Below are positions 1-64,000 of a stretch of 64,000 nucleotides of DNA, one piece after another. Numbering within the stretch: position 1 is the stretch's first letter; each line of letters starts with the position of its first letter. The DNA comes from Acanthamoeba castellanii str. Neff. Lineage: Eukaryota; Discosea; Longamoebia; Acanthamoebidae. Made by a program: the position numbers and the translations under genes. The notes beneath the pieces are model-generated. The model was not told the origin of the DNA. It was given only the letters and a program-made list of their open reading frames with translations, and did not search any database. Where the stretch lies: the NCBI RefSeq assembly GCF_000313135.1, contig NW_004457584.1, forward strand, positions 62,001 to 126,000, written 5' to 3'.

Positions 1-3000
1 ACCACTGCCGCCGACCCACCCAAGCCAACACCTGTCGACAAGAAGAAGAGCGACGAGAAGCAGAAGAAGGAGAAGAATGCGGAGGAGAGCAACAGAGAAG
101 AGAAGGAGGCCTCGAGCGAGGCGGGCGGCAAGCAGCGCAAGAGCGGTGGTGGAGGCGGTGGCTCGTCCAGGGCGCCCGAAGAGGCGGTGAGCGGCGGTCC
201 GACCAGTCCCAAGACCAAGGAGGCCAAGGAGGCCGCCGCCGCCGGCGCGCCCACCAAGAAGAAGCAGAAGAGCAAGGAGAAGGACGAGAAGGAGAAGGAA
301 AAGAAAGAGAAAGACAAAGAAAAGGAAACGAAGCGGAAGAAGAAGTTTACGTGGAAGTCGGCCGGGAAGAAGCAAGGCGCGGCGATGAAGGACGCTCTGG
401 CGCGGGGCGACGTCGACGCCGAGGAGGTGACCGAGGAGCAGGCGCGCACGCCGCAGGCCGAGGCCGAGGCCCAGAAGCCAGAGCCCACTGTCGACAGCAG
501 CAATGATGACGCCAGCGAAGTCCGCAAGCGCGACAGCGGAACGCTTCAGGATCCGGGTTCGACTCCGACCAAGGCCAAGGCCTCGGCGGTCGCGTCTCAA
601 GTTGCGGCGCCGTCGCCGCCCCAGTCGCCGGCCGCCACAGCCAAGAGCCCGCATTCGCCGTTGATCGCTTCGCTCGCTTCGGAAGACTCCCGCGGAAACA
701 AGCGCAACTCGCTGTCCAATATCTGGCGCAAGGGAAAGAAGGACCGGAGCGACAGCATCGGCAGCAGCCCGAGCCGGGAGCGGCGCGCCGAGTCGGTGCC
801 GTCGGGCGCCACCAGCGAGGCCATGCCCTTCCCGGGCATCCGGTTCCACCAGACCACGTCGTCGCTGGAGGACCTCGTGGCCGCCGCGGGCGCCGATGAC
901 GACCAGCAGCCGCAGCCGGTCGCCGGCGTGAGCGCCGACCCGAGCGACCTGGTCGCCGCGACCGTGGGCGGCAGCGCGGCCAGCGCGATCGAAGAGAGCA
1001 GCACCAGGGAGGGACGAAGCGGCAGCGGCGGCGGGAGCGGCGTGTTCGGCAAGCGGAACAGCCGAGGGAAGAAGGCCGGCAAGGACAGCCGCGGCAGTGG
1101 CAGCGGCATTCGGTCGCCGAAGACCACTGAGAGTGTCGACAATAACAAGATCGAAGCGCCGGCGAAAGAGGAGACGGCCGTGGTCAGCGACGGCGAGAAG
1201 GCCTCTGAAGGAGCGGAGTCGGCGCCGCCGGCCAAGAGGGAGCGCAGCGAGTCGGCCAATGCGCGCCGGGGGACGATGGCCTTCTACGATGTGATGCGAG
1301 CGGGCGCCGAGAAGATGGTCGTGGCGGGCGATCTCGAGGCCACCTCGCCAAAGAACGAAAGCGAAGACGAAAAAAAGAATGAAAACGGTGACGCGAACGA
1401 GAACGGAGGAGTGGAAGCAGAACAAGAAAAGAAGGAAAACGCGGCCGTGCCGCCCACGGAAAACGGTGAAAACACAGGTGGCGCGGAGGAGGTCAAGAAG
1501 GTCGAGCGGAAACTCACGCCCGAGGAGCACGCGCAGAAGATCCGCGAGGAGTTCATCAAAACGGAGGAAAAGTACACGCAGAACCTCGACATTCTGCTCA
1601 CGGTACCTTTGCCCGCTAATGAGTTAAATTCATGTTTAAGAATGCGCTGACGTCGTCACACGCGACGCACGCACGCACGCAACACAGCAATACATGACTC
1701 CGCTGAGACAAGCGGCGGCGGCTACGAACGAGGAGGAGCGGATCATCGCCACGAAGGAGGTGGAGAAGATCTTCTCGCGTGAGCTGAGCCTGCTGCAGAC
1801 CATGCACTCGCACCTCCTCAAGGAGCTCAAGGTCTCCACCACCTCGAGCGAGTTCATCGACGCCTTCTTCTCCTTCGTCCCCTATCTCAAGGTGACGTCC
1901 TATCATCCGCGCTCGTGTGCGTGTTATGTGCGTGTGTGTGTGCGTGTGCGTGTGCGTGTGCGTGCGGTCGTGACGTGCGGTAGTTGCTGACGTGGGGTTG
2001 CGTTCGTTGACTCCAGACGTACACGGCCTACGTCAACAATTTCACGACCTCCAACAAGGCCCTGTCGGAGCTGATCAAGTCCAACGCCAAGCTCCAGAAG
2101 TTCATCCAGGACACCTACGAGCGCCTGAATGCGGAATTCGTGAAGGAGGCGGGCGAGGAGAAGATGTCGGACAACCAGACCCAGGTCGACCTGCGCGGTC
2201 TGCTCATCATGGTACGTGCCATTTATTCCTCGCATTCCGTATTTAATGGCGTGTAGTGCGATTTATTATTTATTTATTTTGTTTATATATTTCTGTTTTA
2301 GCCAATCCAACGATTGCCGCGCTACGAGCTCCTGTTGCGCGACTTGGCCAAACACACGACCGAGAGCGAAGATGAGAACGAGAAGCTGCAAAAGGTGCGT
2401 GACACGCGTGATCAGCCGCATTGTGCAATGCACAGACTCACACAGGGCCACAAACAACAAACAACAAACAACAACCACAACAGTTGTTGAAGGACGTGCA
2501 GAAGCTGAACCAGCACATCAACGAGGCCAAGCGAAAAGACGAGAACACCAACAAGCTGGTCGAGATCCAAAACGCGATCAAGACCAAGGGCGACAAGGTA
2601 CTGCTGCTGCGCCTGCTTGCCTGCGATCATTCCCCCTCGCACACGCGTGGCCCTCACATCAACGACTCCCAATCCGCACTGCGTCAGGCCTTTACGCTGT
2701 TCGACCGCGTGGGCCGACAATTCGTGCGCGAGGGCAAGCTGGAGACGCGCGAACTACACACCGACCCCGCCAAGAAGATTCCCGGCTTCGCCAGGTATGC
2801 CAAACAGCCATCACATTCCTGCCATTCCGCTGCTCACCGGTCGTGTCGTGTCGTGTCGTGTCGTGTCGTGTCGTGTCGTGTCGTGTCGTGTCGTGTCGTG
2901 TCGTGTCGTTGGTCGTTGGTCGTTGGTCGTTGGTCGTGTCGTGTCGTTGGTCGCGTCGTTGGTCGTGTTGTGTCGGGCTGCAGGGGTTATGTGTTCCTGT

Positions 3001-3560
3001 TCGACGACCTGCTGGTGCTGACCAAGCCTGAAAAGGGCGGAGCGGATGCGCCGCGCACCTACGTCCTCGTGAAGGCCTACTCCCTGTCCGGCTACACCGC
3101 GTCGTCCCATTTCGAGCTCGCCTCGTGCGAAGGTGCGTGTGCCCGTGCCCGTGTGCCCGTGTGCGGTGTGTGCGTGTGCGCGTGCGATGGTGTTGACAGC
3201 TGACTGACCGGGTGACGACGGCGTAGTCGAGGAAAAGGAGAAGGAGCGAATCATTTCGCTTGTGCCCATCGAGAAGGAGGGCCGGGTCATCCAGCTCAAG
3301 GCGCACTCGGCGCCCGACCGACAGGTCTGGCTCGACGACGTTTCAAAGTACGATCGTGTCTCGTGTTGTTGCGTTGCGTGTGGTGCACGTGAACAAAGAC
3401 ACACGCAGACACTCATACCACTTCGCCCTCTTCTCTGTGTGTGCGTGTGTCGTGTGTCGTGTGTCGTGTGCGGTGGTGCGTGTGCAGACACATTCAGCAC
3501 GCACTGCAGAGAGTCCTTGGCTCCACTCCCACCCCACCGGCCAACCGCAAAGGCAGCTGA
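1..3560 (+). CDS. RhoGEF (DH-PH domain protein), 5' end outside window
   Basis: Guanine-nucleotide exchange factor for Rho-family GTPases. Nine exons splice in phase: 1-1602, 1688-1891, 2017-2211, 2302-2394, 2484-2597, 2688-2794, 2984-3132, 3227-3347, 3488-3560 (885 residues visible). The first ~500 residues are low complexity: Lys/Glu-rich, then Ser/Pro/Gly-rich, probably disordered. The DH domain starts at about residue 510 (EEFIKTEEKYTQNLDILL) and includes the conserved PIQRLPRYELLL helix in exon 4. The PH domain follows (GYVFLFDDLLVLTK in exon 7; closing helix DRQVWLDDVSK in exon 8). The reading frame is open back to base 1, so the start codon lies upstream. Introns carry simple repeats, including a long GTCGT tract before exon 7. 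The family call is firm; the target GTPase cannot be read from sequence. Confidence 0.93.
2839..2955. repeat. Pentanucleotide (GTCGT)n and GTTGGTC microsatellite in an intron
   Basis: Near-perfect GTCGT pentamers run from about 2839 to 2909, then degrade into GTTGGTC-type units, wholly inside intron 6 of the RhoGEF gene. The same motif recurs in introns near 33.0 kb and 38.9 kb. Confidence 0.9.
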
Positions 3561-3631
3561 ACAGTGCATGTCATGGCAGGCGCGTGCATGGCGAGTGAAA
3601 AACAAGTCATGTATTTCTTCGATGCAACGAC

Positions 3632-4564
3632 TCAGTTGGCGTAGCGGTACGACACGCGATAGCCCACACCCGACCAGTCCAGTACGCGCTCGAGCACCAC
3701 CTCAAAGTAGCTGCCGTCAGCTGCGGGCGGCATCACCTTGAAGGTGACCGACACGCCGCTGTTGGGCACGAGCCCAACCGGTTGGCCGATGAAGGTGGAG
3801 GCGGGGTGGCCCTTGGGGAAGGTGGTCTCGGTCAGGGTCAGGGTCAGCACGGGCGGGAGCACGACCTCGGGGTCGATGAAGGGCGACACGTAGCCGAGCG
3901 GAGGGCCGAACCGGGGGCGGCCGGTGTCTGGCTCGATCCAGGCCTCGTGTCTGGTGAGGGAGATGAAGAGGTCGTCGCTTGTCATCTTCTGTACTTGGAT
4001 GCCATCGGCCGGCTGGTTGTGCGGGATCGCATCCGGAGCCAAGGTGATGACATCGTTTTCATCAACTGACAGCACCCTGCACCCCATTGAACATTATGGC
4101 CATAATTAGTCATTTACTATTTGAGAAACACAAAGATATTAGTAATATACAAATGCCCATAAGAAGATGTGTGGATATTAATAATCTAATAACAAAAAAT
4201 AATAAGATGGTGGCTGGTACCAGTAGGTGCCTTCACGAGCCACGACCGGACCTTCGTAGAAGGTCTGGTCGCCCACCTGGACCGACGCCGACAAACCCGC
4301 CAGTCCGCCGTTGTTGTGCAGCAGGAGGTCGCTGCGGGACGGGGCCTTGGAGAGGGAGCCCACGGCCCAGATCAAGTCTTCGTAGCGCTGGTCCGTCTGG
4401 GCGATGGTCTGGTTGCAGTAGAGGATGAACTCGACGGGTGCGGCCGTGATGTTATTCTGCACGACCGAGATCTTGAACTGGCACGACCCGAGCGCCACGA
4501 ACAGGCTCAGGTGAAGAAGGAGAACTAGACATAGCACCGAGCTGATGAAGGAGGGAGGTGACAT
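3632..4564 (-). CDS. Secreted protein of unknown function
   Basis: Two exons, complement(3632-4076, 4221-4564), joined by a phase 2 intron, give 262 residues. The ATG at 4564 is followed by a clear signal peptide (SSVLCLVLLLHLSLFVALG, then SCQ). The mature chain has few cysteines (two early ones are visible), several N-glycosylation-type Asn sites (NNIT, CNQT) and ends in YRYAN. No transmembrane helix or GPI signal is evident, so export is likely. I recognise no domain; the beta-rich pattern suggests an extracellular beta-sandwich, which is inference only. The next gene upstream lies on the same strand. Confidence 0.8.
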
Positions 4565-4957
4565 GTTGTGCTTGTGTCGTGTGCGGGAGGAACAGCGCGG
4601 GCCAAGATGAGATGTTGCGTCTCGCCCCGAAAGTTAAGTCCGGCCGGACAATGCAAGATGTCAAGTTAATCACTTGGTGTGGATCTATTGGGGGGTTCTA
4701 GCCAACGAAAGTTCTTCATGTCTGGCCAATGGAGGTGCAATTTGAGGTTGCACAACACACTCACACTCATGCTCCCAAAAAGATAGGGCTTTCCTAGGGC
4801 TGATGGTTGTTGATGAATGATATGTTTATTGTAAAAATTGAAACAGAGAAAAGAATGTTGTGGAAGAATGGTGGTGTACTTGAAAATGATAATGTGAATA
4901 TGTGGATAAAAATGGTGAAGAGGGATCTCAAAATGGCTGGGGCAATGCGGCTGGCGA
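4565..4957. other. Intergenic region (393 bases), nothing found
   Basis: Between the start of the secreted-protein gene and the end of the lectin gene, both on the minus strand. AT-richer than the flanking exons. It must hold the promoter of the former and the 3' end of the latter, but no specific element stood out. Confidence 0.5.
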
Positions 4958-7900
4958 TCAGGCCGGGCAGAAGAAGCCGGAGAAGGGCGCCTCGATCTGC
5001 TCGAAGCTAGAGCCGGCCAAGGTCGCCGCCACGATCGAACCCTCGACTTGCACATTTCTGCACAGAAACATGGAAATCAGTGAGCCGCACACGACACGAC
5101 ACACGCGACACACCAGCACGTACCCAAGGCTGAGGGTGGAGAAAGGCGCCAGCAGGGAGCCTCGGAACTGGATGTTGGTGAAGCCCACCGCGCCGGCGTC
5201 GCACACGTTCCAGATGAGGTTGGCCGCGGGCAGGCCGTTGAGGTTGATCACCGCGTTGGTGAGGTTGAAGCTGCCGTCGACCGCGCCGGCGACGTTGATG
5301 ACCACCAGCGATGTGTTGACGTCGGCGCCGGGCAGCAGGTTGAAAGAGATCTGCGCAGCCCACACGATCGCCAAGTCAGTGTTGTGTGCGTTGAGTAAAC
5401 ATCATAGGAGTTAAAAAGCAAAGGCTCGGAGTTACCTGATTGGCGGTGGCCAGTGCGGAGGCGTTGATGGTGAACACGTTGGCCACTGGCACGCTCGAGC
5501 CGTTGACTCCGGTGGTGAAGCGCTGCTCGGTCTGGTTGAACGAGATCATACCGAACGCTTCCACGATGGCCGCTGTGCTGTTGGTGGTCTGGGCGCAGAG
5601 GGCGAGGCTGACGGATTCGAGGTCGAGCGAGGCCGCCTGGAAGTCGAGTCCGGCGATGGCGGTCACGTTGCCGGTCTGGCCCGCAGCCGCGGTGGCCGAC
5701 AGCTCGGGCGCGCTCAGCACCTGACCGCCCACCACGAACGTGCCGCACTCCAGGCGGCCGTTGGTCGCATTGAGATCGCCGGCCACGATCAGCGTGAACA
5801 GCTCGGCCCCGCTCAGCTGCGAGCAGTTGAGCCCGAGCCCAATAGCGTAGCCGCTGAGCAGCGCGCTGCCGTTCACGGCCACGCGGCCGCCGAACATTCC
5901 ATTGACGGCCGCCAGGTCGTTCGTGGTGGTCGCATTGCTACGGCCCACCAGGAAGGTGCCGAAGGGCTGGGCCTCGCCCAGCAGCGGAGTCGTGCAGTTG
6001 GTGCCGGGGCCGACCACCGCGCCCACCGCGGGCGACGGGACTGGCGAGCCGAAGATCGGCGGCGTGGGCGTGGGCGTGGCGGCAGCGGTCGGGCAGGGCG
6101 GCGGGAGCGAGGGGCAGGGCGGCGGCAGGCTCGGGCACACCGGGCACACGGGGCAGGTGAAGATCGGCGATGCCGAAGCCGAAGCCGAGGGCGAGGCGGA
6201 GACCTGCGGGGTGCTGACGATGGTGGGCAGCGGGGTGGCGGAGGCCGACGGCGACTGCGACGGCGACGACGAGGGCGAAGCACCGGCGGAGGGCGAGGCC
6301 GACGGGGTGGGCGAGCCGGAGGGGGTGGTGGACGGCGAGGCGCCGGCAGAGGGCGAGGCCGACGGGGTGACCGAGGCCGAGGGCGACTGCGAGGGCGAGG
6401 TGGAGGGGGTGACGGAGGGCGTGACCGAGGGCGAGGCGCCGGCCGACGGCGAGGTTGAGGGGGTGGCCGACACCGAGGGAGTGCCCGACGGTGAGGCCGA
6501 GGCCGAGGCGGTGGTCGACGGCGATGCCGAGATCGAAGCCGACGGGGAGACCGATGCGCTGGCGGAGGCCGAGGGCGAAAGCGAAGGGGAGGCCGAAGCC
6601 GAGGCCGAGGCCGATGCCGAGGGAGTCGCTGACGCGGATGCGTTTGGCGAGGCCGAGGCCGAGGGCAGGGTCGACGGCATCGGGCTCACCAGAATTGTGG
6701 GCGAGGCCGACGGCGCTGCCGACACTGATGCCGAGGGCGTGGCTGAGGCCGATGCGTTGGGCGAAGCCGAAACTGATGCCGAGGGAGTTGCTGAGGCCGA
6801 CGCGTTGGGCGAGGCCGAAACGGAGGCTGAGGGCGTCGCTGAGGCCGACGCGTTGGGTGAAGCCGAGGCCGAGGGCGTCGCTGAAGCCGAGGCGTTGGGC
6901 GAAGCCGAAACGGAGGCTGAGGGCGTCGCTGAGGCCGACGCGTTGGGCGAGGCCGAGGCCGACGCGGTTGGCGAGGCCGAGACCGAGGGCGTGGCTGAGG
7001 CCGATGCGTTGGGCGAAGCCGAGGCCGAGGGTGACGCTGAAATCGAGGCGTTGGGCGAAGCAGAAACGGAGGCCGAGGGCGTCGCTGAGGCCGACGCGTT
7101 GGGCGAGGCCGAGGCAGAGGGCAGGGTCGACGGCATCGGGCTCACCAGAATTGTGGGCGAGGCCGACGGCGCTGCCGACACTGATGCCGAGGGGGTCGCT
7201 GAGACCGATGCGTTGGGCGAAGCCGAAACGGATGCCGAGGGCGTCGCTGAGGCCGACGCGTTGGGCGAGGCCGAAACGGAGGCTGAGGGCGTCGCTGAGG
7301 CCGAGGCGTTGGGCGAAGCCGAGGCCGATGCCGAGGGCGTCGCTGAAGCCGAGGCGTTGGGCGAAGCAGAAACGGAGGCCGAGGGCGTCGCTGAGGCCGA
7401 CGCGTTGGGCGAGGCCGAGGCCGAGGGCAGGGTCGACGGCATCGGGCTTTGCAGGATCGTGGGTGAGGGCGATGTAGACGGCGAGGCCGACGTAGAGGGC
7501 GACGCGGAAGTGCTGGCCGTGGGGGACGCCGAGGCGGAGGGCGACCTCGAAGCCGACGGCGAGGCCGGAATTGACGAGGCGCTGGGCGAGGCCGAGGCAG
7601 TAGGCGACCGCGACGAAGACGGCGAGGCCGAGGCGGTGGGCGACCTCGAAGCCGACGGCGAGGCCGGAATCGACGAGGAGCTGGGCGAGGCCGAGGCGGT
7701 GGGTGACCGCGACGACGAAGGCGAGGCGGGCACGCTCGGCGAAGCCGAGGCCGACTTGCCGGGCTTGGGGCTGCGCGAGGCCGACGGTGAAGCCGGTGCG
7801 CTGCTGGCCGAGGCAGACGGCTGAGGAGTGTTGAAGATCGCGGAGGGCGACGGTGATGCTGGAGCGCTGCTGGCAGAGGCCGACGGTGAGGCCGGGGCGC

Positions 7901-8238
7901 TGCTGGCCGAGGCCGACGGTGATGCCGGAGCGCTGCTGGCCGAGGCCGACGGTGATGTCGGGGCGCTGCTGGCCGATGGCGAGGCGGGAGCACTGCTGGC
8001 TGAGGCCGAGGGCTGCGGGGTGTTGACGATGGTGGGCGAGGGGCTGGGCTTCCACCAGCCTCCGAAGATACTGAAGCCGTCGTCCTGCGCAGCTGCAGAG
8101 GAGGAAGAAGAGAATCAGAAGGGATGACTGGAGAAGGTGGCAAGTGGTGGTGGTCGTACCAGCGGAGGTCATCCACACGCTCAGCAAAAGTACGGCCACT
8201 GCCAGTGCCCCGGGTCGGGGAACAGAGGAGAGTTGCAT
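4958..8238 (-). CDS. Choice-of-anchor-A lectin with long Ser/Pro/Ala repeat region (Jonah-like cyst-wall lectin)
   Basis: Four exons, complement(4958-5057, 5124-5350, 5436-8092, 8160-8238), 1020 residues, all phases consistent. The ATG at 8238 opens a signal peptide ([15 protein letters not shown], then AAQDD). Residues about 40-720 are a tandem array of Ser/Ala/Pro/Thr/Asn units such as [16 protein letters not shown], rich in potential O-glycosylation sites. After a short Cys/Pro-rich hinge ([14 protein letters not shown]) comes a choice-of-anchor-A domain: [20 protein letters not shown], then [19 protein letters not shown], then [11 protein letters not shown] and a [13 protein letters not shown] strand. 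Acanthamoeba cyst-wall Jonah lectins carry this domain, so a cell- or cyst-wall glycan-binding role is likely by family knowledge. The repeat copy number may differ between isolates. Confidence 0.85.
6150..8030. repeat. Coding minisatellite in the lectin gene
   Basis: GC-rich tandem units of about 15-50 bases (GAGGCCGAC/GAAGCC type on the plus strand) encode the Ser/Ala/Pro array. A higher-order block starting with a segment that encodes SPMPSTLP recurs at about 6660, 7120 and 7425; the first two copies are nearly identical over more than 200 bases. Confidence 0.85.
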
Positions 8239-8673
8239 GCTGTTAGTAGGGGGGTGGATATGGTTGCAGTTGGTGTTGGCTCTTGTGTGTGTTTGTGGCT
8301 GAGCTTGGTTGCTTGATGAAGTTAAACCCACGCTGGTGCTGCCCATTTAATACCTGACCGGGCCGACCCTTCTGAGAGAGCACGCCCAGAGGTTGCTAGT
8401 TCGCCTTTCGGACACATTCCGTGCGCCCTGTTGCTAGGAGCTCTCCCCTCAGATCACCTATCGCAAGCGGGCAGCTCCGTTCTCCCTGCCGAGTACTACT
8501 ACCCAGGCCGGGTGAGTCACCAGAAATGAGCCAGCCCTGTAACCCGTCATGTCGACAAAATTGTTTTTAAAAATAAAGATTGGCGTGTGGTGGTTGCTTT
8601 CAGGGCCTCTGCTCATCTTCCGTTTCTTCTACCGGCTGTCTTTCTGTTGTTAGTTACCAAAAAACACAAATGG
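8239..8673. other. Intergenic region (435 bases), nothing found
   Basis: Holds the promoter of the lectin gene and the 3' flank of the GTPase-like gene, both on the minus strand. I saw no tRNA-like fold, repeat or coding exon. Confidence 0.5.
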
Positions 8674-11152
8674 TCAGTCAAACACTCGCTCTTGAAAGAC
8701 AAGCTTGCTTCGACGTGTAGTACCTCTAGTAAACGGCTGCTCGTTGCAAAAGGCTATGGGAGGTTTGGGTCTCTTCCGAGCGTGCTGGACAACTCGCTTG
8801 GTTGCTTTGGGCCGACCTTCGTGGTCGCGCTTTCTCTCCGAGGGACCTTCTTGGGTGAGCTCGATCTCCCTCTTCCTCTTCTTTTCGCCGCTTGGCTTGT
8901 TGACCGGCTGTTCCTCTTCGAAGTCTTCGTTCTCGGCTTCGTCTTCGTTCTTTGACTTCGTCTGCTGGCTCGCTTTTGTCTTGGTCAATGTGGCCTTGGC
9001 CTTCGTCTTCTTCGGCTTGGCGCTGCGGAGGGGTGTGGCGGAATTGACGGAGCCGGCTTGCTTCTTCGTCTCCTTCGTCGTCGTCGTCGTCTTCCCCTTC
9101 TTGCCTTTCCCTGCAATTGGTTGCTCCTTCTCGTTCGCTTGCAATTTGCCCTTCGTCTTGGGCTTCGTTACCGCCTTCTTCTCTTTCTTACCCTTCGTGA
9201 TCCGCGTGCCGTCGGTCTCGGTGTCCTCGGCGTTGACCAGCGAGCGGGTGGCCTTGTCAACACGGTGATGGAAGGAGAACCAGTACACCATGTAGCCGCT
9301 GATGTTGTTGAGCAGCAGGTACCTTGAACCACACAACACACGACACATCGGTAGCCGGTGATGCACAAGAAACGAGTCAGTGACGCACGCATGTAAATGA
9401 TAACGGAGCAGCGCGTACTTGATATAGGCAGCATCGGAATGCTTGTAGCCCAAGCGCATGAGCTTCAGCTCTTCGGCGTTGTAGGGCTGCTTGGCTGACC
9501 TGCTCACCTTCCTCATCAGTTCATGGCGCGCGTGCGGCGAAAGGGGCTCCTCCCAGAAGGCGTCGTCGGTGACGGGGTGGAATCCAGCGACTGCCTCCAA
9601 GTTGTACAGCACCACCTGCACCGCACGTAGCCGTTTTAGTCGTGACACATACACACACACACACACACGCACAAACACACCTGGTATCGGATGGGCGAGA
9701 TCATGTGCGTGGACTTGTGGAATCCGGACAGACGGTCGTGGTAGCCTTTCGCGCAGGTGAGACTGTTCCACAGGGCCACCTGGCCCACGTGCTGCGACTT
9801 GGCTTTGGTGATCTGCTGGACCATCTGGGCCGCCCGACCGAGGTTGCGCTCCTCCAGCTCGCGGATCAGGCAGGTCGGGTCGCGGGCGACCTGCTCTAGT
9901 AGTCGGGAGACCGCGATCTGGTCTACCAGCCTGGCTTGATCGTCCGCGTCTAGCTCTTCATTCTGGTAGATGATGCGGTTGTAGGCAGCCTTGATGCCTA
10001 AGAGCGCCTCGGAGCGCTGGCGCACCGACTCCGTGTCGGAAGGGAAGAGTTCGGCGTCCATCGTCAGCTGAAGGAAGAGCAGAGCGCGGGCTGTGCTGCT
10101 CGTATGCTGTATCGAACCACGGATGTAGATGGCCGGATCGTACTCGTGGAATTCGCTGATGTCGTCGTCCACCATGAAGAACCTTGAACCAAAGTGAAAT
10201 TAGTGTCAATTGGACTAAAATAATTCAAGACGTCAGATTAAGAACCAAAAGAGTAGGGGGGAACCTGGAGAGGCGCCATTGCTCTGCAAGGAGCAGGAAC
10301 AAGGTACGAATGCGTCCGATGCCAAGTTCGCTGTCGGGCAGCGATATGAAGATCAGCCCCGGATTGGCGTCGGCCGGAAACCAGCTTTGGTAGCGCGGAA
10401 GTTCTCTACTGGGCACCGCGCAGAAGATGATGTAGGAGAGCAGCGGATGGAGCTTGAGCTTGTCGGCAAGCAGATTGGGCCGCCAGTGCGAACTTTCTTC
10501 GCGGAGCGGTGTGGCGCGGTCCTGTTTTTGTGTTGTTTGTTATCGTTAACGGATTGTAGGGAGTGGTGGAAGAGGTGCAGGGGAGAGGGACATACCTCGG
10601 AGGAGATAAAGATGGGGTAGAGACCACGTTGCCCGTCCTTGCTAAGCGCCGCCCTTTGGATCACTCTGCCTAGTGCGTCACGGAGCCAGGCCGGCTGCTC
10701 GACCGTAATGATCTTCAGGGTCCGGTCCAAGCTGATGGTGACTTGGTTCGTCTCGGCGGAGACGAGCCTGACGGCGTTGGCCAGGTCGCTCCTCTGTTTC
10801 CCCTCGCTGAGCAGGGGGTCGAGTACGTTCTTCCCACGAGTCACGAACTCCTCCTGCATCCGGGCGTAGTTGCGGTCGATGCAGGCCTGCAGGTTCTCCG
10901 GCGGCTCGGAGAAGACGCCATACTCGGCCTTCCTCTTAGTCTTCTTGCCCGTCGTCGGGATTCGGCCTCGAGGAGGAAAGCTGTACATCTGGCCGTCGAC
11001 ACCGTACAGCTTCGGTTCGGGGAACGGGCTGTCGAGGGGCTTGTCTCTCCGCACGCTCACCTTCTTGTCGCACGCCACAAGTGCGCGAAGGTCCTTCTCG
11101 CAAGACTGAATCTGAGGAGGGACAACAACAACGAAACGAGCATGTGAGTGTG

Positions 11153-11208
<56 letters not shown>

Positions 11209-13567
11209 TGTGCGGTGGGTGTGTTACCGTGCACATGTGGTTGCTCCATATGGCAGAGGCCGGCAGGTAGGAGTCATCGAAAAGGTCGAACTCGTTGAGA
11301 AATCGCTCAAGGGTTGGCGTGTCCAAGGGGACGCTGGCCCCTTTGCCCCAGAGATGCTTGAGCTCCAGCTTGAGCTCCCGCAGCACCTTGGCCAGCTTGC
11401 TCGACGGCCTGGCCACCTTGATCGTTTCCGGCCAGCCGATCCACCTGATGAGCTCGTGGTGCAGGTGGCCGGCCCGTATGAGGTGAACCAGTTGCTTGAG
11501 CTACGGGACTCGTCGAGCAGCAGCTGCAACTTCTGCTTGGAGTCGTAGCCGTATTGTTCGCGAATGTCCTCCTTGGTCCGGAACAGGAGGCACCGGGCCT
11601 CGGTCACGATCTGGACGAAGACCCCAACCGCATTGGGGATCGATATGCGCGGGCGTACGGAGGGCGCGCTCTCTCCGGAGGTCGAGGGTGGTGGTAGACG
11701 ATCGGTCGAAACGAACTGCGAAGTGATGTCGGGGTTCAGGTTGAACGATGCGGAAAACAGCTCGCGCAGGTCGTGCAGGGCCGAGTTGCTGCGGAAGTAC
11801 GCGATCGTCTTCTCGAACGTATCCCTGACTTCGGCGATTCTGGCGGGCGGAAGCTCCTGCGGGAGCTTGTCCGGGCGGTCGTCCTTGAGGTTGCCTATGA
11901 AGACGATGCGAGGGAGCGGATCCAGGCGAAAGGCCCCGCATTGGTGGAGGCGGTGTACGGTGTCGGGTTCCTGGTAGTGAGGCCCAGGAAGATCACCTGC
12001 GTCCCCACCAGCGCCGAGCTGATCGTCTTGGCCAAGCGAGGGACCTTCTCGTCGGGGTAGCCAGGAAGCTGTCATGTCACGCGACAACAAGCATCAGCCC
12101 CACGAGCAGCAAACACCAAGTGTGTCGTGTGTGTCGTGTGCTGTGTGTAGAGGGACGTACATCCAACAGCTCCACGCTAAGATCGCGGAGGACCGGAAAG
12201 TTGTACTCGACCACCACCATTTGCAACTCGGCGTCGTTGTCAGCGGACGAAAGGACATCGTTGATCTTGTCGGGTAGTTCTTCGAAAGTGGCTTCAGCGA
12301 GGTCGCAGCTGACGGTCTCCTTCCCGCTCATGTCCTTGATCTTGATGCAGGGACCTGTAGCCGGAAGACGGAAGAGGACCGGCTTCTGGGTCACACCCTG
12401 ACCGCTGCTGGCGGCGGACTTCTGGATGTTGGGAGTGCTGCAGTGCATCGGATCCTCGCCCAGAAGGAGGTAATTGAGGAGGTAGGATTTGCCGAAGCCC
12501 GGCTCGGCAAAGAAGGCGCAGCGCAATGTCGGCTTCGTCGCCTGCGCCAGGTGCTCGTGAATGCTGTTTTTCAGCTTGCTTAGCACGTCTTCTCTAAAAA
12601 ATGCAAACGTAAGCTGCTGGCCATTGCGACAGGTCGAGAGACCATGACGAAATAAGAGTACCAAATTTTTGGTCTTGATCTCGGCCGACCCCAAAATCAG
12701 CTTGTCGATCAGTTCGGCTGTTGTGTTGAGAGCTTTGCTCATTGGAGTGTCCAGCTTGAGCACGTTGGGCTTGCCTTGAAAATTGAACGTTGTTGTTGTT
12801 GTTGTTGTGTGTGTGGTGTGTGTGGTGTGTGTGGTGTGTGTGGTGTGTGTCAGAGGATAGGCCAATAGCAGGCAAGTGAGAGTTGACGCACTGTCGATAG
12901 AGTCGTTAATCGCAGTGAGCGCAGGTGCGGAGTTGTCGTTAACATAGGCGAACGCGATAACCTTGCCGAGACCGCCGCACGGCTGAAAGAGCTCTGGCGC
13001 GCCGTTGCCGGAGAAGAGGAGCACCCCCAACTGGAACACCTCCATCGCAGCGACCACGACCAGACCGAGAGAATGTACCGCGTCCGGGTTACGCCGGAGC
13101 TCGGCCAGGTGCTCGCGCCACTGTGCGCCGTCGAGGCCTGGCTTCCCGTCCATCGCCACCAGGTTTTTCTCCGTCGTCGGGTGTCGGTAGGTGCGAGCCG
13201 ACGAGAGGCGCGCGAAGAGGGCTTCTTTGACCTTCTCCACGTCCTGCTCATCGCCGTAGACGTGCGAGGAGACCAGGCCGTAGAAGTGGTCGATCGGGCT
13301 GAGCCCCCGTCGAACTACTGCCCGAGGCCGTCGCGAGCTTGGTTCGTGCGCGGTGTTGAAATCTCGGACCCAATGCGAGACGACCGAGGAGGGTGCGGTG
13401 GGCGCCGCTAAGCGCTCGAAGAGGTGGTTGAGTGGCGTCTCGGCCTGTCGCAACGCCACCTCAAAGAGGGACTTGCCTGCAAAGTCCAGCAAGTTGCCGT
13501 TAGTTCTCCATAATGAGTGACAATGGGCAAGGGGCAAACCTGAGGCCTCAGACACCGGTGCTTGCAT
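8674..13567 (-). CDS. Large P-loop GTPase-like protein (dynamin/SLIP-GC-like), apparently frameshifted
   Basis: Multi-exon gene; the chosen start at 13567 gives MQAPVSEASG and joins KSLFEVALRQ through a phase 1 intron. The G-domain is visible: P-loop AEPGFGKSYLLNYLL near 12,500, a DLPG G3 motif formed across an intron (ELLD / LPGYPDE, about 12,080-12,160) and an NKxD-like GNLKDD near 11,890. A long helical region follows, then a Lys-rich tail (KRKREIEL, KKGKTTTTTK) with the stop at 8674; the tail suggests nuclear or nucleic-acid contact. Two places need a one-base change to keep the frame: about 11,985-11,995 and about 11,500-11,510. Either the assembly has single-base indels or the gene is decaying. 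Family assignment is by motif pattern only. Confidence 0.6.
11148..11212. repeat. (GTGC)n microsatellite in an intron
   Basis: About 16 tandem GTGC/TGCG tetramers inside an intron of the minus-strand GTPase-like gene. Confidence 0.9.
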
Positions 13568-13747
13568 CAGGCTGGTTTGGCTTCCACAACGTCTCTCTCG
13601 CGCCTTGCTTTTGAGTGTGTGGCTGGTTACCGGCGGTGAGGGCAATTTAATCTTAGTCAAAGTTAACTCACTTCCCAAAGATACGACATACGTGCAACGC
13701 AATTTATTGGCCAGCTTGCAACCAGCCGACCGCGAGTAGCCCGTGCG

Positions 13748-15585
13748 TCACGCTGGCGCAGAGTGGTGACGAATGAATTGGATTAGAATCCATACGTTGG
13801 CGCTGAAGAAGGCAAGGGAGGCGAGCCAGATTGCAGAGAAGGTGTTCTCGCCCTCGAACTCCAGGTAGTAGGCGTTGCTCAACCACATCGCCTGGCGAAC
13901 GTTGGCACATTCGTTGGGAGTAGTGAGGCACGGTGAACAGGTGCAGGTGGTGAGAACGAACCTGGGTGCCCATCCAAAGGGCAAAGAGGAAGACAAGCTG
14001 TAGGAGGCTCATCGACGATCTGTACAGCGCCAGCGGCAGGAGCGAGAAGTACCAGATAAAGTACTAATACACCCAGAGGTTAGAATAGTGCAATTGCCGT
14101 GTGTGGTGCGTGTGTGTGTGTGCGTGTGCGGCCGCGTGATCGCACCTGAGATGTACAGACTTTAAGGAAGGAGACGAACGTGAACGTCTGCAGGAATAGG
14201 CACAGCGCCAGGTCTCGTGCAGCGCCACTCAGCGCGTAGCGGAAGGAGAAGGAGAGCAGTAGCACCACCTGCGGCAGGAACGCCAGCAGGCCGATCGCCC
14301 GGGACGATGCCAGCAGCGAAGACGCAAGCGTCGACACCAGCGACCCATCGCCATCACCGACTAACGTGTGTTCGACCTGCGGCGACGAGGCAGACGAAGA
14401 GAGCAGGTAGAGGTGGTAGAAGTAGGGCGAGAAGTTGTGGCGGTGGTCGGTGCGGGTGATGTGATAGAGGTAGGTGTGGTAGAGAAACGGGAACGAGTAG
14501 ACGGCGTAGAGCGCGAGCGAGAGCAGCACGAAGGTCCCACCGCTGACGAGAGTGAAGACCACCTGCTCCCTGGTGATGCGGAAGAGGTCGACAAAGGCCG
14601 AGATGAACGTGTCCTCCTGCTTCTTGCCGGATCGCTTTTGTTGGTGGCCCCGTTGGTGGTGGTACTTGACGAAGAGGACCAGTGGCAGCGCGTAGATGAT
14701 CGGATAGATCTTGAAGTGCACCGACAGGCCATAGCTGCATACACACTTGTTAGGTGTGTATCGTGTGTGCCGTGTGTGTCGCGTATGTGGCGCGTACAGG
14801 ATGGCGCCGAGGATGAGCCTCTTCGTCAACAGGCAGTAGAGGGCGGCGACGACCAGGAGGCCGATGAGCGACTCGGCATTGCCGCGCGTGGAGATGACGA
14901 TCGAGAAGGGGTTGAAGAGCCACACACACGCCCACACGATTGCTTCCTCTTGCCCTGCAGCAACCACAGCCTCCGCCTTCTTCGTGCCCTTCGTCGTCGT
15001 CGACTTTGGTTTTGTTGTAGACTTGCCCGCAGCTGGCGCGATTGTGGGCTTGGCTTGGTCATTGAGGAGAGGGACCAGGAGGTAGATGAGCGCGCCGATG
15101 GCCACATCGCCGGCGGCGAAGAGGAGCTTCCCGAACACCGGATGGAGATAGATGTTGGGCGTCATCAGCCACGCCCTACAATGGTAGGGTTGCTTTCAAC
15201 GTGAGAGCTCACGTAAAGGCATGTGGGCTGTGCCTTTGCGGAGGTGCGTACGTACAAAAGAGGAGTGTAGCGATAGGTGCTTCGGTCATAGGGGCTGCCT
15301 CCCTCGGTGATGAACCGGGCGGCATCGGTGAATACCATGTAGTCGATGTCCGTGTACTTCACCACCACTGCACGCAAACCCGTCCACACGGCCGTCGTGA
15401 GTGACGTCGCTTTGCAGAAAAAAACAAATAAAAATAAAGAAAAAAGGTAGGAGGGTACTAGTGCGGTCCTGCCACTCGCCGTAGCCGATCAGCACAAGGC
15501 GCACCACGAATGCCCCCACGAACACCCACCAGGGATGTCGCCCCGCCAACCCTACGACCGGCTTCAGCAGTCCTGCCCCCTCCAT
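13748..15585 (-). CDS. PIGM: GPI mannosyltransferase 1 (PIG-M)
   Basis: Adds the first mannose to the GPI anchor from dolichol-phosphate-mannose in the ER lumen (GT50, GT-C fold). Six exons, complement(13748-13891, 13962-14063, 14146-14734, 14798-15175, 15256-15367, 15459-15585), all in phase, 483 residues. Diagnostic segments: the lumenal DxD in [16 protein letters not shown], then [53 protein letters not shown] and [12 protein letters not shown]. The C-terminal [29 protein letters not shown] and ILIQFIRHH match the family end. About ten hydrophobic helices are visible. A Lys/Thr-rich insertion between helices ([16 protein letters not shown]) is not in the animal enzyme. It is divergent with CTF8, 132 bases between the ATGs. 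Confidence 0.96.
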
Positions 15586-15717
15586 CCGAAACAACAAAAT
15601 GCTGCGCGTGACTCAACACGATTTCTTTTTCAACAGCTGAAAGGAAATTGGTTTTCTCTTGAGTTTTGGGGTTCGCGCCAAAACGAGGAAGAAGCAAACC
15701 CACAACACCAACGCAAG
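15586..15717. promoter_or_regulatory. Shared divergent promoter of PIGM and CTF8
   Basis: Only 132 bases separate the PIG-M ATG (minus) from the CTF8 ATG (plus). Both promoters must lie here or inside the neighbouring transcripts. No TATA box is evident. Confidence 0.6.
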
Positions 15718-16110
15718 ATGAGGATCGTGATTCGCTCTGAGGGCAAGGCGGCCGAGTGGAACCTGATAGAGATGCAAGGCGAGCTCTTCGTGCCGGAGGG
15801 GACGTATGATGGCAAGGAAATCGGCAAGTTGTCGGAACGCGATGGAGTACGAAACAAGATGACTGCCTCTCACCTGCAATGTAAACTCATCTTCGGTCTT
15901 TCATTGCAGGTTCCCATCCTTATTATTGGAAATCACTACCTGGAGGGCAAGCGAGTTGCATTGAAGAAGCCGCTCGCAATTCTCAACAAGGACGAGACAG
16001 CTGCAGCTTCGATGGAGCTTGACACCGATCAGTCGCAGGCCGTAGACTACCGACTTGCGGGTGTCATCAAGTTCAAGTACATCTTCAAGAATCGCCCCAA
16101 GCCACTCTAG
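15718..16110 (+). CDS. CHTF8: Ctf8, subunit of the Ctf18-RFC clamp loader
   Basis: Small subunit of the alternative RFC complex (Ctf18-Dcc1-Ctf8) that acts on PCNA for sister-chromatid cohesion and fork stability. Two exons, 15718-15846 and 15910-16110, 109 residues. Family hallmarks: EWNLIEMQGEL at the N-terminus, VPILIIGNHYLEGKRVALKKP in the middle and IKFKYIFKNRPKPL at the C-terminus. The 63-base intron is a multiple of three and has no stop, so an unspliced reading stays open. I call it an intron because the donor GTACGA and the TTGCAG acceptor restore the contiguous family pattern. Confidence 0.93.
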   Translation: MRIVIRSEGKAAEWNLIEMQGELFVPEGTYDGKEIGKLSERDGVRNKMTASHLQCKLIFGLSLQVPILIIGNHYLEGKRVALKKPLAILNKDETAAASMELDTDQSQAVDYRLAGVIKFKYIFKNRPKPL

Positions 16111-16645
16111 ACGGCCGATTTGTACGCCTCCCATCTTGTACATAAAATAAATCAGCAAATTCATCGCAGCAGAAAATGGCGCGAAAACAACAACGCAGGC
16201 CAAACGAAGAAGTCAGTGGCGCCGCACACGCGTACGATCGCACACACTCACGAACGTAATCAATGCGCATGTGTCCGCAACGCGTCAGGTGCTCTCTACG
16301 AAGCCGCTGCTGAATGCGCAGACGACGTACACCACGTCGATGGCGCCCTACAACGGGACCTACACCACCTTCATGCGCGTGTGCCCACCGCCCTGCACAC
16401 TCCACCGTCCCTGGTCCTCGTCTTGGCCGTTCTGATTCGGTGCTACTCATGAAACGTTGGTGGTCGCGTAGTCGAGCAAGCCATGAAAACGATCATCATC
16501 TTTCTTGACTTGCCAAGGCGCGTTACCTTTCGGCCCTCGGAAACTAAAGACAACGGCACAACGCGTTCACAGGAACCCACAAAAGAAGCTTCAGAAAAAG
16601 GCCGGTCGTCAGACAAAACCAAACCAAAGAAGAAGAGGGGCAGAG
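16111..16645. other. Intergenic region (535 bases), no confident gene
   Basis: Short open frames occur on both strands. One minus-strand stretch around 16,115-16,180 would read AAMNLLIYFMYKMGG, which slightly resembles an ER membrane complex subunit, but no flanking exons support it. AATAAA-like sequences just after 16,130 probably belong to the CTF8 3' end. Confidence 0.4.
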
Positions 16646-18832
16646 ATGGATGCACAGCACAACCATATACCGCCGGAGCCTGACCCCGGGGCTGCCCCAA
16701 AGGTCGTGGCCCGAGCCTGCAACTTTTGCCGTGCGGCTCACATCTCCTGCGAAACGTACCCCCCCGGCCATCAATCAATGCATGAATGCAGTATCGATGA
16801 TTCAGTAGAGGAAGACAATAGATTTATTTGTGTCTGGACTATATGTCACACAGCGCGCGGCCGTGCCAGAGGTGTGTGCGGCTCGGCCGGGGCGAGTGGT
16901 GCTGCGACGTGCCGGCCAACAAGCGGGGCCGCCCGCCCATCCACGGGCGCCGCTCGGCCCAGTACCAGGAGCAGCAGCGACAGAAGAGGAAGAAGCAGAA
17001 GATGCAACAGCAGCCACAGCAGCCGCAGCCGCAGCCGCAACTCCAGACCCCCAAACTGGAACCACATGACAACGACCAACAGCCCGACGACGGCATAGGC
17101 CGTGCTGCACGCGCCCCTCCCGAGCCGCCGCTTAGCCTACGCCCGTCTCCAGCACCAGCACCAACACCAGTACCGCCAGCACCAGCTTCGTCGTCACAAC
17201 TATCGCCACCCCCGCTGCCGTGGTCGTCTTCATCGTCATCTTCTTCGTTCTTTCAAGCCACCAACACCAAGCTCGAGGCCTTCTTTTCGGCCCTGCCGGC
17301 GACGGCGACGTCAGCCACGTCAGCAACAATGACAACGACAACGACAACGACAACGAAGCGGTCACCGTCGCCGTCGCCGCCATCATCGTCGTCTTCGTCG
17401 TTCTCGCTCGCGCCGCAGCCCACGTCTCCGCGTCAGCTGCCGTTACCGGCGGGGAACGGCGGCGCCAGCGGCAGAGAACAGCTGGCGGCGCTGGTGGCGC
17501 AGCTGATGGCCGAGGTGCGCACCCTGCGCGAGGCCAACGAGTCGCTACATCGCGACAACGAGACCCTGCGGCGGCGGCTCGACGCCCTCGAGTCCCAGCA
17601 GGCCGCGCACGCCCATCGCGTCGACTCACTCCTCGAGTTCGGCGCCGCACGACACGCGTCGTTGCGTAGCGACCACAACAACCACCACGGCGCGCCGCGG
17701 CTCCAGGGCCAGACCACGACGCCGTTCGTGACCTGCGCCCACGGGCTCGAGGGCGCATGGAGCCACCTCCTCTTCACCCCGCCGGCGTCGACAACAATGC
17801 CGACGTCATCGGCCTCGTCGCGGTCGCCGCTGTCGCCGCGGTCGTCGTTCTCGTCGTCGTCGACCGAGTCGCTGTCGCCGCGGTCGTCGTTCTCGCTCGA
17901 GCGGTCGGTGCTGCAGTCGAGCCTGGTGGCCTCGCAGCAGGCGCTCGACGAGATGCAGCGACACGTCCCGCTCCTCCGGCATTACTACGTCGCCCCGAAG
18001 GACTTTGCCGTGCAAGACATCAGGTAACCGCACGCACGCGCGCACACACGCACGCACACGTGACGGTAACTAACGCGGTCACGTGTGAAGGTATCCGGTG
18101 TACGTGCTGGCGCCTACACTGGGCGGAAATAGCGCGTGTCCCGTGATCAAGTGGGTCAACGAAGCCTTCGTCAGTCTCAGCGGCTACACCATGGTACGCC
18201 CTGTTATATATGCGTGTGTTATACATTTTTGTTTTTATTTTTGCTATTTGTTATGCTTTGATTGTATTGATTTTATTTTATTTGTTTTGTGTTTGATTTG
18301 GTTTATTTTTGCTAATTTGCGGTTGGTTGGATTACAGGACAAGCTGATAGGGATGCCTCTCTCAAAGCTGTTCTCTTCGCAGAAGAGCCAGACTGCGCAG
18401 CTGGCCGCCAGCATATTCAACCAGTACGCGCCAGCAGGCCTCGCTTGCCCTTTTCATCCAACTCTGACCTGCGTCTCGTGCTGTTTTCGCGCGCGTGTGC
18501 GTGTTGTGTGTGTCGTGTCGTGTCGTGTTGCTCTGGCCAGATGTCCGATGAGTGTTAGCGGGACGTTTGCTCTGCATCCGCTCTTGCGGCAGCGCAACGG
18601 GTGCACGGTGCGAATCGACGAAGTCAACCAATTCTTCTACGGCCAACACGGCGCTGTACGTATGCGGATCTCGTTTGACAACACACACACACTCACGACC
18701 TGACCACCGTGGTTTTCTTGGTGCCTGCAGGTGTCGTTCAGTGTGACGTGCATTCTGGGCTGGCAGGCAGACTCGTTGCGCCCGGACGAGCAGTTCGGCC
18801 AGTGGCTGCCTCAATTGCTGCGCCTCACGTGA
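16646..18832 (+). CDS. Zn2Cys6 transcription factor with PAS domain
   Basis: Predicted nuclear DNA-binding regulator. Six exons: 16646-16755, 16854-18023, 18091-18193, 18338-18423, 18541-18655, 18731-18832 (561 residues). The binuclear cluster is split by intron 1: ACNFCRAAHISCET, then ARPCQRCVRLGRGEWCC, followed by basic KRGRPPIHGRR, giving six cysteines in the fungal Gal4-type order. A Gln/Ser/Pro-rich middle contains a short leucine-zipper-like coiled coil (AEVRTLREANESLHRDNETL). The C-terminal PAS-like domain reads CPVIKWVNEAFVSLSGYTM, then DKLIGMPLSKLF and later SVTCILGWQAD. Zn2Cys6 plus PAS resembles fungal ERT1/AcuK-type metabolic regulators; the actual target is unknown. A decayed relative lies at 41.7-42.1 kb. 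Confidence 0.9.
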
Positions 18833-19223
18833 TCCTCGCACCGAGAAGTTTGTCCATGACCAAACATGATCTTCTTGTACAGACCCTTGACATGTTTGTG
18901 TGATATTCAGTGTGGGAGCAGGGAATTGGTGGGTACAGCGTCCAACTGAGGCTGTGATCACAACCCAAATCCACAGAAGGTGTGGCTTCTGATTGCAACC
19001 AACTGCAAAGGCGGCACAACTGCAGAAACATGTCTGGCGTGGGTCAGCGCACCACATGGGGGTATTAAACCAACCAGATGTAAGTGTGCCTGTGGTTGGC
19101 TCTCGCAACCCAATCCAGCCAGAGAAGAGTAAAAATTAGCTTTGTACGGGCCAATCATCGTCCGGGTGAACGACAAGTCACTTAAAGTGTGGCGCGATCA
19201 GTTATTGACTTACCTTCACCCCA
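18833..19223. other. Intergenic region (391 bases), nothing found
   Basis: Lies between two plus-strand genes. No coding exon, tRNA or repeat is recognised; the promoter of the beta-helix gene is presumably here. Confidence 0.5.
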
Positions 19224-20867
19224 ATGCGCACCTTCCACTACACCCTCGGCCTGGGCCTAGCCCTGGCCCTCCTCCTGGTGGCGGCCTTGACTGTGCAGGC
19301 CCAGTCGGGCGTGCCCGGCACCGTGCTACTCGACGACTACCCCGGCGCGACCGACGACGACAAGCTCACGGCTGCGCTGGCCGACGTCAAGACCAAGACC
19401 TACATCCCGGCCATCTTGCTCAGCGGCCGCACCTACACCTTCACCAAGACCCAGACGCGCGTTCAGCGGACTTAAAATCGTGGGTCCTCCAGCCGGCTAT
19501 TTTAACTCCGAGCTCTCCAGCGGCCACTTCAACAGCGTCAAGGTATCATCATCGCACCTTCTTGAGGAGTGATTCTATGGGAAAGGCTATGGGCGGTTTT
19601 ATTGATTTTTATTTTTTTATTGGCTGCTTTTGATAGGTCAACTTGAACGTCGGTACGGGAGTGAACTCGTGGTTCGTGGGAACAGCTACGACCTACGACG
19701 TCTACATCGCGCGCATCGGCTTCGCCTCGTCCAACGGCAACTCGCAGTTCTGGCACCACCCACTCAGCGCCGGCACCATCTACGCCTCGACCTTCGAGAC
19801 GCTCGGCTTCTTCGGTTTCAAGTACGTCTTCGGCAACCCCACCGAAAAGTGCGCCATCACCCAGGTACACCACTACCACCTCATCATCTCCACCTCGTCA
19901 CCACCGTCGTCGTCATCTTCATGATCAACACCTTGATTGACCACCTGTGTGTCATCAGGTCAACTTTGTGGGCCAGTGGACGGCGGTGCCGTCGCTGGAC
20001 ACGGCCTTCACGCTCGGCGGATCAGACAACGAGCTGTGGACCTCCGGCTACCTCAACATCGGCGGCGGATCGGTATGTGCCACCACTTTCAGTCTTTTTA
20101 AGGTGGCTGCTTAGCTAAGAATTCAAAATCAATTTCAAAAATAAAAACAGCAAGCGAACCAACGGGCGGTACCTGCTGCGTTTCGAAAGCCTGAGCAAGA
20201 CCAACGTGGGTCCCATCTACGTGACGGCGCACAACGGCTGGTCGGGCCTCCTCGTCACCGGCTCCGACTCAAACGGCCCTGGCCTCGTCATCAACGGCGC
20301 CCGCTTCGAAGGGTATGGTGCATCATCACACCACACACACCGCACACTCGCATCACTCATTTTTCGTGTGTGTCGTGTGGTGTGTCGAAAAATACAGAAT
20401 GAACGCGAACGACCCGTCCAGCGGTGCCGTAGTGGTGCAGAAGGGCGGAAAGACCATCTACCGCGACGTCTGGATCGCCTACGGCATGACCAACCCCACC
20501 GCCAACGGCCACACTCCCGTCGATCAGGTACGCCCCAGTCGGCTTCGCACTGTTTCACATCGCGTGGGCTCACACGTGTGCGGTGTGCGGGGTGTGCGGT
20601 GTGTGCGTGTGCGTGTGCGTGTGCGGTGTCAAACGAAAGGGCATGATTATGCACACGGGCGGCGAGGCGCTGTGGGACGGCATCAACTACGATCGCGCCA
20701 CCGGCGTGTCGCAGGCCGTGCCGCTCATCTACGCCAGCGGCGGCAAGGTGCGCGTGCGCAACACCTTCACCGCGGCCAAGGGCGGCGTGTGGACCGCGTT
20801 GCCCATCGTCAAGAGGGCCGGCTCCGCCGTCTACAACCTCGACGACACAGTCACCGAGACCATCTAA
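19224..20867 (+). CDS. Secreted right-handed beta-helix (pectate-lyase-like) protein
   Basis: Six exons: 19224-19542, 19637-19864, 19959-20072, 20155-20312, 20398-20527, 20640-20867, ending in TVTETI. The ATG at 19224 opens a signal peptide (LGLALALLLVAALTVQAQ). The motif LLDDYPGATDDDKLTAALAD is the N-terminal cap typical of the pectate-lyase-3/tailspike-like superfamily, where bacterial members act on or bind polysaccharide. Later rungs include GLKIVGPPAGYF, YLLRFESLSKTNVGPIYV and GPGLVINGARFEG. Exon 1 needs a one-base correction at about 19,460-19,470 to pass from KTQTR into SGLKIVG, so either the assembly has an indel or the gene is broken. Catalytic residues cannot be assigned. The acceptor of exon 4 is placed at AAG rather than the nearer CAG to keep phase. 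Confidence 0.75.
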
Positions 20868-20908
20868 AATTGATAAAGAAAAAGAGATTATTTTTATTTA
20901 TTTTGCTT

Positions 20909-23900
20909 TTATTGTGCTTCTTCCAATTCTACGTCGGACGATGCGAAGTTGACCACTCCGCCCGGCGAGGCCATTTGCCGTCGTTTCCACACGGCCACGG
21001 CGATGGCGGCTACCACCACCACGACCACGAGCAGGACCGCCACGCCCACCAGCACCGGCACGAGCACCTTCACCAGAATGTCATCACTCTCACCATCTTC
21101 GCCTCCTCTCCCTGCATCAAGCACCGTTTCAAACTCAGTGCGTGTGCAGTGTGCGTGTGCGTGTGCGGTGTGTGCGGTCGTGCGTGTGCGTGTGCGGTAC
21201 CTGGCAAGAGCATGCCAAAGTGCGGGTCGTAGTTGACCAGGTCGAACGTGCCGGCGAACTTGAGCACCAGAAGATAGCCGCGCGGGTCATCGGGGAGCGG
21301 GGCCAGCGTGTAGTTGAAGGCCGACCCGTTGCGCGAGCTGAACACCGCAAAGTTGGGCACCGCCAGGCTGAGGCTGAAGTTGGCGGCGTCGAACGACACC
21401 GAGTCCACCGCCGCACCACCCGGCGCCACGGCATTGTCGGCCAGCGGGCTGGGCTGGCTCGACGAGCGGCGCGTGGTGGCGGCCTGACTCAGTCGCAGCG
21501 AGATCTCTACTTCGACGCGCCGCGTCGCCACATCGAGCTCGGGCCACTCGCGCGTCTGGTTGTCGAAGCTCTGCAGGCCCGCCAGGTTGAGGGTCACCTT
21601 CTGGTAGTTCTTGGGGATGGTGAGCACTTGCTGGTCGAAGACCACCTCGGCCTGGGCGCCGTAGAGGCACTGCTGCAGCACGAAGCTGGCGCCGTTGTCG
21701 ATCAGCCGATCGTAGCGCACGCACAGGGCCTGGGCGTTTCCATCCTTGCAAAAAATAAATATTAATAATTTGATTTCAATATAAATTCAACAAATACTTT
21801 AATAGAAATAGAAATAGAAAATAGAAATAGTATAAAATAGAGAGAAATAACATTACCTTGGGCTGGGATCGGAGGTACTGGGTGTCGTTGACGGTAATGA
21901 CGAACTGGGCCTGCTCTTGCTGGCTGGTGGTGTTGACGTAGTACACCTTGACCGCTTCATAGCGCAGCTCCAGCGACGCTCCCTATTTTCGGTGGAAAAC
22001 CACAAACTAAGCGTCGGCCAATCATACCTGCGCAACATTGATAGTTTCCTCCAATGGCGCTGAAGAGGTCGTACCGGGAAGATTGCGCCCTGACCGTCCT
22101 TGGGTTGGAGCAGGCAGTTGGGCGAGGTGAAGTTGAAGCTGGCGTCGGCCCCCGACACGGCGAGCTTGTTCAGCGCCGTACACTCCTCGGTGGTGGCGAG
22201 CCCAAAGGGCTTGCCGTTGCAATCGCCGCACTCCAGCGGGGCTCCCGCCGCATCGCATCGGCTGCACATGTCGAGCCCTTGTTCGCAACCGACGGATAAA
22301 CCCGCTGTCGTGTCGTGTCGTTTGTGGCGTGTCGTCGCGTCAGTGAGAGATATAGTGTTTTTTTCTACATTATATACAGCCTTTAAAGAATAAGACGGTA
22401 GAGCGTGTACATACCACCGATGTCGGTGATGTTGATGGCGTTGGTGCAGATGTTGGGGTCCGACGCGATGCTGAAGCCGAGGCACCCGCCGCACAGCGCG
22501 TCGCGGTACCGATTGGCGAAGTTCTCGCGCTTGTACCCGTTCCTTGGGGTCGTCCCATTTATACGTGGTGTCAGACGCTGTGGCACGCACACAAAAACAC
22601 GCACACAAAAACACGCACGCACGCACGCACGCACGCACGCACACACAAACGCACGCACATGACCGCACACCAGGCACCTGAAAATGGAGGAGGTGGTGGC
22701 GTCAATGCTGGCAAGTGCCCCGCATATAGCGCCAAATGTGCTCTGTCCCCAGACCATGCTGTTCCTCATCTCCGCGTGGCATCCAGCCACTCTCAGCGCA
22801 CCACCTACAGGTGAGTGTGCGTGTGCGGTCGATCGTGTGCGTGTGCGTGTGCGGTCGGTCAACGTGTGGTGATTAGATTCAATCCAGTACAACGTACCGA
22901 GATTGTGGGAGATGCTGGAGTTGGTGATGGTCAGGGTGTCAGCGCAGTTGTTGACGGTGACCATGGACGACACCGGCGAATTGAAGTTGACGTCGAGCGT
23001 GGTCGAGTCGATCCGGGAGCCGGCCTTGAGCCGGAGGAGCAGGAGCATGCCGCCCCAGTTGATGCTGATGTCCGAGTCGATGATCGTCAGGCGACCCTGA
23101 TCGACGATCATGAGAACGGTGCCCAGCGATGCCTCGTTGCCGTTCGCCAGGAACTTGCAGCGCGTGATCGCCAAGTCTACGTCTTGTGTGTACAAGACAC
23201 TAGCCCTGTCATTGGGAGAAAGATAAGTAAGCACACGCGCACACGCACACGCGCACGTGCACACACACACACACACACACCACACACCACACACACACAC
23301 ACACACACGACACACACACACGACACACACGCACGCACGCACACACGTGCACACACGCATACGTAGGCGCTTGATTGTAGAGGAAGACGGTGTCGATGAT
23401 GTTGAGAGCAAACACTTGCTCGGCGTTGATGACTCCTCCGAGAACCGTGGCGGTGCCCAGCAGGAAGGCCGAGTCCACCACCGTGACCACCGCCGAGTCG
23501 CAGAAGAAGAGCGCCAGCTGGAGGCCTGAAGTGTAGAGGAAGGTGGCATTGGCGATGGCGATGTCGCCCGTCACGTTCCGCAGCGACAGGCCGACGGCGT
23601 AGATGCTGGCGTACACGTAGAGCTGGTCGACCACCACCCGCTCGGCTTGGACGACTTCAATCACGCTCAACGAGGCGATGAGCGAGTCGAGATAACAGTT
23701 GCGGATGGCGACCTCGCGCACGGCGCGCGCGGTGAGCACGGAGGCGATGGTGTTGTACTTGAACACGCTCACGCGGTCGAGCGTGAGCCGTTGCGCTTCC
23801 GCGATCGCGAAGGGCTGGCGCTGCTCGCCGTGGGCGACGAAAATCAAATCTACGGTTGACCAGTCGTCAATCAGCGCAACAGCCAAACACGCACACAACA

Positions 23901-24428
23901 CACGCAACGCGCACGTACGCGCGCGCGCAACACGCAAAAGGCAGGGACTGACCAGAAAAGCTGATGTTGTTGGCTTGCGAGATGTTGAAACTGATCTTTC
24001 CGCTCACCGCAGCTGCCGGCAGCCGGCCCACAAAGGAGATCGTCTTGTTGGCGCAGCCGAAGCATGTGAACTCTTGTGTGTAGTTGCCTGTGTTTTGTTG
24101 TTTGTTGCAACAGTTCATTAACAAAGAAAGCCCCGCTACACGTCCGAAAATGAGTCTTTGGCCGCGGTGGGGGAAGGTGCCTGATGCCACGTGGACGACG
24201 TGGTCGGTGTCGGCGGAAGCTGTGATGGCAGCCACCAAGGCGGTGAGGTCGGTCGTGGGGTTCATCTCGTGGGTGGCCCCTGGTTAGGGGCGGGCAGCAT
24301 GGATTAAATGTATATGCATAAATAATAATAATAAAATAAATGTTTTATGTCGTACCGTGCGCGACTCCGGCAATGCAACAGAGGAGGAGGCAGAAGAGGG
24401 CGGCGAGGAGGAGTGGCCGAGGCTCCAT
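20909..24428 (-). CDS. Beta-helix type I membrane protein (copy 1)
   Basis: Multi-exon gene, start at 24428, stop at 20909. Signal peptide LLLAALFCLLLCCIAG; ectodomain with parallel beta-helix rungs (VLTARAVREVAIRNCYLDS, LAITRCKFLANGNE, LTIIDSDISINWGG, TLTITNSSISHNLG); then a Cys-rich segment (CEQGLDMCSRCDAAGAP, CGDCNGKPFG) and a membrane-proximal domain with many N-glycosylation sites (FDNQTREWPELDVATRR). One transmembrane helix (VLVPVLVGVAVLLVVVVVV) precedes a short tail WKRRQMASPGGVVNFASS. The last intron (phase 1, about 21,113-21,200) fits the paralogue. Plausible roles are adhesion or glycan binding at the surface, which is inference. It is tail-to-tail with the secreted beta-helix gene, 41 bases between stops. 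Confidence 0.85.
23250..23352. repeat. (AC)n/(ACGC)n microsatellite in an intron
   Basis: About 100 bases of AC-rich simple sequence inside an intron of the minus-strand beta-helix gene. Confidence 0.85.
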
Positions 24429-24841
24429 CGTGGGAGGGAGTGAGGGGAATGACTCCACCTGCCGGATTTGCTGCAGTGTGAGGCCCGTGTGAAGGCACTG
24501 CGGCAAACTTAGTGGAAAGGAGGGTAACGGCATTGTTGACAACGAGTCGGAGTTCCAAACTGACTCGTGCCGTAACGACCACTTCCTGGTTGTGCGATCA
24601 TTTCAGGCCAGCTGATGGCCATCAGCTGTTGATTGCTCTCCCCCGTTTATGGTTGTCATATTACAGGTCTTCTCTGCCGCGGGCCGTTCTGACGCTCATC
24701 TTTACAAAACAAATAAATAAAAATTCCATTTTTGATTTTTTGAGACTTTTTCTCAACTCGGCCAAACATTTCCCCAACCTTTCTGTGCTGGGAGTATTAA
24801 TCGAAAAAACTAAATATTAAATAAATCACAACAAACCACAC
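24429..24841. other. Divergent intergenic region (413 bases)
   Basis: Separates the ATGs of the beta-helix gene (minus) and the G-patch gene (plus). The plus-side half, about 24,700-24,840, is AT-rich. No specific site was identified. Confidence 0.5.
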
Positions 24842-25798
24842 ATGGCAGATCACCAAGAGGGCGCGCGACCACCATGGCAGACCAACGCGCGCTACAGGCC
24901 GTTCAGGAAGAAGCGATTCGTTAAAGGCACATATGGGGAGGATGTGGAGGTGGATGCGAACGAAGAGCAGATGGATGATGTCCAGCGAGCACGGCTGGGC
25001 GCTGAGGTCAGCTCCTTCTACTCGCAGTTGCTTGCCACCGCTCCCGCTCTCAGGCCGCCCTTGAAGCGACCACGCTCGGTCGGCACCGACAGAGATGTAC
25101 AATCGCCCTCGATTCCGAAATCTGCAGCCCAACCGCCACCATCTTCATCCATCTCGACCACTTCCTCCTCTTCTGCTGTGTCCCCGCCTTTAAATCCAGC
25201 AGAATCCCAACTCATTCTTCATCGCGATTTCTCCACCACTACTTCCTCTCACTACTTCTGTGCCACGTGCAACGACCACGTACCATCGACCGTGTCCCTG
25301 AGCCAGCACAGGACGTCGACGATTCATCTCTTCCACACGACCCACAAGGCGACCCCCACATTCGGCATCCCGCCCAACAACGTGGGCTACCAGATGCTGC
25401 TACACAAATACGATTGGGAGCAGGACAAGGGCCTCGGCACCGAGGGCCAGGGCCGCCTGGAGCCCATCGCCACCCGACTACGCGCCCCCGACGATCGCAA
25501 GGGGGTGGGCCACGAAGCCACGCTCGCGCGGCCGCTACGCATCACCCACACCAAGTCGCGACACGGCACGGCCGAAGACGAAGAGGAGCAAGAGCACCTC
25601 GAGGCGGCACCGCTGCCCAACGAAGCGCTCGCCCTGGAGCACAACAAGCCCGACAAGAAGAAGAAGAAAAAGAACAAGAAACGTAAGCGTAAGGAGAAGC
25701 GACAGGAGAAGCGGGACCGCGAGGATCGACAGCGGCAGCGCGACCAGGGCGTACGCGAAGCCGTCTACAACGAATGGCCCGTTCTCATCGCTCCCTAG
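24842..25798 (+). CDS. G-patch and zinc-finger protein (GPANK1-like)
   Basis: Single exon, 318 residues, start at the first in-frame ATG. The middle carries a zinc-finger-like segment (YFCATCNDHVPSTVSLSQH, then HLFH). A G-patch follows: NNVGYQMLLHKYDWEQDKGL, then GTEGQGRLEPI. The C-terminus is a Lys/Arg-rich tail (KKKKKNKKRKRKEK), probably a nuclear localisation signal. Animal GPANK1 has a closely similar G-patch but also ankyrin repeats, which are absent here. G-patches typically bind and activate DEAH helicases in splicing or ribosome work; the partner is unknown. Confidence 0.88.
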   Translation: MADHQEGARPPWQTNARYRPFRKKRFVKGTYGEDVEVDANEEQMDDVQRARLGAEVSSFYSQLLATAPALRPPLKRPRSVGTDRDVQSPSIPKSAAQPPPSSSISTTSSSSAVSPPLNPAESQLILHRDFSTTTSSHYFCATCNDHVPSTVSLSQHRTSTIHLFHTTHKATPTFGIPPNNVGYQMLLHKYDWEQDKGLGTEGQGRLEPIATRLRAPDDRKGVGHEATLARPLRITHTKSRHGTAEDEEEQEHLEAAPLPNEALALEHNKPDKKKKKKNKKRKRKEKRQEKRDREDRQRQRDQGVREAVYNEWPVLIAP

Positions 25799-25949
25799 CA
25801 AGCCCTTCTACACGTACAGCTTTCCTCCCCTCCTCCTTCAAGTAGCGAGGACTGACTCGAATGTAAATAGAGTATGTGCATTGTACTACATGTTGCGTTG
25901 TTGTTGTTGCTTCTTCTTCTTCTTGTCGAGCGGTTTGACACGTCTTGCT

Positions 25950-28900
25950 TCAGCGGCTCTTGGTGTCGAAGGACCACACCCAGATGCAGCCGTCGGAGGC
26001 GGCGCCGACGAGGCGGCCGTCGGGCAGCACCACCATGGAGTTGACCTTGAGGTCCTTCGTGCCGGGCACCAGCCGCCACGTACTGCCATCTCCCTCCTCC
26101 CTCTCCTCCACCACCACCGCCCTCTTCTCCTCCTCCTCAACGCTCCATTGCCGCTCTCGCTCTCGCTGCTTGTCGCCATCTTCTTCATCTTCGTAAGCGT
26201 CGGCGTCGTCGCCGCTGGCGTCGCCTTCGCTGCTGCCGCTTCGGCTTCGGCTCGAGCTCGAGCTCGGGCTCGGCTGCCGCTCTCGTCTTCGCGTGATCCG
26301 AGACTGCGCCGTCGTTGTCGTTGTCGTCGCGCTGCTGCCGCGGTCATCAGTGGTGCGTCGACGCGTCGACGGTGGCGATGACAATGGCGCGGTGGAGGAC
26401 TGGGGCGCGGTGGCGGCGATGGCGTTGAGGTCGAGTATCACGAGACGCGCGTTCGTGTTCGACGACCCGTAGTAGTGAATCGCCACGGCGAGGTATCCTC
26501 CCGGCAGCCCTGTCATGATGTCAGTTACGTCGGTTGACACACACGCGCGGCACACGCGACACAACGACGAGGATGTGCTGACCCATCATGTTGCGTGCGT
26601 AGCCGTCGTATTCGAAGATGGTGCGCAGCTTCTTGGCGTTCTTGACGTCCCACACGGCCACCTGGCCCTTGTTGGTTCGCTTCTCCGGGTCCCAGTGGCC
26701 CGTCGACGAGATCAGCCGCATCACATTCTTCGAGTCTGTGTCGTGTGTGTCGTGTCGTGTGTTGTGTGCGTGTGTGTTGTTGAGGGTAAGCACACTACAG
26801 AGTATCTCCAACGCGAGGAGTGGCGGATTCGCACCCGAGACGTCGGCAAAGAGGCCCTGTTTGTCGTACATCACCTGGAAATGCCACACGGGCTCCGTCG
26901 CTCCCTTGATCGTATTTACACGCTTCCCTACACGAGTGCGCGTGTGCGCGTTGAGTGTCGCGTCGTGTGTGGTGTGTGTCGTGTGCCATGTGTGTTGTGT
27001 GGTGGGGAGGGGCTGCAGTGGAGATGAGCGACGTACCGGCGTCGACATCCCAGACGGTGATCTTGTTGTTCTCGGCGCCGGCCACGAGGTGCCCATTGGG
27101 CAGCGTGGCGAGCGAGAGCACAGGGCTTCGCATCAGGCTCACCATCCGCTGCAACACTCTATCATCGTGTGTCGTGCGTGTCGTGCGTGTCGTGCGTTTC
27201 GTGCGTGTCGTGCGTGTCGTGCGTGTCGTGCGTGTCATGAGTAACAGAGCAAAAAAAAGTGTTGGGTGGTGGGAGGTCACACCGAAGGCACTGCCCGGTA
27301 GTGACATCCCAAATGCGGATTGATTTGTCTTCCGAGCCGCTGGCCAGCTGTCGTCCGCCCTTGAGCGGTTGCAGCGCGTTCACTAAAGGTGCCAACCCAA
27401 CAGATACACACACGACACACACACACACACACACACGACACACACACACACACACACGACACACACACACGTACAACAGATCACGCAACACTCCAGTCAA
27501 CGCCTCATTTGCAGACCGGCACGTCGAGTCGGGAGGAGCCGAAGGGTACGAACCTTCGAGGGTGTGGCCTTCGAGGGCGCGCAGGCATTCGCCCTGGACC
27601 ACGTCCCAGATGAGGATGAGGTGGTAGTACACGCTGGCCAGGTGCCCCCTCCGCCCTCGCGTCGTGCTCGCACTCCCCTCGCGCGCCTCCTTCCCTACGG
27701 GCGCCGCGGGCCACGGGATGCTCGCCAGCTCCCACACCTCCTCGCTGCCGCCCACAGCCCAGTCGCCGCTCGACTCGGCGTCTGCTCGCTGCGCGGCCGC
27801 CGGCTTCTCCTGTGTCGCCGCCACTGCCACCTCTTCCTCCTCCTCCTCCTCCTCGATCCGCTTCATCAGCTCCGAGCTTTCAATACTCTCCTGGGCCATG
27901 ATTCGTTCTGTGCGTGTCGTGTGTCGTGTGTCGTGTGTCGTGTGTCGTGTGTCGTGTGTGCGTGACGTCAGCGCAGGGTCCGGGCAACGACAGCAGAAGC
28001 GGGGTAGTAGGTTTGGGGGCACCTCGATAGAGCGAATAGCGATTACGCCGCGAGACCACCGGGGCGCTGGTGTACCCGCGGTCGTTCATCGTCAATGCGG
28101 TCGGCGACTGCGGCGGCGATGTCGAGGGCGACGGCGATGGCGACGTCTCCAGGGTCGGCAGCGCCTGCGGGGAGGACGGCGGGCTCGACAAGGGCGACGA
28201 CGACGACGATGGCCTGTTGCCTGCAGCCTTGCTACGCTCCCACTTCTTCGCGATCCACGACCGCTTGCGCGTGCGGCTCACCGTCGGCAGGTCGTCAACC
28301 GAGCGCGGCAGCAGCAGCGGCGACGGCTGATCGGTCGCTGTCGACACTGTCGACGACCGCACCAGCGAAAAGGGCGACGCCGAGCCCAGCCGGGCCATCA
28401 GCCCAGAGGCCGAGCCGCCGTCGACGGCGAGCTTCGCCTGTCGGCCGCGCTGGCCGCTGTTGCTTCGGCTGCGGCGGGATTCGATCTCGCGCTCCTCCTC
28501 AGGCGAGTAGGCGGGCAGCCGGAGCTCGACCAGGCTCGCCAGCGCCATCGACCGGAAGCGGCGGTTGAACCACCGCAGCATCGTGTACTGTAGGGTCCGC
28601 ACGCAGTGGCTTCCGTCCGGTCCCGTGCCGTCCACGTCCCAGATCTTCACCTCGCCCTCCGAGTAGCCGCTCACCACGTACAACTTCATTCCCGACGACG
28701 ACGATGATGAAGCCGATGACGATGATGATGGTGGTGGTTGAGTTGATGAAGAAGACGATGATGGTGAAGGCGGTGTTGATGGTGGAGGTGGCGCGGCAGA
28801 GGGGAAGAGAATGGCGGGGAGTGGTAGTAGGACGAGGGAGAGGAGCGAGGAGTTGGCCGTGTCGGCCGCGGTCTCGCCGGCGTCGATGCCGGTGCCGCTG

Positions 28901-29391
28901 GTCAGCAGGTGGCGCGAGGGCCGCGCGCGCAGGTAGTCTACCGGCGGGCAGATGATGCGCGCGACGGCGCGCCAGAGCGTGCACACCCTGCGCACGTTGG
29001 CCAGGCGCCGGTGGTGCGGCCGCAGGTGGTCCACGCTCGCGCTGGGGCCTGTCGTCATCGACGATGCTGATGCTGATGCTGACGTGGCGCCGAACAGCCG
29101 ACGGAAGATCTTGAGGAGGAGATAGGGGTCGTGCAGGACCTGCTCGACCGCGTTGGACGGCACGAAGCAGTCGTCGCCATTGTCGACGCGGCCTTCTTCG
29201 TGGTCGGTGGTGGTGGTGGATGAAGGGTGGTGGTCGTCTCCCTCGTGATCGCTGTCCAGGCCACGATCGGCCGTGGCCGGCTGGTGGTGGCCGGTGGTGG
29301 TGGCCGGTTCGCTTTCTTCGGCGCTGGCGGCGCGAAAGAAGCGCTCGGCGGCGGCACCGCGGCGCGTGGTGAAGGTCGCCGCCACGTCCAT
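25950..29391 (-). CDS. F-box and WD40 repeat protein
   Basis: Likely substrate receptor of an SCF ubiquitin ligase. The first coding exon is complement(28023-29391) and starts MDVAATFTTRRG; an acceptor lies just upstream, so an intron in the 5' leader or a longer N-terminus is possible. F-box-like helices: VLHDPYLLLKIFRRLFG and LANVRRVCTLWRAVARIIC. WD40 blades run through later exons: SGYSEGEVKIWDVDG, GHLASVYYHLILIWDVVQG, ALEGHTLEVNALQPLKGGR with SGSEDKSIRIWDVTTGQ, LATLPNGHLVAGAENNKITV, TNKGQVAVWDVKNAKKLRT, and SMVVLPDGRLVGAASDGCIW. Long Ser/Pro/Asp linkers are probably disordered. An acidic stretch EEEEEEEEV sits between exon 1 and the main propeller. Confidence 0.87.
27173..27238. repeat. 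(CGTGCGTGTC)n short tandem repeat in an intron
   Basis: About six 10-base CGTGCGTGT-type units in an intron of the F-box/WD40 gene. Confidence 0.85.
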
Positions 29392-30127
29392 CTCGCCTGT
29401 TGCGTTGCGCGATAAAAAAGATTTCATAATTATTACTAACTGAGAAAGCTAATAAAAATAAATTTATCGTATAAATAATAAATATTGATATACTTAAGTA
29501 AAACCAATTCATAGGAAATATTCGAGTGGCACGCCTACGAAGGCTGCAAACTTGAAACTGTGTTTTATAATATTATAGAATAGATTTAAAAGCGTTGCTT
29601 TATTTTTTAATAAATTTTTTAAAATTGAGAATGCGAAAGATAAAGATATGCACCTGGTTGATGGATGCGATCGAAGTAGCAAACTTGCTTCAGATCGGCC
29701 CTGCAGGCCAGTACGGCGTTGTGTTCGGCACCAACGACAACGAGAATCTGTTAAAATCAAAGCGAGCGCGAGTCAGTCTCCGCCGGCACCTTTACTTTTA
29801 GCTGTGCAACCAATGCCGTCATTGCGCCAAAGCCAGATGGTGGTCAGATGAAACACACACACTTCCCCACCAGGGACCATCGTACATGTTCATCAGCTCA
29901 TGGCCTCGCCGAGTCTGAAGGAAGTCCATGCGTGGTGCAGGGCGTGCCACAGCCCACACACCGCGTGTAGGCACGCCAAAGCCACGAGGCAGTGCTGACG
30001 TGGCGGGCGATGCGCTTTTTTTTTGAACCAAAGTGACCAAGGCCGGTGAGTTGCGTTTTGATTTCTGAAGCAGGTTCGGAAGAGGCGGAAGAGGAGGACG
30101 AGGAGGATCGTTTTTTGATCAGATCTT
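29392..30127. other. Divergent intergenic region (736 bases), AT-rich centre
   Basis: Longest clear gap in the window. About 29,420-29,640 is strongly AT-rich, consistent with promoters for the F-box/WD40 gene (minus) and the PQ-loop gene (plus). No coding exon or RNA gene was recognised. Confidence 0.5.
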
Positions 30128-31632
30128 ATGGATGAGACGATAGACAGCGCCCTCTTGGAGGCGGAGGTGGAGGACACCTTCGATGGAGGGGATCCATCCA
30201 TGGCGTTGTACAATTCGGCCGTCCTCTACGCTCAGATTGCAGGCACCATCGCCACCCTCCTCTTCAGCGTCCAGTGCGTCCCCCCAATCTTCAATCAACA
30301 CCTGGCTTCAACATTTTTCCATTAATCCACACTAATCTTCATTCTTCGCCAATTGTCTTCTTCTTGCTGAATCGATTGCAATGCATTCGCTTTGGGTGCA
30401 GGTACTTGCCACAAACGTATCTCAACTACAAACGCAAGTCGGTGACGGGCTTCAGCGTCTCTGGAATCATCATCAAACTGGTCGGCTCCTGCTTTCTCAT
30501 CGTCAACGCCTGGGCGAGCGGAGGTGACTTGTGCCCCCCCCCAAAGCCTGATGCACAACCCACTCAAACTGGCTCACTTTTTGTGACTCATGTGGCTCTC
30601 GCCATTGCGCAGAGACCTGGCCAGTGGTCATGTACGGGCTGTGCAACACCATCCAGCACTCCATTTTCTGCGTTCAGTGCGCCTCCATTCACCATCGCCA
30701 TCGCCATCACCTTCAACCATCATCATCACCTTCTTCTCTTTGCTGACTCCAATCATTGCAATGGAACGTATGTAACCCCAGGTTTTCCATATACAAGAAC
30801 AACCCGAACTACAGCCTGTGGCTCTTCTTCCTCCTCGTGCCCGCCCTACTCTGCGGCATTTTCCCTGGGAGCATGGGTAACGTGAATTGTGTGTGGCGTG
30901 TGCTTGTGCGTGTGTGTGTCGCGTGTTGCGTGTGTCGCGTGACGAGTTTTGTGTTGTACACGTCTTTGCTCACATCACCCATTCTGGCCTCGTTTTGGTT
31001 TAGTCTTCACGAACAGCATCAAACCCATCACGCAAGTGATCAGGTACATTGCGGCTCACTGGCGATCGTGCTCTGGAGCTCTATATTTGCTAACACGTGG
31101 CCGCACACACGCACACGCACACGCACACGCACACGCACACGCACACAGTCACTTCCCCCAGTTGCAAGAGTGCTTCTCGGCGAGGACGACCGGCGGCGTA
31201 TCCCTCATGTCGCAGCTATTCAATCTCTTTGGCGGCATACTCGGCGTCTACAGTACACTCCACTTCTTCGTCGTCATTGTAGCCATCATCAGTTTTCGCA
31301 CCCGCTCACTCATCACTCGTACTCTGGTGGCAGTGTGTTGGGTGATTCCCGCCAAGTCGCCCATGACGATCCTCTTGTACATCAACTCCATGTTCCAGGT
31401 AAAAACACAACGTGTGTGCGGTAGTGCGTGTGCGTGCGGGTGTCAAGCAGAGAATCACCGTCTTCGTCCCGCCCATGATGTGTGTGGTGTGTGGTGGTGT
31501 GGTGTGTGTGTGCAGGCCCTCTCCCTTTTTGCTCTCTACTTCCTGTTCGACTTTGGGCGATCGCCCAAGCAGCAGCTCGACCCAGCAGGACCCGCCCACG
31601 AGAAAGCCACAGTGTACGTACCTCGACACTAG
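30128..31632 (+). CDS. PQ-loop repeat membrane protein
   Basis: Seven exons: 30128-30273, 30402-30523, 30613-30676, 30782-30876, 31004-31035, 31162-31398, 31516-31632 (270 residues). PQ-loop 1 reads VQYLPQTYLNYKRKSVTGFS; the second loop is KPITQLQECFSARTTGGVS, with the Pro shifted. About seven hydrophobic helices are visible. The family includes MPDU1, cystinosin and lysosomal amino-acid exporters; the conserved spacing suggests a seven-helix transporter of an endomembrane, but the substrate cannot be told. Exon 5 is only 32 bases; its donor is placed at CAA/GTGATC because this keeps phase. Confidence 0.82.
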
Positions 31633-31897
31633 AATATAAAAACTTTAGGTTTGGAGTGAACCCAATGTCTCACCGGGTTTTGCTCTGACTAACCAGATGA
31701 TTGCTCATGGGAGCGCGATGCGAACAAGGCCAAAGCGTGTGTGCTGACGGCCTCATAGTCAGTGGCCAACTGGACGACTCTGCTTCTTCTTTCCTCTCGA
31801 CGCGCCATTTTGTGCGTGGGTTCGCACCCAAATTCAATGAGAAAATAAAGAAGAAGAAAGAAAAAGGATCCTTAAATATTTTTATTTTATTTTGTAG

Positions 31898-33999
31898 ATG
31901 TCGCGTGCACCACCGGAGGATGGGACCTCGCTTGCGCCCACGTCCGGTCGTCCCGCAATGGTCCTGCCCAAGCGGGGCGTCAAGGACGTCCTCTCCGGTT
32001 CATTTTCCCTTCATTTCCATTTTTCTCCGTTTGCTAAATTGGTGCAGTCATCCGCTACTCATCTTAATTGATTTTGGATTACACTCACCCCACACTTTGC
32101 TACTACCAAGTTGTGGTTTGTACTCAATTTTATGTGGAATAATTATTAATAAATTATTCTTTGTTTTTTTCTCCTCTCAGGCTGCTTCGCTGGCGTGGTC
32201 GGGACCTGCATTGGCCATCCGCTGGACACTGTGAAAGGTACATCAATGGCCTATCATCCACCAACACGCGCGCGTGCTCGATCTAGCCTAAGCTCTACTC
32301 GTCCCCCAACGCACTGTGCAGTGCGCCTGCAGACCCAGTCGCACTACCGCGGCGCGCTCGACTGCTTCCTCAGCGTGGTCAAGAATGAAGGCGTACGCTC
32401 TCTCTTTCTCCTCGCCACACTCTTGCGAGGCACTGATTGGTCGCTGGTGCGCAGGTGCGAAGCCTGTACCGCGGCATGGGCTCGCCGTTGGTCAGCCTCA
32501 CCATACTCAACATGCTGTACATATTCCTTTTTTTTATTATTATAACACTACTATAACTTTTTATTTCACTAACATATGTGACCCACAGCTCGTTCTCGGT
32601 CTACGGGCAGCTCAAGGTGAAGTTGCAGGAGTGGAACCAGGCCTTTGTGCTGCTGGCCCAGGAGGACCCACGCCTCACCACCACCAACAGCAGCAGCTCT
32701 GACCTGCCTGTTGACCCATCCGGTGCGTCTCTTCTCTTGTGTGTCGTGTCGTGTCGTGTCGTGCGATTGCAGCAAACAAAACACAGAGCAAAAAAAGAGA
32801 AAAAAGAGAGTGGCGCTAGGAAGGAGGAATTGAACCCCTACGCATCTCTGCGTCCATAGCTTTGAAGGCTACGCCCGCCACCAGACGAGCTCATCCCAGC
32901 ATCTTCCAGCTTGCCTCCGCGCCACCTTTTTATCGGGCATTACTTTGCCTCGGTTAAATTATTATGGGTCGAATTCTTTGCATTCCTCCATTTTTACCCC
33001 GCGTGTCGTGTCGTTGGTCGTGTCGTGTCGTGTCGTTGGTCGGGCTGCTGACGTGTAACGGAATGGGCGACGCTACAGGGAGGCTGGCCGGATATCAGTA
33101 TTTTCTTGCCGGGGCGGGGGTCGGGGCGATCGCCACCTTCCTCTCGACGCCGTTCGAAATGGTCAAGGTGCAGCTGCAGCTCGACAACGTGGCACTCAAG
33201 CAGTACGTCTTTCTTCCTCTCACACGAAAGAACGAAAAAGAAAGAACGAAAGAAGACGGACGGCGATGATGGTGATGACGAAAAAGAGAGAAACTGTTTC
33301 TAACCAACTGTGCGATCGCAGATATCGTGGAACATTCCATTGCGCCAAAGAACTGGTCAAGCTCCACGGACCCAAGATTTTGTACAACGGTACGAGAGTT
33401 TCCGCCGCACGCCACGCACGACACGCACGACACGCACAACGCCAGGGGTTGGTGCGTGTTCGCTCGTTTAACTGCGCTCTTCAGGCTTTTCGGTCAACAT
33501 GTTTCGGGAGGTGGTGTTCTGCACGGTCTACTTTGGCTGCTACGAACAGCTCAAGCACGCCCTCAACCAATATTTTGGCCCGTACGACCGCCTTTTTTCC
33601 GCACACACCACACACACCGCACACAACTCTCATTTTATTTGTTTGTTTTATTTATTTGTTTTATTTATTATTTGCAGCACTGCCGACGGGAAAGACCACG
33701 CTCGGGCGATCTTGATTGCTGGCGGCACGTCGGGCGTGGCCGCCGGCTTCGCCAATTTCCCGCTCGACGTGATCAAGGCCAACCTGCAGGGCCAGCCGGT
33801 GACGCGGGCCTTCTACGCCGAGCGCCGCGGCTTCCGCGAGGTGGTGCGGGCCTGCTGGGCGCGAGGCGGCGTGCGCGCCTTCTTCTCGGGCCTCGGGCCG
33901 TCCACCCTTCGATCGGCCTTCGTCAGCTCCACCCGCTTCAGCGCCTACGAGTTCGCCTTCTCCTTCCTCTCTTCGCTTGAAGAAGACGGTCATCGATGA
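31898..33999 (+). CDS. Mitochondrial carrier family (SLC25) protein
   Basis: Nine exons: 31898-31997, 32181-32237, 32322-32392, 32455-32516, 32589-32722, 33079-33202, 33322-33389, 33485-33581, 33678-33999 (344 residues, all phases consistent). Three signature repeats: HPLDTVKVRLQ, TPFEMVKVQLQ and FPLDVIKANLQG, each followed by a G-(V/P/F)-x-(A/S)-(L/I/F)-(Y/F)-x-G loop (VRSLYRG, KILYNG, RAFFSG). It should sit in the inner mitochondrial membrane. The repeats resemble the carnitine/acylcarnitine and basic amino-acid carrier branch, but the substrate is not assigned. A TAG acceptor directly before the ATG hints at an intron in the 5' leader. The fifth intron (32723-33078) contains a selenocysteine tRNA gene on the other strand. 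Confidence 0.93.
32790..32805 (-). terminator. Pol III oligo-T terminator of tRNA-Sec
   Basis: On the minus strand two T runs (T6 at 32805-32800 and T7 at 32796-32790) follow the tRNA 3' end by 8 to 24 bases, as expected for RNA polymerase III termination. Confidence 0.75.
32814..32900 (-). tRNA. Selenocysteine tRNA (anticodon TCA)
   Basis: 87 bases on the minus strand, 5' end at 32900, folded by hand. The acceptor stem is 9 bp (GCTGGGATG with CTTCCTAGC, one T-T mismatch and one G-T pair) and the discriminator base is G. The D arm is long (7 bp, GCTCGTC with GGCGGGC) with a tiny TGGT loop. The anticodon loop CTTCAAA gives TCA at plus positions 32863-32865. The variable arm is long (ACGCA, GAGA loop, TGCGT). 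The T arm is 4 bp with loop TTCAATT. The 9+4 layout, long variable arm, 4-base D loop and TCA anticodon are diagnostic of tRNA-Sec; a suppressor Ser/Leu tRNA would have a 7+5 layout. It lies antisense in an intron of the SLC25 gene. Confidence 0.93.
32927..32933 (-). promoter_or_regulatory. TATA-like element upstream of the tRNA-Sec gene
   Basis: The minus strand reads ATAAAAA at positions -33 to -27 relative to the tRNA 5' end. In animals tRNA-Sec genes use an external TATA box near -30, so the placement is right; I could not identify a PSE-like element further up. Confidence 0.5.
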
Positions 34000-34136
34000 C
34001 AACAAACATGTTTCTATTTTGGTTGAACACATTCTTTTTCGGTTGAAAATGTTGCATGTTGTGTGTGGTAAATATATATGGTTACATGTTGTTGTGAACA
34101 TGTTGTTCAAAAAATGTTGATAATAATAACTGTTCA

Positions 34137-37100
34137 CTAAAGCCCGTCGTGGCTTGTGTGGTCGGCAAAGTTGACCATGCTCGTGCTGTTCCGGTACGCG
34201 CGGTTGGTCTGTCGCTTCTTCCACACGAACCACGACGCGAAGCCGATGGCGAACAGAACCACCACCACCAGCGCCGAGCCCACCAGCACCGGCACCAGCA
34301 CCTGCAGCAAGATGCCGTCGTCGCTCGCGCCGCCTTTGCCGTCTGCACGCACGCATGAGCGTGTGTGTGTGTGGTGTGCGTGTGCGTGTGCGTGTGCGGT
34401 GGTGCGTGTGTGCGCGATGGAAACGTACCAGAGCCGACGAGGAGGCCGAACTGCGGGTCGTAGAACACGGAGTCGAACGGGCCGGTGAACTCCAGCACCA
34501 GCTTGTAGTCGGCCGTCTTGTTGGTGGTTGACGACGACGACGACGACGCGTTGAAGCTGTAGGCGAAGGTCGAGGTGTCGTTGTCGTTGAAGACGGCGTA
34601 GTTGGGCAGCTCCATGGCCATGTCGAAGCTGGCCCCGACAAACCGCAGGGCCTCCATGTAGGTCGCGTTGGTGGGCACGGCGCCCATGGTGCCCGCCTGG
34701 CTCATGCGCAGGCTCAACTCGACCGCCACCCGCCGCGTCGTGATGTCGATGTCGGTGTGGTTGCGCGTCTGGTTGTCGAACGAAACCATAGACGACAGGC
34801 TCACCGCAATCTGCGCAAAAGCAAACATCAGCCCCGTGCAGTGTGTGCGGCGTGTGGCGTGTGCGGCGTGTGCGGTGGTGCGTGTGCGGTGTGTGCCTTG
34901 GTGAAGTCCGGGGGCACGATGAGGGTCTGGTTGCCGAAGAGCACGGACTGCTCGGCGTCGAAGAGACACTGCTGCAGCAGCAGGCCGGCCCCATTGTCGA
35001 GCACCCGCTCGTAGTTGATGCAGAACTGGTCCTTCGTCATGTTCCCCTGTTTTTCATGACACACGTCAACCCACGACCGCACGCGCATGACCGCACGACC
35101 GCACGCGCACGACCGCACCCGCGCAAAAATAGGCGAAGAATATGGACGTACTCGCGAGCGGGTGTAGTCGCTGTCGTTGATGGGGAAGCGATAGAGGGCC
35201 TGCTCGGCGTTGCTCGACGTGTTGAAGTAGTATACGGTCACGGCGTCGTACTGGAGCGCCATCGACGCCGATTCGTCGGGCGTGGCCGTGAGATCACACC
35301 GCGGCGCGGTTCCGTTGTAGTTCACCCGGGCGCCGCTCGACTTCAACGTGTTCCAGCTATCGCACAGCTGGCGTCGATGAACCGTCAACATTGCACCGCA
35401 CTCGTCATCGCGCACGCACGCACGCACGCACACACACACGCACACGCACGCACACACGCACACACGCACGCACGCACGCACGCACGCACACACACACCAT
35501 GGCACGCGCGCACACGCATACGTTGAAGAGAGGGTGGAGGCGGACCACTTGGGTTGCGTTGCCAAAGGGCTGTCCGTTGCAATCAGTACAGAGGGGCGCC
35601 TGTTGGCATTGGCTGCACTTGTTGAGTCCGAGCTTGCAACTCACATTGTAGCCTACGAAAACACACACGATACATGACACACGACACACACACGACACAC
35701 ACGACACACACGACACACGACACACGAAGGCAAATGTTGAATTGGCGGAGGGAGAAGGGTGGTCCAGAGAAGAGAGCGCACGCACCTCTCACGATGTCGG
35801 TTGCGTTGGCACAGGCATCGATTTCTCCGTAGAGCCGCAGACCGTTACAACCTAGCACGCGTCGGCGACAATTGTAAACTGTGATCGTCACGCACACACG
35901 CACACCCGCACACACGCACACACGCACACACGCACACACGCACACACGCACACACGCACACACGCACACACGCACACACGCACACACGCACACACGCACA
36001 CACGCCACCGCCGTCGCACAAGCACTCGCACTTCCGCACACGCACGCAATAGGACGTACCGGCCATGCACGCGGTGTCGACAAAGTAGGACGGCCTGAAC
36101 AGCACGAATGTCCAGCCGTTCCTGTTCGCCCCGCCCCCCCAAACAGGTGTGGCGGTCAGAAAGAAAGGAATGCAAAGAACGCGAAGCAGGTGGTGGCGGC
36201 ATGTACCGGTAGATGGACGCCCGCTGCGCGTTGATCGTGCCCAGATTGCCACAGAGCGCGCCGAAGCCGCTCTGCGCCCACAGCTTCGTGTGCGACACCT
36301 CGGCTTCGCAATTTTGCACGAAGAGACCTCCACCTGCGCGTTGTGTGTCGTGCGCCGCGTTAGAGGAATGCGTGGAATGTGTGGAATGGAATGTGTGTGT
36401 GTGTGGATGGTATGTACCGAGATTGTAGGAGATGGTGGAGTCCAGTAGCTGGAAGCCCTGGCCGCAGCCGTTGACGCTGATCAGCGGACCCGAGGCCGAG
36501 TTGAAGTTGAGACCGAACGTGGAGCCGGTCACGCTCGACGCGCCGACGAGGCTGGTGAGCGCCAGGGTGGCGCCCCAGTTGAGGCTCACCTGCGACGCGG
36601 CCATCACCAGACTGCCACCAGTGACCGCGATCAGGGGCGTGGCGGTGGCAAACAGGTTCCCGTTCGATACGAAGCTCGAGCCGCTCACCGTCACGTTGGA
36701 GTTGGTCGCGCTCAGCCCATGCGCTCCACTAACAAACGCACATTCAGTTCAACACCGCACACGCACACGCACACGCACGCACACGCACACGCACACGCAC
36801 TCACCTGCCGATGTTGAAGGCAAAGGTGGAGTCGATGACGGAGAGCGAGGTGACGCTGTTGGCCCGGATGCCGCCGGTGTTGGCCTGGTTGCTGTAGAAG
36901 GTGGTGTCGCGCACCACGACGGAGCCGCACGAGTCGAAGCTGGCGGGGGCGACCGAGGGCTTGCGCGCGGAGAAGCTGCACCGGTCCAGCACCGCCTGGC
37001 CCACGTTGCTCACCTCCAGCCCGGCCGACCCCAACAACCACTGGGTGAACTGCACGTTGGTCATGGTGAGTCGTGCCGCATTGCTGATCTTGACCGAAGT

Positions 37101-37799
37101 CACATCCTTGAAATTGATATCTGTGCCGTGCGTGCGTGCGTGCGTGCCGTGCCGTGCGTGCCGTGCGTGCCGTGTGTGCGTGCCGTGCGTGCCGTGCGTG
37201 CGTGTGTGCGTGCGTGCGTGCGTGCGGTGGACAATACGTCAGCGATTGAATTGAGGGTTCAGTTGTAGGGATGGAAATACCTTGAATGTGTACAAAGCCG
37301 GTGGTGTCGAAGTTGAGAGTAAATGATGAGATCGCCGTTCCGGTGAAGGTGACGCTCTTGGTCGTCGTGCAGCTGAAGCCCGAGGCTTGTTCGTTCGACA
37401 AAAAAAAAGTGGAAAGGTAATGGTGAGTGTGTGCGTGCGACTGAACCATAACAACACACGCACAGTCTGCGCACGACACGCAGCAGGCCAACGCGTACCA
37501 GGAAGAAAAGTCAAAAGCGCAACGGTGTTGTTAACATCGGGCGAGGCGTTGAGGCTGGCGCAGAGGGTGAGCTGGGAGAATGCGTTGAGCTCAAACTCTG
37601 CACAGACAACAAAAATTCCCCTAGGTGATTTTTTTTTCTTGAGTTATATTTATTTATTTATATTTATCTTTAGTATTTGGTGTGCGGGAGAAAAAAAAAG
37701 CAATAAAATGTTTTTTGGGAGGGTACGTGCGGCCTGGACCCAAGCAGCGAAGAAGGCCAGCGTCAGTGCCAATAGGAGCACTCGCACCGGTGCGCCCAT
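34137..37799 (-). CDS. Beta-helix type I membrane protein (copy 2)
   Basis: Paralogue of the gene at 20.9-24.4 kb, same layout. Start at 37799 with signal peptide VRVLLLALTLAFFAAWVQA; stop at 34137. Beta-helix rungs: VTSVKISNAARLTMTNVQF, GSVVVRDTTFYSNQANTGGI, TSLSVIDSTFAFNIG, NVTVSGSSFVSNGNLF, FQLLDSTISYNLG. Then the Cys-rich piece CKLGLNKCSQCQQAPLCTDC, a proximal domain (YDAVTVYYFNTSSNAEQALY, SFDNQTRNHTDIDITTRR, YDPQFGLLVGSG), one helix VLVPVLVGSALVVVVLF, and tail WKKRQTNRAYRNSTSMVNFA. Tail and helix match copy 1 in order and motif (VLVPVLVG, VNFA). Many introns contain ACACACGC repeats. Surface adhesion or glycan recognition is inferred. Confidence 0.85.
35885..36004. repeat. (ACACACGC)n octamer microsatellite in an intron
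   Basis: About 14 nearly perfect 8-base units inside an intron of beta-helix copy 2. A similar ACGC/ACAC tract lies at 35,408-35,500 and a GTGC tract at 37,126-37,227. Confidence 0.9.
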
Positions 37800-38114
37800 C
37801 TTCTGGCCGTGGCAGCGCTGAAGAAGGTGGAGGGAATGGCGACTGCCTCAGTGTCGGAGCTAAAAGGCCCGTGCGGTCAGTCGTCGGCGCTAAAACAACG
37901 AGATGAGCGCAGGTCGCGGCAGATTCTCTTGCTGCCGCCATTGGCCTGAAATCAGAAACAAATTGTTATGCCCCTTCCGGTATTGGCTGGTTCTCTTACG
38001 CTTTTTTGCGCCTCCTGCGCACCTCTTTGTTTGTCTGTGTGGGATGGCGTTTTTTTTTTTCTTTTGTAAATCTCATTCACAATACAAAAAATAATATATA
38101 TTTTATTATGCACA
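37800..38114. other. Intergenic region (315 bases), nothing found
   Basis: Lies between the start of beta-helix copy 2 and the end of the Ras-like gene, both minus strand. The low-GC end near 38,050-38,110 is likely the 3' end of the latter. Confidence 0.5.
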
Positions 38115-39133
38115 CTAGGCTCCAGACGTGCCTCTGCGCTGCTTGCCCTTCTTGGCTGCCGCTTCCCGATGGGGAGCAGCCGCTTTTTGCATCAACCACG
38201 CCTGGGCGATGTGGCGAAACGGAAGCTGCACGTTGACGTTCTGCTTTGCGCTCGTCTCAAAGAACGGTATTTGATGCTGTTCAGCCAGCGCCTGCGGACC
38301 ACACACAACCGCACATGCACCGACCACACACGTCTCGCTTTGAGTGACAATTCGGGCGCTGCCTTGGGGGGATTGTACCAGAGCTGTGATGCCATCAACC
38401 GCCCGGGAAGCGACCAGATCGGTCTTGGTGGCCACCAGCACCTTGATGCAATCGCGTTTGGCCAGCGCGTCGAGGCACGCTGCGGCGGTCGCATAGGAGG
38501 AAGCCGACGTGCAATCGAAGCACACAATCACCGCATCCCTGCACCATCACATATAAATATATATAAATATAAATATACTTTATGCATACGAAATATGTAA
38601 ATATATATATGTATACACATTCAAAAACAGTCAATAGCATCAAGAAGAAAAAAAGTCATCATCACGAATGAGCGAAACCTGTCTTTGCGTTTGCTCGGAG
38701 TTGGGAGCCACAAGCGCATCTGCACTTCGTTGTCGTCCACCTGTTCACCTTTCAGTCTCTGTTGCGCGATCGCAGTGAGTAAACAACAGCTGCGATGGGA
38801 AAGAGGGAGGGCACATACGAAGCATTCTGCCGTTGGGGAGCTCTGGTCCGAATAGGAGTCGTCAGCGTAGCGAAGCAGCAAACTTGTCTGTGTGTATTTT
38901 CACAACGTGGTGCGTGTCGTACGGTTGTGTGTCGTGTCGTGTCGTGTCGTGTCGTGTCGTTGGTCATGTCGTGTCGTGTCGTTGGTCGTGTCGTTGATCG
39001 TGTCGTGGAAGGGGTGTAAGATGTAGGCAATAACGCAAGGTCGCAGTGGGGATCTGCGTACCGCGCCAACGCCTACGTCGCCGGCGCAACTCACGTCGAC
39101 CTTGTAGTTCTTGGTATGCGCATAGGCCTTCAT
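38115..39133 (-). CDS. Divergent Rab/Ras-like protein lacking P-loop Lys (pseudo-GTPase 1)
   Basis: Four exons, complement(38115-38538, 38679-38758, 38819-38887, 39062-39133), about 214 residues. The N-terminus reads KNYKVDVSCAGDVGVGATSL, then LLRYADDSYSDQSSPT: a Rab-type G1 and switch I region where the invariant Lys of GxxxxGK(S/T) is Ala, and no switch I Thr can be placed securely. The G3 DTAG motif is replaced (VQMRLWLPTPSKRKDR). G4 (VATKTDL) and G5 (FFETSAKQNVNV) are intact, so guanine recognition could survive while phosphate/Mg binding should not. The tail is basic (KKGKQRR) with no prenylation cysteine. A 36-base segment in exon 4 (38292-38327) may be a tiny intron. It starts 40 bases after the ankyrin gene's stop. 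Confidence 0.75.
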
Positions 39134-39173
39134 GCATTCTGTGCGTTGTCGGCCGGCGGGCCGGCGACAGATG

Positions 39174-40514
39174 TCAGCGAAAGCGGGCAATCTCGCGACA
39201 CGGCCATGCTCTGGCGTACGTGCCCTGGAGATAGGCAGCGATGGCCGTCTCGTGGACTTGATTAGCGACGTCCGCTGCAGTGCCTTGCGTGCCTCGTGCG
39301 AGCGGATTAGCGCCCTTTCCTATCAAGTACTGCGCAAAATGCAATCGATTAGCATTGCCGAGTGCCGTGTATGTCGTGTGTCATGCGCCGTGTGTGTCGT
39401 GTCATGCGCCGTGTGTGGCGTGTGTGCGGTGCAAGAAACCTTGACAACTTCCATGTGACCAGCGCGGGCGGCAAAATGCAAACACGTCCACGAATTTCTG
39501 AGGGCGCAATTGTTGGTGTGTAAGTGCCCAGTGGCAAATCGCATGCGAGAGAGAGAGAGAGAGAGGGCGGAAGCGCACTTGTGCGATTTGATGTGGAGGC
39601 TGGCGCCGCTCTCGCAGAGAACCTCCGCAGCGAGGAGGTGGCCCTTGAAGCAGGCCAGGTGGAGGGGCGTCTCCCCGGCGTTGTTCTGGTGATCAATCGG
39701 CAGGCCCGTCGTGGTCAGCAGCGCACGAATCATTTTTCGGATCTGCTTCGGCGATGCTGCATGTGTGTCGTGTGTGTGTCGTGTGTGTGTCGTGTGTGTC
39801 GTGTCGTGTCGTGTCGTGTTGGTATGTGTGTGTGTGTGTGTGTTGTGGTGTAAGATGATAAGTTGTGAGTGATGCTGGGTTTCTGGGCGACTTGCCTTCT
39901 TTGCCGCTGACGCGGTGCATATTGTTGACGAAAACGTGGAGCGCCGAGTCGGCACCTGGCGACTTGCACAGCACGCCGCACCTCCTGTACAGGTTCACCA
40001 GAAGCCAACATAGGCCCATGTGGCCGTTCCTGTTCAGGTTGAATGAATGCAGGAGACCAGAGCAGTGAGCAGTGAGCACCACCGGCACACAACCGAATAC
40101 CACAGTAAAGTTGACAGTACGCAGCGGCATGATGTAGCGCCGTCCACCCCTTGTCGTCGAGGGCCAGGAGCGCACGCATGTCGGTGTTGATCACGGTTTC
40201 CAGCTCCTTCACCACTTCGGCGTGGCCTGTGTGACAAGAATAAAATAACGCCATGTGGATAAATAAATTGAAATTTATGTTGACAAAAAGCCGTAAATAA
40301 AATAAATAATTAAATAATAAATAATAAAATAAAGAAATAAAAGAAAGTTGATTTGGAACTTGCCGTGGATGGCGGCGAGGTGCAGGGGCGTTCGCTGTTT
40401 CGAGTCGACCACGAGAATGGCCTCGGCTTTGGCCGCTCGCCTGACGTAGAGGAGCGCCTTGACGCGCCCCACCTCCCCACTCGCGCACGCCTCCAGCAGC
40501 TCTGGCTCCTCCAT
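39174..40514 (-). CDS. Ankyrin repeat protein
   Basis: Six exons, complement(39174-39329, 39440-39497, 39579-39756, 39896-40029, 40121-40226, 40364-40514), 260 residues, phases consistent only if introns 1 and 3 use GC donors (GCAAGT). Ankyrin units: QRTPLHLAAIHGHAEVVKEL, KGWTALHHAAANGHMGLCWL, AGETPLHLACFKGHLLAAEV and SWTCLHFAARAGHMEVVKYL. The splice of intron 2 (donor GCTGC/GTACTG) is fixed by the HHAAANGHMG repeat pattern. Ends with CREIARFR. It is a general protein-binding scaffold with no other domain. It sits between two Ras-like pseudo-GTPase genes; a functional link is speculation. Confidence 0.88.
39764..39845. repeat. GTGTGTC/GTGTCGT microsatellite in an intron
   Basis: Simple repeat in intron 3 of the ankyrin gene, the intron with a GC donor. 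Confidence 0.8.
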
Positions 40515-40684
40515 TTATTTATTGTTTTAAACTATAAAAACAAAATAATGCCTCAGATCGCGATTTCAAGTATGTGCACGTGATGGAATTAGGTGAACAA
40601 GACCCAATCTCCTTTCTTTGTTGTGTCCTTTGGGAAGAGAACTTTGATATAACCCAACTTTCTTTTCTTTCACCAACATACATC

Positions 40685-41230
40685 ATGACTGACTATGTCA
40701 CGGTAACAATATACGGTGCTGACAAAGTGGGCTCGTCCTCACTCGCCAGACAACTGGTCGCACACGAATTCGAGGAGGACTACCAGGTGGCCAGGGATGA
40801 GGGCATCTACCACACACAGGTCGATATTGACCAAAAGAGCTGCTGGATCCAAGTCTTCATGGGCTATAAGCATCTGGTCAGGTTTTCCGATAACAGGACC
40901 CACCACGAGGGCTACCTGTTCGTCTTCTCCATCACCGACCGGCCGTCGTTCGAAGCCACGCGCAAGCAGATCGACGAAACCAAGGATTACAGCAACCTGC
41001 CCATACTGCTGGTGGGAAACAAGTGCGACCTGGAGCACCGTCGGGTGGTGCCCGCGCGGGAGGGCGCCGAACTGGCCGAGTCCGTGGGCTGCAAGTACCT
41101 CGAGACGTCGGCCAAGGAAGGCATCAACGTCGACGCCTGCTTCTTCGAGCTGGTGCGCGAGGTTCGCAGGTTGAAACCGGAGAACAACGTCGACGACAAC
41201 GGCTCGAAGAAGCAGTGCTCCCTCTCCTAA
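40685..41230 (+). CDS. Ras-like pseudo-GTPase with CAAX box
   Basis: Single exon, 181 residues. Overall Ras fold by order: TVTIYGADKVGSSSLARQL (G1), then EEDYQVARDEG (switch I), VFMGYKHLVRF where DTAG is expected, LLVGNKCDLEHRRVV (G4), YLETSAKEGINV (G5), and C-terminal KKQCSLS, a CAAX box for farnesylation. The P-loop Lys is Ser, the switch I Thr is missing, and G3 is lost, while the guanine-specificity motifs are perfect. It therefore probably binds nucleotide weakly or not at all and should not hydrolyse GTP, but could still be membrane-anchored. The lack of introns next to intron-rich neighbours is notable. It is divergent from the ankyrin gene. Confidence 0.85.
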   Translation: MTDYVTVTIYGADKVGSSSLARQLVAHEFEEDYQVARDEGIYHTQVDIDQKSCWIQVFMGYKHLVRFSDNRTHHEGYLFVFSITDRPSFEATRKQIDETKDYSNLPILLVGNKCDLEHRRVVPAREGAELAESVGCKYLETSAKEGINVDACFFELVREVRRLKPENNVDDNGSKKQCSLS

Positions 41231-41734
41231 CCATAGACACCACACCACATGTGCAAAGCGCTCCTTGGCCGCAAACTTCGTCAGCATAGCGACCCCGCCT
41301 TTGTTGCTTCACCGGCTTGCACATATGTTGAATGTCATCGAACTACACTCACCACACTACACATAAATTCATCGCACCACGACAGCGATGCTGGAGGACG
41401 TTATGACGGCCCGCAGGGTGGCCAACAGCACACCCAGGTGGTTGACCAGCACATCGCAGCCTGCACACCAGTCAAAAAGATGAAATCAATCCTGTTGGTC
41501 GTTGGCTCCGCGCCCGCAAAGTTGCCTCCGGGGGCTTTTGCCAGTTGCAGGGCGGAAGAAGTTCGATGGCCTCGCTCGCTAACATCGGGTAACCAACGTG
41601 CTCTCCCGCACATGATCGAGCCTCCTCCACAGCTTCCGGACGACATGTCGTACCCCTTCACCTTCCCTCCTTCTTGGCGAGCACAACAAGAGCTTCCGCC
41701 CATTTGTTGTGCAGGCAGATCACGCAGCAATGAC
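41231..41734. other. Intergenic region (about 500 bases), nothing certain
   Basis: Follows the Ras-like gene. No full exon is recognised; it may contain degraded upstream parts of the Zn2Cys6 relic that begins at about 41,735. Confidence 0.4.
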
Positions 41735-42075
41735 AGCACAACTCCAGCCAGTCGACGACCACTACCACGACGTCGAAGGAGGGCGGTCGCGCAGGCCTGA
41801 GCCAGGCCTGCAACCACTGCCGCCAGGCCCATATCACCTGTGAGGGGTCATACACAAGCACCTTTCCCCCCTGGTCACACCTCTTTCATTCTTTGTTTTA
41901 TGGCTTCGTTCTTTCTGATAATTCAGTTTGACTAGCGAAGGGTATTCCCTTCAAGCCTCTCACGCTCTTCACTCTCGCTCTGCAGGGAAAGGCCGTGCAG
42001 GCGTGCGGCTGGGCCTAGGAGACCTCGGCACTGACGTGCCCGCCCGCAAAACCTTGGCCTCTATCCACAGCTTAA
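41735..42075 (+). pseudogene. Relic of a Zn2Cys6 transcription factor gene
   Basis: Two blocks resemble the first two exons of the Zn2Cys6-PAS gene at 16.6 kb. Block 1 (to about 41,845) reads LSQACNHCRQAHITCE, the same half-cluster as ACNFCRAAHISCE. Block 2, after a CTGCAG acceptor at 41,985, reads KGRAGVRLGLGDLGTDVPAR, which aligns with RPCQRCVRLGRGEWCCDVPA but has lost all its cysteines. The frame upstream of block 1 is closed by a stop, no ATG is in frame, the donor after block 1 is poor, and no later exons follow. I read it as a duplicated and decayed gene. Confidence 0.65.
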
Positions 42076-42497
42076 ACTGCTGGAATTCCACCTTCCCTGG
42101 TCAGCTCTTTGCATGGGAGTCCTCCCCCACTGACAGTATGCCCACAAAGGTTTGACATCTCTGCCTATCTCCTTGATGATAGGCCCTCTCTGTTTTGAGG
42201 AATTTAGCTTTTTTCACCACAAAAGGCCCTTTTATTTTATCATTATTTTTTTCTCGGCTGGATTTTGCTGGCCAGAAAGTGGCCTTACTGGCTGCGCTCG
42301 CTCAAAATGGTTTCATCTTATTGGCCCTGCCAAACGTTTTTTCAGCTTCGGAGATATTTTTACATGTTGATGGTCACACACCGGCGCTCAAAATGGGCGC
42401 CTAACACCGAAACACTCGCCGAAACCAAACAGCGAACACTTTTATAGAAGAGCAGGTACCTCAACCAAACCAACCAACCAACCACCCAATACTACTC
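42076..42497. other. Intergenic region (about 420 bases), nothing found
   Basis: AT-richer stretch upstream of the SDR gene, presumably containing its promoter. Confidence 0.5.
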
Positions 42498-43265
42498 ATG
42501 GCGACCACCATCCAACACACACCACCCAAGGCGCAACGCTTGGAGGGCAAGACCGCTGTCATCACTGGCGGCGCTACCGGCATCGGCCGCGCCGCGGCAA
42601 AGCGCTTCATCGAGGAGGGCGCCTTCGTCTTCATCTTCGGCCGCCGGCAGGAAGCGCTCGACGCCGCAGTGGCCGACCTCGGACCCAATGCCCGCGCGGT
42701 GAAGGGCTCGGTCTCCGACCTGGCCGACCTCGACCGACTCTACGCGGCGGTGAAGGCCGAGCGCGAAACCCTCGACATCGTCTTCGCCAATGCCGGGGCG
42801 GGAAGCCAGCTTCCGCTCGGCGAGATCACCGCCGAGCACATTGACCAAATCTTCGACACCAACGTGAAGGGTTCGATCTTCACGGTCCAGAAGGCGCTGC
42901 CGCTAATGGGCCAGGGCGGTTCAATAATCCTGACCGGATCGAGCGCCGGCACCACGGGCGCCCCGGCATTCAGCGCCTACAGCGCGAGCAAGGCGGCAGT
43001 GCGCAACCTGGCGCGGACCTGGGCGGAGGACCTGAAGGGCACCGGTATCCGGGTAAACGTGCTGTCGCCCGGTCCGACGGCGACCGAACTCGCGAAGGAA
43101 GCGCTAGGCGAGGAGGGCATGAAGGCCTTCGCTTCGCGCAATCCGCTCCAGCGCATGGCCGATCCGGCGGAGATCGGGGCGGTGGCTGCCTTTCTCGCGT
43201 CACAGGACAGCAGTTTCATGACCGCCAGCGAGGTCGCCGTCGACGGCGGCCTTGCGCAAATCTGA
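42498..43265 (+). CDS. Short-chain dehydrogenase/reductase, bacterial type
   Basis: Classical SDR of 255 residues, NAD(P)-dependent oxidoreductase on an unidentified substrate. The nucleotide-binding motif TGGATGIG lies at residue ~22; FANAG is the NNAG equivalent; the catalytic Ser is in ILTGSSAG, and the YSASK motif carries the Tyr and Lys. The family C-terminus is NVLSPGPTATEL and ends AVDGGLAQI. Arg at the end of beta2 (FGRRQEAL) suggests NADP preference. No introns, full-length bacterial-style architecture and compact GC-rich coding make acquisition from bacteria likely, by inference. A eukaryotic context on both sides argues against contamination. Confidence 0.92.
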   Translation: MATTIQHTPPKAQRLEGKTAVITGGATGIGRAAAKRFIEEGAFVFIFGRRQEALDAAVADLGPNARAVKGSVSDLADLDRLYAAVKAERETLDIVFANAGAGSQLPLGEITAEHIDQIFDTNVKGSIFTVQKALPLMGQGGSIILTGSSAGTTGAPAFSAYSASKAAVRNLARTWAEDLKGTGIRVNVLSPGPTATELAKEALGEEGMKAFASRNPLQRMADPAEIGAVAAFLASQDSSFMTASEVAVDGGLAQI

Positions 43266-43774
43266 CGCGCTACTCCCGGCGCTTCATTCGATTATTCGGG
43301 TGGTGGCATTGTTGGTGTTTGATTCTTGGGCTGTTTTGCTGTGGAGGGAAAATAAAGGCTGCAGCCATGTGTGGAAGGTCAGTCCCGTGGCAATACCAGA
43401 TGATTGTTGAAGTAAGCACAGTTTTTTCCCTAAGATGCAGTGTTTATTATTTGCGTTGTAATAGGTGGCTTCCTTCCTTGTACTCTGACGGTTTATATCC
43501 GCTTCTGCGCTCTCCAGTGTTGTTGTCAATCACGTAGAGGTCATGATAATCCACGCCGGGCAAATCGTGCTTCAGTTTATCTTGCCCAGGACCGTCCGGA
43601 CGTGTCGACAGCTGCTGTGGTTGGCACCCATTGGCCCCGCACTTTAAATTAACGACACGGATTGGCTCGGCTCCAATTACCAGGCAAACCGTTCCGCCCC
43701 TCTGGGCACAACTCAAAACTCTAACGCCGGCAGCACACCGTCCGCCACACTCCCTGCTGAGTCTACGCACCACC
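43266..43774. other. Intergenic region (509 bases), nothing found
   Basis: Lies between the SDR gene and the coiled-coil gene. No exon or RNA gene was recognised. Confidence 0.5.
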
Positions 43775-45136
43775 ATGTCGTCCGTTCAGATGCAGTACCC
43801 TCCCGCGCAGGGCATGTACACTCCGGCCTATCTGCCCGCCGTGGTCAGCGCCACCAGATCGCCCCACTGGACCTACAGCCCGAAGGCCCTCGCCACCCAC
43901 GGCGACCAAAGGCCCTACAGACCCGATGACGTTACAGTAACCAAAGCCTTCTTCTATCTTCTTACATATCAAAATGTTGAATGTTAACATTGTATGGAAC
44001 TAACACAGAGGGGCCATGTTCTCGAGTTGCTCACCAAGGAGACGTTCATCAAGCAAATGGAGGAGGTCAACCTCCTCAGAGACGCAACGCCGAACGACAT
44101 GCAGGAGGCCCGGACCACGACCGACCCGCACAGGCTCGAGTACGTGTGTAACTTCGGCAGGCCCGACCGAATCAAGATCTTCCGTACGTACCCACCATTT
44201 TATGTTCTTTCTGAATATAAAGAATATATTTATATATATAAGTATGTGTATAAGTTTTGATCATATTAAGAATCACACTCTTTAAAAAACAGTGCACCTG
44301 TTCTACCTGTACCGTCTGAGGGCCGAACCGGGCAAGCTGTCGGAGATCTACGAGAGGTGGAAGCAGGAGTACACTCTGCGGGACTCGGCTGTCCGCCTTC
44401 GCGAAGTCGCGTGGGAATGCGACCGTAACGTGGTCCAGAACCTGGAAAGATGTTTCATCCGGGACTGTAAGAGTACGGTTTATATCTACATATCTCAATT
44501 ATACACATATCTGATGAATCTAGCCACCATATCACTCGCTGACGCTTCGACTTCTTCTTTGTCTCTTCTCCATGCGTGCACGTGCAGAGGTCCAGTACGC
44601 CGGCCTCATCAAGGAGAAGGACTGGCTCGACTTGGAGAAGCACAGCCTGATCGTCCTGAGGTCTTTCTTGAACGACATGGCCGTGGCAGATAATGGGCTC
44701 ATCCAGATCCGAACGCTCGAAGAAACCAACAAGTCCAACGAGGCGAAGGCCGAGTCCAGACGCCAAGCCCTGGCCGACGCCCAGGCCAAGCAGGAGGTAT
44801 GTTGCACTTTTATCTTTATGATTGCTATTTTTTGTAATTTACTTTCGCACTGAAATTGAAATGAATTTGGCGCAGGCGCTCCAGTTGGCGAGGGAGGAAG
44901 CGAAACGCGAGGCCGAGGCGGAGGCGAAGCGCAAGGCCGAGCTCGAGGAGAAGGAGCGCGAGGAGGCCCAGGCTGCTCGCGATGTCCAGACCCAGACCGC
45001 GGTGCTCACGGTGCAGGCCAAGATCGCCGCCTACCAGGGCTTCATCGCGCAGCTCACCGCTGACTTCGCCGCGGGCAAGATCACCAGCGCCGAGTTCTCC
45101 GAGAAGATGGCCACCGCCTCCCAACTACTCGCTTGA
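43775..45136 (+). CDS. Coiled-coil protein of unknown function
   Basis: Five exons: 43775-43936, 44009-44183, 44293-44472, 44588-44796, 44876-45136 (328 residues, phases consistent). The N-terminus is Tyr/Pro-rich (QMQYPPAQGMYTPAYLP). The centre is helical (LFYLYRLRAEPGKLSEIYER, DWLDLEKHSLIVLRSFLND). The C-terminal third is a charged coiled coil (AREEAKREAEAEAKRKAELE) ending in a short helical tail. No known domain was recognised. It looks like a soluble cytoskeletal or scaffold-type protein, without further evidence. Confidence 0.8.
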
Positions 45137-45207
45137 GTAGAGACTTCGATCGAAGAATTAATTCTTTTTATATACACAAATAGCCAATCAAAATGCTTGC
45201 ACGCATT

Positions 45208-48200
45208 TTAAGAGCTGGATGAAGAAGACGATGACGAAGATGAAGAGGAGGACGGGGCCGGAGGCGACTTGATGGTGAAGGAGCCCGAAGTGTTGGCGAG
45301 GGCCAGCATCTGCGACGGGCGCGTGGAGACCACGGCCAGCGTGCCCAGCGCGGTCCACCCAAAGCTATTCTCGCCGTACTCCAGCCGCAGGTCCAGCTCG
45401 CAATCGCCCTGCAGCGCGCGGGAATCACACGAGTGCGTGGTAAGCCGAGTGTGTCGGATGTGTCGTGTGTCGTCGTCGTGTGTGTGTCGTGTGTGTCGTG
45501 TGTGACGTTTACGTACAGCGTCCCTGAGCTCCTTGAGCTTGCTCATGATTGTGGCCTGGCTGATGTGAATCTTGCCCTCCGTACCAAACGAAACCACCTG
45601 CACACACACGACACGACACGCACGATACAACACACGAATGAGCGACACTGGAAGCCGTCGCGGAAAGGTTGTCAGCCGAGGAGGCGGTACTGTGTCGAAG
45701 CGGGTCGAGTCGGCCGGGAAGGTGTCGGGGGTCATGAAGGGCTTGATGTTGAGCGGGTGCATGGTCCACTTGAAGGTGCTGATCAGGCCCGAGCCCACCA
45801 GCTTCTTGAGCAGGCCCCAGAAGCGTTTCCCCTCCAGGTGCAACCGGAAGTCCTTCAGCTCCAGCCCTGCCCGATTCGACCATTCGCCGGGTCAGTGTGT
45901 GCGGTGATGTGTGCGGCGAATTGGCATACCTTTGGGCTTGGTGGCGCGGAGGGAGACGCGAATGCCGTGGCCTTCCACAGGTCCGATCTCCATGGTCACC
46001 GACTCGACCTTCAACTTGTGCTCCAGAAACTGTGCGGTCTGCACTCCATTCAGGCGAACCTCAGCCTCACACCACACACCGCAAACACCGCACACACCGC
46101 ACACACCGCACACACCGCACACCACACACACCGCACACCACACACCGCACACCGCACACCGCACACCACACCGCACACCACACACCACACACCGCACACC
46201 GCACACCGCACACCGCACACCCCACCACACACACCGCACACACTGACGATTACCTTGTCGCCCCAGTTGCGGTCGACGATCTTGTAGCCGGTGAAGAAGA
46301 GGCGGGTGCAGAGGAGCACGGCTGGAATGTAGAGGGCGGTGCTGCCCAGGACCAGGGGCAGCGCCAGTGGCCAGAACATCCAGAGCGGCACCAGCGCCGT
46401 GAGCAGCAGATTGCCCACATTTCCGTTGGCGTAGCACCACCTTTTGGACCCCAAAAGGATGCTTGCGTCAACTCAACAAAGTTCGTGTGTGCCGTGTTCC
46501 GTGTGCTCATGCCATGTGTGTGTGTGTTGTGTTGTGTTGGTGTGTGTTGGTGTGTGTTGGTGTGTGTTGTGTGTGTTGTGTCGTTCTGTGAGAGCTATGC
46601 GAGGGATGTACGTACCTGGTCATGCGCACCAGGAGGCGGTTGTTGCCGCCCAGCGCCTTTTGGAAGACCATCCACAATTTCTGCAAAAACGAAACGAGAA
46701 ACGAAACGAGGACAGTCGATCAGAACAACGCAAGGAAAAAGCGAAAGAGAAAGAACGACGAGGGAAGTGACGCGTACGAGGACGGCGTTGAGCACGGATG
46801 ATGCAATACGGCGCACGACGAGCACCAAAGCGTCGCGCGCTCGGCGCAGCTGGCGAAGAACGAGGCGACACGCCCACGCCACGTGCTCTGCGGTCACCTG
46901 GAAGACCTGTGGGCGCGATCGATACATACGCGGGAAGGGTTCCGCACACACTCGCGTCAGCGCCATTTGCTGATATATCAGGTGGCAAACGGCAGCCGTT
47001 ACCTGCATGGTGAAACGCATCGAGGCACCAGCGGCACTCCGCAGCCTGCGGTAAAGCCAGGCCCACATGACGCCGGGCTGGTACATCGGCACCCACTGGC
47101 GGACTGCGCGCGTGTTGCACTGTTAGTCGCACGACACACACCACACGCACACATATATATATATTTACACACACACACACACACAGGCGTACAGAGTCGG
47201 TTTTGCAGGGAGCAGACGAGAAGTGCGCTCGGGTACGCCAGTAACCAGCCAACCGAGCCGAAGATGAATTGGAGCCACGACAGGTCGGCCCAGTGGGTCT
47301 CCACGTACACGACCCAGACGGCGGAGAGGTAGAGGGCAAGGGCGAGCTGGTAGGCGAGCACGAGGAGATACGAGGCGCCGCTCAGGGCGTGGATCACCAG
47401 CCGCAGCCAATGTGGCGCAATTCCTGTCCGCGTCAACGAACTCGAATCAGCTGCGTGTGTGCGGTGTGTGCGGTGTGTGCGTGTGAGGTGGGGAGAGTAC
47501 GTTGTGGACTCCAAAGCGGCGATCCGAGCGTCGCGGCGACGTAGACCAGATAGACTGCAGAAGAAAAAAAGTTTGTTTAGTGGGCGTCAGAATTGCAGGA
47601 AATAAGAAAATAGCGTGGTTGGCTGGCGTACGTGGCAGGACGAGGAGAGTGAGCAGGTCGTTGATCAACAGACCGACGCACTGCGCCAACCTCACGAGCA
47701 GGTACAGCTCCATGTACCAAAAGGTCTTGTAGCCGCTCCCTGTTATCATTACCACAAACCCAACGTCAGGTCATACTCTGTGTGCAGCCATCGAGATGGA
47801 CCTAAGCGAAGGGGAACGCACATCGTGGGAGAGAGAAGAGGCGGCCGTCGCAAATGGTGGCTGGCAGGACGAACCATCGCAGTGCGATCGCGCGATCGAG
47901 CACCGGCGTCAGGACGTAGCCCGCCAACTTCACCGGCAGCATGATCGTGGCCGGAATGTGCTTCAACGCCAGGAAGAACTCCTGGAATGTAATTTCTGTG
48001 AATAAAATACCTAACAATAATAATAATAATAAAAAATAATAAGCGAACCTGATGGATGACGTAGCGGTAACCGAGCTTGTAGTCGTTGGCGCCCGGGGAG
48101 AGGGCCAATAGAACGCGCTGCTGGTTCTGCCACCCCAGGTGCTTGTAGCGGAAGAGCTGCTTCAGGGTCTTGCACCTCCGCTGGTTCTTGACCACCTGCG

Positions 48201-51200
48201 GCGAGTCCGGCCCCAGGCCGGGCCACCGGCTGTCCGAGAACAGCAGGGTCCGCCACAGCGAATCGTCCTCGGCCAGGCACCACCAGTCACTGCATTCCAC
48301 ACATACGTCAGATTCCCGTGTGCGTGTGCGTGTGCGTGTGCGTGTGCGTGTGCGTGTGCGTGTGCGTGTGCGTGTGCGGTAAGCGACGTGCCTGCAAACG
48401 AGTCCGGCGCCGAGTGCGAGTTGGTCGTAGGTGAGATAGGAGAAGATGCGTAGAAGGACCTCCTGCGGCAGCTCGACCCCGCCGGCGGTCGAGGCGCCAG
48501 ATGGTGTCGGGTGGGCCTTCTTCCGGCGCGCAGCCAGGAGCGAGGCCCAGTAGGCCCGGCCCTTGCGCTGTAGCATTGACGAGAAGCCAGTCTCGGCGTT
48601 GTGTCGCTTGGCCAGCGCCCAGAGGCGGCTGAAGAGAGACGGGACGTGGACGATCAGCACGACGACGCTCAGGATCTGGAGCAGCTGCAGCAAGTCGACG
48701 GCCCAGAAGATGAGCTCGGTGAGCATCACCTCGTGCCAGTGCGACATCTCACCCGCTTCAATCGTGAAGCGGGTCCTCTGTTGAATGAGACCGGTATCAG
48801 TACCACCGCACACGCACACGCAACACACGCACACGCACACGCACACGCTCAAGTTGATGTGCGTACGAGAAGGCGGGAAACGAGCGAGGGAAGACGCCAC
48901 ACGGTGAGAGCGATGACCACAGTAGCAAGGCCGGCCACGAAGTCGGCAGGCAGCATGAGCGCGTGGCCGAGAACGACGCATCGCGCCTCCTTGTCGGTCG
49001 GCGCCTGAGTGCACCACAACGTCCCATTCAGTACTGGCAGAGAGCTGTGTGTAGTGTGTAGTGTGTGTCGTGTATGTGTGTGTGTCGTGTGTCGTGTGTG
49101 CTGTGTGCTGTGTGCTGTGTGCTGTGTGCTGTGTGCTGTGGAGGGGACGAACCTGGCGCATGTGCCGGATGAGAGCCCGAGAGCGCCACACGAACGGGAG
49201 CGTGATCACAAAGAGAGGAATGAAGGGAATGTCCTGCAGCCACGCGACAAACAGCCAGCCGACCTGCGAGCGGACCCACAGGGCGAGGCCCGGCGTGCGC
49301 GCAGCCGACTTCGCACGCATCGTGCGGTAGATCTGCACCAGGCTCGGTATGCGCCACAGCGTTGCAATCATGACCAACACTGTTTTGGCCACGCGCTGTG
49401 TAAGCTCGACAAGACCACTGAGTTGCGATGGTAGTGTGGTAAGCTAAGAGGTAGCGTACCCAGCACCGCGCCGATGTACTCGAGCAGGCCAGCCAGAGCC
49501 GAACGAAGAACGTAGCCGCGCTTCACGCTGTCAGCCATCAACGGCTGCCCCCCCCCCACACCACCACACACCACACACAAGGAGTGGTGAGACCATACAT
49601 CAACAGTGCGTGGGTGAGGCTGGGTACCTGGCCCATGCGCGAGAGGACGCGGGGCAGCCGCCACGGACAGAGCACGCACACGGCGAACGGCACCACGAAC
49701 GGCAAGTCCAGCAGCATCTCGCCCACCTGTTCCACCACCTGCGTCCTGCGCTTCGCGGCCGTGTCGAGATCCTACAGTGTGCGTGCAGTGGGTAGCGTAA
49801 ATATAGAATAAATAATAAATAGGACCATTCAGTGAATACCGCCAAAGGAGGCCCTTGGGTGGGTACCTGGAACAGTCGGCGCAGGAAGAAGGGGAGGCGC
49901 CAGAGCATGAGGGGCGCGACGATCACAAAGGGCAAGTCGAGCGCGAGCCTGCCGAACTCGCTGAACACCACCCGATGGAACGATGTGGGCTGCTGCTGAG
50001 CTGCGCTGGTCTTGGCGGCCACCGCCCTCGTCGCCGCTCTCTCCCTCCTCTTCCGCCGCCTATTGGATTCAGCATTGACTTCGCCACTGACGGCGTCGGC
50101 CGGGGCCTCGGCCGCGCTGGGCTCGGCTGCAGTGGAAGCGACTGCGTCGGGAGCGACGTCGGCCGACGTGGTGCTAGTGGTCCACAGGGCACGCAGCTGT
50201 CGCACGGTGGAGAAGGCGCGCCAGGAAACGAGCAGGACCGCCAGGCACACGGCGGCGGGCAGATCAAAGAGCAGCAGCAGGAACTGCATGGCGATCCCGC
50301 GCCGCTGCGCCCAGTAGTCATCGGTGCGGCGCCACAGACGCAGCACCTCCGCGCCGCGCCAGCCGCACACGATGAGCGGGAGCAGCAGGAGGAGGAAGGG
50401 CACGTCGATCACCAGCAGCGCGAAGTTGTAGAACACCACCGCGTGGCACTGGGCTCCCTGCTTCAGGCTGTACACGTGCGCACCAGACGTCGCCTCTGCG
50501 TGTCGCGTTGTGTCGTGTGTCGTCGTGTGTCGTCGGTGTGTTATGTGATTAGAACAGGAAAGTGTGCTCGACGCGAGAGTCCGGATCAAACCTTTGTAGC
50601 GCTTGTAGGCGTCGCGCAGCTGGACGACGAGGGAGTAGGCGTTCCACACGGTGACGAGGGTGATCAGGCCCACCACGCCAGCCGCCAGGTCAAGCAGTGC
50701 CAGCCGGAATTGCACAAATGCGACGGAGCGCTTGTCGCCATTGCAGGTGCACTGTCGTTGTGCGCGTCAAGAAGGTGAGAGGGTGGTGTAAGATCAGTGA
50801 AAATCATATAATGGTTATCATTGGCCGTCGCTGCATCAGGCTGGCTGGTTGGGTGAGCTTACCTTGCCGAACTGAGTCCAGAGGGAGGGAATGCGCCAGA
50901 AGAAGAGGCCGGTCATGAGCGTCAGCAGGATGAAGGGCAAGTCGATGAGGGTCGCCAGGGTGTGGCGGAAGATTGCCTTGTGCAGGTCGAGTCCCGAGGC
51001 GGTCTGTCAAGGTACGATGTGCGCCACAGAACAGTGACTATGAGGAAACAACACATGGCAGACCGACATGGGCACAGCTCGATCGTACCTTGAGCGACGC
51101 GATGAGGGCGGGTGCGTGCCAAACGCCCAGGAGCGAGAAAAGGCCCAGGACAGCCGCAACCGCATCGAGCAGAGCGCACAGCAGCACTTCCCAACTGGCA

Positions 51201-54200
51201 TTCCTCATTTCTCCCAGACTCTTGGCCTGAGGGCCATAGCACGACAAGGGTGAATGTGTGAGCCCAATAATGGCGAGTTGGCTCAGGCGGAACGAGGGAC
51301 AGATCTACATGGAGAAATTGAGAAACGTACCGCTTTCAATCGGCGGTAGAGCGAGGGGAGACGCCAGAAGGCCACAGCGACCAAAGCCATGGCGGCGAAG
51401 TAGGGCAGATCGAGCACCACCTTCCCAAAGCTGGCAAACACAACCGAGTGGACGCCCAGGAGCTCCTTGCCCTGCACATTTCCATTGAAATGTTAGGAAT
51501 CTACGCTCGCCGAAACAAGAAAGCCCTGAAGAAGACGTACGGCGAGCTTCTGCTTCATGTCAGAGTAGTGCCACACGGTGGCGCGCACGGCGGCGTAGGC
51601 GAGAAGTGCGGGCACGTCGAGGAGGACACATCCTAGAACCTGCATCACCGCGCTCCTCTTCTTTGCCAGCCGCCCGCTGGTGGCGCTATCGGTCGGTGTC
51701 GGCGCGCCGCGTAGGAGTCGCACGAGCGTGGGCAGCCGCCACAGCGTGAGCGCGATGCAGGCAATGGCCAGCAGGTGGGGCGTGTCGAGCAGCAGCACGC
51801 CGACGTTCTTGAACACAGCGGCGTGATAGCGCATGCCGTTCCGCCCGCGCCCGTTGGGACCCGTCATCGGCCGCAGATCCGCGTCGAGCTGCTTCGCATT
51901 CCAGCGAAGCAGGCGGATGAGTAGGTTGCATACGAGGCACGGAATGTCGAGAATGCCGCAGGCGAATTGCTGCAGGCAGGCCTTGCGCGCCGACGCGAGG
52001 CCCTCCTGCGGTGGCGGCTTGGCCTTGCGCAGCCGTGCGATAAGGACCGGCAGGCGCCAGAAGGTCACCACCGTGCCCGCTAGGCAGAGGAAGTACGGCG
52101 TGTCGAGCAGAACCAAGTGAGCACGAGCGAAGATGGCCCGATGGGCTTCGAGGCCCGGCAGCCAGTAGGAGGCGTTGAGTCGGCGGAGGTCGTCGACGAG
52201 GTCGTGCCAGTGCCAGCGCGTAACGAAGACGGCCGCGGCGGCCAACAGGGCCAGCGGGTCGAGGAGCACGCACAGCGCTTGGTCGTAGCACGCCTGTCGC
52301 CTGGGCTGTCGCCACGCCCACGTTCGATTTTGGTTGGCGTCGTCCCGCCGCAGCTGTGCGTGCTGGGTGGCCAGCACGCGCAGGTGGTGACGCAGGGCTG
52401 GCGCGCGCCACAGGGTGACGCCCACGAACGCGACGCAGATCAACGCCGGCAGGTCGCGCACCAGCCGGAGGGTGTGGCGCAGAATGACGGCGTGCGGCTC
52501 CAGCCTGGATTTGTCGCCGAGTCGACGCAGCGCGTGGAGCATGTCGCCCCAGCCCCACACGGTGACCAGCAGGGTCGCGGCGCAGAGCAGGCACGGCAGG
52601 TCGAGCAGCACGCAGGCGGCCTGGTCCACGCACGCCTGCTTCTTGAGCGCGATGTCGTTGGTTGAACGCAGCTGCTTGAGCAGCAGCCAGCTGCGCCACA
52701 GCGTGACGCCGACGAGCAGCATGCAGGCGAGATAGGGCAGCTCGAGCAGGGTGCGGCCCAGATGGTACGCGACCGAGAGGTGGTAGGCCATGTTCTTCTG
52801 CCCGGCCGAGTCACGCCGGAACGCTGGCGCATTCCAGCTCGCGAGGATGACGCCGACGGCGACCAGCGAAGGAATGTCGAGAATGAGGCAGACGAACTGG
52901 TTGCCGCAGATGGCGCGCCGACGGCCCAGCGAGGCGCCGCCGGTCTTGCGCAGCTTCTTGACGAGCCGCGGCAGGCGCCACAGGGTCAGCGCGATCACGA
53001 CCGCCATGCCGATGAAGGGCAGGTCGAAAACGAGCCACAGGAAGTGCTTGATCGCCGAAAGATGCGGCAACCAGGTGCCCAGTTGCTTTTTCGATCTCAT
53101 TTCCTTTTTTAAAATGAAGAAAGATTAGTTTTGCGTGCTAATGATGATGAAGCAGTCACTTAAGTGTTGATGGTGGGATTCGTACCTTGAGCGAGGCGAG
53201 CAGAGACCGAGCGTTCCACTGCGTGATGACGACAACGACAAGGCAGAGGAACGCGGGCACGTCGAGCACGGCGCACAGGAACTGATGCCACACGCACCAG
53301 CGCCACGACTTCGTGCCGGGTGCGGTCGCCGTCTGCCCGAGTGCGTCGCACAGCCGGCCCCAGAAGTAGTACGAGCGGCCCCACAGCGCCAGCGACGTGA
53401 GCAGAGCCATAAACACGAAAGGAATGTCCTTTATCCACTCGAGCGACTCCTCCAGGCAAATGCCACGCCACTGCTCGACACTCGCCTGAGAGAAAAAAAA
53501 TGTTAGCAGTGTGAGCGTCGTAGGTGTGCGTGCGTGCGTGCGTGCGTCACAAGGTGGTATGGTGGGGGAGTACCTTGGCCAGTCTGCTGAGGAATGACGG
53601 CGCCCGCCAGAGCGTGAGCACGAGAGGAACGGTGAGTGCGAGGTGCGGGATATCGATCAGCACGTTGATAGCGGTGGCCACCAGGTTGAGCCGCCGGTTG
53701 ATCTCGCCATTGGCCTAAAGTAAGGAAAGTTGATGGGCGTGGGTACATGAATCCCAAGAATGTGAGTGTGGGACGCGTACGGATTTCCAGAGCTTTCGCA
53801 GTTGCGGCAGACGCCACAAGGTGACCAGCACGATGAGAAGGAAGGGTAGACACGCGTAGTCGAGCGCAGCGTACAACAGCTGCGTCCAGCAGTACTGCAA
53901 ATAGGGGTTGGCCTTCTTGAACGATTCCTTGCTTCGCGCCCAGTGTACGAGCCACGGGATCCTACGGGGCCAATGCCGCCAAGCCACACACGGCCCGACC
54001 AGAGTGAGCATGCGCGGCCCAGGCTGGCCCGCTCAGCCACATCCGGGCGTACGTACCTGACCACGGTGACGGTGACCAGGGCCGTCCCGATGAAGGCGAC
54101 GAGATCGCACTGGGCCGCGACAGTGGCCTTGGCGTACTCGCCCCTGTTAAATGCCGACTGTGAGCCATTCGGGGCACTGTGATGGTCTGGGGAGGAAAGG

Positions 54201-54861
54201 AGACCAAGAAAGTCATACATGTCTACGGCGGGCAAGATCTTCATGGCCGGGAAGAAGAGGCCTTTGATTTGGGTGATGAGCAGAGCTGCAGAGCCGACAG
54301 CAAAAAATAGAGAAGAGGTCAGCATTGATCGATGATCGGAATAGACTCGCTTTCAAAAGAAGAGCGAGGAGCCGGGCGAGAGAGTACAGATGCCCAGCGA
54401 CACGGTGGAGATGATGGCGATGACCTTCCCCTCGTGTTCGATGGCGGCGTGCGTCGCGTAGAGAGCAGCGGCCATCAGCCCCACAGCGAACACGGGGAAG
54501 AGCGTGCAGCCGACCCATCTGCCCACAGCCGCCATCACCACCACACGGTCAGACGTCGCACAAAGCACGTAAGCTGAGGCCCAGCAAGACGGTACCGAGG
54601 TAGCCACAACAGGGCGTGCAGCACCCTCGAACGTGCCAGCACTTGTGGACCCATTGTAGTCTGCTCCACATGTAGAAGGAGTAGAAGGAGAAGAGGTGAA
54701 TAAGGAGTGGCACAGGTGTGGTGGCTGGGACGCACTTGTAGAACGAGGAGGTAGAGCTGAAGGGGTGCGGCCAAGAGGGCCGAAGAGAGGTGGAGGGCCA
54801 CGAGGGCCACCACGTAGGGCAGCCGCAGCAGGCGCAGCACCATCGCCTCCCCCTGCGCCAT
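45208..54861 (-). CDS. Giant polytopic membrane protein with about 25 DxP-W repeats and an internal F-box
   Basis: About 30 exons, start ATG at 54861, stop at 45208, roughly 2,200 residues (estimated). The early junctions were checked: TTMGPQVLARS, then LLWLPRWVGC, then LGISLLITQIKGLFFPA keep phase. From about 53,950 to 48,600 it encodes repeated ~65-residue units, each a hydrophobic helix opened by D-(L/I/V)-P and closed by W. Type A: H-x3-F lead-in, then VFDLPFIGMAVVIALTLWRL. Type B: C-x2-Q-x2-C lead-in, then ILDIPSLVAVGVILASWNAP. In the long exon 51,542-53,098, ten units alternate A/B strictly. An F-box lies at about 48,230-48,485 (LPQEVLLRIFSYLTYDQL, then DDSLWRTLLFSD). More helices and a soluble C-terminal domain with a Ser-run tail follow. 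It may be two genes, but continuous phases and repeats favour one. Function is unknown. Confidence 0.75.
46076..46245. repeat. (ACACCGC)n heptamer repeat in an intron
   Basis: About 170 bases of ACACCGC/ACACC units inside an intron of the giant gene. Confidence 0.9.
48309..48377. repeat. (GTGTGC)n hexamer repeat in the F-box intron
   Basis: Eleven near-perfect hexamers inside the intron that splits the F-box of the giant gene. Confidence 0.9.
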
Positions 54862-55098
54862 TATGATTCAGAAGAGTGATATGTCACCTGCCGCTAGCGA
54901 TTGATTTCTTTCAATGTTTGGTTGTGTGTGGTCATTAGAAGTCTGTTTGCTAGGAGAACTGCCCTGTTCACTTCATCGATTTCCTGAAGCTGGTGGGCGC
55001 CACGTCTTTTCGTCCGGCCGTGGAGCGCCACGCAGGCATTTTATTTCTTATTTATAATCAAGAGTATTTTATTCATTTCTTTTCTGGTTGGGGCGAGC

Positions 55099-56051
55099 AT
55101 GGACGATGAAGAAGCGGCTCTGCTGGCGGCAGCCATCGAGCTCTCTCTTCGTGATACGGGTGGCCCAGCAGAGCAGCCCGATGCTGCCCCAGCTGCACCA
55201 TCTCGTAATTCCCTTATTATGTCAAATCTGATATTATTTTTTTGCTTCGATTTGATTTTCATGTTAACATCACCACAGCAGCGCTACAGGACGCAGGCCT
55301 TGCATCGCTTCTGGCGAGCTTGCAGCAGGCCATGACCCAGCCTTCTCCTGCCCACGAGGGGGCGAAAATGGTACTGTTCTTCTTCTACACGCTTGCGCCA
55401 CGTTGCTGGCTGACGCGAGCGCACTGAAGGTGCTATGCGTGCGACGAGACTTGGCCATGACCACAGGCAAGATCGCTGCCCAGTGCAGCCATGCCACGCT
55501 CGGACTGTACAAGACGATGGTCGCCCATCACTCCCGGTACTGCCCGGATTGCGTTGGGGAGGGGAACAAGCTCTCAGCTGACGTCTCGGTCGTAGGCTGC
55601 TCGAAGAGTGGGAGGACAGCCACTGCCCGAAGATCGCCCTCAAGCTAGACGATGAGAAGCAGATGTACATTCCGGAACACTTGTTGGTATTGTTGTTGTT
55701 TGTATGGTGGCGTAACTACATCCTCTCTTTTAATTGTCTCCAGGCTGGACTTACAGCAAAAGGTACGTCTTGAGGCGGCATGAGCTGTAAGCGACATGAC
55801 TGAAAATCGGTGATGCAATGACCTACCAGGCTGCCATGCTCGGCCTGCCTACGCACATCGTCAGTGACGCCGGCAAGACCCAGATCGCGCGGGGCTCGCG
55901 TACGGTGCTGGCCATTGCAGGTAAGCAAATCGATCCGTTCTCGCTGCACTGTAGTGGTGTGTACCCTAACCTGGCTTTGAACACGCCAAAACGTAACACA
56001 GGCAGAAAGTCGGCCGTGGACAGCGTGACTGGAGAGTTGAAGCTTCTATAG
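55099..56051 (+). CDS. PTRH2: Peptidyl-tRNA hydrolase 2 with N-terminal UIM-like motif
   Basis: Frees tRNA from peptidyl-tRNA (PTH2 family). Exons 55099-55204, 55279-55370, 55430-55536, 55596-55686, then 55744-55762 and two or three more to the stop at 56051. Hallmarks: MVLCVRRDLAMTTGKIAAQC, SHATLGLYKTM, the EEWEDSHCPKIALK strand, GLPTHIVSDAGKTQIARGSR and the family end VDSVTGELKLL. The N-terminus DDEEAALLAAAIELSLRD matches a ubiquitin-interacting motif, which is not part of the catalytic unit. The junction after GLTAK (near 55,763-55,830) does not close in phase with obvious sites, so one small exon boundary is uncertain. The enzyme identity is firm. Confidence 0.9.
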
Positions 56052-56079
56052 TTGTATGATGCAAAAACACAAGACGTGT

Positions 56080-56532
56080 TTAGGCGCTGAAGGAGTCGGG
56101 GTGAGGCCTGGAAGCTGCGATGACTTGGGCATGCAGGCGGGAGATCTGGTTTTGATCCCGGCTGTGCTGGGGGGCTGCTTGGTCTGCTGCTGCGTCCCTC
56201 ATCAGCTTCTCTAGCATCTTCATCCTCTGCATTTCCTCTGCGAGCTGCTGATGGAACTCTTCCTCCTTCTTCTTAACTTCGCTCCAGTCCTGCAGAACCT
56301 TGAAGAAGCTGGCGAGGATCACGCACGCAGCCAGGAAGACAAGAAACCAGCCAAGCACCAGGATCATGTCCTGGAGAAGGGAAAGAAGAAGAAAAAGAAT
56401 AACGTGAGCATAGACAGTGCCGGTAACGAACAGTTCTGCTGCATTGAGTACCTCTCCACTTGTTTGGACAAGAGGTGGGACCGGCAGCAGAAAGAAGACG
56501 ACAATCACGAGCACGGCGATAAGAACGAGCAT
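56080..56532 (-). CDS. Small two-helix membrane protein with coiled-coil tail
   Basis: The chosen start at 56532 gives MLVLIAVLVIVVFFLLPVPP, then after an 84-base phase 0 intron (donor GAG/GTACTC) DMILVLGWFLVFLAACVILA. The rest is a charged coiled coil (EVKKKEEEFHQQLAEEMQRM) ending in PHPDSFSA. Two hydrophobic helices suggest a hairpin anchored in a membrane. An upstream ATG at 56732 (MRPNLSSASLGSNTKE) could be a real first exon, but its donor and the acceptor at 56,546 do not agree in phase, so I left it out. No family is recognised. The upstream ATG would be only 24 bases from the start of the divergent membrane-protein gene. Confidence 0.6.
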   Translation of the reverse strand: MLVLIAVLVIVVFFLLPVPPLVQTSGEVLNAAELFVTGTVYAHVILFLLLSLLQDMILVLGWFLVFLAACVILASFFKVLQDWSEVKKKEEEFHQQLAEEMQRMKMLEKLMRDAAADQAAPQHSRDQNQISRLHAQVIAASRPHPDSFSA

Positions 56533-56756
56533 GTTGAGGCTGAGGCTGCGAGGTGTGCAAAACAAACAAAACAACTTCTCTCCAGAAGACTTCTGACCCA
56601 CTTACCAAAACTGTACTGGGCGTTCTTTCCCAAGCCGGGACGGATTTCCAGGTGTTTGGGCAAAGGGGAAACAGTTTCGTAATTTTCTTTCGTATTTGAT
56701 CCAAGTGAGGCAGATGAGAGATTAGGGCGCATCGCCTTCCGGCCTTTCCACGAGAC

Positions 56757-59700
56757 ATGTCACAACAACATGCTACAGCAGCCCGTGCCTTCGCAGCTTG
56801 GAAAAATGTACTCTATTTTTTTTCTACATATATTCATTTCATTATTGTTTGATTTAATCACTTAACATAATGCGGATGGTCAGGGAGGGTTCGTGGCAGT
56901 GCTGTATGGCCTCGCGCTCGTGACTGCGTATTCGGCTGGCGTCTACTTCCTGTTCCCCTACTACTCCATCCAGCCGGGCGAGACGCACTTCAACGGACCC
57001 GTCCCCATGACGTGGGCCGACAGCGAGTACCTCCTCTCGCTCAAGGGTACGCGCACGCACGCGCCGCACGCACGCACATGCCCAAGCTAATCAGTGCTGG
57101 CTTCGTCTCGCTGCGGCAGCCGTGGCCCAGCAGAGTACACTATTGAGCGATCTCGAGCTGGTCTTGGGCGTGCGAGCCATCCTGCTGAGCAACGTCACCA
57201 GCGACCGCTCCTGTCCGCCCGGCTTCTTCTACAGCGACCACAGACATGCAGGCCGCGATGAACCATGCGAGTGCGCCACACACACACACACACACACCAC
57301 ACACACACACACACACATGTGCCCTCGTCAACCCCTAACGCGCACGTGGCCAGGTATGTGCAGCTGCACGAATTCAACTTCCTCGGGTTCGCTCTGGAGT
57401 ACGACACGCTTGCTCCCGGCTATCAGGGTACCAACCACCCTTCTTAATTGCGAAATTGTAGGCGTTCCATGACTAACGGAGTGGTGTGGCAACAGGGCTC
57501 ACCGAGCGGCCAGAAGATGTGGAGCTGCTGCCGTTCAACATCGTTTCGCCGCCGCGGGCCGGCGTGGTCTGGACGCACGACTCCGTGTTCCTGGTGGAAC
57601 TCCTCCGGTTCGCCGCAAGTGCGTACACTCAGCTTAGCGTTGGCACGACATTGCTTGTGAACATCATCATCACCATCATCACCATCGGTACGAACTAACC
57701 GCGCTACGATGGTGACCGCGAGCTAGAGGGGAGCTGTCGCACGCTCGACGACTGCCAGGACTTCATCGCCGACGTGGCACGGAATCGCGAGGGCCTGCCC
57801 TACGTGCCCGGCTCGGTGCAGTGCGTGCGGCCGTCCATGGCGGGCTTGGGCAACTCGACCCTGTCCGGCTGCGCAGTCGTACGCCCACTGACCCCACCCA
57901 CTGCTCTCGTGCTTGGTGGTGCTGTGAAACATGGCCGGCTCTGAGGAATGCAAAATATTTCGTGTTGTGGCATGCAGGCTCTGCGGCTGGGAACGTCGAA
58001 GGAGTGCTTCCCCGATGACTCGTACGTCATGCAGTGCGACTTCGCCATGTTCTTCAACGTACGTCGGGCTACTCTTATCTGATAGATGAAGAAGGCTGAT
58101 GAATTCCGCGACACGCACGACACACAGTTCTTTGTGCGCCCAGCAGAGATATTTCTGGTGGGCGACATGTGGAAGTGGGGCACCATCCTCTTCGTCAGCT
58201 CAATGTTTCTCTGGTGCGCTCACTCGCCCTCTGATCACGCGATGTTGAGGGCTTTGCAAGATCGTACAATGAATGTTCTAACATATATCATTTTATATAT
58301 TTATATTCTGTGTATGCGCTCTAGGGGCGTGGTGAGTATGTTGCACGGCAGGCGGCTGCATTTGCAGTACCTGCGCTATTACTACCTCACCCCGAGCCAC
58401 CTGTATCTCGAGGTAATCGCCAGCTTTGTTTCAATGGGTGAAGGGCCAGGCCAATTAACAGCCGCACACGCGCACGCACACGCGCCACTAAATGTAGGAG
58501 GGCGCGACCTACGATCTGAAAATGACACTCATCGGGCAGCAGTTCACCAAGCGGAGCGGGATCTTCCGCGTCTACGATGCCTCCTCGGCCATGCGCGAGG
58601 TCATCTTCCACATGCCGCTCCGCGTCAGCTTTGGCGAAGGTTCGCCGCCGCCGCCGCTGTGTGCAGCGCAGCGTGTTACTTACACCACTGCTTGGCTGGG
58701 TGGTGTGGGCTTTCGGCAGAGGACGTGGAGTGCGAAAAGGTCGCGCGAAACCTGCAGCGCACCACCTTCACGCACACGAAGGGCAGCTGCCTGGCCGAGT
58801 TCGAAATCAACTGGGCCGACGACTTCACCTCGGCCTACGTCACCGTCCCCCACCTCCAGCTGGCACGACTCCATTCTTCTTTGATTTTTTTTGTGTATTC
58901 TTAGTTTATAATCAATTTTATTTAGAATTACGAGAAAATACTAAATTTTTGCATAATTTTTATTTGTTTTATTTATTGTTCCAGGAGATTCGCCAGCAGA
59001 TCCCCGCGCGTGTCAAGACGCCGTGGAACCTGGTCTTCATCTTCCCCTTCTTCCTCGTCGGCCTCCTCTTCCGTCGTCCGGCGCCGTCGCAGCTGCTCCG
59101 CGTACGCGTCACCGTCTCGGTGGTGATGAATTCGGAGCGTGTGTCGCGTGTGTCCCGTGTGTGTGTGTGTCGCGTGTGTTGGTGATGCGATCTGATCATC
59201 ACCATTGCCCTATCTTGTCCCTCTGCTCCAGTACCGGCACTACCTGTGCGTGGTGGCGTTCGTCACCAGCGTGCAGATGACGTGGCTTATCGTCGTGGTC
59301 TTCGCCTCCCTCTCCTTTTCTTCGCATGCCAGCTTCTTGCGCTCATGGGTACGCGGCCCTGCCACGTCGACATGCCCCACTTATCCACCATTCAATGTCT
59401 CACTCATTTCGATTGCCCGCACGTTGTGTGCGTGTGCGGTGTGTGTGTGCGCGCGCGCGCGTTCCTGCGTGTGTTGTGGGTGTGGGTGTCGTGTGCGTGT
59501 GTGTCGCGTGTGTGCGTGTGTGCGTGTGCGACAGGTGTGGGGGTCGATGGAAGAGAGGCCGTGGGGCTCGCTTGTCCTGTTTCTGGCCTTCCTGCTGTTC
59601 GTCTTCATCTCGCTGCTGGCCCACTTCATCTGCCTGTCCATCCTCAGGTGAGACTTGACCACGCCTTGTGTGGGTGGTAGGTGGTTCACTTGACCCACCT

Positions 59701-60199
59701 CTTTCCCTCCAGTGAATTGAAGCCCAAGCCCAAGGTGAACACCGACGACTACACCCGCATGTCCTCGTCAATCGCCATCAACCCCGAGGCACGATCGCAC
59801 ACGACACACGCACACATGACACACGCACGCACACGCACATGCACACACACGACACGACCAACGACACGACACGACTGACGTGAGTGTGAAACACGGCAGG
59901 AGGACGACTACTACAATCATGGCATGAACGGGTCGACGAACCACCTCCAGCACCACGAGGACACCGACTTTTCCACAATCGAGTTCGTGCCGCTGATGAG
60001 CTCCACCACGCTGGCCTCGTCCTCGTCCGCCACTACGACGTCGCCCACGCCGCCGCCCTCGGCCAAGGCGCGCCTGTTCGCCTCCACCGACGACTACCAC
60101 TTCACGCCCGAGTCTTCGCCCAACGCGTCGCCCGTACCGCTGCGCCGGGCCAGCACGACCGCCTCCGTCGGCGCGCTCGAACCGCCCATCGCCCTCTGA
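56757..60199 (+). CDS. Multipass membrane protein with Cys-rich extracytoplasmic domain, unknown
   Basis: About 15 exons. Exon 1 (56757-56807, MSQQHATAARAFAAWKN) joins in phase 0 to GGFVAVLYGLALVTAYSAGV at 56884, the first membrane helix. A long domain with several Cys follows (SDRSCPPGFFYSD, GSCRTLDDCQDF, TSKECFPDDSYVMQCDF), then helices MWKWGTILFVSSMFLWGVV, TPWNLVFIFPFFLVGLLF, YLCVVAFVTSVQMTWLIVVV and WGSLVLFLAFLLFVFISLLA. The C-terminal tail is cytoplasmic in style, Ser/Thr/Pro-rich, with KPKPKVNTDDYTRMSSS and DFSTIEFVPLM. The stop is at 60199. Five helices and one large domain fit no family I recognise. Orientation and function are not assigned. Confidence 0.75.
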
Positions 60200-60392
60200 G
60201 GGCGCGGTGGGTCCACCACTTGTACAGAGACCCCGACGTGGTCGAGCAGACACACCGCCGCGCATTTTTGGTTGGCTGTCGGTTTATCTGTTGGACAACC
60301 AATCGTCGCACTGGCAATTATAAACAATTATTTATTTTCATTTTTGCCACAATCCATCTTCATCACACAGCTACAAGACGAGCAGCACCATC

Positions 60393-61587
60393 ATGGCGGA
60401 CCACATGAGCAAGTTCAACGAGTACAGGTCTCTTCCTGTTGGCGAACAAGGTTGGCCTGCCCTCCTTCGCTTCTCTTTTTGTTTTGATTATCAAATAATC
60501 GAAAATGATTAATAATCAAAACAGGATTTATTTCTTAATTGCACAAAATAATGAACTAATAAATAAATCAATTTATATTTTTCGTTGCGTGTAGCCAAGG
60601 TGTTCCTGCGCCCGTTCGTGCTGGAGTTCCAGGGGCGGTTCCAGGAGATCCTCGACATCGCTGACGACTTTACCCGCTTCGCTGCCAACCCCAACGCCAC
60701 CGTCGTCGAACTCAACGAGTTCGAGGGTCACCTCTTCCTCGAGGTGCGTCTCCCTCTCCCCTCCCTCCGCTTTCGCTTTCGTTTTCGTTCTTCTTTCTTC
60801 ATTTTTCGTTTCGTTTTTTGCGCCTGCTGACGCGACGCTTCGATATAGAAACGCGGCGAGGCGATGACGGTGGTGAAGATGCGGGAGCACCTGAAGGACA
60901 TCGACTTCTCCGGTCGCACCAAGCTCTCCTTCATCGAGTACCTCATGTTCAAGTACCACAAGACCCTCGCCCAGCTCTTCGCCCCGCCTCCCGCCGTACC
61001 CTTCCCTCCGCCCTGCAGCTGACGTGGCATTGCACCTTAACTTTATATTATATTAATAATTATTTTTAAAAAATAATTATTAATAATTAATGGTGGTGCT
61101 GACGTGGCTATACAGGGTGGTGTGCCGGCTGCGCTGCTGGCGGCGCTCGACACGGCCATCGATTCGTACATCGGGACCAAGCGGGCGCAGCAGCAGCGGC
61201 TCGAGGAGATGAAGCGGCTCGAGGAGACGGCCCAGTCGGGCAAGCGCACCGTGCAGAGCGTGCAGGCCCAGAACAAGATCAAGGAGCTCGAGGGCCAGGA
61301 GTTCTCCCAGAAGTTCGCTGAGATGCGCGCCCTCAAGGCCAAGAAGGAGGCCGAACTGGTACACAACACACGCACCGCACACACCGCACGCACCACCGCA
61401 CACGCACACGGTGGAATTGACGTGAGGTGGTGCGCAGGCGGTGGCGAATGCGCCCAAGATCGATCCGTACGAGGAGGAGCAGAAGAGGCTGGCCGAGGAG
61501 CAGCGGCAGAAGGAGGAGGCCGAACGCAAGGCCAAGGAGGAGTCCCGCAACCGCCTCAAGAACCGCGCCGCCTTGTTCGGCAACTGA
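60393..61587 (+). CDS. Calcium-regulated actin-bundling-like protein (ABP-34 type)
   Basis: Five exons: 60393-60450, 60595-60743, 60849-60995, 61116-61358, 61438-61587 (248 residues). The N-terminal module FLRPFVLEFQGRFQEILDIA, then LNEFEGHLFLEKRGEAMTVV and LKDIDFSGRTKLSFIEYLMF resembles the EF-hand-like half of the amoebozoan 34-kDa actin-bundling protein family; the DIDFSGRTKLSFIEY loop looks like a degenerate calcium loop. A long coiled coil follows (EEMKRLEETAQSGKRTVQSV) and a charged tail RNRLKNRAALFGN. It is expected to cross-link F-actin in cortex or filopodia. The family name is from pattern memory; the exact orthologue is uncertain. Confidence 0.72.
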
Positions 61588-61697
61588 AAATCAAAAATAA
61601 ATTAAAATTAACAAAAATAAATTTACAAAACAAAAAATAAATAATAAATAATATACATATAAATATATTAAAACAATAAATATTTCTGTGCGAATTG

Positions 61698-62352
61698 TTA
61701 TGCTGCGGGCTGGTTGCTGCCTTCGACCGAAAAGTTGATTAGGTCGCGGTGCTGGTGCGACACGACCAACGACACGCACGACACACGACACACAGTCAGC
61801 TGCTGATGTTCATCATTATGATGAACACCAGGGCCATGTCGGGGGCGGCGTACTGGCGTCGAGGAGCAAGCCGAACTGCGGGTCGTAGTACACAGAGTCG
61901 AACGCGCCGGTGAACTCCAGCACCAGCGCGTACTGGGTCGACGATGATGAAGAAGACGATGATGATGAAGTGGAGTTGAGGCTGTAGGCAAAGGTCAAGG
62001 CGTCGTCGTTGAAGACGGCGTAGTTGGGCAGACATACCACTGAAGCATGAACTGCTTAACCGCACGACATGGCACACGACACGACACACGACAACAAGAT
62101 GTACCCGTGTGCGGGTGAAGTCGCTGTCGTTGATGGGGAAGCGGTAGAGGGCCACCTCGGCGTTGCTCGACGTGTTCAGGTAGTACACTGTCACGGCCTC
62201 GTAGTCGAGCTCCATCGACGCACCCTGCCAACCATCATCACAATCAACATCATCAGTGCCGTCATGATCATCATCTTCTTCATCAACGTTTTTGAAGGGT
62301 GGGTACCGTGAAGGCGTCATCGTTTCCAGAGACGGCCGTGAGGGAGCACCCC
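61698..62352 (-). pseudogene. Decayed third copy of the beta-helix membrane protein family
   Basis: Three pieces align in order with the membrane-proximal exons of the two paralogues. CSLTAVSGNDDAFT, then GASMELDYEAVTVYYLNTSS and FPINDSDFTRTR match CDLTATPDES and YDAVTVYYFNTSSNAE in copy 2. LPNYAVFNDDALTFAYSLNS, then YDPQFGLLLDA match the next exons. The last piece HRDLINFSVEGSNQPAA resembles the conserved NF(A/S) tail. The whole beta-helix and Cys-rich N-terminus are missing (the frame is closed upstream), the N-glycosylated middle exon is gone, and no room is left for the transmembrane exon. It abuts the start of the next gene at 62404. Confidence 0.75.
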
Positions 62353-62403
62353 CTTCTTCATCGCCCGCGGCAAAACATTCACTCTCCACCGACCTTCAAC
62401 ATC

Positions 62404-62981
62404 ATGTCGCCTTTCCGTTATCATGCTTCCGTGGGTGTTCTTCTCATTCTTGTTGCCATCTTCTTGGTGCCCTCGCACTGCTTTTCCCAACGGGCCTACC
62501 TCGACTACCTCGATGTCCGTGTCGTCTTCCCCTACCATGGGTTCAACTTCACCTGCACGGTATTGCCTCCGCCATCAGATACCTTCTGCAAGCATCTGAG
62601 CACTTTTACCGGATAGGAGGCGAAGGTGTTTCAAGGCAGCCTTGCTGGTCCTGGTGTCCCCCAGATTGTGACGAATGGCACCACGTGGGGGCCGTATGCG
62701 TCCAGCGACACCGGCAATCTGTTTGGTGCGAATGTCACCTCCCCTATCGGAACCGTCAAACAACTCAAATGATCTCTCTGACACTGCTCATCCTATCAGC
62801 CAGTGTTCAATTGAAAGCCAACGGTCAACTGCTGGCCATGACCTACTCCGGCGCCCTGGGCAGCCGCCCCAAGATCCTGTTGCAATTGTCGCCACAGAAG
62901 GGACTCTATTCCAAGGTGACTTTCGACCTGGCCGCCCCGACTAGTGGCCACGTTTGGAATGCCACTGTCACCTTGGCCTAA
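62404..62981 (+). CDS. Short secreted protein, unknown
   Basis: Starts at 62404 with a signal peptide (VLLILVAIFLVPSHCFSQ). Exon 1 ends FNFTCT before GTATTGC; exon 2 begins EAKVFQGSLAGPG after a TAG acceptor at about 62,618; the last exon reads NGQLLAMTYSGALGSRPKIL and ends WNATVTLA at 62981. The junction before the last exon is not certain; a donor GTGCGA after LF fits phase. About 150 residues, beta-rich, few cysteines. General style (signal peptide plus one beta domain) is like the secreted gene at 3.6-4.6 kb, but I see no clear alignment. Confidence 0.65.
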
Positions 62982-63065
62982 TCAAATGTTCTTCCTGTTT
63001 TCCCATCTGGCCAATACATTTGGAGGAACAAGATCTTTGTGGAAGAAATGCTGAGAAAGGAGGGA
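62982..63065. other. Short gap with G/T-rich simple sequence next to it
   Basis: The 63,080-63,180 stretch is a GGTGGTCG-type simple repeat that both candidate end-of-window genes would have to accommodate. Confidence 0.4.
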
Positions 63066-63576
63066 TCACTGGCAAAAAATAAGTGGTGGTCGGTGGTGGT
63101 TGGCGGTGGTTGGCGGTGGTGGTCGATGGTGGTCGATGGTTGGAGGCGATGGTTGGTGGTGGTGGTCGGCGTTGGAGGTCAAGGCCTTGTCATCACCCCT
63201 GCAAGCAAACGTGGTTAGAAAAAAAGAGATGCGATCTGCGAGCCAGAGCACAAGGTCCGTACGTTTTTGGGGCAGCAGAGGCGGTCTTGAGCTTGCATGC
63301 GCTGGGTACCTTGTCCCCGGAGCACATCACCCCTTGCTTGTGCTCCTCACACACGACGCCCTTGCCCACCGATCCGGCCAGCGTTTTAATCGCCTGCATG
63401 ACGCCATTGTCGCGCATGCTGCACCGAGTTGGGGGCAATTCTATGCGAACCTGGTGTGGGTGCTTGGTCATCACGGTGACCTTGACAATGTGGTGCGTCC
63501 TTGCTGACACTGCATCCCTGAAGTATACAACACTCCATTCCTTCAATGATGATGTGGAAATTGGTGAGGGCGACAC
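63066..63576 (-). CDS. Possible gene, minus strand (low confidence)
   Basis: Two segments, complement(63066-63198, 63263-63576), join in phase with a GTACGG donor and a TTGCAG acceptor. They read VMQAIKTLAGSVGKGVVCEE and then a His/Pro-rich tail (DHHHQPSPPTIDHHRPPPPT). No ATG is convincing, so the first exon is probably further upstream. It overlaps the plus-strand candidate below, so at most one is fully right. Confidence 0.3.
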
Positions 63577-63909
63577 AGTTGGTGATGATGTGTGGATATC
63601 ACTGTCAATTGGTACCTACCACCTCCACCACCACCACCATGCTTACTTCTGTTGCCTGACCGCCATCTCAACCCTTTGCTGCAGGTGTTCCCTGGACTCT
63701 CCCACCCTTGGCCCCAGATGCTGAGATTTCTCAGGAGCTGTTTTCTCACTGCTCTCAGCCTCTCTTCACCTCTGCTGAGCTCCAGGAGTGGCAGGACACA
63801 CTGGACCAACATTGGACTGAAGCCATGGCTTCTCCACATGTCCTCCCCACTCTCTTTGATTCCCTTACCCCACACTCTTCTGCTTCCCAGCTCTGTGGTG
63901 GTGTGGTAA
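63548..63909 (+). CDS. Possible gene, plus strand (low confidence)
   Basis: A phase 1 splice (donor GTACCT at about 63,612; acceptor TGCTGCAG at 63,685) joins DDVEIGEGDTVGDDVWISLS to VPWTLPPLAPDAEISQELFS; the frame then runs through LQEWQDTLDQHWTEAMAS to about 63,909. The reading is smooth and protein-like, but neither start nor family is clear. Confidence 0.35.
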
Positions 63910-64000
63910 AGCCCGTTCCCCCGCTATACATACATACATATATATAATGGGACTTGTTAATGGATAGAAGCGGCACTCAAGCGAACGTGCTCCCGGGGGG

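Follow-up and report, generated by a model that had tools for sequence, protein, structure and literature searches.

A two-flavour repeat of DxP-W units in a predicted giant polytopic membrane protein of Acanthamoeba castellanii that carries an F-box-like domain

Gene model and features of the locus

The window analyzed here is a stretch of 64,000 nucleotides from Acanthamoeba castellanii str. Neff (contig NW_004457584.1, positions 62,001 to 126,000), and all coordinates given below are those of the window. All frames of the minus strand were read across 48,600-54,861, and splice sites served to assemble the gene model manually; one donor was changed so that the reading frame continued. Protein searches yielded 16 related proteins, designated P0001-P0016, which together with the window protein make a family of 17. 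At the sensitivity tried, the gene is single-copy; its product, which belongs to a eukaryotic family without a name, is predicted to be a giant polytopic membrane protein. Its parts are as follows:

45208..54861, minus strand: whole gene model, 31 exons, 2,262 aa, with the ATG at 54,861 and the TAA ending at 45,208
53943..54861, minus strand: hydrophobic N-terminal block, aa 1-190; its ALLWLPRW motif recurs in P0001 and P0003
48625..53894, minus strand: array of DxP-W units defined by the unit profile, aa 207-1564, exons 5-18
51541..53103, minus strand: exon 8, ten intronless units in the order A-b-A-b-A-b-A-b-A-b, aa 392-912
51331..51471, minus strand: exon 9, one unit, 141 bp, phase 0 at both ends
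51089..51226, minus strand: exon 10, one unit, 138 bp, phase 0 at both ends
50863..51003, minus strand: exon 11, one unit, 141 bp, phase 0 at both ends
49876..49977, minus strand: short S unit, aa 1279-1312, with a hydrophobic helix 3 residues shorter
48235..48477, minus strand: F-box-like domain (PF12937), aa 1614-1660, split by the GC-AG intron
46290..47981, minus strand: tail, a hydrophobic block after the F-box, aa 1723-2055, with a degenerate unit-like start (HIPATIMLPVKLAGY)
45277..46059, minus strand: soluble C-terminal domain, aa 2068-2240, also found in relatives

The introns are 63 to 194 bases long, and 29 of the 30 are GT-AG, the remaining one being intron 18, a GC-AG intron with its donor at 48,391. 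The original prediction had confined the gene to 48,600-54,861, an interval that amounts to about two thirds of the gene length; the gene runs on to 45,208, and the F-box, the membrane tail, and the soluble domain had been missed. Because the Balamuthia record begins inside the array, support for the N-terminal block comes from its likeness to P0001 and P0003.

Repeat unit

A seed profile was made from 21 units of the window only, and an iterated version was extended on the 17 family proteins. At a threshold of at least 8 bits, the seed profile produced 4 to 30 matches in each of the 16 relatives (30, 19, 6, 11, 8, 10, 7, 8, 24, 12, 10, 8, 4, 7, 5, and 9 for P0001-P0016 in order). At the same threshold, it produced no matches in 17 reversed proteins, and none in a set of 7 reversed and 35 locally shuffled proteins. 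The unit profile and the empty reversed controls bear out the presence of the repeat at the predicted place. The pattern D-x-P-x(9-14)-W was observed 18 times in the window protein, compared with a mean of 0.73 (maximum 5) in 2,000 whole-protein shuffles, a procedure that breaks hydrophobic clustering. When applied to the spliced model, the iterated profile gave 28 matches, of which 25 scored at least 22 bits and 3 were weak; as one of the weak matches falls on the beginning of the tail, past the F-box, 27 units precede the F-box. The prediction of many copies in one long protein is therefore upheld in the spliced model, with 25 strong and 2 weak units.

A unit consensus was derived from 328 units of the 17 proteins, and its shares (percent of the letters present per column) describe what the profile collected, because the profile was iterated on the same proteins. 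The lead-in column holds R (62%) or H (38%) and is followed by V/I/L/F, a polar pair, F (51%), a hydrophobic residue, and then D (93%). After D come I/L, then P (58%), which stands two residues past D, a hydrophobic stretch of about 14 residues, T (46%) or S (21%), and the aromatic position. This position holds W, Y, or F in 91% of units (W 70%, Y 15%, F 6%); R follows at 85%, and P (44%) is found two residues past R. The median D-to-D spacing is 49 aa, and a pair of A and B units is therefore about 100 aa long. A module of about 130 residues repeated about ten times, as first described, gives way to a pair of about 100 aa present in about 13 pairs, 5 of them in exon 8.

Relatives

Among the relatives, P0009 is from Balamuthia mandrillaris and P0012 (1,379 aa) is from Pelomyxa schiedti, while P0005, P0007, and P0008 are recorded as Eukaryota sp. 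In the taxonomy, Pelomyxa belongs to Archamoebae and Balamuthia to Discosea, both within Amoebozoa, and the two Eukaryota sp. strains looked up are placed outside named groups. These strains presumably belong to Skoliomonas, and the SAG31 name of P0004 presumably refers to a picozoan. A review groups Skoliomonas with Barthelona in Metamonada (PMC12388492). The search E-values were weak for P0006 (4.3), P0015 (0.045), and P0016 (3.1), in which the seed profile finds 10, 5, and 9 units, respectively. With the iterated profile, members have 8 to 42 unit matches, some members being possibly incomplete. Judged by sequence similarity, the family spans amoebae and other, distant protists.

Residues 263-2240 of the window protein were aligned with P0009 at 28% over 2,235 alignment columns (767 bits). 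Each of exons 6-31 aligns to P0009, exon 6 in part (16 of 47 residues) and exon 27 at 71% identity. The array, F-box, and tail are joined in one chain both in P0009, a Balamuthia gene prediction, and in the P0001 ORF, which bears a Trinity name and comes from a EukProt transcriptome assembly. These alignments bear on the possibility that the gene model is an artefact made up of several short genes or of chance hydrophobic reading frames. The exons were chosen by hand and the model rests on genomic sequence of this organism, which leaves some room for such an error; however, the co-linearity with P0009, the same part order in the P0001 transcript-assembly ORF, the consistent splice sites, and the zero counts in reversed and shuffled controls make it very improbable.

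Alternating unit types

The strict alternation of two unit types that had been read in exon 8 (51,541-53,103) was confirmed, as its ten units alternate without exception; all 5 A units end in WRLP, WRSW, or WRAP, and all 5 B units in WN, WG, or WH. The two upstream motifs proposed as type marks have local value: C-x2-Q-x2-C occurs in 4 of the 5 B units and H-x3-F in 2 of the 5 A units of this exon, and neither holds as a general rule. Outside exon 8, some B units end in WR (aa 1183, 1385, 1488), and the more general mark is the first position, which is H in A units and R or KR in B units.

Alternation was assessed by a permutation test comparing lag-2 with lag-1 similarity between units. Lag-2 similarity was the higher at p<0.05 in 8 of 17 proteins, namely the window protein (p 0.0005), P0001, P0004, P0005, P0006, P0008, P0009, and P0011, so that the test backs two flavours for the window protein and for 7 of its 16 relatives. 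In this test, p<0.05 was not reached in the other nine (P0002, P0003, P0007, P0010, and P0012-P0016). With the two leading columns removed, alternation was significant in 7 of 17 proteins, P0004 rising to p 0.0535.

A third, short form, termed S, with a hydrophobic helix shortened by 3 residues, typically runs from H to LWRLP. It is located a few units ahead of the array end in the window protein, P0001, P0003, P0009, P0010, P0011, P0012, P0014, and P0016. The S unit of Pelomyxa P0012 matches window positions 49,855-50,001 at 47% identity.

Exon pattern and array growth

Of the 13 array introns (introns 5-17), 11 are in phase 0 and lie 10-11 residues past the conserved W; one of the other two lies 17 residues past a W and one lies inside the unit core. 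Under uniform placement, the probability of this arrangement is about 2e-19, a figure to be read with the fact that the 10-11 target was picked after viewing the data. Phase 0 was found in 11/13 array introns versus 7/17 in the rest of the gene (Fisher p 0.026), and the single-unit exons 6, 9, 10, 11, 14, and 17 are 138-144 bases each. Intron phase and position together indicate that the array probably grew through copying of one-unit phase-0 exons, which is the simplest reading of the exon pattern. If such duplication holds, exon 8 with its ten units would have lost its introns later or would stem from the copying of an intronless block.

F-box, tail, and C-terminal domain

The spliced F-box scored 49.7 bits against PF12937 (E 3.1e-13, cut-off 24.3) and 20.6 bits against PF00646 (cut-off 20.5); unspliced, the PF12937 score was 33.8 bits. 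Matches above the Pfam cut-off were obtained in 6 of 17 proteins, comprising the window protein, P0001, P0009 (45.9 bits), P0010 (28.9 bits), P0011 (24.7 bits), and P0016 (27.5 bits), and P0004 has a sub-threshold match. No F-box match at E up to 0.5 was found in 10 of 17 (P0002, P0003, P0005-P0008, and P0012-P0015), some of which may be incomplete. In all 7 carriers, P0004 included, the F-box follows the last unit and precedes the tail block. The lead-in residue of the unit ahead of it is H in the window protein, P0001, and P0009, K in P0010 and P0016, and R in P0011; an H-type A unit thus precedes the F-box in 3 of the 6 proteins with an above-cut-off match.

By homology, the F-box is the sole part of the protein with a known biochemical meaning; domains of this kind usually recruit the machinery for protein degradation. 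Some F-box proteins act outside SCF, and the modest scores in P0010, P0011, and P0016 would be consistent with a membrane scaffold without ubiquitin function, in which the F-box-like segment is degenerate or makes a Skp1-only contact. The window and Balamuthia scores stand far above the same cut-off, however, and we consider such a scaffold decidedly improbable.

A half-unit opens the tail, together with an LP-rich motif (LPHTLLLPxKLLGY-like). The window protein, P0003, P0009, P0012, and P0014 have the soluble C-terminal domain in common (20-47% to the window protein), for which Pfam gave no match and the PDB none better than E 0.56. The C-terminal end of P0002 is a RanBP-type zinc ribbon (28.1 bits, cut-off 27), of a class that binds ubiquitin in some proteins, and may be taken as a second, weak hint to ubiquitin. 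Elsewhere in P0002, an F-box-like stretch is visible by eye.

Membrane topology

An A-b-A-b piece of 191 residues was modelled with AlphaFold2 from 17 alignment rows, which gave a pLDDT of 74.9 and a pTM of only 0.42. The predicted helices comprise residues 7-34, 38-47, 53-85, 98-128, 132-141, and 145-190. In the first unit (pLDDT ~84-85), residues 7-34 form a continuous helix through DLP, followed by a short helix. One long helix per unit through D-x-P favours one membrane crossing per unit.

The net charge of 256 linkers averaged +3.0, with 12.5% neutral or negative. Linkers after H units were more basic than those before them (+3.2 vs +1.9; 54 and 52 linkers, pooled p 0.0009), in all 6 proteins that gave enough data and significantly in 2, the window protein (5.0 vs 2.1, p 0.005) and P0001 (p 0.006). 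The 14 residues beside W showed no difference, at 1.93 leading into R units versus 1.95 into H/S units, and the bias therefore rests largely on the type-defining residues. Its direction is as expected if A-to-B linkers are cytosolic, yet both classes are positive, which leaves the signal ambiguous. The F-box follows an A unit, on the more basic side, in the window protein, P0001, and P0009, and judged by the lead-in letter it does not in P0010, P0011, and P0016; all linker classes are basic. Counted partly by eye, the units from the S unit to the tail number 5 in the window protein, P0001, P0010, and P0016, 7 in P0009, and 4 in P0003, P0011, P0012, and P0014. Because this parity varies, strict alternation with conserved ends cannot hold throughout; the S unit is shorter by about one turn and may fail to span the membrane.

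These properties were weighed against an arrangement in which the units are re-entrant hairpins with D-x-P at the tip and all linkers cytosolic, so that a monotopic array would wedge one leaflet and shape a membrane or lipid-droplet surface, as is known for the hairpins of reticulons, caveolin, and oleosin. Such an array would account for the identical polar ends of each unit (initial R or H, R following W), for every linker class being net positive on average, for long lysine- or arginine-rich insertions in several linker classes (e.g., in P0009), and for the unit parity that differs among relatives. It would leave the A/B alternation unexplained, some long linkers are acidic (net -11 and -4 in P0002, -6 in P0006), and no reticulon, caveolin, or oleosin Pfam model was matched by the 7 window pieces and 16 relatives scanned. 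When both unit ends were required to lie on the same side, the charge pattern fitted and the low-pTM structure model, with its continuous helix through DLP, did not. On balance, we regard a hairpin array as unlikely. For this predicted membrane protein, single-span helices are favoured by the structure model and disfavoured by the basic linkers and varying unit parity, so that strict single-span alternation is doubtful.

Comparison with known families

The initial statement that no named family has this layout still stands, since no Pfam-A family matched the repeat above its cut-off in 7 window pieces and 16 relatives, and a Pfam family for the units, named at the outset as evidence that would count against it, was absent. 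No NCBIfam family exceeded its cut-off for exon 8 and four relatives. The best sub-threshold Pfam match of exon 8 was DUF2162, a predicted-transporter family (E 0.23, 11.3 bits, cut-off 34.4). Comparison with solved structures by sequence returned designed membrane bundles and TatB at E 0.9, with no convincing natural relative. The best PDB match of the array and unit profiles was TMH4C4 (6m6z), at E 0.005 (A1), 0.055 (A3), and 2.3e-6 (A5); as TMH4C4 is a designed protein, this match reflects composition and not descent. The literature searches made found no description of the repeat, and those on F-box plus multipass protist proteins and on membrane-bound F-box proteins found none either.

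A Piezo-like channel, transporter, or force sensor was considered, in which the array would form a long blade of helix pairs, the mid-helix Asp would have an ion or gating role, and the F-box would serve only the turnover of the protein itself. Piezo channels resemble the window protein in size, helix number, and repeated helix units with amphipathic helices, and 36 hydrophobic peaks in 2,262 aa are of that order; the D kept in 93% of units, the 10 of 17 members with no F-box match, and the sub-threshold DUF2162 match of exon 8 are in keeping with such a role. The family differs from Piezo by its F-box and by its variable unit number (8 to 42 matches, some members possibly incomplete), and no Pfam Piezo or channel model was matched above cut-off in the 7 window pieces and 16 relatives; with no convincing natural sequence relative in the PDB either, this reading appears rather unlikely.

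The above-cut-off F-box-like domain in the window protein and 5 relatives is shared with F-box proteins, which act as substrate receptors of SCF ubiquitin ligases and usually combine the domain with soluble repeats (LRR, WD40, or kelch, for example). In the window protein, by contrast, the F-box is paired with over 20 units of a predicted membrane array. Polytopic ER ubiquitin ligases such as Doa10/MARCH6 and Hrd1 carry their own RING. If the window protein is a receptor, as proposed below, the likeness to them would lie in ubiquitin machinery on a many-helix membrane protein; the window protein differs, as no RING model was matched at E up to 1 in the 7 window pieces or at E up to 0.5 in the 16 relatives, exons 20-27 being covered through the counterparts in the relatives. 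The repeat family that underlies this F-box protein with a membrane array appears undescribed.

Proposed function and significance

The F-box suggests that the protein could be a membrane-embedded SCF substrate receptor of an endomembrane, with a cytosolic F-box and with the array and C-terminal domain selecting clients, a proposal that we judge to have about an even chance of being correct. Each unit would open with polar residues (H in type A, R or KR in type B) and continue as a helix through D-x-P with about 14 hydrophobic residues, then W-R, and often a proline ahead of a short amphipathic helix of basic character. The two unit types would pack as hairpins, in an array that may have grown through duplication of one-unit phase-0 exons. 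Within this endomembrane, the loop that follows the last unit would expose the F-box to the cytosol for recruitment of Skp1-Cul1, and the array and C-terminal domain would hold or select membrane clients. Observed here are the repeat units and their alternation, the intron-exon arrangement, and an F-box at a constant place in its carriers, whereas compartment, sidedness, Skp1 binding, and clients belong to the proposal.

As 10 of 17 proteins have no F-box match, SCF recruitment is not the common denominator of the family, and the array must serve some basic purpose by itself, such as anchoring or organizing membrane proteins. This suggests that the array and C-terminal domain have their own function and that the ubiquitin link is either a gain of certain lineages or a loss in certain others.

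Solenoid arrays that grow through exon duplication are familiar in soluble proteins. As a tentative and more far-reaching view, which we think doubtful at present, the family may be an undescribed modular membrane class distributed over distant eukaryotes, a ribbon of about 8 to 42 exon-copied units of two alternating flavours and a short third, their number tuned by exon duplication, that would be the intramembrane counterpart of LRR and TPR arrays and would be wired into SCF in amoebae and others to read and degrade membrane proteins. An intramembrane equivalent of soluble solenoids in amoebae and distant protists, for which there is no Pfam model, would, if true, be a new structural class, and the unit profile makes the family findable. 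If the F-box works, the protein would be a membrane-embedded SCF receptor that gives a large, soluble ubiquitin-ligase system a direct part in the control of membrane proteins.

Neighboring features and introns

The features below were recorded in the window, and the first of them is transcribed divergently from the gene for the membrane-repeat F-box protein.

55,097-56,051, plus strand: peptidyl-tRNA hydrolase 2-like gene (PTH2 matches, 40.3 and 35.2 bits)
45,208-45,260, minus strand: serine run (about 14) at the C-terminal end of the membrane-repeat protein (gene-model translation)
32,815-32,898, minus strand: selenocysteine tRNA, anticodon tca (ARAGORN prediction)

The PTH2 similarity, split over the two pieces that gave these scores, suggests that the divergent neighbor encodes a peptidyl-tRNA hydrolase 2. 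Immediately upstream of the PTH2-like stretch, DDEEAALLAAAIELSLRD resembles a ubiquitin-interacting motif by eye and was without a Pfam match. CA-rich microsatellites were present in several introns of the membrane-repeat gene, and intron 18 (window positions 48,320-48,391), which lies within the F-box, is of the GC-AG type and carries a CACACG run.

Related proteins

Among the 16 related proteins, P0002 (3,030 aa) contains 31 matches to the DxP-W membrane-helix unit and is closed by a RanBP-type zinc ribbon at residues 3005-3030 (PF00641, 28.1 bits; cut-off 27). Unit matches numbered 8 in P0013 and 10 in P0015, with the R-type (R at the first position) predominating in both. The C-terminal half of these two proteins does not resemble the membrane tails of the other members, and P0013 and P0015 possibly form a second subfamily.
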